Source: Haematobia irritans (Eukaryota; Arthropoda; Insecta; Diptera; Muscidae). From it: a stretch of DNA of 64,000 nucleotides. This document shows positions 1 through 64,000 of the stretch, piece after piece. Below the pieces are notes generated by a model. That model did no database searches and was not told the DNA's origin. It saw nothing but the letters and a program-made list of their open reading frames with translations. Numbering within the stretch: position 1 is the stretch's first letter; the number at the start of each line of letters is the position of its first letter. The position numbers and the translations under genes were made by a program. The stretch spans positions 146,629,526 to 146,693,525 of the forward strand of contig NC_134397.1 in NCBI RefSeq assembly GCF_050003625.1, given 5' to 3'.

Positions 1-512
1 GTAAATTGAATAAAAACTGGGGTTTCTATAAGCCCAAGAAGTAAAATCGGGAGATCGGTCTATATGGGGGCTATACCAAAACATGGACCGATACTCACCA
101 TTTTTGGCACACCTCTTTATGGTCATAAAATACCTCTAGATTTCAAATTTCAGGCAAATTGGATAAAAACTACGATTTCTATAAGCCCAAGACCCCAAAT
201 CGGGAGGTCGGTTTATATGGGGACTATATCAAAACCTGGACCGATATAGCCCATCTTCGAACTTGACCTGCCTGCAGACAAAAGACGAGCTTGCGCAAAA
301 TTTCAGCACGATTGCTTCATTATTGAAGACTGTAGCGTGATTACAACAGACAGACAGACAGACGGACAGACGGACATCGTTATATCGTCTTAGAATTTCT
401 CCCTGATCAAGAATATATATACTTTATATAGTCGGAAATCGATATTTCGATGTGTTACAAACGGAATGACAAACTTATTATACCCCCGTCACCATTCTAT
501 GGTGGTGGGTAT
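1..512 (+). repeat. Family A element (A1), 5' end outside window
   Basis: Member of the A family of the 153-bp superfamily, cut by the window start. About three 153-bp monomers carry the phrase TATATGGGGGCTATACCAAA and are followed by a GACAGACAGACGG microsatellite near 341-375. The conserved tail contains GATCAAGAATATATATACTT, then GTTACAAACGGAATGAC. It ends in the hairpin 479-512, with arms TATACCCCCGTCACCA and TGGTGGTGGGTAT, followed by A residues. The open frame at 64-249 is only a property of the stop-poor 51-codon monomer. Same family as 26975-27995 and 39395-40800. Confidence 0.85.
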
Positions 513-562
513 AAAAAAGTTAGTTATAAAAATGGAATAAAAGAACTTAAAATAAAGTTAAA
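513..562. repeat. Short spacer between A1 and B1, possibly repeat G
   Basis: AT-rich segment with GAATAAAAGAACTT and AAAATAAAG, similar to parts of repeat G at 42636-42787 and 51485-51640. The right flank of B1 (2387-2475) carries further repeat-G-like sequence, so B1 may have landed inside a G copy. Confidence 0.4.
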
Positions 563-2386
563 CAAGTAAGGAAAGTCTAAAGTCGGGCGGGACCGACTAT
601 ATTATACCCTACACCACTTTGTAGATCTAAATTTTCGATACCATACCACATCTGTCAGTTGTGTTGGGTGCTATATATATAAGGTTTGTCCCAAATACAT
701 ACATTTTAATATCTCTCGATCTGGACAGAATTTGATAGGCTTCTACAAATTCTATAGACTCAAAATTTAAGTCGGCTAATGCACTAGGGTGAAACAACTA
801 AATCGGAGTAAAAAATTGGCCTCTGTGGTCACATGAGTGTAAATCGGGCGAAAGCTATATATGGGAGCTATATCTAAATCTGAACCGATTTCAATCAAAT
901 TTGTCACACTTGACTATACTGCTAATTGTACTCCTAGTGAAAAATTTCAACCAAATTGGGCTAAAACTCTGGCTTCTAGGACCATATTAGTCCATATCGG
1001 GGGAAAGCTATATATGGGAGCTATATCTAAATCTGAACCGATTCAATCAAATTTGTCACACTTGACTATACTGCTAATTGTACTCCTAGTGCAAAATTTC
1101 AACCAAATTGGGCCAAAACTCTGGCTTCTAGGACCATATTAGTCCATATCGGGCGAAAGCTTTATATGGGAGCTATATCTAAATCCGAACCGATTTCAAT
1201 CAAATTTGACACACATGACTATACTACGAATTGTACTCCTAGTGCAAAATTTCAACCAAATTGGGCCAAAACTCTGGCTTCTAGGACCATATTAGTCCAT
1301 ATCGGGCGAAAGCTATATATGGGAGCTATATCTAAATCCGAACCGATTCATTCAAATTTGTCACACTTGACTATACTGCTAATTGTACTCCTAGTGCAAA
1401 ATTTCAACCAAATTGCGCCAAAACTCTGGCTTCTAGGACCATATTAGTCCATATCGGGCGAAAGCTATATATGGGAGCTATATCTAAATCCGAACCGATT
1501 TCAATCAAATTTGACACACATGACTATACTACGAATTGTACTCCTAGTGCAAAATTTCAACCAAATTGCGCCAAAACTCTGGCTTCTGGGGCCATATAAG
1601 TCCATGTCGGGCAAAAGATATATATGGAAGCTATATCTAAATCTGAACCGATTTCAATCAAATTTGACACACATGACTATACTACGAATTGTACTCCTAG
1701 TGCAAAATTTCAACCATATTGGGCCAAAACTCTGGCTTCTGGGGCCATATAAGTCCATATCGGACGAAAGATATATATGGAAGCTATATCTAAATCTGAA
1801 CCGATTTCAATCAAATTTGGCACACATGATTATATTACTAATTGTACTCCTTGTGCAAAATTTCAAGCTAATCGGGATAAAACTCTGGCTTCTGGATCCA
1901 TAGAAGTGTATATCGGGCGAAATATATATATGGGAGCTATATCTAAATCTGAACCAATTTCAATCAAATTTGGCACACATGACTATACTACTAACTTTTA
2001 TCCTAGTGCAAAATTTCAATTAGGCCAAAACTCTGGCTTCTGGGGCCATATAAGTCCATATCGGGCGAAAAATATATATGGGAGCTACATCTAAATCTGA
2101 ACCGATTTCTTCCAAAATCAATAGGGTTCTATTCTGACCCAAAAAAGGAACACGTGCCAAATTTGAAGGCGATTGGACTTATATTGCGAACTAGACTTTG
2201 ATCACAAAAATGTGTTCACAGACAGACGGACGGACAGACGGACAGAGGGACATGGTTATATCGACTTAGGGACCCACCCTGAGCATTATTGCCAAAGACA
2301 CCATATGTCCACCTCGTCTCCTTCTGGGTGTTACAAACATATGCACTAACTTATAATACCCTGTTCCACAGTGTGGCGCAGGGTAT
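563..2386 (+). repeat. Family B element (B1), full length with about eight 153-bp monomers
   Basis: Complete family B element. It begins CAAGTAAGGAAAG, then a palindrome AGTCGG/CCGACT near 581-598, then ATACCCTACACCAC at 604-617. A 153-bp tandem array runs from about 861 to 2100; monomer starts (ATGGGAGCTATATC) lie at about 861, 1014, 1166, 1319, 1471, 1624, 1777 and 1930, with a last partial copy at 2079. A CAGACGGACGG microsatellite follows at about 2220-2250. The tail ends in GTGGCGCAGGGTAT (2373-2386), the inverted counterpart of the 5' motif with 12 of 14 matches. Frames at 861-2094 reflect the period being divisible by three. No transposase is encoded. Confidence 0.9.
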
Positions 2387-3966
2387 AAAAAGTTAAAATA
2401 AAGAATATCTTTGGAAGGACGTTTTTGCAAGTGCTTTTAAAGTTGTGCTTTTAGAAGAACATTAGATTAAAAACAAAATCTTTTGAACTGGAAAACTTTC
2501 TATTCAGTTCCAAAGGTACGCAAGTTTTAGATTAGGCGAACTTTTGGCATTTTTGGTTTACCCCCTCTAATATACACGTCCCTGACAATATGTTCGCACA
2601 AACGCATCTATTTGAGTTTTCAAACATTTCGTAGACATATTTATGTTGATATTCTTGTTGAGTTTTGGTTTAGTTTGCTTAGGATATTGTTGTTTTGTTT
2701 TTCGTTTTATTTTCCACTGTGTGGAAGTGGTTCATTTTTTAATATTTCGTTGTGGCTGGTTTTAAGTATTTTTTGCTCCTTGTTGGATTTTTTTTGTTTT
2801 TTGTTCTTGTTATTATTAAACCATGAAACTCAAACCCCATTCGTTCTGCTCCACTCACGCATTGAGTTTAGACTAACGCATATGGTCTAGGGTCTATCAT
2901 TTTCATATGGACTCTGGAATGCAACCAATTTATTGGTGTGTAAGTCCGTCGTTCATCCATCAACCATCTAGTGAAGTCCAAACGTTCGTCTGTCCGTCCG
3001 TCCGGCAGTTCATTCTTCAATCAATCTATTTCCGACTAACAAAGACCACCACCATCACCACTACCACATATCCCACACTGCAAGTTAGAGTATGCGTTTC
3101 GTCAACATAGTGAACAGTAGCTCAAAGGTATAATTATGAACATGGAAACTATGGGTGAAATATGATTAAATGTAAAACTTCAATTCAGCAATCTATGGAC
3201 ACTGGTATTTAGAATTGAAAAGTATGTTGAGTTAATCCAAAAATCTTCTTTACGAAATGCTGGAATCTGGGAGAAGCTGAACTTTCAGCTGAAATCAAGC
3301 TAATTTGTTTCCACTCCTTTGTCCTTATCTTCATGCTATCTAACCCTAAAGTGAACCATTTTATAAATCTCATATTTCTCGCTTTCTATTTTTTTATCTG
3401 ATCCAGCATTTTGACCCACTGTATATCCTGTCAAGTGCATTGCTGAATAAATAATTTGTATATTTATTCATGCGTATGTTAACCAAAGGAAACCAACGCA
3501 TACACGCACTCAACTCTTTCAAACTTTTTGTGTGTGTGTGTTTTTTTTTTTCTTTTTTGCTATTTGTGCATTTATTTTTTGCAATTAAACGCATTTTTGT
3601 TTATAAAGCCATTGTTTCGAGATCTGTTGTTTATTCCTTTTTGGATAAATTAAACTTTTCGACTTTGTGAAGGAGCCTCTTGCACTCATTTCAAAAATAC
3701 AAAACATTAGTGCTGCTGGTATAAAAGATTTTCAAATCAGTATTTGCAACTGAAAACCAACGAAACGAGACGAAAAAACTATAAAGAGTCGATTGCGGTG
3801 GACTAACCCTACGGAAAATTGGTGCAAATTGCCACTGACGGACCCACCGCAGAACTGGTACCGGTGATCCAGTTTGTCGCAGTTTTTAAATAGTCATAAT
3901 TTACTGATTTCCATACTAGCTAGCTTTCTATAAAAATATTATTGGATCTAAACATTTAGTGAAGTA
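2387..3966. other. No gene recognised; AT-rich intronic or intergenic DNA
   Basis: Starts with about 80 bp resembling repeat G, then sequence without recognisable families. It contains a CGTCC microsatellite near 2990-3003, a TG/T tract at about 3530-3555 and A/T homopolymers. Short open frames at 2612-3110 and 3394-3670 are low-complexity, hydrophobic or His/Thr-rich and match no family I know. Confidence 0.5.
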
Positions 3967-4621
3967 CACTGAAAAAAAAATTGTCGTGTGGTCAAAGATT
4001 TCATGTCTTTAAAATACGAATACAAATTTTGCTTAGCATAGAAGACGCATTTCTCTAAAATAAAGTTATTTTCCTTGTCCAAAAGTCGATAAACTTTTCA
4101 ATGAAGTCATATTGTTCTTATAATTAAGTGATTTTACTTAAAAATGGGTATCTTAACATGAAAGAAAAAATTTATAGGCTAAGGTCAACTTGACTTTAAT
4201 AATTCTGAAAAATTCTTTAAATTTAATGAAATTGTCTTTAAATTTGTTGTCTTTTGCATCTTGACTACAAAGCAAAAAATCGTTCAAATATAGGCCATGT
4301 TTTTCAAAACTTTATTTTAAAGATGTTTTTTACTTCAAACATAGCATAATTTCTACTGGAAGTCGAGTCTTAATTTAGAAAATAAAGTTTCCGTTAACTC
4401 GTTTTTAAAGGACTTTGATAGCATATGAAGAAAAAAAGCTGAGAAAGCGAAAAATTAAAATTTTCTTCCTAGAAGCAAGTACACAAAACCTAAATTTAAA
4501 AGAGAATTGTGTCTTAAAAGTATCCTTACTTGTATTCTCCGCTTCTTTGGCTCGGAATCAATATCAAATTTTTTAAAGTAAAGACAAAATCTTTGGAACC
4601 GATTATGCTTTTTTTTCAGTG
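3967..4621 (+). mobile_element. MITE F, copy 1 (TA-flanked, CACTGAAAA ends)
   Basis: The ends are inverted: CACTGAAAAAAAA at 3967 and TTTTTTTTCAGTG ending at 4621. Both sides carry TA (3965-3966 and 4622-4623), as expected for a Tc1/mariner-type target duplication. There is no coding potential. A second copy lies inverted at 16050-16659, so this is a real repeat family and not chance. A piece of the same family appears near 6880-7045. Confidence 0.8.
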
Positions 4622-5089
4622 TAGAATTGCCAGAATGAACTATTGTTCAACATATTTCAAAAGTTGGATAATTTTTTGGATAACAAAATGAAACAGATTT
4701 CTAAGAGTTTGTTCGAGACTGGTTCACGAGGACCTGTCTATGGGGTGCTACTACTAAAATATCCGAGGACGTGTCCTTAGAAACGAGTCCAAGACATGTC
4801 CTAAAGTGTAAATTTACCCCGTCAATGACAAACCCATAAAGTGACCGGTCCCTTCTATACCTCTAGACCAGAATTAGGACTGGTCCATACACGCCAGGGA
4901 CTAGTCCTATACCGGTCCTGTTGTTGATCCATTTGCCGTAGGGATGCGTTACTTTATTTTGCCCTACACAGCAATTACTTGGATCCAAAGATTTTGACCT
5001 GCCCTTAAGGATTTTAGTATGCGAAATTTTTAAGTAAGCTATTGTAACGACCCTTCTCTTTCAAATACTATACCTTATGTGCGGGTGCT
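4622..5089. other. No gene recognised
   Basis: Moderately GC-balanced single-copy-looking sequence. GGACC/GGTCC motifs recur at 4715-4920 in phrases such as GACCTGTC, GGACTGGTCC and ACCGGTCC. No open frame or family was recognised. Confidence 0.4.
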
Positions 5090-5509
5090 ACCTATAATGC
5101 CGGCCTTGCTCAGGGCAATGGGGGTGTTCTTGCCATAAGGTATAGATTTCGGCCAGTTAACATAAATTAATAAATTTTAGGTAGCTCTTGTTAAAGGATT
5201 GCCATATTAAAACAAAAAAATGAAACAAAACAAAATTCACAGTGTAAAAGAAATGCCTACATTTTGGAAGAACTAATGGTGTAGTTTGTCCTTCCTCTTA
5301 TACCCTCCCATCCATGCTCGATGCGTTAAAACATCGGCCCACTGTGCGACTTAACGAATTATGGCTTCATTTTTGTGAAAATGGTACAAAAAAAAAAACC
5401 TAGCGAGTCATCTTTAATTAAATTTATTAATTTATGTTAACTGGCCGAAATCTATACCTTATGGCAAGAACACCCCCCATTGCCCTGAGCAAGGCCGGCA
5501 TTATAGGTG
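5090..5509. repeat. Foldback element with ~88-bp inverted arms
   Basis: The left arm, about 5090-5178, and the right arm, about 5420-5509, are nearly perfect reverse complements. They share the order CCTATAATGCCGGCC, TTGCTCAGGGCAATGG, TATAGATTTCGGCCAG and TAACATAAATTAATAAATTT. The only clear difference is a G-run of five against six. The unique loop is about 240 bp. There is no coding potential. It could be a foldback/MITE or a recent local inverted duplication. A transcript across it would form a long hairpin RNA. Confidence 0.85.
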
Positions 5510-5730
5510 TTTGATTTCTTCCAATATATAATATGTTTCAAAGCATATTGGTCTAAACAATATAATATGTTTGGGTAGTCTAAGTTCCAAACATTTTGTA
5601 TTTTTCCATCCAAATTCAATAATGTTGTCTTCCAAAAAACTATATGTTCTTAGTGAACATATAATATGTTTGGAAACATTTTGAACCCAAAAATATTATA
5701 TGCTTAGGAGAATTTTCTCCCAAAGAAGAT
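5510..5730. repeat. Degenerate AT-rich repeat with ATAATATGTTTG motifs
   Basis: The motif ATAATATGTTTG and its complement CAAACATATTAT recur irregularly about every 20-40 bp. A matching block lies at 7300-7530. Together they bracket 5730-7300 and may be the ends of one larger degraded element. Confidence 0.5.
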
Positions 5731-5882
5731 TGTGCTCAAATTTTTTTTCTGCCTAATTGTATACTCCCTCACATTTTTCTCACTTCCACGAGTTTTTTAG
5801 TTTTTAGCACCTTTTTCTGTAATACAAACATTGTAGAAGAAATTATTAAATTTTATATTTTTTTTTTTCAAATTTACCTTTT

Positions 5883-5952
5883 GCCGGACGGGGATTCGAA
5901 CAGCGGACCACACAGTTTGTAAGCCAGCACACTAACCACTGGGCTACGTAGC
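5883..5952 (-). pseudogene. tRNA-like relic (SINE head or tRNA pseudogene)
   Basis: On the minus strand there is an A-box-like TAGCCCAGTGG followed about 45 bp later by a B-box-like GTTCGAATCC, the internal polymerase III promoter layout. The acceptor ends do not pair (GCTACGT against GTCCGGC) and the T stem is poor, so this is not a working tRNA. It may be a SINE head. Confidence 0.55.
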
Positions 5953-6058
5953 TGTTAAGGTCATCAAGAGATAATTATCGTTATAAGTTATATTTATATA
6001 GCATAGCTTGCGGCGCCCACGAGCCGATGCAAACATAACATTGTTAAACATACATTTG

Positions 6059-6133
6059 TTGGCAGCGTGGAGCAGTGGTTGGTCGTCCGCCTTGCGTGAC
6101 AGGGGTCCTGGGTTCGATCCCTGCTTCGACCAA
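6059..6133 (+). pseudogene. tRNA-like relic with downstream T-run
   Basis: A-box-like TGGAGCAGTGG and B-box GGGTTCGATCC are correctly ordered and spaced, followed by a run of T at 6139-6146 that could terminate polymerase III. Only the outer TTGG/CCAA bases of the acceptor pair, so a normal tRNA fold is unlikely. It faces away from the tRNA-like relic at 5883-5952. A minus-strand frame at 5994-6197 across it is spurious. Confidence 0.55.
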
Positions 6134-6139
6134 CACCAT

Positions 6140-7539
6140 TTTTTTTAATATATTTTTTAACATATATTTCAGATTCGTTCGGAAAGGTGTTCAGCATTAC
6201 ATACTATTATATTAAGTTTTTACTACGAAATTGTAAAGTGTGTTTTATAAAAGACTTAAAGTCAGAAAAGAACAGTGCTTGATATAAACGAAATGGACTG
6301 AGTTCAAATCAAATATTATTTTTTTATTGCAACAATAAAAATTGTGTAACAAATAAAGGTTTTTGTATACAAGTTTAACATTTTCGAATAAATTCAAAAA
6401 CTCTTACAAAAGAAGAACGTGAAGTCGAGTATATATAAATATTTTTCCATCGAATCTTAAGGTTAACGATAACCATTCAAAAGCACATTATATTTAAATT
6501 CTAAACAGTAATTTTAAAACAGCACATACATTTATTTCGGTGTGAACAATTGTTTGCTAGCATGTAACACCATTAATTTAGAAATACAAATATATATGAA
6601 TTTTTATTAACGAATAATTTTGTACTTAATTTAATTCTTAAGGCCGGTATAAATTGGCATTATCACGTTAAAATGGCCATGTTTACCTTTTTACTTTTCT
6701 TTAATAATTTCTTTTATAGAAAATAAACTTATTCAATTGTTGCTTTGGATCCTTCTCCACCATGTTATAATACAATTTACCGGAAAAAGTTGTAATGTTA
6801 TTCTGGTTTTGCCGCTAAAATGAGAAATAATTTTAGCAGCAAAACTCGAACTCAATGCCCACTTTTATTTTCGAAAAAATCCGTCAACTGCTCTTGGACT
6901 ACTTATTAATAAAGAGGAACTAATCTTTGTTTTTATAGATCTTCAAAGGTCGATACTTTCAATGATGTCGTGTTGTCGATAAAATTAAGGGATTTGACTT
7001 AAAAATGGGTACCATAACATGAACGAACAAATATATTTTATCTTGGTTCCGAATGAATTTTCTCTCCGAATACTCATTTTAATATTTTACTTAAGCACAT
7101 ACAATTTTTGGCGAAGTCTTATATCACAACATATATATTTTTACTCATAATATGTAAATTTATACTTGTTTATATTCACACATAGTATTTTTCCTATATT
7201 TAATGAAATTTTCTTTGTGTATATATATTTGTAATGCGCCAATTGGTTACTTTTATTATTTTACTTCCAGCATACACTTTGTCTCTCTTTGTAAACACAT
7301 ATATGTTTATGGGCTATTTCTAAATTAATATATGTTTGAATCCAATCATATTATATTTGCAAACATTTTATGTCCCAAACATAATATGTTCTAACATATT
7401 AACATATATGTCCCAAACATATTATGCTAGTTTATGAACATTATATGTTTGCACTCAAAAATATTGTGTTTAAAAATTTGAGTTCCAAACATATAATGTT
7501 TATACCCAAACATATGAAAAACAGTCTTTTTCGTCCGTG
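6140..7539. other. AT-rich stretch with repeat fragments, no gene
   Basis: Contains a fragment resembling MITE K (54086-54229) near 6810-6865, with TTTTGCCGCTAAAAT and GCAGCAAAACTCGAACTC. A MITE F fragment near 6880-7045 shares GACTTAAAAATGGGTA. A second ATAATATGTTTG block lies at 7300-7530. No coding frame is credible. Confidence 0.5.
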
Positions 7540-8601
7540 TAAACACTGCCATCCACAATCGAATTACTTAAGTTGCGGTAACGCTTGCCGATGGCAAGGT
7601 ATCTTAAAACCTCCTAATACCATCTTCTAAATTGTCCATACGTGGTATATATTAAATCAAAAAAGATCGATCCAATACGTATATAATTCAGTTTGACAAA
7701 GTAGACATAAAATTTTGACAAAATTTTCTACAGAAATAAAATGTTAACAAAATTTTCTATAGAAATAAAATTTTGACAAATTTTTCTATAGAAATAAACT
7801 TTTGACAAAATTTTTATAGAAATAAAATTTTGGTAGACTATTTTTGGCTCTAGTGGCAACCATGATTATGAACCGATATGGACCAATTTTGGTATGGTTG
7901 TTAGCGACCATATTCTAACACCACGTTCCTACTTTGAACCGGATGGGATGAATTTTGCTCCTCCAAGAGGTTCCGGAGGTCAAATCTGGAGAACGTTTTA
8001 TATGGGGGCTATATATAATTATGGACTGATATGGACCAATTCTGGCACGCTTGTTAAAGATCATATACTAACACCATGTTCCAAATTACAACCGGATTTA
8101 ATGAAATTTGCTTCTCTTGGAGACTTCGCAAGCCAAATCTGGGGATCGGTTTATATGGGCGCTATTATAATTATGGACCGATGTGGACCAATTTTTGCAC
8201 GGTTGTTAGAGACCATATACTAACATCATGTACCAAATTTCAGCCGTATCGGATGAAATTTGCTTCTCTTAGAGGATTCGCAAGCCAAATTTGGGGGTCC
8301 GTTTATATGGGGGCTATACGTAAAAGTGGACCGATATGGTCCATTTGCAATACCATCCGACCTACATCAATAGCAACTACTTGTGCAAAGTTTCAAGTCG
8401 ATAGCTTGTTTCGTTCGGAAGTTAGCGTGATTTCAACAGACGGACGGACGGACGGACGGACGGACGGACATGCTAAGATCGATTCAGAATTTCACCACGA
8501 CCCAGAATATATATACTTCATGGGGTCTTAGAGCAATATTTCGATGTGTTACAAACGGAATGACAAAGTTAATGTACCCCCCATCCTATGTTGGAGGGTA
8601 T
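7540..8601 (+). repeat. Family C element (C1), 5' truncated, with 29-bp array
   Basis: Starts inside the C 5' region (ACTGCCATCCACAATCG), so about 80 bp of the 5' end is missing. A short reversed 29-bp minisatellite (about 7690-7840) ends in GGTAGACTATTTTTGGCTC. 153-bp monomers follow to about 8400. The GGAC microsatellite at about 8440-8468 is unusually long (around seven units). The tail ends in ATGTTGGAGGGTAT at 8601, then six A residues where mariner sequence begins. Frames at 7894-8531 are monomer artefacts. Confidence 0.85.
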
Positions 8602-8607
8602 AAAAAA

Positions 8608-9212
8608 TCGCTGGGGCCAGATCTGGAGAATAAGGTGGGTGGGGAAGAAATTCGAAGCCAAATTCATGAATTTTTGTCATCATTCTCAATTACTTGTGGC
8701 ACGGTGCGTTGTCTTGGTGGAACAACACTTTTTTCTTCTTGATATAGATCCGCTTTGCCGCAATTTTGACCTTCAAACGCTCCAGTAACGCCATATAATA
8801 GTCACTGTTGATGGTTTTGCCCTTCTCGAGATAATCGATAAAAATTATTCCATGCGCATCCCAAAAAACAGAGGCCACTTTGCCAGCGGACTTTTGTGTC
8901 TTTCCACGCTTTGGAGACTGCTCACCAGTCGCTGTCCACTCAACCAACTGTCGATTGGACTCTGGAGTGTAGTGATAGAGCCATGTTTCATCCATTGTCA
9001 CATATCGACGGAAAAACTCAGGTGTAGTACGAGTTAACAGCTGCAAACACCGCTCAGAATCATCAACACGTTGTTGTTTTTGGTCAAATGTGAGCTCGCG
9101 CGGCACCCATTTTGCACAGAGCTTCCGCATATCCAAATATTGATGAATTATATGATCAACACGTTCCTTTGATATCTTTAAGGCCTCTGCTATCTCGATC
9201 AACTTCATTTTA
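8608..9212 (-). pseudogene. Himar1-like mariner transposase fragment (mariner 1)
   Basis: Internal fragment of an irritans-type mariner transposase (cut-and-paste DDE recombinase, nuclear). The reading frame covers the second helix-turn-helix (KLIEIAEALKISKERV), the linker WVPRELT, the first catalytic Asp in TMDETW and the second in HQDNAPCH. A stop codon follows directly after HQDNAPCHK. One Met codon is missing before ASVFWD. The fragment is cut at the codon for the third catalytic Asp, where the family C tail abuts it. The N-terminal third is replaced by a family B tail at 9213. No TIRs remain. Dead. Confidence 0.9.
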
Positions 9213-9375
9213 CAGACAGACGGAGAGACGGACATGGCTAGATTGACTCAGGAGCTAGCACTGAGCAATATTGCCAAAGACACCATATATGGTATGTCTA
9301 TCTTGTCTCCTTCTGGGTGTTGCAAACATATGCACTAACTTATAATACCCTGTTCCATAATGTGGCGCAGGGTAT
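9213..9375 (+). repeat. Family B 3' tail only (B3)
   Basis: Holds CAGACAGACGGAGAGACGG, then the B tail with CTCCTTCTGGGTGTTGC and AACTTATAATACCCTG, ending GTGGCGCAGGGTAT. The B body and 5' end are missing; mariner sequence sits where they should be. Confidence 0.85.
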
Positions 9376-10690
9376 AAAATTTTGAAGCAAAGATCATAAA
9401 CATATCTTTAATTAAAATTTCATAATTTTAAAGAAATTTGTCCTTAATATTGCGTGTCCTAGAAATAGTCATTTGAGTTGGTAATACTTTATGTCAGTTA
9501 CCGTGTAATACAGAAAAGCAGCCCATTAAACTTAAAAATATTTGTATCTGCTATTTATAACTTTGGTTTACGTGTTCCCTATACTTATAGTAGTGGTTGT
9601 CAATACTCGATATTTTTAAATATCCTTGCAATCAAATTAAAATATCACCTCTTTTTGTACACAAGAATTTATTTTATTTCAAATTTATTGGATATGTAAA
9701 TTATTTATCCCATATTTCAGGGCTTTTGTTTACGCACTCCATCTAAAGCCATAAATTAGCCATTTAAATTTGAACACAATCCTAATTCCAAATCTTCACA
9801 AATTTAACGGGGCATTGTTTTATTGTAATCACATTTTAAACGGCCTTTATTTCCTTTTCCGGTGCGTAAGCTTTGGCTTTGGGTGAAAATCAAAAATGCC
9901 GCGGATAGACACGAAAAAAACCAACCAAACACAATCCCAAACAAATTTTGCAAAAACATTGCAAGACGAAACAAGAATAACAACAACACTAGCATTGTTC
10001 TAAAACCGGATACGGAAATGCAAAGACATTTGTTATTGAGACTACAATAGTGAGTAAGAGAGAGGGAGAGCGAGCAGCAAACTAAAGGGGAAATAAGGCC
10101 AACGCCTCAAACCTTAAGCAAATAGGCGGGTAAGTACATTGGAATTGCTTTTTGCCATTTTAAATTTTATTACACCTTCGTTCGTTTTAAACTTCTTCGG
10201 ATACTCCTTTCTCTTTCCAATGGCGTTGTCGCCATGAAGACATTTTCATTCCACACCAACGAGGAACAATGCAACGCATTTCACCACTACAACTGCCATT
10301 ACCACAACCACCACAACGACCACCATTCCTTTCTCATGAATTAAAGAAGTTTGAGCTGTTCCATTTGTAAATTACGCAAGTGCCCCATAAAAAATAGTGC
10401 GTAAGTTATAAATTAAAAGTGAGCAAAATGCGTTCGGTTTTACTTTGTGGAGAGGAAACGCTTTCTATTCTACACTTTCCTTGTTCCATTCGTAGTTGTT
10501 GCTAGGAAGGGTGAGCACAGTGTTTGAAAATTTGATTTTTCACTTCAATTGTATTGAGAATAGCGATTATATTAAAGAGTAAAGACAAGAAAAGAGGCCT
10601 ATCATGATCGGATGTAATAACTCAGATCTAAACGTAATTGCATGAAATAAATATGAAGGACCCATAAATTGAGTGATCTCCCACAGCGAA
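9376..10690. other. No gene recognised
   Basis: Single-copy-looking AT-rich sequence. A purine tract AGAGAGAGGGAGAGCGAGCAG lies near 10055-10077 and CCACAA-type repeats near 10280-10330. Frames at 9478-9699, 9804-9995 and 9862-10050 show no domain or codon pattern that I recognise. Confidence 0.4.
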
Positions 10691-10699
10691 ATATATTCT

Positions 10700-13440
10700 G
10701 AAGATAATGAAGAAAATTTTGTCAACATTTTATTTCTACAGAACAAAAAATTTTTGAAATTTATTTCTATAGAAAATACTGCGAAAAATTCATTTCTATC
10801 GAAAATTTTGTCAACATTTTATTTCTATAGAAAATTTTGCCAAACTTTTATTTCTATAGAAAATTTTGTCAAAATTTTATTTTTAGAGAAAATTTTCAAA
10901 TATTTATTTTTAGAGAAAATTTTGTCAAAATTTTATTTTTAGAGAAAATTTTCAAAATTTTATTTTTAGAGAAAATTTTGTCAAAATTTTATTTTTAGAG
11001 AAAATTTTGTCGAAATTTTATTTTTAGAGAAAATTTTGTCAAAATTTTATTTTTAAAGAAAAGTTTGTTAACATTTTATTCCTAGAGAAGTTTTTGTCAA
11101 AATTTCATTTCCAAGGAAATAGAATAAAAATTTCATTTCAAAGGAAATTTTATCAAAATTTTATTTCTGCAGAAACTTTTGTCAAAATTTTATACCTACA
11201 GAAAATTTTGTCAACAGTTTATTTCTATCGAAATGTTTGTCAAAATTTTATTTCTACAGAAAAAAAATTTAAATGTATTTCTATCGAAAATTTTGACAAA
11301 ATATCATTTTTAAAAAAGATTTTGCCAACCTTTTATCTAAAAAAAATTTTGTGAAAATTTTATTTCTAGAGAAAAATTTGTCAAAATGTAATTCTTACAG
11401 AATTTTATAAAATTTTATTGTTGGTTTCTTCTCTTGATTTCAGCTTAAAAGCTGAAATATTGTTTGTCAAAATGTTATTTCCATAGAAATTATTGTCAAA
11501 ATTTTATATCCATGGAAAATTTTGTCAAAAATTTATTTCTATAAAATTTTTGTCAAAATTTTATTTCTACAGAAAATTTTGTCAAAATTTTTTTTTTTAG
11601 AGAAAGTTTTTTATTTTTATTTTTAAAGAAAATTTTGACAAAATTTTGTTTTTAGAGAAATGTTTGTCAAAAATTTACTTCTATAGAAAATTTTGTCAAA
11701 ATGTTATTTCTATAGAAAATTTTGTCAAAATTTTATTTCTATCGAAAATTTTGTCAAAATTTTATTTCTATAGAAAATGTTGTCAAAATTTTATTTATAT
11801 AGAAAATTTTGTCAAAATTTTATTTATATAGAAAATTTTATTTCTATAGGACTTCCCACTTGAGTGCTTCCAAATAAGTTTTATTTCTATAGAAAATTTT
11901 GTCAAAATTGTATTTCTATCAAATATGTCAAAATTTTATTTTTAGAGAAAATGTCAAAATTTTATTTTTAGAGAAAATGTTGTAAAACTTTTATTTTTAG
12001 AGAAAATTCTGTCAAAATTTTACATTTAGAGAAAATTTTGTCAAAAATTTACTTCTATAGAAAGTTTTGTCAAATTGTTATTTCTATACAAAATTTTGTC
12101 AAAATTTTACTTCTATCGAAAATTTTGACAAAATTTTACTTCTATAGAAATTTAAAAAAATATATATTATTTCTATAGAAAATTTTATTTCTATAGGACT
12201 TCCCACTTGAGTGCTTCCAAATAAGTTTTATTTCTATAGACAATTTTGTCAAAATTTTATTTCTATAGAAAATTTTGTCAAAATTTTATTTCTATAGAAA
12301 ATGTTGTCAAATTTTTATTTCTATAGAAAATTTTGTCACAATTTTATTTCTATAGAAAATTTTATTTCTATAGAAAATTTTGCCAAAATTTTATTTCTGC
12401 AGAAATTGTTGTCAAAATTTCATTTCTATAGAAAATTTTGTCAAAATTTTATTTCTATAGAAAATTTTGTCAAGAATTTATTTCTATAGAAAATTTTGCC
12501 AAAATTTTATTTCTATAGAAAATTTTGTCAAAATTTTATTTCTATAGAACATTTTGTCACTATTTTGTTTCTATAGAACATTTTGTCACAATTTTATTTC
12601 TATAGAAAATTTTATTTCTATAGATAATTTTGCCAAATTTTTTTTCTATAGAAAATTTTGTCAAAAATTTATTTCTATAGAAAATATTGTCAAAATTTTA
12701 TTTGTATAGAAAATTTGGTCAAGATTTTATTTCTATAGAAAATTTGGTCAAGATTTTATTTCTATAGAAAATTTTGTCAAAATTTTATTTCTAAAGAAAA
12801 TTTGGCCAAAATTTTATTTCTATAGAAAATTTTGTCAAAATTTTATTTCTATAGAAAATGTTGTCAAAATTTTATTTCTATAGAAAATTTTGTCAAAAAT
12901 TTTTTTTTTGTGAAAATTTTGACAAAATGTTAGTTTTAGAGAAATGTTTGTCCAAAATTTACTTTTATAAAAAATGTTGTCAGAATGTTATTTCTATAGA
13001 AAATTTTGTCGAAATTTTATTTCTATGGAAAATTTTATTTCTATCAAATTTGTCAAAATTTTACTTTTAGAAAAAATGTCAAAATTTTACATTTAGAGAA
13101 TTTTTTGTCAAAATTTTCATTTAGAGAAAATTTTGTCAAAAATTTACTTCTATAGAAAGTTTTGTCAAATTGTTATTTCTATACAAAATTTTGTCAAAAT
13201 TTTACTTCTATAGAAAGTTTTGACAAAATTTTACTTCTATAGAAAATTTTGAAAAAAAAATTATTTCTGTAGAAAATTTTATTTCTATAGGACTTCCCAC
13301 TTGAGTGCTTCCAAATAAGTTTTAGTTCTATAGAAAATTTTGTCAAAATTTTATTTCTAAAGAAAATCTTGCCAAAATTTTATTTCTATAGAAAATTGTG
13401 TCACAATTTTATTTCTATTGAACATTTTGTCAAAATCTTA
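10700..13440 (+). repeat. 29-bp minisatellite array (plus orientation), ~2.7 kb
   Basis: Tandem copies of a 29-bp unit near GTCAAAATTTTATTTCTATA plus GAAAATTTT. Three units equal 87 bp, or 29 codons, which explains the Phe/Lys/Ile-rich open frames here; they are not genes. A distinctive insert, GGACTTCCCACTTGAGTGCT, recurs at about 11849, 12196 and 13290, always in the same array context, marking higher-order duplication. Units degrade towards the left edge (ATTTTTAGAG variants). Confidence 0.9.
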
Positions 13441-13449
13441 TTTCTATAG

Positions 13450-14519
13450 AAATAAAATTTTGTCAAAATTTTCTATAGAAATAAAATTATGACAAAATTT
13501 TCTATAGAAATAAAATTTGACAAAAATTTTCTATAGAAATAAAATTTTGACAAAATTTTTTATAGAAATAAAATTTTGACCAAATTTTCTATAGAAATAA
13601 AATCTTGACAACATTTTGTATAGTAAAGAAATTTTGACAAAATTTTCTATATAAATAAAATTTTGGTAGATTATGTTTGGGGACTATATGGACTAATTTT
13701 GGTATGTACCAAATTTCCACCGGGTCGGATGAATTTTGCTCCTCCAATAGCTCCGGAGGTCAAATCTGGGGATCGGTTTAAATGGGGGTTATATATAATT
13801 AAGACCGGTATAGACCAATTTTTCCATGGTTGTTAGAGACCATATACTAACACCACGTACCAAATTTCAACCGGATCGGGTGAATTTTGCTCTTCCAAGG
13901 GACTCCGGAGGTCAAATCTAGGGATCGGTTTATATGGGGGCTATACATAATTATGAACCGATGCGCACCAATTTTTGCGTAGTTGTTAGAGACCATATAT
14001 TAACACCATGTACCAAATTTCAGCCGGATCGGATAAAATTTGCTTCTCTTAGAGGCTCCGCAAGCCAAATCTGGGGATCGGTTTATAAGGGGGCTATATA
14101 TGTAATTATGGACCGATGTGGACCAATTTTTGCATGGTTGTTAGAGACCATATATCAACACCATGTACCAAATTTCAACCGGATCGGATGAATTTTGCTC
14201 CTACAAGAGGTTCCGCATACCAAATCTGAGCATCAGTTTATATGGGGGCTATACGTAAAAGTGGTCCGATATTTTCATTTTCAATACCATCCGACCTACA
14301 TCAATAACAACTACTTGTGCCAAATTTCAAGTCGATAGCTTGTTTCGTTCGGAAGTTAGCGTGATTTCAACAGACGGACGGACGGAAATGCTTAGATCGA
14401 CTCAGAATTTCACCACGACCCAGAGTTTATATACTTTATGGGGTCTTACATCAATATTTCGATGTGTTACAAACGAAATGGCAAAGTTAATATACCCCCC
14501 ATCCTATGGTGGAGGGTAT
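13450..14519 (+). repeat. Family C element (C2) with reversed 29-bp array
   Basis: At about 13440-13460 the 29-bp repeat switches to the opposite orientation (TTTTCTATAGAAATAAAATT) and runs to about 13665. It leads through GGTAGATTATGTTTGG into 153-bp monomers and the C tail, ending ATGGTGGAGGGTAT. The canonical C 5' end is absent. Frames at 13934-14546 are monomer artefacts. Confidence 0.8.
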
Positions 14520-14639
14520 AAAAAAGTCTTATTTTGCAGTTTTTGATGAAATTTTTGTGTTTTTTGAAAATAATGTTTCTTCTAAAGAATTGATTTATTA
14601 TTATATATAAGATGTTGACTTAATATTGACTTTATAGAA

Positions 14640-14760
14640 TAATTTGTCAACATTTTATTTTTATTGAAAAAATTTGACAAAATTTCATTTCTATTTAGAA
14701 TTTTCTTTTCTGTGGAAAATTTTAAAAAAATTTTATTTGTATAAGAAATTTTATCAAACA
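14640..14760 (+). repeat. Degenerate 29-bp repeats
   Basis: A few diverged copies of the 29-bp unit between the C2 tail and repeat E. Confidence 0.6.
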
Positions 14761-14761
14761 T

Positions 14762-15025
14762 TTTTTTCGGAGGGTTCAAGTGTGGTTTATTGTTGGGTTT
14801 AATGAACTGCCTCAATTTATTCTGATAATTGGTTGATAGTTTTGCTGCAAGTAGAGGATGCTGATGAGGAATGTGGTAATTCCGAAACGTGCGTCCATCC
14901 AACCATCTTGCAGTCTGTAGGGCCTTGCCCAAATAAATTTGACAAACATTCTTTTCCTCTGTTGTTTAAGCTACATTTGTAGTTTAGTCAATGCATGGTT
15001 TTAAGCTGAAATCAAAAAAACAACA
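14762..15025 (+). repeat. Repeat E, copy 1 (empty LINE target)
   Basis: Dispersed repeat containing AATTGGTTGATAGTTTTGCT, GGAATGTGGTAATTCCGAAAC and CCAACCATCTTGCAGTCT. Its right end is TAAGCTGAAATC plus a CAA run. Other copies are at 43735-43990 (inverted) and 44110-44331/47571-47615. Here the site TCCTCTGTTGTTTA at 14954-14967 is uninterrupted, while in the third copy the LINE is inserted at the same place. I do not recognise the family. Confidence 0.75.
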
Positions 15026-15029
15026 ACAA

Positions 15030-15258
15030 CATTTTATTCCTATAAAAAATGTTGTCAACATTTTATTCCTGTACAAAATTTTGTCAAATTTTATTGGCAA
15101 ATTGTATTTCTAGAGAAATTTTGTCAAAATTTTATAATTAGACAAAATTTAACTCTATAGAAAATTTGTGAAGTACCTCTTAGGACGTGAGGAATCCTAC
15201 CAATCTACCAAATAGTCAAAAATCTACCATACGTGGTAGAATTCTACCAACTGTGGCC
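15030..15258 (+). repeat. 29-bp repeats and right terminus of element H
   Basis: Degenerate 29-bp units are followed by CTACCAATCTACC and the perfect palindrome TGGTAGAATTCTACCA, ending GTGGCCACCGTG. The same right boundary follows the 29-bp array at 37860-37936. The terminal CACGGTGGCCAC resembles the left terminus CACGGTTGCCAC at 34130, so the arrays appear to be the interior of a TIR element. Confidence 0.6.
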
Positions 15259-15284
15259 ACCGTGATAGCAAGCCAAAGACCGAT

Positions 15285-15612
15285 ATATACCAAATTTAGC
15301 ACATCTCTTTATGGACCTAAAATACTTCCAAATTTCTAATTGTATGGAAATGGAATAAAAGTAGCGGCGTTCATATCCTCTAGAATTTCAATTGGTCGAT
15401 CGGTTTTATAGGGACTACTATAACGAGACATGGGCCAATGTAGCCTGTTTTCGAAATTGACCTGCCTGTAGATGAAAGACTGCTTTGTGAAAGTTTTCAC
15501 TACGATAGTTTCATTATTGATGGCTGTAGCGTCAGTAAAACAGACAGAGGGGCATCGTTATATGGTCGTTATTATGCTCTCATCACCATCTTATAGAGGT
15601 GGCTATAAAAAA
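15285..15612 (+). repeat. Degraded family A element (A4)
   Basis: Recognisable A-family phrases include CATCTCTTTATGGACC, TTGACCTGCCTGTAGA and GGCTGTAGCGT. It ends in a weak hairpin with GAGGTGGCTAT. More diverged than the other A copies, so probably older. Confidence 0.65.
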
Positions 15613-16049
15613 TGTTGCATTTGTGTATTAAAATTAGGTCCATATATAGAATATAGCGTAACACAGCCCACTTCGCTGCTTCTCTCGAAGCCTAATTCTT
15701 AGGGAAATTTTACGTTAACTTAGCCAACCATATTCTTCGAGCTAAAAACAAATTCGAAAACAGTTGAACTTTTTTAAAGAGAAGAATCAGGAGAAGTCGG
15801 GCACAAAAACTGATGACAGGATGTTAAATTTCCACCATGTTTTTTATGATGTTCTTATTTCAAGTTGTTGGACCATCCACTACATTTCCTGTGAATTTAA
15901 AGCGTGGTCTGTCAAGGGGAGTTATCCTTCTTCTCAACATACCGGAAAATTAAGCATCAAAGAATCTATGTTTCCCGCCCAACAAGTCGGAAAAAGTAAA
16001 AGTACTTAAAAAATTTACCATATTAACATTTGTTAAAATGTTGGACATG
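15613..16049. other. No gene recognised
   Basis: Short frames at 15472-15702 and 15764-16009 show no domain. Sequence looks single-copy. Confidence 0.4.
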
Positions 16050-16659
16050 CACTGAAAAAAAAAGCATGCCCGGTTCCAAGGATTTTGTCTTTACTTTAAA
16101 AGTTTTGGTATTGATTCCGAGCCAAAGAAGCGGAGAATACATGTAAGGATACTTTTAAGCAAATTTTAATTTTTCGCTTTTTCAGTTTTTTTTTTTTCAT
16201 ATGCTTTCAATGTCTATTAAAAACGAGTTAACGGCAACTTTATTTTCCAAATTAAGACTCAACTTCCAGTAGAAATTATGCAATTTTTCAGGTAAAAAAC
16301 GTCTTTAAAATAAAGTTTTGAAAAACATGTCCTATTTTTTAACGATTTTTTGCTTTGTAGTCAAGATGCAAAAAGACAACAAATTTAATGACAATTTCAT
16401 TAAATTTAACGAATTTTTCTGAATTATTAAAGTCAAGTTGACCTTAGCCCAAACATTTTTTCTTTCATGTTATGATACCCATTTTTAAGTGTAATCACTT
16501 AATTATAAGGACAATACGACTTCATTGAAAAGTTTATCGGCTTTCGGACAAGGAATAAAACTTTATATTAGAGAAATGCGTCTTCTATGCTAAGCAAAAT
16601 TTGCATTCGTATTTTAAAGACATGAAATCTTTGACCTCACGACAATATTTTTTTCAGTG
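16050..16659 (-). mobile_element. MITE F, copy 2 (inverted)
   Basis: Reverse-complement copy of 3967-4621, with ends CACTGAAAAAAAA and TTTTTTTCAGTG. Shared internal phrases include GGTTCCAAGGATTTTGTC and AGCCAAAGAAGCGGAGAATA. It is about 45 bp shorter than copy 1. Flanks are TG on both sides, possibly a decayed TA. Confidence 0.8.
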
Positions 16660-17640
16660 TGGAGAACATAACTTTCCTCCACGTTGCTTTTCAATTTTAA
16701 TTTTCAAAAAATCGGGCAAAAGGGAAGCCCTCTTTGGATTTTCGACTGTTCTCTTTACCCTACCAATAGATAAATAGATAACAATTTTTTCGCTTTATCT
16801 CATTTGATTGTTTTAAGGGAAATTTTATTTAAAAACAAAACTTTGATGTTCAACTACTGTGCCACAAAAGTTAGTACCTCAAACCAAATTTTCATGGCTT
16901 TTTACAACGGATAAAGTAAGGCACAATTGAGTTTACTTGGATTTTTTTTTTTTTTTGTTTTGCTAAAGAACTATGTTGAGGTATGCGCGTATTTATGCCA
17001 GCTACTTCGGCCCATACTTTTAACAAACTAAACCAAAAGTACAGTTCAAATGTAATGTTCTCTTGTATGAAACGTGGTTTGGTGGCATGTGGATTTCAAC
17101 AAAGTTTACAACTCTTAGTAAAAAAAAATCACCATAAGGAGTAAATAATTGAATTTGGGGCTATATTCTGAGCGTATCCATCAAAGAACAATCCACAACT
17201 CAATTAGAAATTTCATATTAAAAGCATTGTACTATACGAATATCTTAATGCAGTCTGTATTTATTCGAGCTGTTTAAAAAGATGATGAAACGTTTTCCAA
17301 AAAAGGAATGATGATGAAACGTTTCCATAACTGATAATATCAAATATGTCTTATATAAACCACAAAATATATTGGTAGATCGTTTTTTCTTCGTCCAATT
17401 TATTAACCAAGCCGTTTTGGATTTACAAGAATGTTTATTAAACTGCCCAATTCGAAAGAAGGCGGATTAAGTGCCTACATAAGCCAATTCAGTTTTTCAT
17501 CATCTATAAATTCAACTGGATGCGTTGAAATTTTTGCTCCAGAAGTCAAATTTGGTGGTTGCTTTATGGACCAATTCTTGCATGATTAGAAGAAATCATA
17601 TACTGACATCACATATCAAATTTAAGCTGGATCCAGAAAT
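16660..17640. other. No gene recognised
   Basis: Single-copy-looking sequence. The last 120 bp (about 17510-17640) have weak C-monomer similarity, such as GGACCAATTCTTGCATG. Confidence 0.4.
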
Positions 17641-17683
17641 AGAGTGATCAAAACCGGTCTGTGAAAACCGCTGGACCGTTTTT

Positions 17684-19223
17684 ATACCCTCCACCATAGG
17701 ATGGGGGTATATTAACTTTGTCATTCCGTTTGTAACACATCGAAATATTGCTCTAAGACCCCATAAAGTATATATATTCTGGGTCGTGGTGAAATTCTGA
17801 GTCGATCTGAGCATGTCCGTCCGTCTGTTGAAATCACGCTAACTTCCGAACGAAACAAGCTATCGACTTGACACTTGGCACAAGTAGTTGTTATTGATGT
17901 AGGTCAGATTGTATTGCAAATGGGCCATATCGCTCCACTTTTACGTATAGCCCCCATATAAACGGACCCCCAAATGTGGATTGTGATTGCTCTAAGAGAA
18001 GCAAATTTCATCCGATCCGACTGAAATTTGGTACATGGTGTTAGTATATGGTCTCTAACAAGCATGCAAAAATTGGTCCATATCGGTCCACTTTTACATA
18101 TAGTCCCCATATAAACGGACCGCCAAATTTGGCTTGCGATTGCTCTCAGAGAAGCAAATTTCATCCGATCCGGCTGAAATTTGGTACATGGTGTTAATAT
18201 ATGGTCACTAACAACCATGAAAAAATTGGTCTATATCGGTCTATAATTATATATAGCCCCCACCCGATCCGGCTGAAATTTGGTACATGATATTAGTATA
18301 TAGTCTCTAAGAACCATTCAAAAATTTGTCCATATCAGTCCATAATTATATATAGCCCCTATATAAACCGATCCCCAGATTTTAACTCCGGAGCCACGTG
18401 GACGAGCAAAATTCATCCGATCCGGTTGAAATTTGCAACGTGGTGTTAGTATATGGCCGCTAATAACCATGCCAAAATTGGTCCATATCGGTCTATATAT
18501 ATAGCCGATCATCAATCACACAAAAATTGGTCTATATCGGTTCATAATCATGCTTGCCACTCGAGGAAAAATAATCTAGCAAAATTTGTCGAAATTTTAT
18601 TCCTATAGAAAATTTTGTCAAATTTTATTTCTATAGAAAATTTTGTCAAATTTTATTTCTATAGAAAATTTTGGCAAAATTTTATTTCTGTAGAAAATTT
18701 TGGCAAAATTTTAATTCTATAGAGAATATTGTCAAAATTTTAAATCTTTTGAAAATTTAGTACAAATTTTATTTCTACAGAAAATTTGGTCAAAATTTTA
18801 TTTCTATAGGAAATTTTGTCAAAATTTTATTTCTATAGAAAATTTTGTCAAAATTTTATTTCTATAGAAAATTTTGCCAAAATGTTATTTCTATAGAAAA
18901 TTTTTTCAAAATTTTATTTCTATAGAAAATTTTGTCAAAATTTTATTTCTATAGAAAATTTTGTCAAAATTTTATTGATAAAGAAAATTTTGGGAAAATT
19001 TTATTTTTACAGAAAATTTTGTCAAACTGAACTATATATGTACTTAATCGGCCTTTTTTGAGAAGACGGTGGCACGAAGTTCTTTTACCTTGCCATCGGC
19101 AAGTGTTACCGCAACCCAATTAATTCGATTGTGGATGACAGTCTGTAGTAGAAGCTTCTACGCAATCCATGGTGGAGGGTACATAAGATTCGGCATGGCC
19201 GAACTTACGGTCGTATATACTTG
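17684..19223 (-). repeat. Family C element (C3), full length with 29-bp array
   Basis: On the minus strand it begins CAAGTATATACGACCGTAAG at 19223, with the 5' inverted motif at about 19170. The 29-bp array spans about 18575-19030 and 153-bp monomers about 17840-18540. GGACGGACATGCTCAG and the tail follow, ending ATGGTGGAGGGTAT at 17684, then A residues. Frames at 17596-18515 are monomer artefacts. Confidence 0.9.
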
Positions 19224-19680
19224 TTTAGTTTTGCACCGATTGCCGGTTGCCGATGTTTTTAATTTTTTATGTTCAATGTAAACTGAAATAAGAAAACTTC
19301 CCGAATGAGTTTTCTGCGCACTTCCATCTCTTTTCTGAACACTTCCAACATAGTGTTCGCCCAAACTGTCAAAAAAAAATATCTTAGTTTTCTAAAGAAA
19401 TCCCAGAGATAGTTCAATGAAATATAAACAATTCGTACTTTTTCAATTAAGTACGTATATTTTGTCAACAAAATCGATTTCATTACTTCCGCCATAATTT
19501 GGAGTACCTTTCTGTAGAAAATTAGCTCTGTGAATATTTTGAAAAACAACAAAAGGATTCTTCCAAAGACACATACAGTATATACAATAAAATTTTTAGT
19601 TGTAGAGGCTCTTCAACATCGTCTTTAATATAATATTTAAGAAATATTCATAAAAAGCATATGAAACCAGAAAATAAAAA

Positions 19681-20455
19681 CAAGTGTATACGGCCGTAAG
19701 TTCAGCCAGGCCAAATCTTATGTACCCTCCACCATGGATTGCGTAGAAACTTCTACGAAAGACTGTCATCCACAAATTTCAACTCACTCGGATGAAATTT
19801 GCTCCTCCAAGAGGCTCCAAAACCAAATCTCGGGATCGGTTTATATGGGGGCTATAAATGATTATGGACTGATATGGACCAATTTTAGCATGGTTATTAA
19901 ATATCATATACTACCACCACGTACAAAATTTCAAACAGATCGCATGAATTTTGCTTCTCCAAAAGGCACCGGAGGTCAAATCTGGCGATCGTTTTATATG
20001 GGAGCTATATATTATTATGGACTGATAGAACCAATTCCTGCATGGTTGTTGGATACCATATACTAACATCACGTACCAAATTTCAACCGAATGGGAAGAA
20101 TTTTGCTCTTCCAAGGTGCTCCGGAGGTCAAATCTGGGGATCGGTTTATATGGGGCCTATATATAATTATTGACCGATATCGAACAATTTTTGCATGGGT
20201 GTTTGATGACATATATTAACATCACGTACCAAATTTCAACTGAATCAGATGAATTTTGGTCTTCCAAGAGGCTCCGGAGGTCAAATCTGGTGATCGGTTT
20301 ATATGGGAGCTATATATAATTATGGACCGATATGGACCAATTTTCGCGTGGTCATTAGAGACCATATACTAACATCATGTACCAAATTTCAGCCGGATCG
20401 GATGAAATTTGCTTCTCTTAGAGGCTCCGCAAGCCAAATCGGGGGATCGGTTTAT
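19681..20455 (+). repeat. Family C element (C4), left arm of inverted duplication
   Basis: Begins CAAGTGTATACGGCCGTAAG. It lacks the 29-bp array and goes straight into 153-bp monomers. It stops abruptly at about 20455 within CGGTTTATA, where sequence turns into a minus-strand C tail. About 19790-20100 is nearly identical to the reverse complement of 20990-21300. Confidence 0.85.
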
Positions 20456-21724
20456 ATTCTGTTTGGAACACATCGAAATATTGCTCTAAGACCCCATAAA
20501 GTATATATATTCTGGGTCGTGGTGAAATTCTGAGTCGATCTGAGCATGTCCGTCCGTCCGTCCGTCTGTTGAAATCACGCTAACTTCCGAAAGAAACAAG
20601 TTATCGACTTGAAACTTGGCACAAGTAGTTGTTATTGATGTAGGTCGGATGGTATTGCAAATGGGCCATATCGGTCCACTTTTACAGTCCCCATATAAAC
20701 GGACCCCCAAATTTGGCTTGCGAGGCCTCTAAGAGAAGCAAATTTCATCCGATCCGGTCCATAATTATATATAGCCCCCATATAAACCGATCTCCCGATT
20801 TGGCTTGCGGAGCCTCTAAGAAAAGCAAATTTCATCCGATCCGGCTGAAATTTGGTACATGGTGTTAATATATGGTCTCAAATACTAATGCAAAAATTGG
20901 TCGAAATCGGTCCATAATTATATATAGCCGCCATATAAACCGATCCCCAGATTTGACCTCCGTAGCCCATGGGAAGTGCAAAATTCATCCGGTTCGGTTG
21001 AAATTTGGTACGTCATGTTAGTATATGGTATCCAACAACAATGCAGGAATTGGTTCATATCAGTCCATAATAATATATAGCTCCCATATAAAACGATCGC
21101 CAGATTTGACCTCCGGTGCCTTTTGGAGAAGCAAAATTCATGCGATCTGTTTGAAATTTTGTACGTGGTGGTAGTATATGATATTTAATAACCATGCTAA
21201 AATTGGTCCATATCAGTCCATAATCATTTATAGCCCCCATATAAACCGATCCCGAGATTTGGTTTTGGAGCAAATTTCATCCGAGTCAGTTGAAATTTGA
21301 TACATAATGCTAGAATATGGGCGTTAACAACCATGCCTAACTAGGTCCATATCGGTCTATAGTTATATATAGCCCTCAGATAAATAGATCCCAATCACAC
21401 AAAAATTGGTTCATATCAAGTTCATAATTGTATATAGCCCACATATAAGCGATCCCCATATTTCAATTCTGGCTCTCTACGTACGTGCAAGAGTCCATAT
21501 CGATTCGTAATTATTTGTAGACTTACCTATACATAACTTGTTTGTCTAATATATAGCACGTATGGACTAACTAACAATTTAGAAAACGATGTTAAGAAGT
21601 TTTAAGATAACACAACCCAATTAATTCGATTGTGGATGACAGTCTTCCGTAGAAGTTTCTACGCAATCCATGGTGGAGGGTACATAAGATTCGGCCTGGC
21701 CGAACATACGGCCGTATATACTTG
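20456..21724 (-). repeat. Family C element (C5), right arm of inverted duplication
   Basis: Minus-strand C element without a 29-bp array. The 5' end is complete (cggccgtatatacttg at 21709-21724 on the plus strand). The 3' end lacks the terminal hairpin and breaks within the phrase GTTTGTAACACATC at about 20460. It forms a head-to-head inverted pair with C4. Confidence 0.85.
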
Positions 21725-21903
21725 TTTTTTTCCTTCATTTATATTAAATTAAGCGTTTTTGTTAACTTTGGGAAAAACCGGTGGGACCAGTTGTGCCGGT
21801 TATTTATTTTTTTAAAACACCGCCCACCGGTAATAAAAAAGATCCCGTTTTTTAGAACCGAGAAAAACCGACATTCACAAAAACCGGTTTTTTGATCACT
21901 CTA

Positions 21904-22897
21904 AGGAAGATGCAATTACCCAAAAAATCCAAATAAGTTATTTTTATTGAATTGTGTGTACATCCCTCCAACGTCAACGTTTATCACCAAAAATTGTGTA
22001 CATTTATACTCCAAAAATATTTTTAATACGAACAAATAAATTCAAAAGATTTTCATTTGTTTAAAATTTTCTTATGGGAGGGAAAATGTTTGTTAGAATA
22101 AAATTGAGATTGTAAAGAAGCATTAATCTACAAAAACTGTAGTACTTTTACTCACTTATTAAAACTAACCCACTCATAATTTTTAACTTCCTACCCCGTC
22201 CAAAAGACAACCAAATTTCAATGGTTGAGTTTTCAGTATCACAAAAGTTTTCTATCAAAATAAAAATTTGACAAAATTTTCTATAGAAAAAGCAATTTGA
22301 CAAAATTTTCCATAGAAATAAAATTTTGACAAAATTTTCTTTAGAAATAAAATTTTGACAAAATTCTCTATAAAAATAACATTATGTCAAAATTTTCTAT
22401 AGATATAAAATTTAAAAAAAAAATCTCTAAGAATGAAATGTGGACAAAATTTTCTATAGAAAGAAGCTTTTGACAAAATTGTCTATAGAAATTAAATTTT
22501 GACAAAATGTTCTATAACTAGAAATCAAAAGCTGCAAAATATTTTTTTTATTTGGGCCATGTAAATATTATTGTCATCAAAAGACAATTGTCAATATAAC
22601 CATCAACAGACAAACAAGGCATACAGTTAAACAAATCTGTTTATGGACCACATTGTTGGGGACACACAAGGCGATGTAAAGAAACTTTATTTATAGAAAA
22701 CAAACCGCTTTAGTCAGTACCTTTCTCACAAACGATGTACCAAATACAACTTTTTTAAGTTCACATATATTCCATAAATTTTCACAATAAACTTCAAAAT
22801 GTGTCTTATCGAAAATATGAAGCCACAAAAGAACATTGCATGGTATAAACGAAGTGGTCTGTAAATTTGGAATTGAAAGTGTATTTCTCAATAAAAA
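21904..22897. other. No gene; reversed 29-bp repeats at ~22255-22520
   Basis: AT-rich sequence with about nine copies of the 29-bp unit in reverse orientation (GACAAAATTTTCTATAGAAA). The frame at 22691-22900 is not recognisable as a gene. Confidence 0.6.
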
Positions 22898-23980
22898 CAA
22901 GTAAATACGGCCGTAAGTTCGGCCAGGCCGAAGCTTATGTACCCTCCACCATGAATTGCGTAGAAACTTCTTCTAAATACTGCCATCCACAATCGGGTTG
23001 CGGTAACGCTTGCCGATGGCAAGGTATCTTAATACCTCTTAACACCGTTTTCTAAATTGTATGGGCTTACACGTGGTATATACTAAATTAACAAAATTTT
23101 CTATAGAAATACAATTTTGACAAAATTTTCTTTAGGAATAAAATTTTGACAAAATTTTCTATAGAAATAAAAATTTGGTAGATTATTTTTTGCTCAAGTG
23201 GCAACCATGATTATAAACCGATACGGACCAATTTTTGTGTGATTGTGGATCGGCTATATATTACTATAGACCGATATGGACCAATTTTGGTATGGTAGTT
23301 AGTGGCCATATACTAAAACCACGTTCCAAATGTGAACCGGATCCGATGAATTTTGCTTCTCTTAGAGGCTCCGCAAGCCAAATCTGGGGATCGGTTTATA
23401 TGGGGGCTATATATAATTATGAACCGATGTGGACCAATTTTTGCATGGTTGTTAGAAACCATATACCAACATCATGTACCAAATTTCAGACGAATCGGAT
23501 GAAAAATGCTTCTCTTTGAGGCTCCGCAAACCAAATCGGGGGATCGGTTTATATGGGGGCTATATATAATTATGAAGTGATGTGGACCAATTTTTGCATG
23601 GTTGTTAGAAACCGTATACCAACATCATGTACCAAATTTCAGACGAATCGGATGAAATATGCTTCTCTTAAAGGCTCCGCAAACCAAATCTGAGGGTTTG
23701 TTTATATGGGGGCTATACGTGAAAGTGGTCCGATATGGCCCATTTGCAATACCGTCCGACCTACATCATTAACAACTACTTGTGCCAAGTTTCAAGTCGA
23801 TAGCTTGTTTCATTCGGAAGTTTGCATGATCTCTACACACAGACGGACGGACATGCTTAGATCGACTCAGAAATTCACCACGACCCAGAATATACTTAAT
23901 GGGGTCTTAGAACAATATTTCCATGTGTTACAAACGGAATGACAAAGTTAATATACTCCCCATCCTATGGTGGAGGGTAT
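22898..23980 (+). repeat. Family C element (C6), complete
   Basis: A model C element. It starts CAAGTAAATACGGCCGTAAG, followed by the palindrome TTCGGCCAGGCCGAA. The 5' subterminal motif TACCCTCCACCAT is at 22940-22952. A short reversed 29-bp array runs about 23090-23175, then about four 153-bp monomers, AGACGGACGGACATGC, and the tail. The inverted ATGGTGGAGGGTA is at 23967-23979. Runs of A flank both sides. Confidence 0.9.
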
Positions 23981-24114
23981 AAAAAATGGAAGAAAAAAAT
24001 GTGAAAAAAGGATCCAGATTTACCTGTCTTATGTCGGCTGTCTTACACGATAACACATGATAAGTCCCCGGTCTAACAAAGGAAAACACATTTTTTTGTC
24101 AAAATTCGTTTGTA

Positions 24115-25154
24115 TTATTCAACATAGTTCCCTTCAAGAGCAATACAACGATTATAACGACCTTCCAATTTTTTGATACCATTTTGGTAGTACTCCTTCG
24201 GTTTTGCCTCAAAATAGGCCTCAGTTTCGGCGATCACCTCTTCTTTGCAGCCAAATTTTTTCCCTGCGAGCATCCTTTTGAGGTCTGAGAACAAAAAAAA
24301 GTCGATGGGGCCAGATCTGGAGAATAAGGTGGGTGGGGAAGCAATTCGAAGCCCAATTTATGAATTTTTGCCATCGTTCTCAATGACTTGTGGCACGGTG
24401 CGTTGTCTTGGTGGAACAACACTTTTTTCTTCTTCATATTAGGCCGTTTTGCCGCGATTTCGACCTTCAAACGCTCCAATAACACCATATAATAGTCACT
24501 GTTGATGGTTTTTTCCTTCTCAAGCTAATCGATAAACATTATTCCATGCGCATCCCAAAAAACAGAGGCCATTACTTTGCCAGCGGACTTTTGAGTCTTT
24601 CCACGCTTCGGACACGGTTCACCGGTCGCTGTCCACTCAGCCGACTGTCGATTGGACTCAGGAGTGTAGTGATGGAGCCATGTTTCATCCATTGTCACAT
24701 ATCGACGGAAAAACTCGGGTGTAGTACGAGTTAACAGCTGCAAACACCGCTCAGAATCATCAACACGTTGTTGTTTTTGGTCAAATGTGAGCTCGCGCGG
24801 CACCTATTTTGCACAGAGCTTCTGCATATCCAAATATTGATGAATGATATGACCAACAAGTTCCTTCGATATCTTTAAGGCCTCTGCTATCTCGATCAAC
24901 TTCATTTTACGGCCATTCAAAATCATTTTGTGGAATTTTTTGATGTTTTCGTCGGTAACCACCTCTTTCGGGCGTCCGCTGCGTTCACCGTCCTCCGTGC
25001 TAATTTCACCACGCTTGACTTTTGCATACCAATCAATTATTGTTGATTTCCCTGGGGCAGAGTCCGGAAACTCATTATCAAGCCAAGTTTTTGCTTCCAC
25101 CGTATTTTTTCCCTTCAGAAAGCAGTATTTTATCAAAACACGAAATTCCTTTTT
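24115..25154 (-). pseudogene. Mariner 2 transposase, broken
   Basis: Nearly the whole irritans-type transposase from about codon 4 on. N-terminal helix-turn-helix (FRVLIKYCFLKGKNTVEAKT), then KLIEIAEALKISKE, first catalytic Asp in TMDETWLHHY, second in HQDNAPCHKS, and the YSPDLAPS region before the third. Defects: TGG to TAG before VPRELT near 24803; a TAG in place of Tyr after IFID near 24524; a one-base deletion exactly at the third catalytic Asp (LAPSTFF), shifting the frame; and the start codon (26861-26863) separated by the C insertion. The stop corresponds to 24115-24117. Confidence 0.9.
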
Positions 25155-26855
25155 ATACCCTCCACCATAGGATGGGGGTATATTAACTTTGTCATTCCGT
25201 TTGTAACACATGGAAATATTGCTCTAAGATCCCATAAAGTGTATATATTCTGGGTCGTGGTGAAATTCTGAGTCGATCTGAGCATGTCCGTCCGTCCGTC
25301 CGTCTGTTGAAATCACGGTAACTTCCGAATGAAACAAGCTATCGACTTGAAACTTGGCACAAGTAGTTGTTATTGATGTAGGTCGGATGCTATTGCAAAT
25401 GGGCCATATCGGTCCACTTTTACGTATAGCCCCCATATAAACCGATCCCCAGATTTGGCTTGCGAGGCCTCTAAGAGAAGCAAATTTTATCCGATCCGGC
25501 TGAAATTTGGTACATGGTGTAAGTATATGGTCTCTAACAACCATGCAAAAATTGGTCCACATCGGTCCATAATTATATATAGCCCCCTTATAAACCGATC
25601 CCGCGATTTGGCTTGCGAGGCCTCTAAGAGAAGCAAATTTCATCCGATCCGGATGAAATTTGGTACATGGTGTTAGTATATGGTCTCTAGCAACCATGCA
25701 AAAATTGGTCCACATCGGTCCATAATTATATATAGCCCCCATATAAACCGATCCCCCGATTTGGCTTGCGAAGCCTCTAAGAGAAGAAAATTTCATCCGA
25801 TCCGGCTGAAATTTGGTACATGGTGTTAGTATATGGTCTCTAACAACCATGCAAGAATTGGTCCACATCGGTCCATAATTATATATAGCCCCCATATAAA
25901 CCGATCACCAGATTTGACCTCCGGAGCCTCTTGGAAGACCAAAATTCATCTGATTCAGTTGAAATTTGGTACGTGGTGTTAATATATGGCCTCAAACTGC
26001 CATGCAAAAATTGGTCGGTATCGGTCCATAATTATATATAGGCCCCATATAAACCAATACCCAGATTTTACCTTCAGAGCCCCTTGGAAGAGCAAAATTC
26101 TTCCTATTCGGTTGAAATTTGGTAAATGATGTTAGTATATGGTATCCAACAACCATGCAGGAATTGGTTCCTATCAGCTTATAATTATATATAGCTCCCA
26201 TATAAACCGATCCCCAGATTTGATATCCGGTGCCTTTTGGAGAAGCAAAATTCATCCGATTTGCTTGAAATTTGGTACGTGGTGATCGTATATGATATTT
26301 AACAACCATGCCAAAAGTGGTCCATATCAGTCCATAATCATATATAGCCCCATATAAACCGATCCCGAGATTTGGTTTTGGAGCCTCTTGGAGGAGCAAA
26401 TTTCATCCGAGTGAGTTGAAATTTGGTACATTGTGCTAGTATATGGTCGTTAACAACCATGCGTAACTAGGTCCATATCGGTCTATAGTTATATATATAT
26501 CCCTCATATAAATCCATTTCCAATCACACAAAAATTGGTCCATATCAATTTCAAAATTGTATACAGCCCCCATATAAGCGACCCCCATATTTCAATTCTG
26601 GCTCTCTACGTACCGTGCAAAAAGTCCATATCGATTCGTAATTATTTGTAAACTTAACTATACATAACTTTTTTGTCTAATATATACCACGTATGGACCA
26701 ACCCACAATTTAGAAAACGATGTTAAGAAGTTTTAAGATACCACAACCCAAGTAATTCGATTGTGGATATTAGTCTTTCATAGAAGTTTCTACGCAATCC
26801 ATGGTGGAGGGTACATAAGATTCGGCCTGGCCGAACTTACGGCCGTATATACTTG
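25155..26855 (-). repeat. Family C element (C7) inserted in mariner start codon region
   Basis: Complete C element without a 29-bp array. On the minus strand the left junction is ATGGAAAA then CAAGTATATACGG; the right junction is GGAGGGTAT then AAAAAGGAATTTCG. The unoccupied site at 55891-55910 reads ATGG, seven A, GGAATTTC. The insertion therefore lies within an A-run and the filled site has two extra A. Monomers carry nearly intact 51-codon frames (25224-25895) that are stop-poor on both strands; I do not regard them as genes. Confidence 0.93.
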
Positions 26856-26974
26856 TTTTCCATTTTTTTCACAATAACAAAAGTTGCTTCACAAAAGACG
26901 CTCTATCTCACAAACTAATTGACTTAGAGACGTCAAATTTTGACACGAATGATTTGAAGGTTGTTACTATATAA

Positions 26975-27995
26975 CAAGTATATACAAATCGGCTAGAAAA
27001 CATAGTCTCTAGACGCCCAAGAAGTAAAAATCGAGAGATCAGTTTATATGAGGGTTATACCAAAAAATGGACCGATATACCTAAATTTCGGCACACTTAT
27101 TTGTGGTCTAAAAATACCTCTAGATTTCGAATTTCAGGCAAATCGGGTAATAAATACAGTTTATAGAAGCTCAAGAAATTCAGGCAAAGCGGATTGTAAA
27201 TATAGTTTCTAGAAGCCCAAGAAGCAAAATCGGGAGATCGGTCTATATGGGGGCTATACCAAAAAATTGACCAATGGGCACCATTTTCGGCACACCTTTT
27301 TATGGTCCTCAAATACCTCTAGATTTCCAATTTCAGGCAAATTGGATAAAAACTACGGTTTTTATAGGCCCAAGACTCCAAATCGGAAGATTGGTTTATA
27401 TGGGGGCTATATCACAACATGGACCGATACGGACCATATTCGACTCACCTCTTTATGGTCCCAAAATACCTCTAGATTTTCAATTTCATACAAATCGGAT
27501 AGAAAATACTGTTTCTAGACGCGCAAGAAGCAAAATCGGGAGATCGGTCTATATGGGGGCTATACCAAAACGTGGACCGATACGGACCATTTTCAACACA
27601 CCTCTTTATGGTCCAAAAATACCCCTGGATTTCCAATTTCAGGCAAATCTGATAAAAACTACGGTTTTTATAGGCCCAAGACCCCAAATCGGGAGGTCGG
27701 TTTATATGGGGACTATATCAAAACTTGGACCGATATAGCCCATCTTCGAACTTGACCTGCCTGCAAACAAAAAACTAATCTGTGCCAAATTTGGGGACGA
27801 TAGCGCCATTATTGAAGGCTGTAGCGTGATTACAACAGACAGACAGACGGACAGACGGACATGCTTATATCGTCTTAGAATTTCTCCCTGATCAAGAATA
27901 TATATACTTTATATAGTCGGAAATCGATTTCGATGTGTTACAAACGGAATGACAAACTTATTATACCCCCGTAACCATTGTATGGTGGTGGGTAC
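26975..27995 (+). repeat. Family A element (A2) inserted in mariner leader
   Basis: Junctions are ACTATATAA then CAAGTATATACAAATCG on the left, and GGTGGTGGGTAC then AAAAATAAAATGCATT on the right. The empty site in mariner 3 (minus strand of about 55770-55795) reads ACTATAT, five A, TAAT. The filled site totals seven A, again plus two. The interior has about four 153-bp monomers, CAGACGGACAGACGG and the A tail. Frames at 27267-27738 are monomer artefacts. Confidence 0.92.
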
Positions 27996-28065
27996 AAAAA
28001 TAAAATGCATTCAATACTAGCGACGCCATCTATGTGTCAGACCTGGGACTTATCAGCCAACCTGT

Positions 28066-29273
28066 TATGAGCTCCACAGACTTGACGAAATCGCCAGTTT
28101 GTCTTCAATCCCTGATAACATGGACTACCAAATATAGACGACCTCATCCGACTTAAATTCTGTTCGCTTTTTTTTGTGGAATCGATCCATAAAACGGCGC
28201 TCAGTCGACATCGCTTTACGAAATGCCTTTTAATTCAATTTGAAAATAATGGATGGCAAAATACTCGTAAAGGAAAAGATGGCATGTCTAAACTGTTCGA
28301 CTCTTACAAAAAGATCTATCTCATGTCTAAGAAATAAATTTAGTAGTTTTGCTTTTCATTTGTACTGAAGTTTGGTCTGCATATAAAGTATTTCGGATCT
28401 TACAAATAGCAAAAATTTTTCGCTATTCCTAGGTTCATAGTTTTTATGTCCCTTTATGTTTATTTTACTCAATAATTACAATGAATCCATTCATATACAG
28501 AAAACAAATTTTCACCAAATATTTCCAATTAAAATTTTAAGTGAATTTTCAACAAATTTTTTTATTAAAACAAAAATCAATCACAAGATTAAATAATATC
28601 AAATAATTTTTTAATTGGATTTATAATTTTTTTAATTGACTGTGGTGATTGATACTATCATTTCTGAGATTGAAGACATTTCAATTTAAAATTAATTTGA
28701 TAAATTAATTTCGTAATTGAATACAAAAAAAATGTTTGTGTCTAATGTTTAACTTCCTACCCACTCAATGGAAAGGGAACTTCGTAAATCTACTAACATT
28801 TCCTTGGTTCAAAATACCGGCCCACGTTTTACGTATACCACACACCTTCATTTTCAAATTAACCCTAATACATTAGACATACAACTCATGTCTGATCGAT
28901 TGATTTTATTCTACGAGCCTATTATTATCCTTGTCCAGTTAGACATTTTGAGTCATTGCAAAAATTCTGACTTTATTTATAAACTCTATCGAAGTTATAA
29001 GTAGAAAATTTTCAGTAAAACTATCCATCAGTCTATTGATGTTTTTTAGCCTATCGGAAAGCCTTTACTCTTACTCCTAAGCCTTGCAACGTTGGGGTTG
29101 CAACTTAGCAAAATTTACGCATTTATAGAAGACCATACCAATAAGGGTAGTCGAACTGTCCGTGATGCATTCAATTGAAGAGATGGGGGGTAAATACGCA
29201 CATTTCACTATTAACCCTTTATTGCATGATGGGTTGCGGGGTAACCCAAATTAGGTTGTTATTATACCCTCCA
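28066..29273. other. No gene recognised
   Basis: AT-rich DNA with AATTAAATTT-type palindromic stretches at 28500-28720. The frame at 28768-29004 shows no domain. Confidence 0.4.
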
Positions 29274-29356
29274 TCATATTATGGGGGTATATTAACTTTG
29301 TCATTCCGTTTGTAACACATCGAAATATTGCTCTAATACCCCATATAGTATATATA
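29274..29356 (-). repeat. Family C 3' tail fragment (C8)
   Basis: Minus-strand C tail only: hairpin ATACCCTCCATCATATTATG and GTTTGTAACACATCGAAAT, up to a TATA where the DD37E element begins. The expected continuation is not on the other side of that element, so either a rearrangement or a second repeat is present there. Confidence 0.75.
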
Positions 29357-30651
29357 AAGGGTGATACGGTCAAAATTTGGTCAATATAAACTTGACGTAT
29401 TTCTTTCAATTTTGCATTTAAAAACCTGAACACCCCTCATTTTGAAGGTGTGTGTATGTAGAATGTTGCTCCTATTTTGATTTTGGAATTCACTCTTCAG
29501 TTGTCAAAATTCCGTCCAAGCAAGAAGAGCAGCGTATCAAAATTTTGCTCGCGCATAGCGAAAATCCGAGCTAGTCGCACGCAAAGCTGGCAAAATCGCT
29601 AAAAGTTGCCAAATCAACCGTTGCAAATGTAATTAAAGTGTTTGGGGAACGTTTGTCGACAGCCAGGAAGTCTGGATGGGGGGGAAAATCGAAAACCGGA
29701 AGCCGCTGAGACGACAAAGAGAGTTGCCGGTAGTTTCAAGCGAAACCCTAACCTCTCTCTCCGAGATGCCGCAAATAAGCTGGGTGTATCGTCTACAACC
29801 GTGCATCGAGCCAAAAAACGAGCCGGACTATCGACTTACAAGAAGGTAGTGACTCCACTAAACAAAATACGATGATAAACACAATACGACGGCCAAAGCG
29901 CGATCCCGGAGGCTGTACACGACGATGCTGACGAAGTTTGACTGCGTGGTAATGGACGACAAAACCTACGTCAAAGCCGACTACAAGCAGCTTCCGGGAC
30001 AGGAGTTTTATACGTCAAAAGGAAGGGGAAAGGTAGCAGATATTTTCAAGCACATAAAACTGTCAAAGTTCGCAAAGAAATATCGGGTTTGGCAAGCCAT
30101 CTGTACCTGGGGCTTGAAAATCAGCATTTTCATAGCTTCCGGGACTGTCAACCAAGAAATTTACGTGAAGAGTGTTTGAATAAACGTCTGCTGCCTTTCC
30201 TGAATAAACACGGTTGTTCCGTACTGTTTTGGCCGGATTTGGCATCTTGCCATTACGGTAAAAAGGCCATGGAGTGGTACGCCGCCAACAACGTGCAGGT
30301 GGTTCCCAAGGACAAGAACCCTTCCAACACGCCAGAGCTCCGCCCAATTGAGAAATACTGGGCTATTGTCAAGCGGAACCTAAAGAAGACCAAAAAAACT
30401 GCTAAGGACGAGCAGCAGTTCAAGGCAAACTGGCTTTCTGCGGCGAAGAAGGTGGACAAGGTGGCTGTACAAAATCTGATGGCAGGTGTCAAGCGTGAGG
30501 CCCGGCAATTCGGATTTGGAAAAGCGAAAGCCTAACTGAATATTTTTCCTGAATTTTATACTAATTGAACTTGAAAAAGAAATTTAATTTGATTTTTTAA
30601 ATAAACGATTTCAGCGATTTACACGCGTTTTCCCTTGACCGTATCACCCTT
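29357..30651 (+). mobile_element. DD37E Tc1/mariner element, copy 1 (ITmD37E-like)
   Basis: Inverted ends AAGGGTGATACGGTCAA at 29357 and TTGACCGTATCACCCTT ending 30651, each bordered by TA (29355-29356 and 30652-30653). Length 1295 bp, usual for an autonomous Tc1/mariner element. It encodes a single broken transposase in the plus direction. A shorter copy is at 31929-32828. Confidence 0.93.
29485..30535 (+). pseudogene. DD37E transposase, copy 1, frameshifted
   Basis: Cut-and-paste transposase. An N-terminal helix-turn-helix is visible in two frames (AKSLKVAKSTVANVIKVFGE, then SLRDAANKLGVSSTTVHRAK). The catalytic core has the first Asp in CVVMDDKTYVK, the second in LFWPDLASCHY and Glu in ELRPIEKYW. 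I count 37 residues between the second Asp and the Glu, which defines DD37E. Defects: a stop near 29548 (CCGAGCTAG), a frameshift near 29695, a break near 29875, and a one-base deletion near 30172 relative to copy 2. The C-terminal part (30177-30535) is open to its natural stop. Confidence 0.9.
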
Positions 30652-30653
30652 TA

Positions 30654-30915
30654 TATATATTGGAGATATACCTAAATTTGATCCGATTCAATAGCGTTCG
30701 TTATTGTGCTAAAATAACGCCCTATACTAAATTTTATCAAAATCGATTAAGAAATGCGACCGGAATTCTGCGAACAAAAGATCCATTGGCGGACGGACAG
30801 CAAGGGCTAGATCAACACAGTGGGTGATTCAGAGTCGATCGGTAATTATTTTACGAGGTCTAAAATCAATATTTCCGGTAGGCACATTTTTGATAAATCA
30901 AGTTATTATAGCCTG
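30654..30915 (+). repeat. Degraded 153-bp superfamily fragment, separate family
   Basis: GGAGATATACCTAAATTTGA resembles the B monomer start; GGCGGACGGACAG is the microsatellite position; GAGTCGATCGGTAATTATTT and GGTCTAAAATCAATATTTCC resemble the common tail. It fits none of A, B or C closely. Possibly a fourth, older family. Confidence 0.5.
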
Positions 30916-30928
30916 CTGACCATAATGT

Positions 30929-31211
30929 TAGGTTAGGGGCAGCCCGATATATCAGGCTCACTTGGACTATTCAGTACATTGTGGTGAACTTCTCTCTTAT
31001 CACTGAGTGCTGCCCGATTCGATGTTAATTTCAATGACAAGGGACCTCCTTTTTATAGCCGAGTCCGAATGGCGTTTCACATTGCTGTGAAACCTCTTGA
31101 AACACTCAGAAATGTCAACAGTAATCCACCGCTGAAAAACTTTTTGGAATCGAACCCACGACCTTGTGTATGCAAGGCGGGCATGCTAACCATTGCACCA
31201 CGTTGGCTCCC
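30929..31211 (-). mobile_element. tRNA-derived SINE, copy 1 (13-bp target duplication)
   Basis: The minus strand starts with a tRNA-like head: A-box GTGGTGCAATGG and B-box GGGTTCGATTCC with correct spacing. An unrelated body follows, ending in CCTAACCTA. It is flanked by the direct repeat CTGACCATAATGT at 30916-30928 and 31212-31224. The 3' end contains sequence like the 3' end of the LINE at 44332-47556. Non-coding; transcription would be by polymerase III. Confidence 0.9.
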
Positions 31212-31224
31212 CTGACCATAATGT

Positions 31225-31535
31225 GGGAACCTGCGTTCTTTATTTCTCCATTCATACGATCACGCATTAACCTCCTTTTCGCTCTAGGACGTATAGTTTA
31301 AGAGATATGAGCAAAAGAAATTTGACATATAAAAATTTTGAATGTTTCAGGATTTGGGTGGAATTTTGAATTTTCCAGGGGTCAACGCGAATTGAATTTT
31401 CTAGGTGTGATCACGAATTTACCTCTTTGTCACTATAGGCACATAGTTTAAGAGAAAAGAAATTTTTCATATAAAAATTTCGAATCTTTGGGTGGAATGT
31501 TCAATTTTCTAGGGGTGATCACGTGTTAAGGTCCT
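31225..31535. repeat. Two diverged ~125-bp tandem units, no gene
   Basis: The phrases TATAGTTTAAGAGATATGAG / ACATAGTTTAAGAGAAAAG, CATATAAAAATTT and GGGTGGAAT..TTCAATTTTC each occur twice in the same order, showing an old tandem duplication. Confidence 0.6.
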
Positions 31536-31928
31536 CTTCCGGTCCGGAGGTCAAATATGGTGATCGGTGTATATGGGGGCTATATATAATTATGGACCGA
31601 TATGGACCAATTTTTGCATGGTCATTAGAGACCGATATGGACCAATTTTTGCATGGTCATTAGAGACCATATACTAACACCATGTACCAAATTTCAGCCG
31701 GATCGGATGAAATTTGCTTCTCTTGGGGGCTCCGCAAGCCAAATCTGGGGATCGGTTTATTGTCTCGTGTATTGCCCATTTGCAATACTACATCGATAAC
31801 AACTACTTGTCCCAAGTTTCAAGTCGATAGCTTGTTTCTTTTGGAAGTTAGCGTGATTTCAACAGACGGACGGACGGACATGCTCAGATCGACTCAGAAT
31901 TTCACCACGACCCAGAATATATACTTTA

Positions 31929-32828
31929 AATGGTGATACGGTCAAAATGTGGTCAAGGGAAAACGCGTGTAAATCGGTGAAATCGTTTATTTAAAAAATC
32001 AAATTAAATTTCTTTTTCAAGTTCAATTAGTATAAAATTCAGGAAAAATATTCAGTTAGGCTTTCGCTTTTCCAAATCCGAATTGCCGGGCCTTACGCTT
32101 GACACCTGCCATCAGATTTTGTACAGACACCTTGTCCACCTTCTTCGCCGCAGAAAGCCTTTTTTTTTGTCTTCTTTAGGTTCCGCTTGACAATAGCCCA
32201 GTATTTCTCAATTGGGCGGAGCTCTGGCGTGTTGGGAGGGTTCTTGTCCTTGGGAACCACCTGCACGTTGTTGGCGGCGTACCACTCCATGGCCTTTTTC
32301 CCGTAATGGCAAGATGCCAAATCCGGCCAAAACAGTAGGGAACAACCGTGTTTCTTCAGGAAAGGAAGCAGACGTTTATTCAAACACTCTTTCACGTAAA
32401 TTTCTTGGTTGACAGTCCCGGAAGCTATGAAAATGCTGCTTTTCAAGCCACAGGTACAGATGGCTTGCCAAACCCGATATTTCTTTGCGAACTTTGACAG
32501 TTTTATGTGCTTGAAAATATCTGCTACCTTTCCCCTTCCTTTTGACGTATAAAACTCCTGTCCCGGAAGCTGCTTGTAGTCGGCTTTGACGTAGGTTTCG
32601 TCGTCCATTACCACGCAGCCAAACTTCGTCAGCATCGTCGTGTACAGCCTCCGGGATCGCGCTTTGGCTGTCGTATTTTGTTTATAATCGCGATTTGGAG
32701 TCACTACCTTCTTGTAAGTCGATAGTCAGGCTCGTTTTTTGGATCGATGCACGGTTGTAGGTTTTAAATGCAAAATTGAAAGAAATACGTCAAGTTTATA
32801 TTGACCAAATTTTGACCGTATCACCCTT
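31929..32828 (-). mobile_element. DD37E element, copy 2, internally deleted
   Basis: 900-bp relative of copy 1 in the opposite orientation, inserted at TA (31927-31928 and 32829-32830) within the tail of C9. The right TIR is intact (GACCGTATCACCCTT); the left has G to T (AATGGTGATACGGTC). About 390 bp, covering the leader and most of the first helix-turn-helix, are deleted compared with copy 1. Confidence 0.92.
32056..32760 (-). pseudogene. DD37E transposase, copy 2, truncated
   Basis: Retains all three catalytic positions in one frame: MDDETYVK, FWPDLASCHY and ELRPIEKYW, open over 32093-32704. It reads correctly through the place where copy 1 has its one-base deletion. After RNLKKTKK a deletion removes about ten codons and shifts the frame, so the C-terminus is lost. 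The N-terminal DNA-binding domain is mostly deleted. Not functional alone. Confidence 0.9.
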
Positions 32829-32911
32829 TATGGGGTCTTAGGGCAATATTTCGATGTGTTACAAACGGAATGACAAAGTTAATATATCCCACATCCTATG
32901 GTGGAGGTTAT

Positions 32912-34129
32912 AAAAATCGGCCAAAGGGGATGTACCCCTCCCCGACCAAATATCGAAAAATAAAGTAGCGGATCTTTGTCTAGATGATACCCCAACTTCC
33001 CTGAAAATTTCAAGCAAATCGGAGAATTTTAACCCAATTTTTAAAAAGTCGGGCAATGCGAAGGTACTCCTCCCCGATCCCATATCAACAAATGTGGTAC
33101 CGTATTTTCACAATTATAATAATTTAATTATTGTAACAGTGTCCATACTTGGGATAGGCTAAGACTATTCAGTTCATTGTTGTAAATAACCATACATGAG
33201 TTTCTAGCACTGCCTGAAATAGAAATTTTAGAAAACTTTCACATAAATAACGAAAAAGCAATCCCTTAAATCGATAGAATACAGTTTTGCCCCAAACCCA
33301 AATGCGTATTTTCGCTACACCTTTTACTCGTTTCAAACGGAGAGCTATAAGCATGAAGTGCACTAAATAGCCATGGCTCTTTAGTTGTCTGGCCTGTGGT
33401 ATGGGTGGTTAATAATGCCGAGAAAGGATATAAAACTGCAAAAAATGCTGCGAAAGTGCGTGAGTTGCACTTGGTTTACTATGAAAGTTATGTGTGATAC
33501 CCCCTCTACCTATGATTCAAACTAAAAAGGGCTTTCTGGGCATGTGTGTGTATGTGAAAGTATATATACAGTACCACCCCAATACAAATGCAAGGCAGCT
33601 GCAGCTTAAGTATAGCCATAAAATAGGCATCGGTTCCACTTGGCTTCTACAAAAAGCCTTTTTGGTCTATGTAGAAGAGGGTTTCCGGAAAGTTCATTGA
33701 TTCCTTTGGTATGACCAAAAAGTGAGGTAGCCGTAGTTGGGGTGGTGTAATAGAGAATTTTTTTTTATATTTGATAAATTATCGATAAACACTAAACATA
33801 TACATGGCAGCTACTCAAAGTCTAAGAGAAATATGAACTGTAAACTTTTTCCGAACCATGTAGCATGTTTAGCAGGATATAGTGCGAAGGTACGCCGCAA
33901 CACATGCATTAGCTCACACGCACTTTTCCATTTTTTACCAGAGTTTTGTTGGTCTCTAGGTTGTTGGTCAAAGGCAGCCCTGGTGAAGTGAGTGGGTATG
34001 ATGCGTGTATGAGGAATATGTCATGCGAAAATTATAAATTGCACACTATTTCGCCCTCCAAAATGGTCAATAGACAGTGGGATCGCCCCATTACAGTTTG
34101 GCTTAGTGCGTAAATACACGGCTAGGGGA
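32912..34129. other. No gene recognised
   Basis: 32917-33080 contains a GTACCCCTCCCCGACC / GTACTCCTCCCCGATCCC pair about 140 bp apart, possibly another diverged repeat. The rest looks single-copy. Frames at 33169-33363, 33494-33700 and 33737-33991 are unrecognised. Confidence 0.4.
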
Positions 34130-37100
34130 CACGGTTGCCACTCGAAGATAATATGCAGATAATTTTAACAAAAAACTACCAATTAAAAAAAATGAAAATT
34201 ATTCTACCAAAATTTTAAGATAATTTTAACAAACAAAACTACCAAATAAAAAATATTATTAATATTATTATATTAATATTATTTAGCCAACATTTTATTT
34301 CTATAGAAAATGTTATTTCTATAGTAAATTTTTTCAAATTTTATTTTGATCGAAAATTTGGTCAAAATTTTATTTTTGTAGAAAATTTTGTCAAAATTTT
34401 ATTTCTATTGAAAATGTTGTTCAAATTATATTTCTATGGAAAATTTTGTCAAAATTTTATTTCTATAGGAAACTTTTGTCACAATTTTATTTCTATAGAA
34501 AAATTTTATTTGTATAGAAAATTTTGTAAAAATTTTATTTTTATTGTTTTATTGTTTTTTATTTTTATTGTTATTCGAAAATTTTGTCAATATTTTATTT
34601 CTATAGAAAATTTTGTCAAAATTTTATTTCTACGGAAAATTTTGTCAAAATTTTATTTCTATAGGAAACTTTTGTCACAATTTTATTTCTATAGAAAAAT
34701 TTTATTTGTATAGAAAATTTTGTAAAAATTTTATTTTTATTGTTTTATTGTTATTGGAAAATTTTGTCAATATTTTATTTCTATAGAAAATTTTGTCAAA
34801 ATTTTATTTCTACGGAAAATTTTGTCAAAATTTTATTTCTATAGAAAAATTTTATTTCTATAGAAAATTTTGCCAACATTTTATTTATATCGAAAATTTA
34901 GTCAAAATTTTATTTCTATAGAAAATTTTGTCAAAATTTTATTTCTATTGACAACTTCGGTAAAATTTTATTTCTATGGAAAATTTTGTCAAAATTTTAC
35001 TTCTATAGGAAACTTTTGTCACAATTTTATAGAAAAATTTTATTTGTATAGAAAATTTTGTAAAAATTTTATTTTTATTGTTTTATTGTTTTTTATTTTT
35101 ATTGTTATTCGAAAATTTTGTCAATATTTTATTTCTATAGAAAATTTTGTCAAAATTTTATTTCTACGGAAAATTTTGTCAAAATTTTATTTCTATAGAA
35201 AATTTTGCCAACATTTTATTTATATCGAAAATTTAGTCAAAATTTTATTTCTATAGAAAATTTTGTCAAAATTTTATTTCTATGAAAATTTTGTCAAAAT
35301 TTTATTTCTATAGGAAACTTTTGTCACAATTTTATTTCTATAGAAAAATTTTATTTGTATAGAAAATTTTGTAAAAATTTTATTTTTATTGTTTTATTGT
35401 TTTTTATTTTTACCGTTATTGGAAAATTTTGTCAATATTTTATTTCTATAGAAAATTTTGTCAAAATTTTATTTCTACGGAAAATTTTGTCAAAATTTTA
35501 TTTCTATAGAAAAATTTTATTTGTATAGAAAATTTTGCCAACATTTTATTTATATCGAAAATTTAGTCAAAATTTTATTTCTATAGAAAATTTTGTCAAA
35601 ATTTTATTTCTATTGACAACTTCGGTAAAATTTTATTTCTATGGAAAATTTTGTCAAAATTTTATTTCTATAGGAAACTTTTGTCACAATTTTATAGAAA
35701 AATTTTATTTGTATAGAAAATTTTGTAAAAATTTTATTTTTATTGTTTTATTGTTTTTTATTTTTTTGTTATTGGAAATTTTGTCAATATTTTATTTCTA
35801 TAGAAAATTTTGTCAAAATTATATTTCTACGGAAAATTTTGTCAAAATTTTATTTCTATAGAAAATTTTGCCAACATTTTATTTATATCGAAAATATCGT
35901 CAAAATTTTATTTCTATAGAAAATTTTGTCAACATTTCATTTCTATAGAAAATGTTATTTCTATAGGAAATTTTGTCAAAATTTTATTTTGATCGAAAAT
36001 TTGGTCAACATTTCATTTCTATAAAAAATTTTGTTAAAATTTTATTTCTATTGAAAATGTTGTTCAAATTATATTTCTGTAGAAAATGTTGTCAAAATTT
36101 AATTTCTATAGGAAAATTGTGTCACAATTTGGTCAAAATTTTATTTCTATAAAAAATTTTGTCAAAATTTTATTTCTATTGACAACTTCGGTAAATTTTT
36201 ATTTCTATGAAAAATTTTGTCAAAATTTTATTTCGATTGATAACTTCGGTAAAATTTTATTTCTATACCAAATTTTGTCGAAATGTTATTTCTATTGATA
36301 ACTTTGGTAAAATTTTATTTCTGTAGAAATTTTTGTCAAAATTTTATTTGTATAGAAAATTTTGTTAAAATTTTATTTCTATTGAAAATTTCGGTAAAAT
36401 TTTATTTCTATAGAAAATTTTGTCAAAATTTTATTTCTATGGGAAAATTTTGTCACAATTTTATTTCTATGGGAAAATTTTGTCAAAATTTTATTTCTAT
36501 ACAAAAATTTTATTTCTATAGAAAATTTTGTAAAAATTTTATTTCTATTGAAAATTTCGGTAAAATTTTATTTCAATAGAAAATTTTGTCAAAATTTTAT
36601 TTCTATTGAAAATTTCGGTAAAATCTTATTTCTATAGAAAATTTTGTCAAAATTTTATATCTATAGGAAAATTTTGTCACAATTTTATTTCTATGGGGAA
36701 ATTTTGTCAATGTTTTATTCCTATAGAAAATTTTGTCAAAATTTTATTTCTATATAAAAATTTTATTTGTATAGAAATATTTCTAAAAATGTTATTTCTA
36801 TAAAAAAAATTTTCACAAATTTTTATTTCTATACCAAATTTGTTCAAAATTTTATAGAAAATTTTGCCAAAATTTTATTTCTGTAGAAACATTGGTCAAA
36901 ATTTTATTTCTATTGAAAATTTCGGTAACATTTTATTTCTATAGAAAATTTTGTAAAAATTGTATTTCTATAGAAAAATTTTGTCACAATTTTATTTTTA
37001 TAGAAAATGTTGTCAAAATTTTATGACTAGAGAAAATTTGGTCTAAATTTTATTTCTATTGATAACTTCGGTAAAATTTTATTTCTATAGGAAAATTTTG

Positions 37101-37936
37101 TCACAATTTTATTTCTATTGAAAAATTTTGTCAAAATTTTATTTCTATTGAAAATTTCGGTAAAATTTTATTTCTATAGAAAATTTTGTCAAAATTTTAT
37201 TTCTATGGGAAAATTTTGTCACAATTTTATTTCTATGGGAAAATTTTGTTAAAATTTTATTTCTATACAAAAATTTTATTTCTATAGAAAATTTTGTAAA
37301 AATTTTATTTCTATTGAAAATTTTGTCAAAATTTTATTTCTATTGAAAATTTCCGTAAAATCTTATTTCTATTGAAAATTTCGGTAAAATTTTATTTCTA
37401 TAGGAAAATGTTGTCACAATTTTATTTCTATGGGGAAATTTGTCAATATTTTATTCCTATAGAAAATTTTGTCAAAATTTTATTTCTATATAAAAATTTT
37501 ATTTGTATAGAAATATTTCTAAAAATGTTATTTCTATAAAAAAAATTTCACAAATTTTTATTTCTATACAAAATTTGTTCAAAATTTTATAGAAAATTTT
37601 CCCAAAATTTTATTTCTGTAGAAACATTGGTCAAAATTTTATTTCTATTGAAAATTTCGGTAACATTTTATTTCTATAGAAAATTTTGTAAAAATTGTAT
37701 TTCTATAGGAAAATGTTGTCACAATTTTATTTCTATAGAAAATGTTGTCAACATTTTATGACTAGAGAAAATTTGGTCTAAATTTTATTTCTAGACTAAA
37801 TTTGGTTAACATTTTATATCTATTTTTTTTTTGCAAAATCTACAAAATCACAATCAACATCAAGAATTCTACCAATCTACCAAACAGGTAATCATCTACC
37901 ATTTTCGGTAGAATTCTGCCAACTATGGCAAACGTG
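34130..37936 (+). repeat. Element H2: 29-bp minisatellite with higher-order repeats
   Basis: Left terminus CACGGTTGCCACTCG at 34130, then diverged CTACCAAAATTTT sequence. A large 29-bp array (about 34290-37830) follows, then GAATTCTACCAATCTACC and a right terminus TGGCAAACGTG. The termini match inversely at 9 of 11 bases. Inside, about 34870-35200 recurs 665 bp downstream, and a block with TTATGACTAGAGAAAATTTG at 37021 recurs at 37757 (736 bp). Open frames here (34408-36803) are artefacts of the stop-poor unit. Confidence 0.8.
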
Positions 37937-39295
37937 ATTGTGCTTCGTTTCAAGTGGGGCTTAATTTTGGGGTCAATTTTCATGCATCAGTTACATTTTG
38001 TTGGGGCTCATATTCATTATGAAACGTCGCTCCACATTTGTGGTCCTTTTTCACTTGGGTTTTGGGGCTCAGTTTTCTGCGTCCCATTTTCATATCGTCA
38101 AAATTTCATTTTGTTATTTTTCATTTGGGGTTCTACCTTGTTTAGGGGTTGGGTCTCATTTTCATGGAGTCCATGTTCTAAGCGTCTAAAATATCGTATA
38201 AAAATTAACTAACTAAAATATATATAATAATAACAAACTCACTTGCCCCACCATGCAATACCAAGAGAACGAAAACAGTTTTTTTAGTTTATTTATTTTT
38301 TAAATTTTATATATCATAATTACATAATCACCACTTGCAAATGAGACCATTTCCACCCAACTTAGGTAGATAACTAAAAGTGAACTAACCGCAATTTACG
38401 CAAATGCGTTACTTTGGAAATTATTGCCCCATACTCGCGATTCTATCAGCTTTATAGTTTTCTATTCTCTCAGTAGTGTCTACCCCGATTTCGCTGCGTA
38501 TAGAATATTTCCCTATGGTAATTTTTCCTAAATAGTATCAGCTAGCAGTAGAGTCATGTGTTAGACTAAAGGACGTTAACAAAACGTTAGTCAATGGATA
38601 ATAGACGCATTATACTCTGTCATTATTTTGCAAAGAAATTAAGGCAAAAAGGCAAGAGGAAGGGGGCTCGAAAGGTGGTGCCGCCAGTGTAAATAAAGAA
38701 TTTATGTCTATTCGTCGCAGGGACTTTTCTGCTCCCAACCAAATAACTTTCGCACAATTTAAGAAGAAATGTTCGCCAAGCGTTATAAATAAATGATTAT
38801 GCGTAAATTTTTATTGACTTTCATTCCACATAACCACATTCATTTCACAATAGGGTGGCTTCCCTTCCAACAGTCAGCCGCAGTGTATGCATTGGTGACT
38901 GCTAGTGGTAGATGCAATCAACAACTAATGGAATTGAGTAAATAAATCATTAAAGGCCATCAAATAGATAATTTAACAAAAAAAAAACAAAATAATTTGA
39001 TTGCTCAGAACTGCATTTTTCGACAAAACACAAACAATTGGAGACCATGCATATGGTCTGCAGAAAATGCTCAATAAACCGAACAACTAAAAACAATTCT
39101 ACCGTGAAACCACTTAAACTTGGGCACTTCACTTATGAGAGATTAATTTTCATATATTTAACATACCGAACGCTTCAAGAAATTTGTCCCCTTAGGTAGT
39201 TATCGGCTTTTCAGAGCTTCCACATATTTGAGATTTCACTCAGTTATTTTGTCGACTGAATAAATTTTATTGGAAATGTTTTCAAAGGAATGTCA
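37937..39295. other. No gene recognised
   Basis: 37940-38215 has TTTTGGGG/TTGGGG-rich phrases (GGGGCTTAATTTTGGGGTC, GGGTTTTGGGGCTC) that look like degenerate tandem units; the Phe-rich frames there are not convincing. The rest is single-copy-looking AT-rich DNA. Confidence 0.4.
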
Positions 39296-39394
39296 GGACG
39301 GAGACTGTCACTCGTGTTAAAAATAATCTACCAAGATTTGAAGAAAATTTTACCAAAAATCTACCAAATTAAAATTAAAAAAAAAAAAAAAAAA
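39296..39394 (+). repeat. Left-end fragment of element H with A-run
   Basis: CACTCGTGTTAAAAATAATC and CTACCAAGATTTG match the left end of H, ending in an A-run in which A3 begins. Confidence 0.5.
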
Positions 39395-40800
39395 CAAGTA
39401 TATACAGCACTAAGTTCGACCTGGCCGAATCTTAAATACCCACCACCATGAACCAAATATTAGGGTTTCCTTTGAAATTTCAGAGGGTTTGAGGACAGAT
39501 CAAGCAGAGCAGTTCAACCAGTACACTTCACGAAGATACATTTAAAGGTTTTACCTATGAAGACTATATCAGATTCTGGAGGAAGAGGAATCATTAACAT
39601 CTCTTGTAAGGGTGCAAGAAAATTATAAAATAACGTCTTGATTTGAAATCTTAAATCTGTAGAAGTGAAATCTGGAAATTTTACATTTAGTTTCAATCAA
39701 TTTTCATTTTCAGTGCGCCTTCTACACCCTCAAGAAGTGAAGTCGGTCTATATGGAGGCATTACCAAATGGACCGATAAAAACTTAATCCGATACACGTT
39801 TTCGTGAGCCCAAAATACCAGAATATTTACAATTTCAGGCAAATCAGATAAAAACTACGGTTTCTAGAAACCCAAGGAGTTAAATCGGGAGGTCGTTCTA
39901 TATGGGGACCATACCAAAACATGGACAGATACTCACAATTTTTGGCACACGTATTTGTGGTCCTACAATACCTCTAGATTTCCAATTTCAGGTAAATTGA
40001 ATAAAAACTGCGGTTTCTATAAGCCCAAGAAGTAAAATCGGGAGATCGGTCTATATGGGGGCTATACCAAAATATGGACCGATACTCACCATTTTCGGCA
40101 TACCTGTTGATGGTCCTCAAGTACCTCTAGATGTTCAATTTCAGACAAATTGGATAAAACCTACGTTTTCTATAAGCCCAGACCCCAAATCGGGAGGTCG
40201 GTTTATATGGGGGCTATACCAAAACATGGACCGATGCTCAACATTTTTGGCACACCTCTTTACGGTTCTAAAGTACCTCTCGATATCCAATTTCAGGTAA
40301 ATTGGATAAAAACTGCGTTTTCTATATGCCCAAGAAGTAAAATCGGGAGATCGGTCTATATGGGGGCTATACCAAAACATGGACCGATACTCACCATTTT
40401 TGGCACACCTCGTTATGGTCATAAAATACCTCTAGATTTCAAATTTCAGGCAAATTGGATAAAAACTTCGATTTCTATAAGCCCAAGACCCCAAATCGGG
40501 ATGTCGGTTTATATGGGGACTATATCAAAACCTGGACCGATATAGCCCATCTTCGAACTTGATCTGCCTGCAGACAAAAGACGAGTTTGTGCAAAATTTC
40601 AGCACGATTGCTTCATTATTGAAGACTGTAGCGTGATTACAACAGACAGACAGACAGACGGACATCCTTATATCGTCTTAGAATTTCTCCCTGATCAAGA
40701 ATATATATACTTTATATAGTCGGAAATCGATATTTCGACGTATTACAAACGGAATTACAAACTTATTATACCCCCGTCACCATTCTATGGTGGTGGGTAT
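39395..40800 (+). repeat. Family A element (A3), full length
   Basis: Starts CAAGTATATACAGCACTAAG, with palindrome TTCGACC/GGCCGAA and the 5' motif ATACCCACCACCAT. About five 153-bp monomers, CAGACAGACAGACGG, and the A tail ending ATGGTGGTGGGTAT at 40800. Seven A then separate it from the CAGGTATATACGG start of C10. The two elements thus sit head-to-tail in one A-run. Confidence 0.9.
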
Positions 40801-40807
40801 AAAAAAA

Positions 40808-42635
40808 CAGGTATATACGGCCGTAAGTTCGGCTATGCCGAATCTTATGTACCCTCCACCTTGGATTGCGTAGACACTTCTACGAAAGACTGTCATAATC
40901 GAAGTACTTGGGTTGTGGTAATACTTACCGATTGCAAAGTATCTTAAAACTTCTTAACATCGTTTTCTCAATTGTGAGTTAGTCCATACGTGGTATATAT
41001 TAGACAAAAAAGGTATGTATAGGTAAGTCTACAAATAATTACGAATCGATATGGACTTTTGCACGGTACTTAGAGAGCCAGACTTGAAATATGGGGTTCG
41101 CTTATATGGTGGGGCTATATACAATTATGAACTTGATATGGACCACTTGTTGTGTGATTGGGGATCGATTTATCTGAGGGCTATATATAACTAAAGACCA
41201 ATATGGACCTAGTCAGGCATGATTGTTAACGGCAATATACTAGCACAATGTGCCAAATTTCGACTGACTCGGATGAAATTTGTTCCTCCAAGAGGCCCCA
41301 AAACCAAATCTCGGACTCGGTTTATATGGGGGCTATATATAATTATGGACTGATATGGACCAATACCTGCATGGTTGTTAGAGACCATTTACTAACACCA
41401 CGTACTAAATTTCAATCAGATCGGATGAATTTTGCTCTTCCACAAGGCTAAGGAGTTCAAATCTGGGGATCGGTTTATATGGGGGCTATATATAATTATG
41501 GACCGATGTAGGCCAATTTTTGCATGGTTGTTAGAGACCATATCTGTACCAAATTTCATTCGGATCGGATGAAATTTACTTCTCTTAAAGGCTCCGCAAG
41601 CCAAATCTGGGGATCGGTTTATATGGGGGCTATATATGATTATGGACCGATGTGGACCAATTTTTGCAGGATTGTTAGAGACCATATACTAACACCATGT
41701 ATCAAATTTCAGCCGAATAGGATGAAATTTATTTCTCTTAGAGGATCCGCAAGCCAAATCGGGGGATTGGTTTATATGGGGGCTATATATAATTATGGAC
41801 CGATGTGGACCAATTTTTGCAGGATTGTTAGAGACCATATACTAACACCATGTATCAAATTTCAGCCGGATCGGATGAAATTTGTTTCTCTTAGAGGATC
41901 CGCTAGCCAAATCGGGGGATCGGTTTATATGGGGGCTATATATAATTATGGACCGATGTGGACCAATTTTTGCAGGATTGTTAGAGACCATATACTAACA
42001 CCATGTATCAAATTTCAGCCGAATAGGATGAAATTTGTTTCTCTTAGAGGATCCGCAAGCCAAATCGGGGGATTGGTTTATATGGGGGCTATATATAATT
42101 ATGGACCGATGTGGACCAATTTTTGCAGGATTGTTAGAGACCATATACTAACACCATGTATCAAATTTCAGCCGGATCGGATGAAATTTGTTTCTCTTAG
42201 AGGATCCGCTAGCCAAATCGGGGGATCGGTTTATATGGGGGCTATATATAATTATGGACCGATGTGGACCAATTTTTGCATAGTTGTTAAAGGCCATAAG
42301 CTGACACCATGTACCAAATTTCAGCCGAATCGGATGAAATTTGCTTCCCCACAAGCCAAATTTGGGAGTCCGTTTATATGGGGGCTATACCTAAAAGTGG
42401 ACCGATATGGTCCATTTGCAAAACCATCCAACCTACATGAATAGCAACTACTTGTGCCAAGTTTCTAGTCGATAGCTTGTTTCGTTCGGAAGTTAGCGTG
42501 CTCAGATCGACTCAGAATTTCACCACGACTCAGAATATATATATATATACTTTATGGGGTCTTAGAGCAATATTTCGATGTGTTACAGACGGAATGACAA
42601 AGTTAATATACCCCCCATCCTATGGTGGAGGGTAT
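40808..42635 (+). repeat. Family C element (C10) with homogenised 153-bp array
   Basis: Full-length C element without 29-bp repeats. Monomers at about 41620-42240 are nearly identical, alternating two variants (…IGGLVY and …IGGSVY versions), which gives one open frame of 306 codons at 41524-42444. The alternation shows duplication of a two-monomer (306-bp) unit. I read the frame as a by-product of a 51-codon monomer, not a gene. It ends ATGGTGGAGGGTAT, A residues, then repeat G. Confidence 0.9.
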
Positions 42636-42787
42636 AAAAAGTTAAAATTACCCATTAAAAATATGAAAGAGGCATGTTATAAAAAATTTAATGAAAAGAA
42701 CTTCCTGTGTAGTTAAAATAAAGAAAATCATTGGGAGTACATCTTCTGGAAGTGATTTTACAGTTGTGCCTTTGGAAGAACTTCCAA
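42636..42787 (+). repeat. Repeat G, copy 1
   Basis: GTTAAAATTACCCATTAAAA, AATGAAAAGAACTTCC, GGGAGTACATCTTCTGGAAG and GAAGAACTTCCAA match 51497-51640. At 51489-51498 the same start is preceded by an A-run rather than a C tail, which indicates C10 inserted into that A-run. Confidence 0.7.
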
Positions 42788-42803
42788 TTTTTTTTTTTTT
42801 TTT

Positions 42804-43660
42804 GGTGGGTATGTATAGGTAAGTCTACAAATAATTACGAATCGATATGGACTTTTGCACCGTACTTAGAGAGCCAGAATTGAAATATGGGGTTATGAAC
42901 ATGGTACGGACCACTTTTTGTATGATTGGGGATCGATTTATATGAGGTCTATATATAACTATAGACCAATATGGACCTAGGCATGACTGTTAACGGCCAT
43001 ATATTAGCACAATGTACCAAATTTCAACCGGATCGGATGAAATTTGTTCCACCAAGAGGCCCCAAAACCAAATCTCGGGCTCGGTTTAACCGGTTAAACA
43101 CCACGTACTAAATTTCAATCAGATCGGATGAATTTTGCTCTTCCACAAAGCTAAGGAGTTCAAATCTGGGGATCGGTTTATATGGGGGCTATATATAATT
43201 ATGGACCGATGTAGACCAATTTTTGCATGGTTGTTAGAGACCATATGTGTACCAAATTTCAGCTGGATCGGATGAAATTTGCTTCTCTTAGAGGCTCCGC
43301 AAGACAAATCTGGGGATCGGTTTATATGGGGGCTATGTATAATTATGGACCGATGTGGACCCAATTTTTTCATAATTGTTAGAGATCATATACTTACACC
43401 ATGTACCAGATTTCAGACGGATCGGATGAAATTTGCTTCTCTTAGAGGCTCCGCAAGACAAATCTGGGGATCGGTTTATATGGGGGCTATGTATAATTAT
43501 GGACCGATGTGGACCCAATTTTTTCATAATTGTTAGAGATCATATACTTACACCATGTACCAGATTTCAGACGGATCGGATGAAATGTGCTTCTCTTAGA
43601 GGCTCCGCAAGACAAATCTGTGGGTCCGTTTGGGTTATACGTAATAGTGGCCCTTTGTAA
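42804..43660 (+). repeat. Family C element (C11), truncated at both ends
   Basis: Begins after a T-run inside the non-array C variant (GTATGTATAGGTAAGTCTAC) and stops shortly after the last monomer (ATACGTAATAGTGG) without a tail. The monomer at 43279-43432 is duplicated at 43433-43586 with very few changes, a recent 154-bp tandem duplication. Confidence 0.85.
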
Positions 43661-43734
43661 TTTATATAAACATATATCTATAAATAGTTTTGTCAAAATT
43701 TTATTTCGTTTTGTTTGTTATTGTTGGCTTCTCT

Positions 43735-43990
43735 TCAATCGTTATTGTTGTTTTTTTATCTCAGCTTAAAGCCATGCATTGACTAAACTACAAGTGTAGC
43801 TTAACCAACAGAGGAAAAGTATGGATTTTAAATATATTTAGGCAAATCCCTATAGACTGCAAGATGGTTGGATGGACGCACGTTTCGGAATTACCACATT
43901 CCTCATCAGCATCCTCTACTTGCAGCAAAACTATCAACCAATTATCAGAATAAATTCGGTTCGGGATTGAAGAGAAGCCAACAATAACAA
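43735..43990 (-). repeat. Repeat E, copy 2 (inverted)
   Basis: Reverse-complement copy of 14762-15025. It sits directly before the plus-strand copy at 44110-44331, so the two form an imperfect inverted pair around about 43990-44110. Confidence 0.75.
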
Positions 43991-44109
43991 ACAAAACGAA
44001 TGAAGATAGAGGAAGCACGCTCAAAAACAAACCCAGCCAAATACATTCAAATCGATGATTTGAGTTTGGCAAAGGAAAAGAGATATGCTGGCAAATTTGT
44101 TTAGGCAGT

Positions 44110-44331
44110 AGCCGACTATCAAACCCTTTTTCGGGAGGTTCAAGTGTAGTTCACTTTGGGTTGAGTGAATTACCCGAATTTATTCTGATAATTGGTTGAT
44201 AGTTTTGCTGCAAGTAGAGGATGCTGATGAGGAATGTGGTAATTCCGAAACAGCTGTACATCCAACCATCTTGCAGTCTATAGGGCTTTGCCCAAATAAA
44301 TTTGACAAGCATACTTTTCCTCTGTTGGTTA
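44110..44331 (+). repeat. Repeat E, copy 3, left part
   Basis: Continues at 47571-47615 on the other side of the LINE. Ends in the target duplication TCCTCTGTTGGTTA (44318-44331). Confidence 0.8.
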
Positions 44332-44497
44332 GGTTAGGTTAGGTTGTAGAGGGTGACATCAATGTTTTATATTGAAGCCCACTTAGACCAGTATAGGTCC
44401 ATTGTGATCCCTCGATGTGATTTTTCAATCTATCTTCTTCCGATGCGGCCGCCTCGTCCCAGAAACTTCCCTCTGCTCGTTCTCTTTGAAAGAAATC

Positions 44498-46288
44498 TCA
44501 GAATAACCAACCAGAGGCCCTGATGAAGGCAAGTATGTTCCTTAAGCTGCACTCCCGTAGATCAGTGAGAGTCTGAAAGAAAAAGGAGCCCAGTATCTTG
44601 TTTCTTTTAAAGGATAAAGCTGGGCACTGGCACAGGAAGTGGTACGAGTCCTCCGTAACTTCCGGGTCCAGGCACCATCTACAGATATCATCGTCTTTAA
44701 GTCCTATTCTTACCATGTGTTTCCCAAGTGTGTTTTGTCCTGTTATAATACCAATCAGTGGCCGTAATTCCTCTCTGCTCATCGACAACAAAATTTCGCA
44801 GTTTCTACGTTTCTTTTCATCCCATATCAACTTGGTTTGCTCGCAACCAACCGAAGAGACCCAGCGTCTACGCCATTGTTCATAATATTTAACCTCTATC
44901 CTGTAATGATAAGAAGATAGTGGAGGAAAAACGTCCGCTAGGACATTGTTCGTTCCACGAGCACCCTCCTTAGCCAGCACATCCGCTTCCTCATTTCCTA
45001 TTATCCCATAGTGCCCAGGTACCCAGCACAGAGTTATATTATGCTGTTCAGTGAGAACCTTGAGTTCTCGACGACAGCGGCTGACTACCCTAGACCTTAT
45101 GTCAGTACTGCACAATGCCTTTATAGCTGCCTGACTGTCGATGAAGAAGCTGATATCGCTTCTGTACAACGGCCTCATCAACAGCGATTCAGCAGCCTTC
45201 GTGATCGCATAAGTCTCAGCCTGAAAAATACTGCAATCACTATCCAGCGTGTAAGACTCCCTTATACCTAGTTCACTACAATAGATTCCGCTGCCCGTTC
45301 CTTCCTCCATATTCGATCCGTCCGTATACATGTTCAGGGTTCCGAAGGGTATCTTCCTGTCTTCCCACTCTTCCATACTTGGTATAATGTACGTCGGTTT
45401 TTGATGATAAACATGCTCCGTGGCCATATGGTCCGTCTCTCTATACTGTTCGTCCAAAATTTCAGTATGCCTGCAGGTTGTCCTCTCCAGCGTGTTCAAG
45501 CTCCTCAGTCTCAGAAGTGTCAGTTCAGCTATTTTCCTTACGTGTAAATCGAGTGGGATAAATCCCATCATTACCTCCAGAGCAGCAGTGGCTGTGGTCG
45601 TCATGGCACCTGTCATATAGATGAGGGCAGTCCTATTTATCCTGTTTATTCTCGATATATGATTTTGGTGTTTCACGATCGTCCACCAAACATGACAGCC
45701 ATATGTGGCCACAGGTCTTACAACCGCGGTATAAATCCAGGCAAAAAGAGAAGGCCTCATTCCCCATCTCTGCCCGACCAATTTTTGACACGAGTATAGT
45801 GCCGCATAGGCCCTCTTAATGCGATCGGCAGTATTATCCATCCAGTTCAGCCTGGAGTCCAAAATAACTCCTAGGTACCTTGCTGACTTGTACCCGATAA
45901 CCTTTCTCCTCCTGGTGAACAATACCAACTCCGTCTTACTAGGGTTCACCCCTAAACCGCATCCTAGAGTCCATTCCGAGAGATACTGCAAAGACTCACT
46001 CAGCACATCCGCAATAGAGTCGAGGAATTTCCCCGATACCATTATCACAATGTCATCCGCGTATGCCACTACCTTGATACCCTTACTAGTCAGTCCAAGC
46101 AATACCTCGTTCACCACCAATAGCCACAGCAAAGGTGATATAACTCCTCCCTGTGGCAGTCCTCTAGTGGTCCTAGCCCTCCTTGTGGAGCCCGCTAGCT
46201 CGACCACCATGTCCCTGCTTAGCAACATCAACTCGATCCACTTTATAACGAATTTCTCAACACTATACCTCTCTAATGCATGTACCAA
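44498..46288 (-). pseudogene. LINE ORF2 part 3: RT core, RNase H, zinc-knuckle C-terminus
   Basis: Open frame of 596 codons. GLPQGGVISPLLW is reverse transcriptase motif B (residues ~43-55); YADD at 76-79 is the catalytic motif. The thumb region contains GVNPSKTELVLF. RNase H follows with D323 (YTDGS), E357 (QAETYA), D384 (IDSQAA) and D436 (NEEADVLAK), all four acidic positions present. C-terminal C-x2-C-x10-H-x2-C at C536, C539, H550, C553. RT plus RNase H plus this C-terminus suggests the LOA/I group. This longest open piece is uninterrupted, so the copy may be fairly young. Confidence 0.92.
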
Positions 46289-46689
46289 TTATCAATTTTC
46301 GTATAATTAAAAGCACCTTCAATGTCCAGAAACGCCGCCAATGTATAGTCGCCATAAGTCATGGATCTCTCTATGTGATGTACCACTGAGTGCAGGGCAG
46401 ATTCTACAGATCTGCCCTTAATATAGGCATGCTGACAGGTTGATAGTTTCCTGTCTAACTGGTTCCTTATATGTTCATCCAGTATCCTCTCCATCGTTTT
46501 TAACAAGAAGGATGATAAGCTTATTGGTCTAAAATCCTTCGCCGTACCATATGATAACTTCCCCGCTTTAGGAATGAAGATTACCTTAACCTTCCGCCAG
46601 GGCTTTGGTATATATCCAAGACGCAATGAGGCCCTTATCAACTCCACATAGGATTCACCCAAGAGATCAAAGATTCCTGAAGCATACAT
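46273..46689 (-). pseudogene. LINE ORF2 part 2: N-terminal reverse transcriptase
   Basis: Fingers and first palm motif of reverse transcriptase: GYIPKPWRKVKVIFIPKAGK, DFRPISLSSFLLKTMERILD, then the first catalytic Asp in AAFLDIEGAFN. A frameshift near 46690 separates it from part 1 (the SPGLDGVYP motif lies just upstream in another frame). Another near 46300 separates it from part 3. Confidence 0.9.
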
Positions 46690-46766
46690 GGGTATACCCC
46701 GTCCAAGCCTGGAGATTTATATGGACCGAAGCTGCCAATCGCCCATTTAACGCTGTCCATGGTCAC

Positions 46767-47555
46767 CTAATCTAATATGTCCTTATCAGCTCCTCTGTGG
46801 TCCATAGAAAAAAGAATATCCGTTGTATCTCTGATCCCACACCCCGGGAAGTGCGTTTCCAATAACAGGTCTATAGTCTCATCAGGTGATTCAGTCCATT
46901 TTCCATTTACGTTCAGCAAGTTACCACTAAACTTAGGTTGCTTGGATAAGAACTTACGTAGTCTTGCTCTATCCTTAATATTAGAGAGTTCCTCTATCAC
47001 GCGAATAAAACCCATTCTTTTAGCCTTCCTTGTCTCTTTTTTGAAAGTTTTCACGCAGTCCTTGTATTCACTCCATAGCTGCTCAGTTCCATGCCTTCTT
47101 GCCTCATTATATAGCCTCCTAGACTTCCTCCTTAGATCCATTAGTTCCTTGCTCCGCCAGGCCTTGTGTTTACTACTAAGTGGCCTGCTAATAGGACACG
47201 ATCTAACAAAGGAGCTCGTAAGCCACCTTTCCACCATGTTCGCTGCATTCTCCACCTCCTCTATGCTGTCCAACGTTTTATTATACCTCGGTGTTCTCAA
47301 ACCACTCAAATGGTTTCTGAAACTGGTCCAATTTGTCCTTCTTGGATTCCTGAATTCATCAACATTTGTCTCCACACCGGTCTTCACATCAAATTCTATG
47401 TACTTATTATCCGAGTAACTTATTTCGCTAGATACCCTCCAGTTTGAGACTGTCGTCCTTCTTGTAAAATTGCTGAGAGTCAAATCGAGAACTTCCTTCC
47501 TCGTACGGGTTTCGAAGGTGAAATCTGTTCCCCTATTGTGAACTTGCAGCTGATT
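46767..47555 (-). pseudogene. LINE ORF2 part 1: endonuclease end and linker
   Basis: Starts within the APE-type endonuclease: LDLTL and NWRVSSEISYSDNKYIEF match the last conserved endonuclease blocks (S-D-H/N-x-Y-I-x-F). A basic, Trp- and Arg-rich linker typical of the segment before the reverse transcriptase follows, with WRSKELMDLRRKSRRLYNEA. It ends at a stop after DKDILD (46767). The readable sequence continues in frame towards SPGLDGVYP, so this stop is a point or small-indel defect. Confidence 0.85.
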
Positions 47556-47570
47556 CTCCTCTGTTGGTTA

Positions 47571-47820
47571 AGCTACACTTGTAGTTTAGTCAATGCGTGG
47601 CTTTAAGCTGAGATCAAAAAAACAACAAAATTTTATTTCTATAGAAAATTTTGTCAAAAAATTATTTCTATAGAAAATTTTGTCAAAATGTTATTTCTAT
47701 AGAAAATTTTGTCGAAGTTTTATTTCTATAAACAGTTTTTTTTCAAAATTTTTTTTCTATAGAAAATTTTGTCCAAATTTTATTTCTATATATAAATTTT
47801 GTGAAATTTTTTCTAACATA
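47571..47820 (+). repeat. Repeat E right part and 29-bp array
   Basis: TAAGCTACACTTGTAG and GCGTGGCTTTAAGCTGAGATC complete repeat E copy 3. Six or so 29-bp units follow to about 47810. The combination E plus 29-bp array also occurs at 14762-15175, so they travel together. Confidence 0.8.
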
Positions 47821-48851
47821 CACTCAGACTTTGAGCGAAATTTGCTATATTACCGATTTAATGCTACTAGGTTTCGGCTCGTAGAAAATACGTTCGGAGC
47901 ATAGGAATATATGTTTTGCGGAGTTAAAAAATGACATCTTCGATTAATTTGTTTACTCCCCGATTTTACAGCATTGGTCGAAGACCATCTGAACTTAACA
48001 CTGAACCATGTGTCACTCGATGTTACTGCGAAGTAAAGATTATTATAAAATCTGTTAAAACACTATTTGACTTATTAAAGCTAGTTTCCATGTTAAGCTT
48101 AGTACTATGTTCAGTTTTCAAGCTGAAAATCAGCTTGTTTTCACGGTTACTTTTTTTAATTAATTAATTTAGAAATATAAAATTATTTGCTATCAATTCC
48201 TTTGATCTTTTCCATCAATTATTTGGCAAGGCTCGATCAAGATATAACCGTCTTCATAAATATATTTGTACTTTTAATTAAGTGATTTGGTGAAAAAACC
48301 GAACATAGTACTCACCTTTAAACGAAAATTGTCAAAACTCTAGCTACTCAATCGATGGATGGTGCAACGACATCTTCAAAGGATATTTTCGACCAAGCAA
48401 ATCCAGAGAAAATTGCGTAGGATTTTGTTTAAGAAGAACTCGATGTTGTTTAGGAACACAAAAAAAAAACTCTCTACTTTGGACCAATGCTGAAAGTCGT
48501 CATAAGTCTTTATCTGAGTTTATTATTAGAAGCAATGGCAATTAGAAGCTATTTTCTCGAAATGGTAGCATTTATATAGGGATATACGCAAAAGATTAGG
48601 TCCTGTCATATCTAAAAAGTTTTTATAAAACAAAATGGAGATTGTTGTGAAGAAAATGACAATGATTTCTAGCGCAAGGATGAAGTTGAACAATATTCTG
48701 TAAAAAAGATTTGTTAATATAAATTATTATTATTTGTTTTATTTTACACAGCCAATAGTATAATTTAAAAGTTTATAAGTCCTGCCAACCTGAATAATAA
48801 TTATAAAATTCTTATAAAAACAAAATGAGACTAGAAAATTAAAAAACAAAA
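47821..48851. other. No gene recognised
   Basis: AT-rich DNA; a MITE K end (ACATAGTACTCACCTTTAAA) occurs near 48304-48325. The frame at 47931-48167 is unrecognised. Confidence 0.4.
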
Positions 48852-49956
48852 CGAGTATATACGGCCGTAAGTTCGGCCAGGCCGAAGCTTATGTACCCTC
48901 CACCATGGATTGCGTAGAAACTTCTACTGAAGACTGTCATAAACAATCGTATTACTTGGGTTGCGGTAACATTTGCCGATGGCAAGGTATCTTAACACTT
49001 CCTAACACCGTCTTCTAAATTGTAAGGTAGTCCATATGTGGTATATATTAAACTAAAAAAAAATTCTATAGAAATAAAATTTTGACAAAATTTTCTATAG
49101 AAATAAAATTTTGACAAAATTTTCTATAGAAATAATGACATGACATGAAATGACAAAATAAAATGTTGACAAAATTTTCTATAGAAATAAAATTTTGACA
49201 AAATTTTCTATAGACATCAAATTTTGACAAAATTTTCTATAGAAATCAAATTGACAAAATTGTCTATAGGAATAAAATTTTAACAAAATTTTCTATAGAA
49301 ATAAAATGTTGGTAGATTATTTTTGGCTCGAGTGACAACCATGATTATGAACCGATATGGGCCAATTTTTCTGTGATTGGGGATCGGCTATATATAACTA
49401 TAGACCGATATGGACCAATTTTGGTATGGTTTTTAGCGGTCATATACAAAAACCATGTACCAAATTTCATCCGGATCGGATGAAATTTGCTTCTCTTTGA
49501 GGCTCCGCGAGCCAAATCTGGGGATCGGTTTATATGGGGGCTATATATAACTATAAACCGATGTGGACCAATTTTTGCATGGTTGTTAGAGATCATATAC
49601 TAACACCATGTACCAAATTTCGGCCGGATCGGATGAAATTTGCTTCTCTTAGAGCAATCGCAAGCCAAATTTGGGGGTCCGTTTATATGGGGGCTATACG
49701 TAAAAGTGGACCGATATGGCCCATATGCAATACCATCCGACCTACATCAATAACAACTACTTGTGCCAAGTCGATAGCTTGTTTCGTTCGGAAGTTAGCG
49801 TGATTTCAACAGACGGACGGGCGGACATGCTCAGATCGACTCAGAATTTCACCACGACCCAGAATATATATACTTTATGGGGTCTTAGAGCAATATTTCA
49901 ATGTGTTACAAACGGAATGACAAAGTTAATATACCCCCATCCTATGGTGGAGGGTA
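48852..49956 (+). repeat. Family C element (C12) with 29-bp array
   Basis: Begins CGAGTATATACGGCCGTAAG, then TTCGGCCAGGCCGAA. Reversed 29-bp array at about 49060-49312, junction GGTAGATTATTTTTGGCTCG, monomers to about 49800, microsatellite and tail. It ends GGTGGAGGGTA and continues without A residues straight into C13. Confidence 0.9.
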
Positions 49957-51233
49957 AGTTCGGCTAGGCCGAAGCTCATGTACCCTCCACCATGGATTGC
50001 GTAGAAACTTGTACTGAAGACTGTCATAAACAATCGTAATACTTGGGTTGCGGTAACATTTGTCGATGGCAAGGTATCTTAACACTTCCTAACACCGTCT
50101 TCTAAATTGCAAGGTAGTCATAAGTGGTATATATTAAACTAAAAAAAAATTCTGTAGAAAAAAATTTTGACAAAACTTTCTATAGAAATAAAATGTTCAC
50201 AAAATTTTCTATAGAAATAAAATTTTGACAAAATTTTCTATAGAAATCAAAGTTGAAAAAATTGTCTATAGGAATAAAATTTTAACAAAATTTTCTATAG
50301 AAATAAAATTTTGGTAGATTATTTTTGGCTCGAGTGACAACCATGTGAACCGATATGGGCCAATTTTTGTGTGATTGGGGATCGGCTATATATAACTATA
50401 GACCGATATGGACCAATTTTAGCATGGTTATGTTATTAGCGGCCATATACTAACACCACGTTCCAAATTTCAACCGGATCGGATGAATTTTGCTTCTCCA
50501 AGAGGCTCCGGAGATCAAATCTGGGGAACCGTTATATATGGTGGCTATATATAAATATGGACCAATTTTTGCATGGTTGTGAGAGACCATATACTAACAC
50601 CACGTATCAAATTTCAACCGGATCGGATGAAGTTTGCTTCTCCAAGAGGCTCGGAGATCAAATCTGGAGAGCGGTTTATATGGGGGCTATATATAAATAT
50701 AGACCGATATGGACCAATTTTTGCATGGTTGTGAGAGACCATATACTAACACCACGTATCACATTTCAACCGAATCGGATGAATTTTGCTCCTCCAAGAG
50801 GTTCCTGAGATCAAATCTGGGGATCGGTTTATATGGGGGGTGTATATAATTATGGACCGATATGGACCAATTTTTGCATGGTTGCTAGAGACTATATACT
50901 TACACCATGTACCAAATTTCAGCCAGATCGGATGAAATTGGCTTCTCTTTGAATCTCCGCAAGCCAAATATGGGGATCGGTTTATATGGGGGCTATATAT
51001 AATAATGGACCGATGTGGACCAATTTTTGTATGGTTGTTAGAGACCATATGCCAAAAGCATGTACCAAATTTTAGCCCTATCGGATGCAATTTGCTCGTC
51101 CCTGAGGCTCCGCAAGCCAAATCTGGGAATCGGTTTATTTGTGGGCTATATATATTTCAATGGTTGTTAGAGACCATATACAAACACCATGTACCAAATT
51201 TCAGTCTGATCGGATGCACTGAATTTTCATCAC
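49957..51233 (+). repeat. Family C element (C13), fused to C12
   Basis: Starts at AGTTCGGCTAGGCCGAAG, missing the first ~18 bp of the C 5' end. The junction shares GTA with both partners. Reversed 29-bp array at about 50150-50315, then six or more monomers. The 3' tail is absent; it breaks off near CGGATGCACTGAATTTTC. Confidence 0.88.
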
Positions 51234-51484
51234 CTTTTTAGGTGTGATCCGAATTCAATGTTTTGGATGTAAATTAAAAAATTCTGTGATATTTTGCCAA
51301 ATAAATAATTTTTATAACTTTTTATAATTCTTAATGGATCCTAACTCTTGTCTGAAACGTTTGGCCTCAAATATTTTCAAAAATGCACAATTTTTTCAGA
51401 TTGGATTTAGCATTTTTTTCGAAAAAATTAAATAATTTGTACCATTTTATGAATTCTTAAACTGTTTTCAACCAAATTGAAACA
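51234..51484. other. No gene recognised
   Basis: AT-rich spacer between C13 and repeat G. Confidence 0.3.
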
Positions 51485-51645
51485 AAAAAAGTTAAATTAC
51501 CCATTAAAAATATGAAAAAAAACATGTTATACAAAGTTGAATGAAAAGAACTTCTGTGTAGTTATAATAAAGAACATCATTGGGAGTACATCTTCTGGAA
51601 GTGCGTTTAAAGTTGTGCCGTTCGAAGAACTTCCAAATTTTTTTG
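51485..51645 (+). repeat. Repeat G, copy 2 (uninterrupted start)
   Basis: Starts with an A-run and GTTAAATTACCCATTAAAA; otherwise matches 42636-42787. It is followed by a T-run and a C element, as copy 1 is followed by C11. Confidence 0.7.
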
Positions 51646-51650
51646 CTGGG

Positions 51651-52046
51651 TAATTATGGACCGATGTCGACCAATTTTTGCGTGGTTGTTAGAGACCATA
51701 TATCAATACCATGTACTAAATTTCAGCGGCTCGGCAAGCCAAATCTGAGGGTACGTTTATATGAGGCTATACGTAAAAGTGGACCGATATGACCCATTTT
51801 CAATACCATCCGACCGACATCAATAAGAACTACTTGTGCCAAGTTTCAACTTGATAGCTTGTTTCTTTTGGAAGTTAGCGTGATTTCAACAGACGGACGG
51901 ACACCAGACATGCTTATGTTAGATCGACTAAGAATTTCACCACGACTAATAATATATATGCTGTATGGGGTCTTAGAGCAATATTGCGATGTGTTACAAA
52001 CGGAATGACAAAGTTAATATACCCCCCATCCTATGGTGGAGGGTAT
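51651..52046 (+). repeat. Family C 3' part (C14)
   Basis: One and a half monomers, CAGACGGACGGACACCAG, and a complete tail ending ATGGTGGAGGGTAT. The 5' part is missing. Confidence 0.85.
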
Positions 52047-52749
52047 AAAAATATGAATTATTTTATTTGAATGTAAGTTTTCTACATTAGGTTTACGACT
52101 TTTACGACGTACGTATTATGTAATACCGTCGTAAATGTATGTCGCAAAAGGCACAGTTTGTGACAGGCCAACCCTGAGGTAGCCAAAACTTGAGTCGATT
52201 GGCGGATTGAGTCAAAAGAGGATTCGTTTTGTTTTTTGTCGCGGTATCCGTATGTTACCAGAAAGTTAGGAAAAAGAAGCAATGGAAAATGGTGCGATTG
52301 TCCAACCTGTTCCAAAGTTGTTTCCATAATTTAAAATAGTGGAATTAACACTTTTACGAATAATTATTATTAATAATTACTTCTTTATGTGCCAAAAACT
52401 TTTTGAATTTTTTTTTTCACAAGTGAGCCGACTTATTTAAAATGACTACATTGGTATTCTTTTTACACAAAATGGCAAATCAAAAAATATTCACAATTTA
52501 CAGGTGTTGTAGGCGTACTAATTAGTAATTCATAGATTTTTTAATAATGAAAATTTTCAAATTACTTCATTTCAGTTTCAAATCATTATTAATTGACATA
52601 TAATTATCATGTAAAGTTGGGAGAATGAAGGGAAAAAATACTTAAACTGTCGAATTACACATATCAATTACATTTGAGTCGTTATGGGTCAGCGTATACG
52701 TAATGTGGGAAATATAACACGTATACGTCACACGGTCTATTAATTATAC
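52047..52749. other. No gene recognised
   Basis: Single-copy-looking sequence. ACGTATACGT-like phrases recur near 52110 and 52690-52735. The minus-strand frame at 52082-52327 is unrecognised. Confidence 0.35.
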
Positions 52750-53240
52750 GACGGACCTACTTCGACCATCCAGTAATGTGTGTGGATATTTGGAATTTAC
52801 TTTTGGAACGCATCGATATGTAGGTTTCATGGCAAGATACATATCCAGAGGGTAGCTGATATGAAGTACTTCCAATAGCTGATATGAAGTACTTCCAAAC
52901 TAAATATGTTTTATTTACTCCTCCATGAGGCTTCAGAAGTCCAATATTCGGTGGTCGGTTTATACGGCGGCTATAGAGATTAATATGAACCCACAAGGAG
53001 CACTTTTTGCACGGTTATAAGTGACATATACTAAAATATCCTGCCAAATTTCAACTGGTTCGGATTAAAGTTGACCTCACAAAGGACTTCAGAAGTCAAA
53101 TCTGGCAGTTTGGGGGTTATACCTAAATGTGGTCCGAAATGACTTATTTGCAATACCATCCGACCTACATCCATAACAACTACTTGTACCAAGTTTCAAG
53201 TCGATAACCTGTTTCGGTCGCAAGTCAACGTGATTTCTTA
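52750..53240 (+). repeat. Degraded family C element (C15)
   Basis: Diverged monomers (GGTCGGTTTATACGGCGGCT, TGCCAAATTTCAACTGGTTC) and the pre-tail phrase CCATCCGACCTACATCC, ending before the microsatellite. CTGATATGAAGTACTTCCAA is directly duplicated at 52857-52897. Confidence 0.7.
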
Positions 53241-53916
53241 AATTTTCTTTCTTTACTGAATAATTAAAATAGACTTTGGAATTAGTTTTATTTTATTTTA
53301 CGACTTTAAAATCTGTTTTTAATTAATATTTAATATGTATACACAAGTGCTCTACATTGCAGGTATTTCACTTTTATTATTTCACGTAATCACATTTAAA
53401 CTCATATGGTGAGTCGAAAATTCGAATTCACACATGTTTTGCTATCACCATGCAAATGTGCTACAAATATTAGCTAATACGATTGCCGGCAATGTAAACA
53501 ACAACAATAACAAAAACCGAATCTATTTTGTCAAGAGCAACAGGCTTGTATGGTATATTCTTCAATGAACTTTCGCCACACATGCCCACAGTTATTTGGA
53601 CAATAACAACTGAAGTATACCAAACAACGAGCCACACAAACCCATCCTCCGCATCACAAAAACTTTACTCAGAATCAAATGGAGTAGAACATCTAAGTCA
53701 CCTAAGACCAGGAATTAAGCTTTGACAATCATTGAATACAAATTTACCACCAAAAATATGCTACATCGTTGGTCGTCGTCATCATTGCCGATAGAGAGCA
53801 GACATCGACGCGTCGATGCTAATGTATGCTGCTCTGCTAAGCAATGATGGTGTCGGCATTGTGTTGTTTAGATAACTCTTAGCGTACAGAGAGAATGCCT
53901 GCCAGGTCCACATAAA
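53241..53916. other. No gene recognised
   Basis: Less AT-rich, apparently single-copy DNA. The frame at 53528-53725 is Ser/Thr-rich without a recognisable domain. Together with 54752-55600 this is one of the better candidates for non-repeat host sequence. Confidence 0.35.
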
Positions 53917-53924
53917 CTGGAATG

Positions 53925-54743
53925 CAGTGTTGCCAACTCCCCAAGGCCAAAAAGCACCAAAAAAAATATTATAAATCCTAACATACCACCTTCCACCACA
54001 AAATCGAAAATTAAATGCTGTACTAAAAAAAAAAACCTTCCGAAGATGTATTATCGAACTTTTGTGAATTGAATTTCAAGAAGTTAAGGTGGGTATTAAG
54101 ATCGAGTTTAGCCGCTAAAATAGTCATTTTTTTCACAATTACTTTGCAGCAAATATGCATAATATTATGTCCATTTTTAGTGATATAGTTTTCACTTTAG
54201 CGGCAAAACTCAAACTTAGTACTCACCTTTATGAGCCGCTATTCAAATATACACCTTGATCAGTTTTAATGCTTTCGTCCAATTCATTTTGATCAGTGAT
54301 GTTTTTCAACTTTCAAAATATTAATGTATGGAAGGAGTCTATTGCTTATTTCATTGTGCGTGCTTTTGTGGATTTAATACAAACGTTTTTAATGACATCT
54401 TTACCAAATTCAAAAATTCGACACTCATCGCTCGACTTTCCTACAGAATACCCTAAATAACAATATTAATTAAAAAAAATTAATACCAACTTCATAACAA
54501 TCAAATTCTATATTTGGCAATAAATTTGAGTTTCTTCGGCTCTTGAAAGTCTAATCAAAATTTTTGTATCAATTAAACTTAATACTGTTCAAAATAAAAA
54601 AAGCACCAAAAGCACTAAATGAAAATGCCAGAAAGCACCAAGTTGGTGCTTTTTTTGAAAAGGCACCAAAAAGGCAATTTGGTGCTTTTTAGAAATCAAA
54701 AAGCACTAAATTTGGTGCTAAAAGCACCAAATTGGCAACACTG
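53925..54743. mobile_element. Non-autonomous hAT element with 8-bp target duplication
   Basis: TIRs CAGTGTTGCCAA at 53925 and TTGGCAACACTG ending 54743. Flanked by the 8-bp direct repeat CTGGAATG at 53917-53924 and 54744-54751, the hAT signature. About ten copies of AAAGCACCAA or its complement TTGGTGCTTT cluster mostly in the last 150 bp, like the subterminal sites that hAT transposases bind. No coding capacity. Contains MITE K at 54086-54229. Confidence 0.93.
54086..54229. mobile_element. MITE K nested in the hAT element
   Basis: Inverted ends AAGGTGGGTATTAAG..GAGTTTAGCCGCTAAA and TTTAGCGGCAAAACTC..CTTAGTACTCACCTT. TA follows on the right; TT precedes on the left (possibly a decayed TA). 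144 bp, foldback-prone. Related ends appear near 6810-6865 and 48304-48325. Confidence 0.75.
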
Positions 54744-54751
54744 CTGGAATG

Positions 54752-55696
54752 TGTGTGTGTGAGAGAGTTTTGGAATGCATTTCGATTTTTTTTGTAACAA
54801 AATTTCATTCACAAATTGGCCCTATGTTTGGCCAATCACCAGGCAACACCACCAGCCTAACCGCATCCACAGACTACTGACTGCATGCTGTATGCAGCTT
54901 CGTGAGTTCTAGCCGAAATCTATTGTAAACACATATGTGTGTACGTGTGTGTGTGCGTTTTATAGGCAAAGTGTGAAAATACGCATTTGTTTACAATCTA
55001 TCGGTGCTCTGTGGGATTTTTGTTTTTCAATGGATATCATACAAGTGCATATACCTAATGTTGACCTATATGCATGTGTGTATATATCGAAATTTAGAAT
55101 CTAGTTCAGGGTCAAATCCTGTGGTGTGTTAGAAAAACGTGATTAGAAAAATATGTTGTACACACATCGAGTGTGTGTATGTGTGTTCACATGTGCAGGT
55201 TTCATTGCTTTATACACAATTGTGTGTTGTGGTCGATTAGAGACCATAATTGATGATGATCATTTAGATGTTTGCGGCATGTTTGGTGGTAAATAAAATA
55301 TGTAATTATGCATGCTGATATTTACTGATTTTTTTTTTTTTGGTATAATAAATTTAATAAATGCACAGATATTTGTCAAACTTATTGATTCAAATTAGAT
55401 TGAGTGAATGAAAGTGTTTTTGTTGTTAGTGCCAATGTGTGAATGTTTATTTTATTTATTTATTTATTCGACTAACCTATGAACGCAAATTGAATCATAT
55501 ACAAAGTATGGTTTATTGTTCTTGATGATATTTGTATAATTAATTCACATATGACAAGTTCTATAATAATTATAATAACAAGTAAATGCGGTCAATAGTT
55601 CGGCAAGATCGAAACATATCTATACAAAGTTCTACTACACACTGAAAAAGAAACAATACAATACTCGTACAATACACAATACAAATTCCTTTAAAA
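54752..55696. other. No gene; TG-rich microsatellites
   Basis: GTGTGTGTGTGTGAGAGAG at 54751-54769, further TG runs at about 54940-54957 and 55165-55185, TTTATTTATTTATTTATT at about 55450-55467. A diverged C 5' end (CAAGTAAATGCGGTCAATAG) lies at 55581-55640. ACACTGAAAAAG near 55638 resembles a MITE F end. Confidence 0.45.
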
Positions 55697-55711
55697 TAAA
55701 ACAACTATATA

Positions 55712-56769
55712 ACAAGTTGGCTGATAAGTCCCCGGTCTGACACATAGATGGCGTCGCTGGTATTAAATGCATATTATTTTTATATAGTACCAACCTTCAA
55801 ATTATTCGTGTCAAAATTTGACGTCTGTTAGTCGATTAGTTTGTGAGATAGAGCGTCTTTTGTGAAGCAACTTTTGTTATTGTGAAAAAAAATGGAAAAA
55901 AAGGAATTTCGTGTTTTAATAAAATACTGTTTTCTGAAGGGAAAAAATACGGACTCTGCCCCAGGGAAATCAACAATAATTGATTTGTATGCAAAATTCA
56001 AGCGTGGTGAAATGAGCACGGAGGACAGTGAACACAGTGGACGCCTGAAAGAGGTGGTTACCGACGAAAACATAAAAAAAATCCACAAAATTATTTTGAA
56101 TGACCGTAAAATGAAGTTGATCGAGATAGCAGAGGCCTTAAAGATATCAAAGGAACGTGTTGGTCATATCATTCATCAATATTTGGATATGTGGAAGCTC
56201 TGTGCAAAATGGGTGCCGCGCGAGCTCACATTTGACCAAAAACAACAACGTGTTGATGATTCTGAGCGGTGTTTGCAGCTGTTAACTCGTAATACACCCG
56301 AGTTTTTCCGTCGATATGTGACAATGGATGAAACATGGCTCCATCACTACACTCCTGGGTCCAATCGACAGTCGACTGAGTGGACAGCATCCGGTGAACC
56401 GTCTCCGAAGCGTGGAAAGACTCAAAAGTCCGCTGCAAAGTAATGGCCTCTGTTTTTGGGATGCGCATGGAATAATTTTTATCGATTATCTTGAGAAGGG
56501 AAAAACCATCAACAGTGACTATTATATGGCGTTATTGGAGCGTTATCGAAATCGCGGCAAAACGGCCCCATATGAAGAAGAAAAAGGTGTTGTTCCACCA
56601 AGACAAAGGCAAAACCGAAGGAGTACTACCAAAATGGTATCAAAAAATTGGAAGGTCGTTATAATCGTTTTATCGCTCTTGAAGGGAACTATGTTGAATA
56701 ATAAAAACGAATTTTGACAAAACAAATGTGTTTTTCTTTGTTAGACCGGGGACTTATCAGCCAACCTGT
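55712..56769 (+). mobile_element. Himar1-like mariner (mariner 3), internally deleted
   Basis: TIRs ACAAGTTGGCTGATAAGTCC at 55712 and GGACTTATCAGCCAACCTGT ending 56769, both flanked by TA (55710-55711, 56770-56771). 1058 bp, about 230 bp short of the family length. It lacks the insertions seen in mariner 2 and so supplies both empty sites. Confidence 0.95.
55892..56701 (+). pseudogene. Mariner 3 transposase, broken
   Basis: The start codon and first codons are intact (MEKKEFRVLIKYCFLKGKNT). An in-frame deletion then removes about 11 codons of the first helix-turn-helix. The second helix-turn-helix, WVPRELT linker and TMDETW with the first catalytic Asp are present. A one-base deletion near 56435 (GCTGCAAAG) brings in a stop; others lie near 56455 and 56545. 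A deletion of roughly 170 bp begins just after the HQD of the second catalytic motif and removes the third Asp. The C-terminal GRYNR..EGNY region ends at the natural stop, 56699-56701. Confidence 0.92.
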
Positions 56770-56872
56770 TACGGCCGTAAGTTCGGCCAGGCCTAATCTT
56801 ACGTACCCTCCACTATGGATTGCGTAAAAACTTCTACTAAAGATGGTAAACCACAATTGAATTACTTGGGCT

Positions 56873-57368
56873 GAACGCAGAGAAGAAACATGATTGTCAC
56901 AATCATATTCGAAGAGCAAAATAATATGATAAGAGTTATTTTCACCTGCAACCATGTTGGATCAGTGAACATCGTTCTAAGAAAAATATAATTGTCCTCA
57001 TCTAAAATGTTATTATATTGATAAAAAAAGAATTTTGTTTGAATCAAAAGACAATGGTCACGATCTAAAATGTTCTGGTATTCGTCAAAAATGTTTTTGA
57101 TCTTTATGAAAAAGCTTTTTTCGTCGTCCAAAAAAAGTCCGCCACTTGAGAAAAGAAAGCACAAAATTAGAATTATTTATTTGTTTTTATTTATTTAAAA
57201 ACTAATTTATTGTTTATTAGTATTTATAATGTCGTGCAAGAAACATCACATAATTTTACACTCTCTATTTTGGTTCAATTTCAACAATAAGTAATCATTC
57301 CTTATTTACCTCGTGCCCTTCAAATGTACAAACGCAAAAATGCAGAACAAAAAACAGGTACATCTTTT
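56873..57368. other. No gene recognised
   Basis: AT-rich sequence with repeated ATTGTC/ATAAAAAAAG phrases. The minus-strand frame at 56862-57164 has no domain. Confidence 0.35.
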
Positions 57369-58690
57369 ATACCCTCCACCATAGGATGGGGGTATATTAA
57401 CTTTGTCATTCCGTTTGTAACACATCGAAATATTGCTCTAAGACCCCACAAAGTATGTATATTCTGGGTCGTGGTGAAATTCTGAGTCGATCTGAGCATG
57501 TCCGTTCGTCCGTCCGTCCGTCTGTTGAAATCACGCTAACTTCCGAACGAAACAAGCTATCGACTTGAAACTTGGCACAAGTAGTTGTTATTGATGTAGG
57601 TCGGATGGTATTGCAAATGGGCCATATCAGTCCAATTTTACGTATAGCCCCTATATAAACGGACGCCCAAATTTGGCTTGCAGACCCTCTAAGAGAAGCA
57701 AATTTCATTCGATCCGGCTGAAATTTGGTGTTAGTATATGGTCTTTAACAACCATGCAAAAATTGGTCCACATCGGTCAATAATTATATATATAGCCCCC
57801 ATATACACGGATCCCCAGATTTGGCTTGCGGAGCCTCTAAGAGAAGAAAATTGCATCCGGTCCAGCTGTAATTTGGTACACGGTGTTAGTATATGGTGTC
57901 CAACAACGATGCAAAAATTGGTCCACATCGGTCCATAATTATATATAGCCCCCATATAAACAGATCCCCCGATTTGGCTTGCGAGGCCTCTAAGAGAAGC
58001 AAATTTCATCCGATCCAGCTGAAATTTGGTACATGGTGTTAGTATATGGTCTCTAATAACCATGCGAAAATTGGTCCACATCGGTCCATCATTATATATA
58101 GCCCCCATGTAAACCAATCACGAGATTTGACCTCCGGAGCCTCTTGGAAGACCAAAATTCATCTAATTCAGTTGAAATTTGGTACGTGGTGTTAATGTAT
58201 GGCCTCAAACACCCACGCAAAAATTGGTCGAAATCGGTCCACAATTATATATAGCCCCCTAATAAACCGATCCCCAATTTTGACCTCCGGAGCCCCTTAG
58301 AAGGGCAAAATTCACCCGATTCGGTTGAAATGTGGTACGTGATGTTAGTATATGGTATCCAACAACCATGCAGGAATTGGTTCATATCAGTCCATAATTA
58401 TATATAACCCCCATATAAACCGATCCCCAGATTTGACCTCCGGTGCCTTTTGGAGAAGCAAAATTCATCCGATCTGGTTGAAATGTGGTACGTGGTGGTA
58501 GTATATGATATTTAAAAACCATGCCAAAAGTGGTCCATATCACTCCATAATCATATATAGTCCCCAATATAAACCGATCCCGAGATTTGGTTTTGGAGCC
58601 TCTTGGTACGTTTAGAAGAAGTTTCTACGCAATCCATGGTGGAGGGTACATAAGCTTCGGCCTGGCCGAACTTACGGCCGTATATACTTG
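57369..58690 (-). repeat. Family C element (C17), complete ends, no 29-bp array
   Basis: Minus-strand element from cttg at 58687-58690 to the hairpin at 57369, with seven or so monomers. A deletion joins a monomer (TTGGAGCCTCTTGGTACG) directly to the 5' segment GAAGAAGTTTCTACGCAATC near 58605. GGACGGACGGACGAACGG microsatellite at about 57500-57525. Confidence 0.88.
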
Positions 58691-58930
58691 TTTAAACTTA
58701 AGATACGAATCTTTGAAATTTGCGTCACTCAGTTAACGTGGCATGTCTTTGAAATAATGGCATTATTTTCTTAAAGTAAAGAAAAACATTTTTGATTTAA
58801 AGAAAATCATCTTTAAATTAATTGAGATATTGGATTAAAGTTAAAAAAGCTTCACAAATCGGCTAATACTTACTTTGGGAATTTTTCATAATTGGTTTAA
58901 AGATTTTTGATGTTAGGAAAACTCTTAGAG
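58691..58930. repeat. AT-rich repeat related to 59858-60205
   Basis: GCATGTCTTTGAAATAATGG, TTAAAGTAAAGAAAAACATT and TTCACAAATCGGCTAAT match, in the same order, phrases at 60030-60200. Probably a MITE of its own, with the CACTGA-type start at 59858. Confidence 0.6.
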
Positions 58931-59570
58931 AAAAAAATTTCATACGACCAGGTTGAAATTCGATACGTGGTGTTACTATATGGGCTCTAACATTCATGCA
59001 AAAATTGGTTCACATCGGTCCATAATTATATATAGCCCCCATATAAACCGATCCCTAGATTTGGCTTTCGGAGTCTCTTGGAGGAGCAAGTTTCATCCGA
59101 TTCGGTTGAAATTTTGTACGTTGAGTTAGTATATGGCAGCACGATATATCAGGCTCACTTAGACTATTCAGTCCATTGTGATTCTATGATAAGCTCAATG
59201 ACAAGGGACCTCCTTTTTATTGCCGAGTCCGAACGGCGTTCCATATTGCAGTGAAACCACTTAGAGAAGCTTTGAAATACTTAGAAATGTCCCCAGTATT
59301 ACTGAGGTGGGAAAATTCACAGCTGAAAAACCTTTTGATGTTTGGTCGAAACTGAATTCGAACCCACGACCCTGTGTGTGCAATGCGGGCATGCTAACCA
59401 TTGCATCGCGGTGGCTCCAAACAACCATGCAAAATTTGGTCCATATCGGTCCAAATTTTATATAGCTCCATTATAAACTGATCCCCAGATTTGACCTCCG
59501 GAGCCTCTTGGAGGAGCAAATTTCATCCGATTCGGTTAAAATTTTGTATGTATACTGTATACTGTTCCCA
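58931..59570 (-). repeat. Degraded family C monomers (C18) interrupted by SINE copy 2
   Basis: Minus-strand monomers at 58931-59135 and 59419-59570. The break falls within the phrase TATATGG...AACAACCATGC. No tail or 5' end present. Confidence 0.75.
59136..59418 (-). mobile_element. tRNA-derived SINE, copy 2
   Basis: Same family and orientation as 30929-31211. The head is at the right: A-box GCGATGCAATGG, B-box GGGTTCGAATTC. The body includes GTGAAACCACTTAGAGAAGC. The 3' end at the left contains CACTTAGAC and GTCCATTGTGAT, shared exactly with the LINE 3' region. No clear target duplication. Confidence 0.85.
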
Positions 59571-59857
59571 CTAATGTTTAAGCTTGTCTCAATATCACCA
59601 CCTCAACATCACCATATAATCGCACGAAAATGTTCACTATTTAATTTCAGATTTTGGGCGAGATAAACAACACAAATTGCGCTCGTATGTCAAAACGTTC
59701 TGAGTACGAAAACTTCAAAAATATCAAGCTTTACGATATTGATGTCAGTCGGCAGATTGCAACACTAGGTTTGCAAAATCCTGAAATATAAAACACCAAC
59801 ACACTAATTTGTTGTTTTAGGAGAATTCAGAAGTCAAATGAGGTCGGTTTAATTGTA
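59571..59857. other. No gene recognised
   Basis: Short single-copy-looking sequence without a credible frame. Confidence 0.3.
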
Positions 59858-60205
59858 CACTGACAAAAAATATTGACGTGATATTAAAGATTACGCAACC
59901 TAAATTTTAGGATTCGAAATTTATAAAATATTAAGGACAATTTTTTTTTTTTTAAATAATGAAATTTTAATTACAATAAAGTTTGTTATCTTTGCTTCAA
60001 AAATTTTTTGCATTAAATTTAGGACACAAATTTTGTAAATTTGCATCCCTCCGTTAAAGTCGCGTGTCTTTGAACTAAGGCCAATTTTCCTTAAATTAAA
60101 GAAACACATTTTTGACTTAAAGAAATTGTCCTTATATTAACTGAAATATTGAAACTTTAGATTTAAGATAAAAACGCTTCAAATATAGGCTAATTTTTAT
60201 TTCTA
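59858..60205 (+). mobile_element. MITE-like repeat with CACTGA start
   Basis: Begins GTACACTGACAAAAAATATT, near the MITE F end, and shares ordered phrases with 58691-58930. The right terminus is lost at a 29-bp-repeat-like junction (TTTTATTTCTATAGAAAA). Confidence 0.5.
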
Positions 60206-60218
60206 TAGAAAAAATTTT

Positions 60219-60572
60219 TTTAAGACTTTATGTATGATCAATAGAAACCAATTTGTATATATAATGAAGTCTATAGAAAATTTTGTCAAAATTTTATTTC
60301 TATAGAAAATTTTGTCAAAATTTTATTTCTATAGAAATTTTTGTCAAAATTTTATTTCTATAGAAAATTTTGTCAAAATTTTATTTCTATAGAAAATTTT
60401 GTCAAAATTTTATTTCTATAGAAAATTTTGTCAAAATTTTATTTCTATAGTAAATGTTGTCACAATTTTATTTCCATAGAAAATTTTGTCAAAATTTTGT
60501 TTATATAGATTTTTTAAGACTTTATTTATATTTATAACCAATAGAAACCAATTCGTCCATATAATGAAGTCA
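60219..60572 (+). repeat. 29-bp array flanked by a direct duplication
   Basis: About eight well-preserved 29-bp units (60265-60510). The flanking phrase AAGACTTTAT...CAATAGAAACCAATT...ATATAATGAAGTC occurs on both sides (60222-60262 and 60515-60572). Confidence 0.85.
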
Positions 60573-60830
60573 CGTTACAAATTTCAACCGCATCGGATGA
60601 AATTTGCATTTCCATGAAGTTCAAGAAGTCATATCTGAGACATAAACCAATTATTGCGTGCTTGTTTGAAGGCATATAATTTCACGTTGTAAATATCAAC
60701 TTCAAACGGATTAAATGGAGGCTATATCTAAAAGTAATGTGATATGGTCTATATACTTTATGGGATCTGAGAATAATATTTCGATGTGTTCCAAATTGAA
60801 TAACAAAATTATCCTATGGTGGAAGGTATA
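60573..60830 (+). repeat. Degraded family C 3' part (C19)
   Basis: Diverged monomers, ATATACTTTATGGGATCTGA, TTTCGATGTGTTCCAAATTG, ending ATGGTGGAAGGTAT. The microsatellite is lost. Confidence 0.7.
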
Positions 60831-60967
60831 AAACTAATGAGTTTAATTCACAAATATTGACAATTTTCCAAAAAAAAATTGAAAGTGTGTTTATTTGGTA
60901 GTTACAATCTTATGATTTATAAAAAAAAAAAAACTTTACATTTCAGTTTTAAATTGTCGTTGTTTTT

Positions 60968-62318
60968 ATACCTTGCTCCACACTGTGGAACAGGGTATTA
61001 TAAGTTAGTGCATATGTTTGCAACACCCAGAAGGAGACGAGATAGACACATGGTGTCTTTGGCAAAAATGCTCAGGGTGGGCTCTTGAGTCGATATAGCG
61101 ATGTCCGTCTGTCCGTGAACACATTTTTGTAATCAAAGTCTAGGTCGCAGTTTTAGTCCAATCGACTTCAAATTTGGCACAAGTATGTGTTTTGGCTCAG
61201 AATAGATCCCTATTGATTTTGGAAGAAATCGGTTCAGATTTAGATTTAGCTCCCATATATATCTTTCGCCCGATATAGACTTATATGGCCCCAGAAGCCA
61301 GAGTTTTACCCTAAATTGCTTAAAATTTTGCACAAGAAGAACAATTAGTGCTATAGTTATGTGTGCCAAATTTTATTGAAATCGGTTCAGATTTAGATAT
61401 AGCTCCCATATATATCTTTCGCCCGATATGGACTAATACGGTCCCAGAGGCCAGAGTTTTACCCCAATTTGGTTGAAATTTTGCACAGGGAGTAGAATTA
61501 GCATTGTAGCTATGCGTGCCACATTTGGTTGAAATCGGTTCAGATTTAGATATAGCTCCAATATATATAGCTTTCGCCCGATATGGACTAATACGGTCCC
61601 AGAGGCCAGAGTTTTACCCCAATTTGGTTGAAATTTTGCACAGGGAGTAGAATTAGCATTGTAACTATGCGTGCCACATTTCGTTGAAATCGGTTCAGAT
61701 TTAGATATAGCTCCCATATATAGCTTTCGCTCGATTTACACTAATATGACCACAGAGGCCAATTTTTAACTCCGATTTTGTTGAAATTTTGCACAGGGAG
61801 TAGATTTAGCATTGTTGCTATGCGTGCCAACTTTCGTTGAAATCGGTTCAGATTTAGATATAGCTCCCATATATATGTTTTTCTGATTTCGACAAAAATG
61901 GTCAAAATACCAACATTTTCCTTGTACAATCGCCACTGCTTAGTCGAAAAATTGTAAAAATGACTCTAATTTTCCTAAACTTCTAATACATATATATCGA
62001 GCGATAAATCATAAATAAACTTTTTCGAAGTTTCGTTAAAATTGCTTCAGATTTAAACGTTTCCCATATTTTTTTACTAACATTGTGTTCCACCCTAGTG
62101 CATTAGCCGACTTCAATCTTGAGTCTATAGATTCTGTAAAAGTTTATCAAATTCTGTCCAAATCGAGTGATATTTAAATGTATGTATTTCGGACAAACCT
62201 TTATATATATCCCCCAACACATTTGACGGATGTGATATGGTATCGAAAATTTAGATCTACAAAGTGGTGCAGGGTATAATATAGTCGGCCCCGCCCGACT
62301 TTAGACTTTCCTTACTTG
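60968..62318 (-). repeat. Family B element (B2), full length, inverted
   Basis: On the minus strand it starts CAAGTAAGGAAAG at 62318, has the AGTCGGGCGGGGCCGACT palindrome near 62283-62300, and the ATACCCTGCACCAC motif. About four 153-bp monomers lie at 61200-61900. It ends in the hairpin GTGGAGCAAGGTAT at 60968. Compared with B1 it has half the monomers, so monomer number varies between copies. Frames at 61133-61929 are monomer artefacts. Confidence 0.92.
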
Positions 62319-64000
62319 TTTAATTAACAAGTATGTAATTGGTATGTAATTTTTGCATCATATTTACTATTTTAAATTTAATTGCTTACCCTTTTTCCGG
62401 GATGTGCCAAATTCTAAAATTTGGCAGATCCCAGAAATGGCAGAACTTTCTAAAATTCCTATCATGCCTTCGTAAAGTAAACAAGCTGATTTTTCAATAG
62501 ATTTTCCATGTCCGCATATCTCATTCTTACCTATCATTCGTATGCATGAAATATTTTATTTTCCATTATAGATTTAATATTTCTTCACATTCAGCATTAA
62601 TGAATGCTAAATGTGCCCCAAAGGCAAGTAGTTCAGATTACATTTAAGTCTTCTTTAATTTTCAATTAGACTGTGAATATTCAATACTAAATAGAAGTTT
62701 TTAGATATAAATCTTAGCAGCAAAAGATGAATGATAATATTAAACAGAACATCACAAACTCTTGAACCAAAGAACCCTATCTACGTTTGCCACCAATTTT
62801 AACTTAAGTTGGTAAATTTCCCTGACAGCTCGAAAGCATCATCAACAACATCATAATCGTTGCACACTCTGGAAATGATGGTCTGTGGTAATTGTTGCCG
62901 TATCACAATGTGCCGTGTGCATGATATAAAATTCAAATTAATCTCAAACAATAAAATTGTTTTAATTTATTGTTTAAACATTAAAATTAAACTGAAAAAC
63001 AAAGCAAAAACAACATGACAACAAGAATGAAGCATAGAGTACAGTAGAATGAAAGAAAATCATGAATAGTCGCGCATGCAGTTTGCTGTTTGAGGTAATT
63101 TGCAACATAGAAACAAGTGAAACGGGAATATGAGAATTGCTACAGATAGGCCCTGGTATACGCAGATTGGTGGAGGTAGGAAACTGATGATGGTGGAGTA
63201 GAATTATAATGATGTTTTGTAAGATACAATATATAATAAGGTGAATTGAAAAATAAAAATTTTATATATACAGGGTATTTGGCATAAAATGTTACTAAGA
63301 CAAACGACCAATATTTATATTGACTCAAATGACTTTTGTCCGATATGAATATCGGTCAGAGGTGGTTAAAAAACGGTCGAACCGAATCTTCCATACACAC
63401 CACAATGGATCATACGAGCGTTACCTTTTATATGCCGGAATTGGGCAACTTTAGGGTTGCAATCTGTCAAATGATACATCTATTGTATAGCATCACAACT
63501 TAGAGACAATTTAGACACCAAAAAAAAAAAAAACAAACAAACAGTGAACCGACCACGAAGAACATTTTTGGTTAGTTTTAGAAAATTTAATGTAACGCTG
63601 CACTGAAAAAACAGTGAACCCTTTTCCATTGCAAAATGAACTAAACTGTAGTAATATTGACCATGATTTAGCCCTTAAGATTTTTTTCAACTTGTCTAGT
63701 TTATAATTCTCTTAAATTTAAGTTCATCTATAACATTGTAGTTTAGTTCATTTTTACAACACCATAAGATTTATATACCCCTACCAAGTTAAAAAGTCAG
63801 TATTATTTTGGTTTACTTGCTTATTTTGTGGGAAACCCGATAATAAAAATTGGTTAACAGTCTCTTTAAAATGTCGACGACTAAACTATTTTTAAATCAA
63901 TCATTCCACAGTACAGAGAAATTAAATAATTAAAGGAACAACAAACCGTTTTACTATTATGAAAATTGTCATACATTAAAATTAAACTTTCTTTAAACAA
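62319..64000. other. No gene recognised to window end
   Basis: Mostly single-copy-looking AT-rich DNA. A diverged C-like 5' end (GTCGAACCGAATCTTCCATA then CACACCACAATGGATCATAC) lies near 63377-63417. GCACTGAAAAAACAGTGAAC at 63602 looks like the end of another CACTGA-type MITE whose other end is not seen. The frame at 63140-63328 is unrecognised. Confidence 0.4.

Follow-up and report, generated by a model that had tools for sequence, protein, structure and literature searches.

The A and C repeats of Haematobia irritans are, with a probability of about 0.8, non-autonomous Helentrons (HINEs, of the DINE-1/mini-me kind) mobilised by a partner that encodes Rep, PIF1 and an APE-type endonuclease, and they appear to insert without target duplication, probably carrying one T at each end. 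The termini of C are common to an autonomous copy, insertion into T tracts is precise, two T's are gained at most of the sites read, there is no deletion, and the position of insertion slides within the tract. Positions in Table 1 are those of the window, which is the whole 64,000-nucleotide stretch of contig NC_134397.1 that was analysed.

Filled and empty sites in two mariner copies

The initial annotation of this DNA had placed a C and an A element in mariner 2 and the two corresponding empty sites in mariner 3, and both coordinates and sequence proved to be as it gave them. Alignment of the two mariners, which it had proposed as a check, confirmed the sites. On the strand reading TACCC...CTTG, the C site is T5[A TACCC...CTTG]T4 in mariner 2 versus T7 in mariner 3, and the A site is T5[G TACCC...CTTG]T2 versus T5, bearing out the claim that each filled site had gained exactly two A/T (7 to 4+5 for C, 5 to 2+5 for A). 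The same alignment revealed that mariner 3 lacks two stretches of about 33 and 193 bases found in mariner 2, which makes it less than ideal as an empty reference, though usable. Its use is supported by the leader site, which reads T5 in 21 of 22 matched mariner copies.

Table 1. Mariner copies, insertion sites and A and C elements in the window.
Feature	Position	Strand	Remarks
Mariner 2	24048..28065	-	native Himar1-type mariner with both inserts; aligned to mariner 3
Mariner 3	55712..56769	+	both sites empty; interrupts the 3' end of a C element, between its CAAcTATATA and CGGCC
Empty C site, 7 A	55896..55902	+	
Empty A site, 5 T	55777..55781	+	
C element (HINE, 1.7 kb), one T at each end included	25154..26856	+	TACCC starts at 25156; CTTG ends at 26855
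A element (HINE, 1.0 kb), mariner leader	26974..27996	-	compared with the full A copy at 40799-39395
3' hairpin of C element	26821..26835	+	motif TTCGGCCTGGCCGAA and fold
Full C element	40808..42634	-	followed by T7, then an A element
Full A element	39395..40799	-	3' subTIR ATGGTGGTGGGTA, hairpin TTCGGCCAGGTCGAA
Full C element	57370..58690	+	
Full C element	17685..19223	+	
Full C element adjoining mariner 2	22898..23979	-	

The hosts encode a transposase that we take to be that of Himar1. They also carry the Himar1 inverted repeat: 28 of 29 bases of the 5' repeat of mariner 2, and 29 of 29 of the right repeat of mariner 3, are identical to the repeat printed in PMC8616859. Some outer bases are missing from the 3' repeat of mariner 2. 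With the mariner protein, a plasmid search returned one match (62%) and the PDB only Mos1 and SETMAR relatives, while a mariner piece searched against Pfam gave no match.

Nesting also occurs in the opposite direction. Mariner 3 lies within a C element, about 10 bases in from its end, which means that C was active before some mariners too. The view that the elements moved after the mariner invasion is therefore supported as one half of their history.

Structure of A and C and their probable autonomous partner

C has exact 13-bp subTIRs near both ends (TACCCTCCACCAT / ATGGTGGAGGGTA) and contains an inner repeat, GTCCGTCCGTCTG-type (GTCC) blocks and 153-bp tandem units, the latter two representing a GTCY-rich microsatellite and variable central tandem repeats. 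A stem-loop follows the 3' subTIR, and its motif, TTCGGCCTGGCCGAA, recurs in further copies. The full A copy likewise has exact 13-bp subTIRs (TACCCACCACCAT / ATGGTGGTGGGTA); the A element in mariner 2 (26975-27994) is without the 3' subTIR and hairpin, and only TGTATATACTTG remains of its 3' end. Folded alone, the 3' hairpins reach -7.1 kcal/mol in C, -7.2 in C107 (the autonomous copy) and -3.7 in A, with z scores against shuffles of only -1.2 for C, -3.1 for C107 and -0.8 for A. The 3' 20-mer of C occurs 32,200 times in the genome and the 5' 32-mer has 13,693 exact occurrences, versus 0 for each reversed control, so these repeats are not a matter of chance.

C107 contains an intact open frame of 2,145 aa with Rep-PIF1-endonuclease organisation, in which PF14214 (Helitron_like_N), PF05970 (PIF1) and PF03372 (Exo_endo_phos) all score over cut-off. 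The helicase part matches Helraiser (7lcc, E 1.9e-10). Along with this three-domain protein, C107 has the signature FYWR-IEFQHRGSPHVH, containing the residues that the cited section of PMC4067079 gives as diagnostic of Helentrons, (F/Y)(w/l/y/k)R and the S in (V/I)ExQxRG(S)(P)HxH. The first 150 bp of its 5' end match C at 97% identity and its 3' end reads ATGGTGGAGGGTA-hairpin-...ACTTG, with subTIRs, hairpin and CTTG end in common with C. The termini of C are shared with this autonomous Helentron; for A the link is only putative, the match to C107 being 80% over about 165 bp.

Net gain and origin of the added T's

Tabulating more filled and empty pairs, as had been suggested, gave a gain of two T's at four sites beyond those of mariners 2 and 3 and in 16 of 21 pairs at the mariner 7-T site, where the other five gained more. 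Of the outcomes named beforehand as contrary to precise mobility, variable gain was thus seen in 5/21 pairs (7-T site, against T7), and long target duplications or deletions in none of the readable filled/empty pairs. Precise mobility, with ends CAAG... and ...GGGTAT (or GGTAC), is supported. The four sites are the mariner 3' UTR site (5+2 filled, T5 empty), L067 (2+3 vs T3; 4/4 empties read, gap-free), L077 (5+2 vs T5; 4/4 empties read) and L096 (5+3 vs T6; one empty read, its right flank matching over only about 17 bases). The last three are those with readable empties among 14 elements subjected to joined-flank searches, in each of which 40 candidates were scored; two others (L069, L075) gave partial 74-77% matches with no readable site, and for nine there was no empty copy among the matches listed. 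One element whose two paralogues in the window disagree (L079; T6 vs TTTGT) was left out of the gain count.

Compared with T7, the 21 coordinate-paired insertions at the 7-T site comprise 16 with +2, 4 with +3 and 1 with +4. Registers of 5+4, 6+3 and 7+2 all sum to 9 (16/21 pairs), i.e., the split between the two sides slides while the sum is nearly fixed. Across 62 5' junctions at this site, 41 have 5 T's on the left, 12 have 6 and 2 have 7, with 7 junctions outside these classes. The +3 and +4 pairs may reflect run-length slippage; as the cause of the whole +2, slippage was rejected, since +2 is also found at GTTTA and TTTTTG sites. T7 (6) and T6 (5) are nearly equally common among the empty strings matched at this ATG site, the other strings shown being mutated or unrelated, and were T6 the target, the gain here would be +3; none of the filled pairs sums to 8.

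Two alternative accounts bear on these counts. Thomas et al. (2014) proposed that the nuclease can cleave the T run beside the donor at any point, in which case the number of end T's would vary freely and no fixed gain would be expected. Left and right T counts do differ between the 100 listed copies and five of the 21 pairs exceed +2, but the two sides compensate for one another in the other 16, and five other sites (leader, 3' UTR, L067, L077 and L096) each gained exactly 2, leaving free variation very improbable. The second account holds that the mariners filled at one site are one or a few copies that moved with their insert, rather than independent insertions. An intact-ended mariner could in principle carry an insert, all junctions share a single site, and one local array (C4, 119547458-119553074) looks duplicated; against such descent, in a comparison by junctions and spans, the 62 5' junctions come from two families (45 C and 17 A) and differ in register, and the 21 paired spans range from 961 to 10,475 bp. 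We regard shared descent as improbable.

The flanks refine the target, which had been described as an A-run. An A/T-run is supported, but not simply an A-run: the left flank on the element strand is TTTTT in 75 of the 100 listed copies, TTATT/TTGTT in 12 and TTTGT in 5. Insertion is at TT within T-rich stretches and apparently leaves the target unmodified, as in HINEs. T occupies -3, -2, +1 and +2 in 94 to 97 of the 100 copies. Non-T bases at -4, -3 and +2 are A or G in 24/24 cases (one recombinant row dropped), whereas T>C makes up 31/63 T changes within the elements (p about 9e-8). Departure from T at -2 and +1 (3/100 each) is close to the rate of 2.6% for the T's of the element itself; the non-T excess over that rate has p = 0.048 at -3 and also at +2 (0.12 there without the recombinant row). 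One element, L106, has a G at +1 that a boundary with one T per end does not predict.

The initial annotation had left a choice between an AA duplication and two A's belonging to the element. Duplication of a 2-bp TT target, of the kind made by MITE-like transposons and with element ends ATACCC and CTTG, would yield exactly +2 T; it suits the frequency of T at the four flanking positions and is permitted by the D. yakuba data in the section cited of Yang and Barbash (2008, PMC2374699). It can be examined in elements with non-TT on one side and both ends read (L003, L083, L089, L091, L098 and L101-L106). Matching flanking dinucleotides occur in 0/11 of these, the side opposite the non-TT being TT in 11/11 and not a copy. 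Duplication would require a later mutation in each of the 11, yet the changed bases at -3/+2 are purines only. Three elements were left out of this comparison, L099 and L100 for want of a 3' end within 2 kb and L107 for want of a 5' end, as was the window copy at 49956, which has a recombinant 5' end. A search with the atypical flanks found no usable empty copy in the sequence examined, and mutation or conversion of one flank may have occurred in these 11. The 0/11 result makes TT duplication by A or C unlikely, and a MITE with such a duplication was rejected on the same count. The choice now leans towards T's borne by the element and is mostly settled: two such T's fit best, probably one per end, an arrangement favoured only mildly over two at one end because the non-T excess at -3 and +2 is weak.

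Proposed integration and comparison with known systems

The element would then be 5'-TATACCC...CTTGT-3', entering TTTT^T with a purine tolerated at the third or fourth place; that the element supplies one T at each end, with no target duplication, is the best supported reading and is not proven. The endonuclease domain presumably picks and nicks the T-run, and Rep may transfer a single strand, beginning in the donor at this very TTTT^T motif. A more tentative possibility, which we hold at somewhat below even odds, is that Helentron integration is a hybrid, in which an APE-type endonuclease taken over from a non-LTR retrotransposon counts from the 5' edge of the T-run and, like the endonucleases of LINEs, cleaves at TTTT^T, with the HUH Rep cutting the donor at this motif and ligating the single strand with one T per end. 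If so, target choice and donor-end definition would be one motif, which would account for the constant +2 and for the strong bias towards the first T that can be used (41, 12 and 2 junctions).

DINE-1-like elements are among the most abundant fly repeats and, according to the sections cited of PMC4067079 and PMC2374699, insertion into T-runs has kept their exact ends and target duplication unsettled. With 13,693 exact 5' ends in the genome and a well-defined host, the Himar1-type mariner, present in many copies, the question of the ends becomes countable. This provides a firmer annotation boundary and a directly assayable target motif for the Helentron endonuclease, and the mutual nesting is evidence that the activity of both families overlapped in time.

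A and C resemble the HINEs/DINE-1 (INE-1) and Helentrons described in the cited part of Thomas et al. (PMC4067079) in their subTIRs, 3' hairpin, high copy number, T-rich target with at least 2 T's on each side, and endonuclease-bearing Rep/helicase partner sharing termini. That part reports no target modification, and variable T numbers of unclear distribution, whereas in the horn fly the gain is almost always +2 as the register slides, and the evidence assigns the T's to the element. DINE-1 of 12 Drosophila species is similar, as far as the cited part of PMC2374699 describes it, in its 13-bp subTIR (TATACCC... or ATACCC...), GTCY microsatellite, central repeats, 3' stem-loop and insertion at TT; its copy number there is 334 to 5,424, compared with 13,693 exact 5' 32-mers in the horn fly. 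The same part reports that 8/10 D. yakuba DINE-1 sites fit WTTTT, and that the ten sites could not separate TT duplication from an element-borne T. In a calyptrate fly, Calliphora vicina, the DINE-1-like Helitron2_Cv and Helitron3_Cv are likened to A and C by description; the cited section of PMC3630058 calls elements of this type common in Muscomorpha and has two copies nested in a DD37E element.

Canonical Helitrons (Helraiser type) share with C107 a Rep and a PIF1-type helicase. Their ends are 5'-TC...CTRR-3'. They insert between A and T (cited part of PMC4067079), whereas here the ends are TACCC...CTTG(T), the target is T-rich rather than A^T and there is a C-terminal endonuclease; a canonical Helitron was rejected on the differing ends and T-tract insertion. 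The kind of element is thus already known, and what is new here is a quantitative answer to the published ambiguity over its ends and target duplication.

T gain at filled sites

Checked base by base, the coordinates and the C and A insertions (two high-copy repeat families read as non-autonomous Helentrons) that the initial annotation had reported for mariner 2 (window 24048-28065) are correct, as is its gain of two A, counted here as T on the element strand (TACCC...CTTG). The C site reads T5[element]T4 against T7 in the empty mariner 3 (55712-56769); for the A site the strings are T5[element]T2 filled and T5 empty, the junctions being otherwise unaltered, as also claimed. Four further sites likewise gain two T (see table); at one of these, L067, the 41 strongest matches in a joined-flank search cover the whole or almost the whole of the joined flank.

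In the searched genome (1,173,491,510 bases, 181 contigs), 62 5' and 43 3' junctions fitted the patterns of the mariner ATG site, the T7 site hit by the C insert, and pairing these by coordinates, at most 12 kb apart, gave 21 pairs. The exact gain of two held for 16 of the 21 (left and right T summing to 9) and failed for the others, which summed to 10 in four pairs and 11 in one; the registers were 5+4 (12 pairs), 6+3 (3), 7+2 (1), 5+5 (2), 6+4 (2) and 8+3 (1). T7 is the most frequent of the empty strings read for this site (6), with T6 close behind (5), and we infer, because T7 preserves the transposase frame, that it is the ancestral state, and that the +3 and +4 pairs reflect slippage. The left count favours five, with 41, 12 and 2 junctions at 5, 6 and 7 T and 7 of 62 outside these (p about 2e-10 against a uniform distribution); five is the earliest place with four T ahead of the cut.

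Insertion sites, Helentrons and unusual copies (T counts as left+right of the element)
Feature	Location	Filled	Empty	Gain	Remark
Mariner 3' UTR site		5+2	T5	+2	T5 in 19 of 23 matched strings
L067		2+3	GTTTA	+2	4 empties fetched, gap-free
L077		5+2	T5G	+2	4 of 4 empties read
L096		5+3	T6	+2	one nearby copy, right-flank match only about 17 bases
Autonomous Helentron	C107:48600-61000, minus				contig 85,099 bases; one copy analysed in full
Its doubled 5' region (L056)	C107:59001-61000				copies 1,318 bases apart, both beginning TTTTTATACCC
Second Helentron (L058)	C3:212304600-212306999				2,221-aa open frame
A copy	window 26975-27994				3' subTIR and hairpin gone, TGTATATACTTG alone left of 3' end; junction as precise as in other copies
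Head-to-tail C and A	window 40800-40808				T7 run the sole separator; T18 after A copy
Fused C ends	window 49932-49973				truncated 3' end joined directly to 5' end at GAACTTACCC
Further ends of the same style	window 2357-2385, 9346-9374				near-palindromic subTIR TTTTTATACCCTGCGCCACA..GTGGAACAGGGTA
Mariner 2 3' inverted repeat	window 24048-24080				outer part lacks some bases; intact in mariner 3
A junctions in mariner (genome set G000)	C4:119547458-119553074				four, spaced ~1.9 kb; 2 of 4 with TTCTTA

Target duplication or element-borne T

The extra T had been attributed either to a duplication or to the element itself. Flanks were tabulated for the first 100 5' and first 100 3' ends in genome order on contig C1, a non-random set with a few apparent local duplicates. 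The left pentamer was TTTTT in 75, TTATT in 9, TTTGT in 5, TTGTT in 3 and others in 8, preceded by T in only 28 of 100; the right dinucleotide was TT in 92, TG in 3, TA in 2, GT in 2 and CC in 1, the last a recombinant. With three incomplete copies and one recombinant left out, both ends could be read for 11 elements with one non-TT side: four with left GT (L003, L091, L098, L101) and one with left AT (L089), all with right TT, and five with right TG or TA (L083, L102-L105) and one with right GT (L106), all with left TT. Matching flank dinucleotides were found in 0 of these 11, which speaks against duplication. Duplication of TT on insertion with later mutation of one side would account for this only had T>C been spared. 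This substitution makes up 31 of 63 T changes within elements, yet all 24 non-T bases at -4, -3 and +2 are purines (A or G; recombinant row dropped); these positions therefore appear to be part of the target.

The element-borne reading fares better. Deviation at -2 and +1 is 3 of 100 each, near the 2.6% by which T changes within the elements themselves, suggesting that the element contributes one T at either end, the separation of -2/+1 from -3/+2 being statistically weak (p 0.048 each; 0.12 for +2 minus the recombinant row). For several Drosophila species, PMC2374699 writes the subTIR as TATACCC.

Host mariner and order of insertion

The host mariner carries the Himar1 inverted repeat as printed in PMC8616859: the right end of mariner 3 agrees at 29 of 29 bases, mariner 2 at 28 of 29. 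In the survey, 40 of 4,235 candidate mariner places in the genome were scored. Its C and A inserts are many, and since they involve two families, several registers and spans of 961 to 10,475 bp, they are probably mostly independent. C and A elements were thus active after the mariner invasion, as the initial annotation held, but not in a one-way order, as mariner 3 itself interrupts the 3' end of a C element, splitting CAAcTATATA from CGGCC; the activities overlapped in time. The four-junction stretch on contig C4 looks like a tandem array of filled mariner.

Element anatomy, autonomous copies and known Helentrons

A search for the Helitron_like_N family gave 69 matches, and in four cases the match lies in an open frame (1,596 to 2,221 aa). 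The Helentron on contig C107 has an open frame of 2,145 aa that contains DUF6570, Helitron_like_N and PIF1, with an Exo_endo_phos domain at the C-terminus; the signature of Helentrons is present as FYWR-IEFQHRGSPHVH. At the 5' end this copy resembles C (97% over 150 bp), and its 3' end has ATGGTGGAGGGTA, then a hairpin, then ...ACTTG. A matches it at 80% over about 165 bp, a tie by resemblance only. The Helentron on contig C3 has a terminus unlike that of C107, with hairpin AGTCGGCCCCGCCCGACT followed by ...TTACTGG before the T's; its endonuclease domain scores 22.2 in Pfam, slightly below the cut-off of 24.5.

The C 3' 20-mer occurs 32,200 times in the genome and the C 5' 32-mer 13,693 times, with 0 occurrences for either reversed control. 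Among unusual copies, the A copy at 26975-27994 either lost its hairpin after insertion or shows the hairpin to be dispensable; the fused C ends look like recombination at a short shared word, and the ends with TTTTTATACCCTGCGCCACA probably represent a third HINE family.

Full A and C copies have 13-bp subterminal inverted repeats with an inner repeat of the 5' subTIR, together with a GTCC-type microsatellite and 153-bp tandem units; on the 3' side a hairpin precedes ...ACTTG. This is the DINE-1/mini-me plan as described in PMC2374699 and PMC4067079. Such elements are already known in flies, calyptrates included (PMC3630058); a literature search of partial coverage, mostly by title, returned no publication on them in Haematobia. 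TT duplication is left open in PMC2374699 and called unclear in PMC4067079; new here are the T counts that compensate each other across 21 pairs from a single site, and evidence that argues directly against TT duplication.
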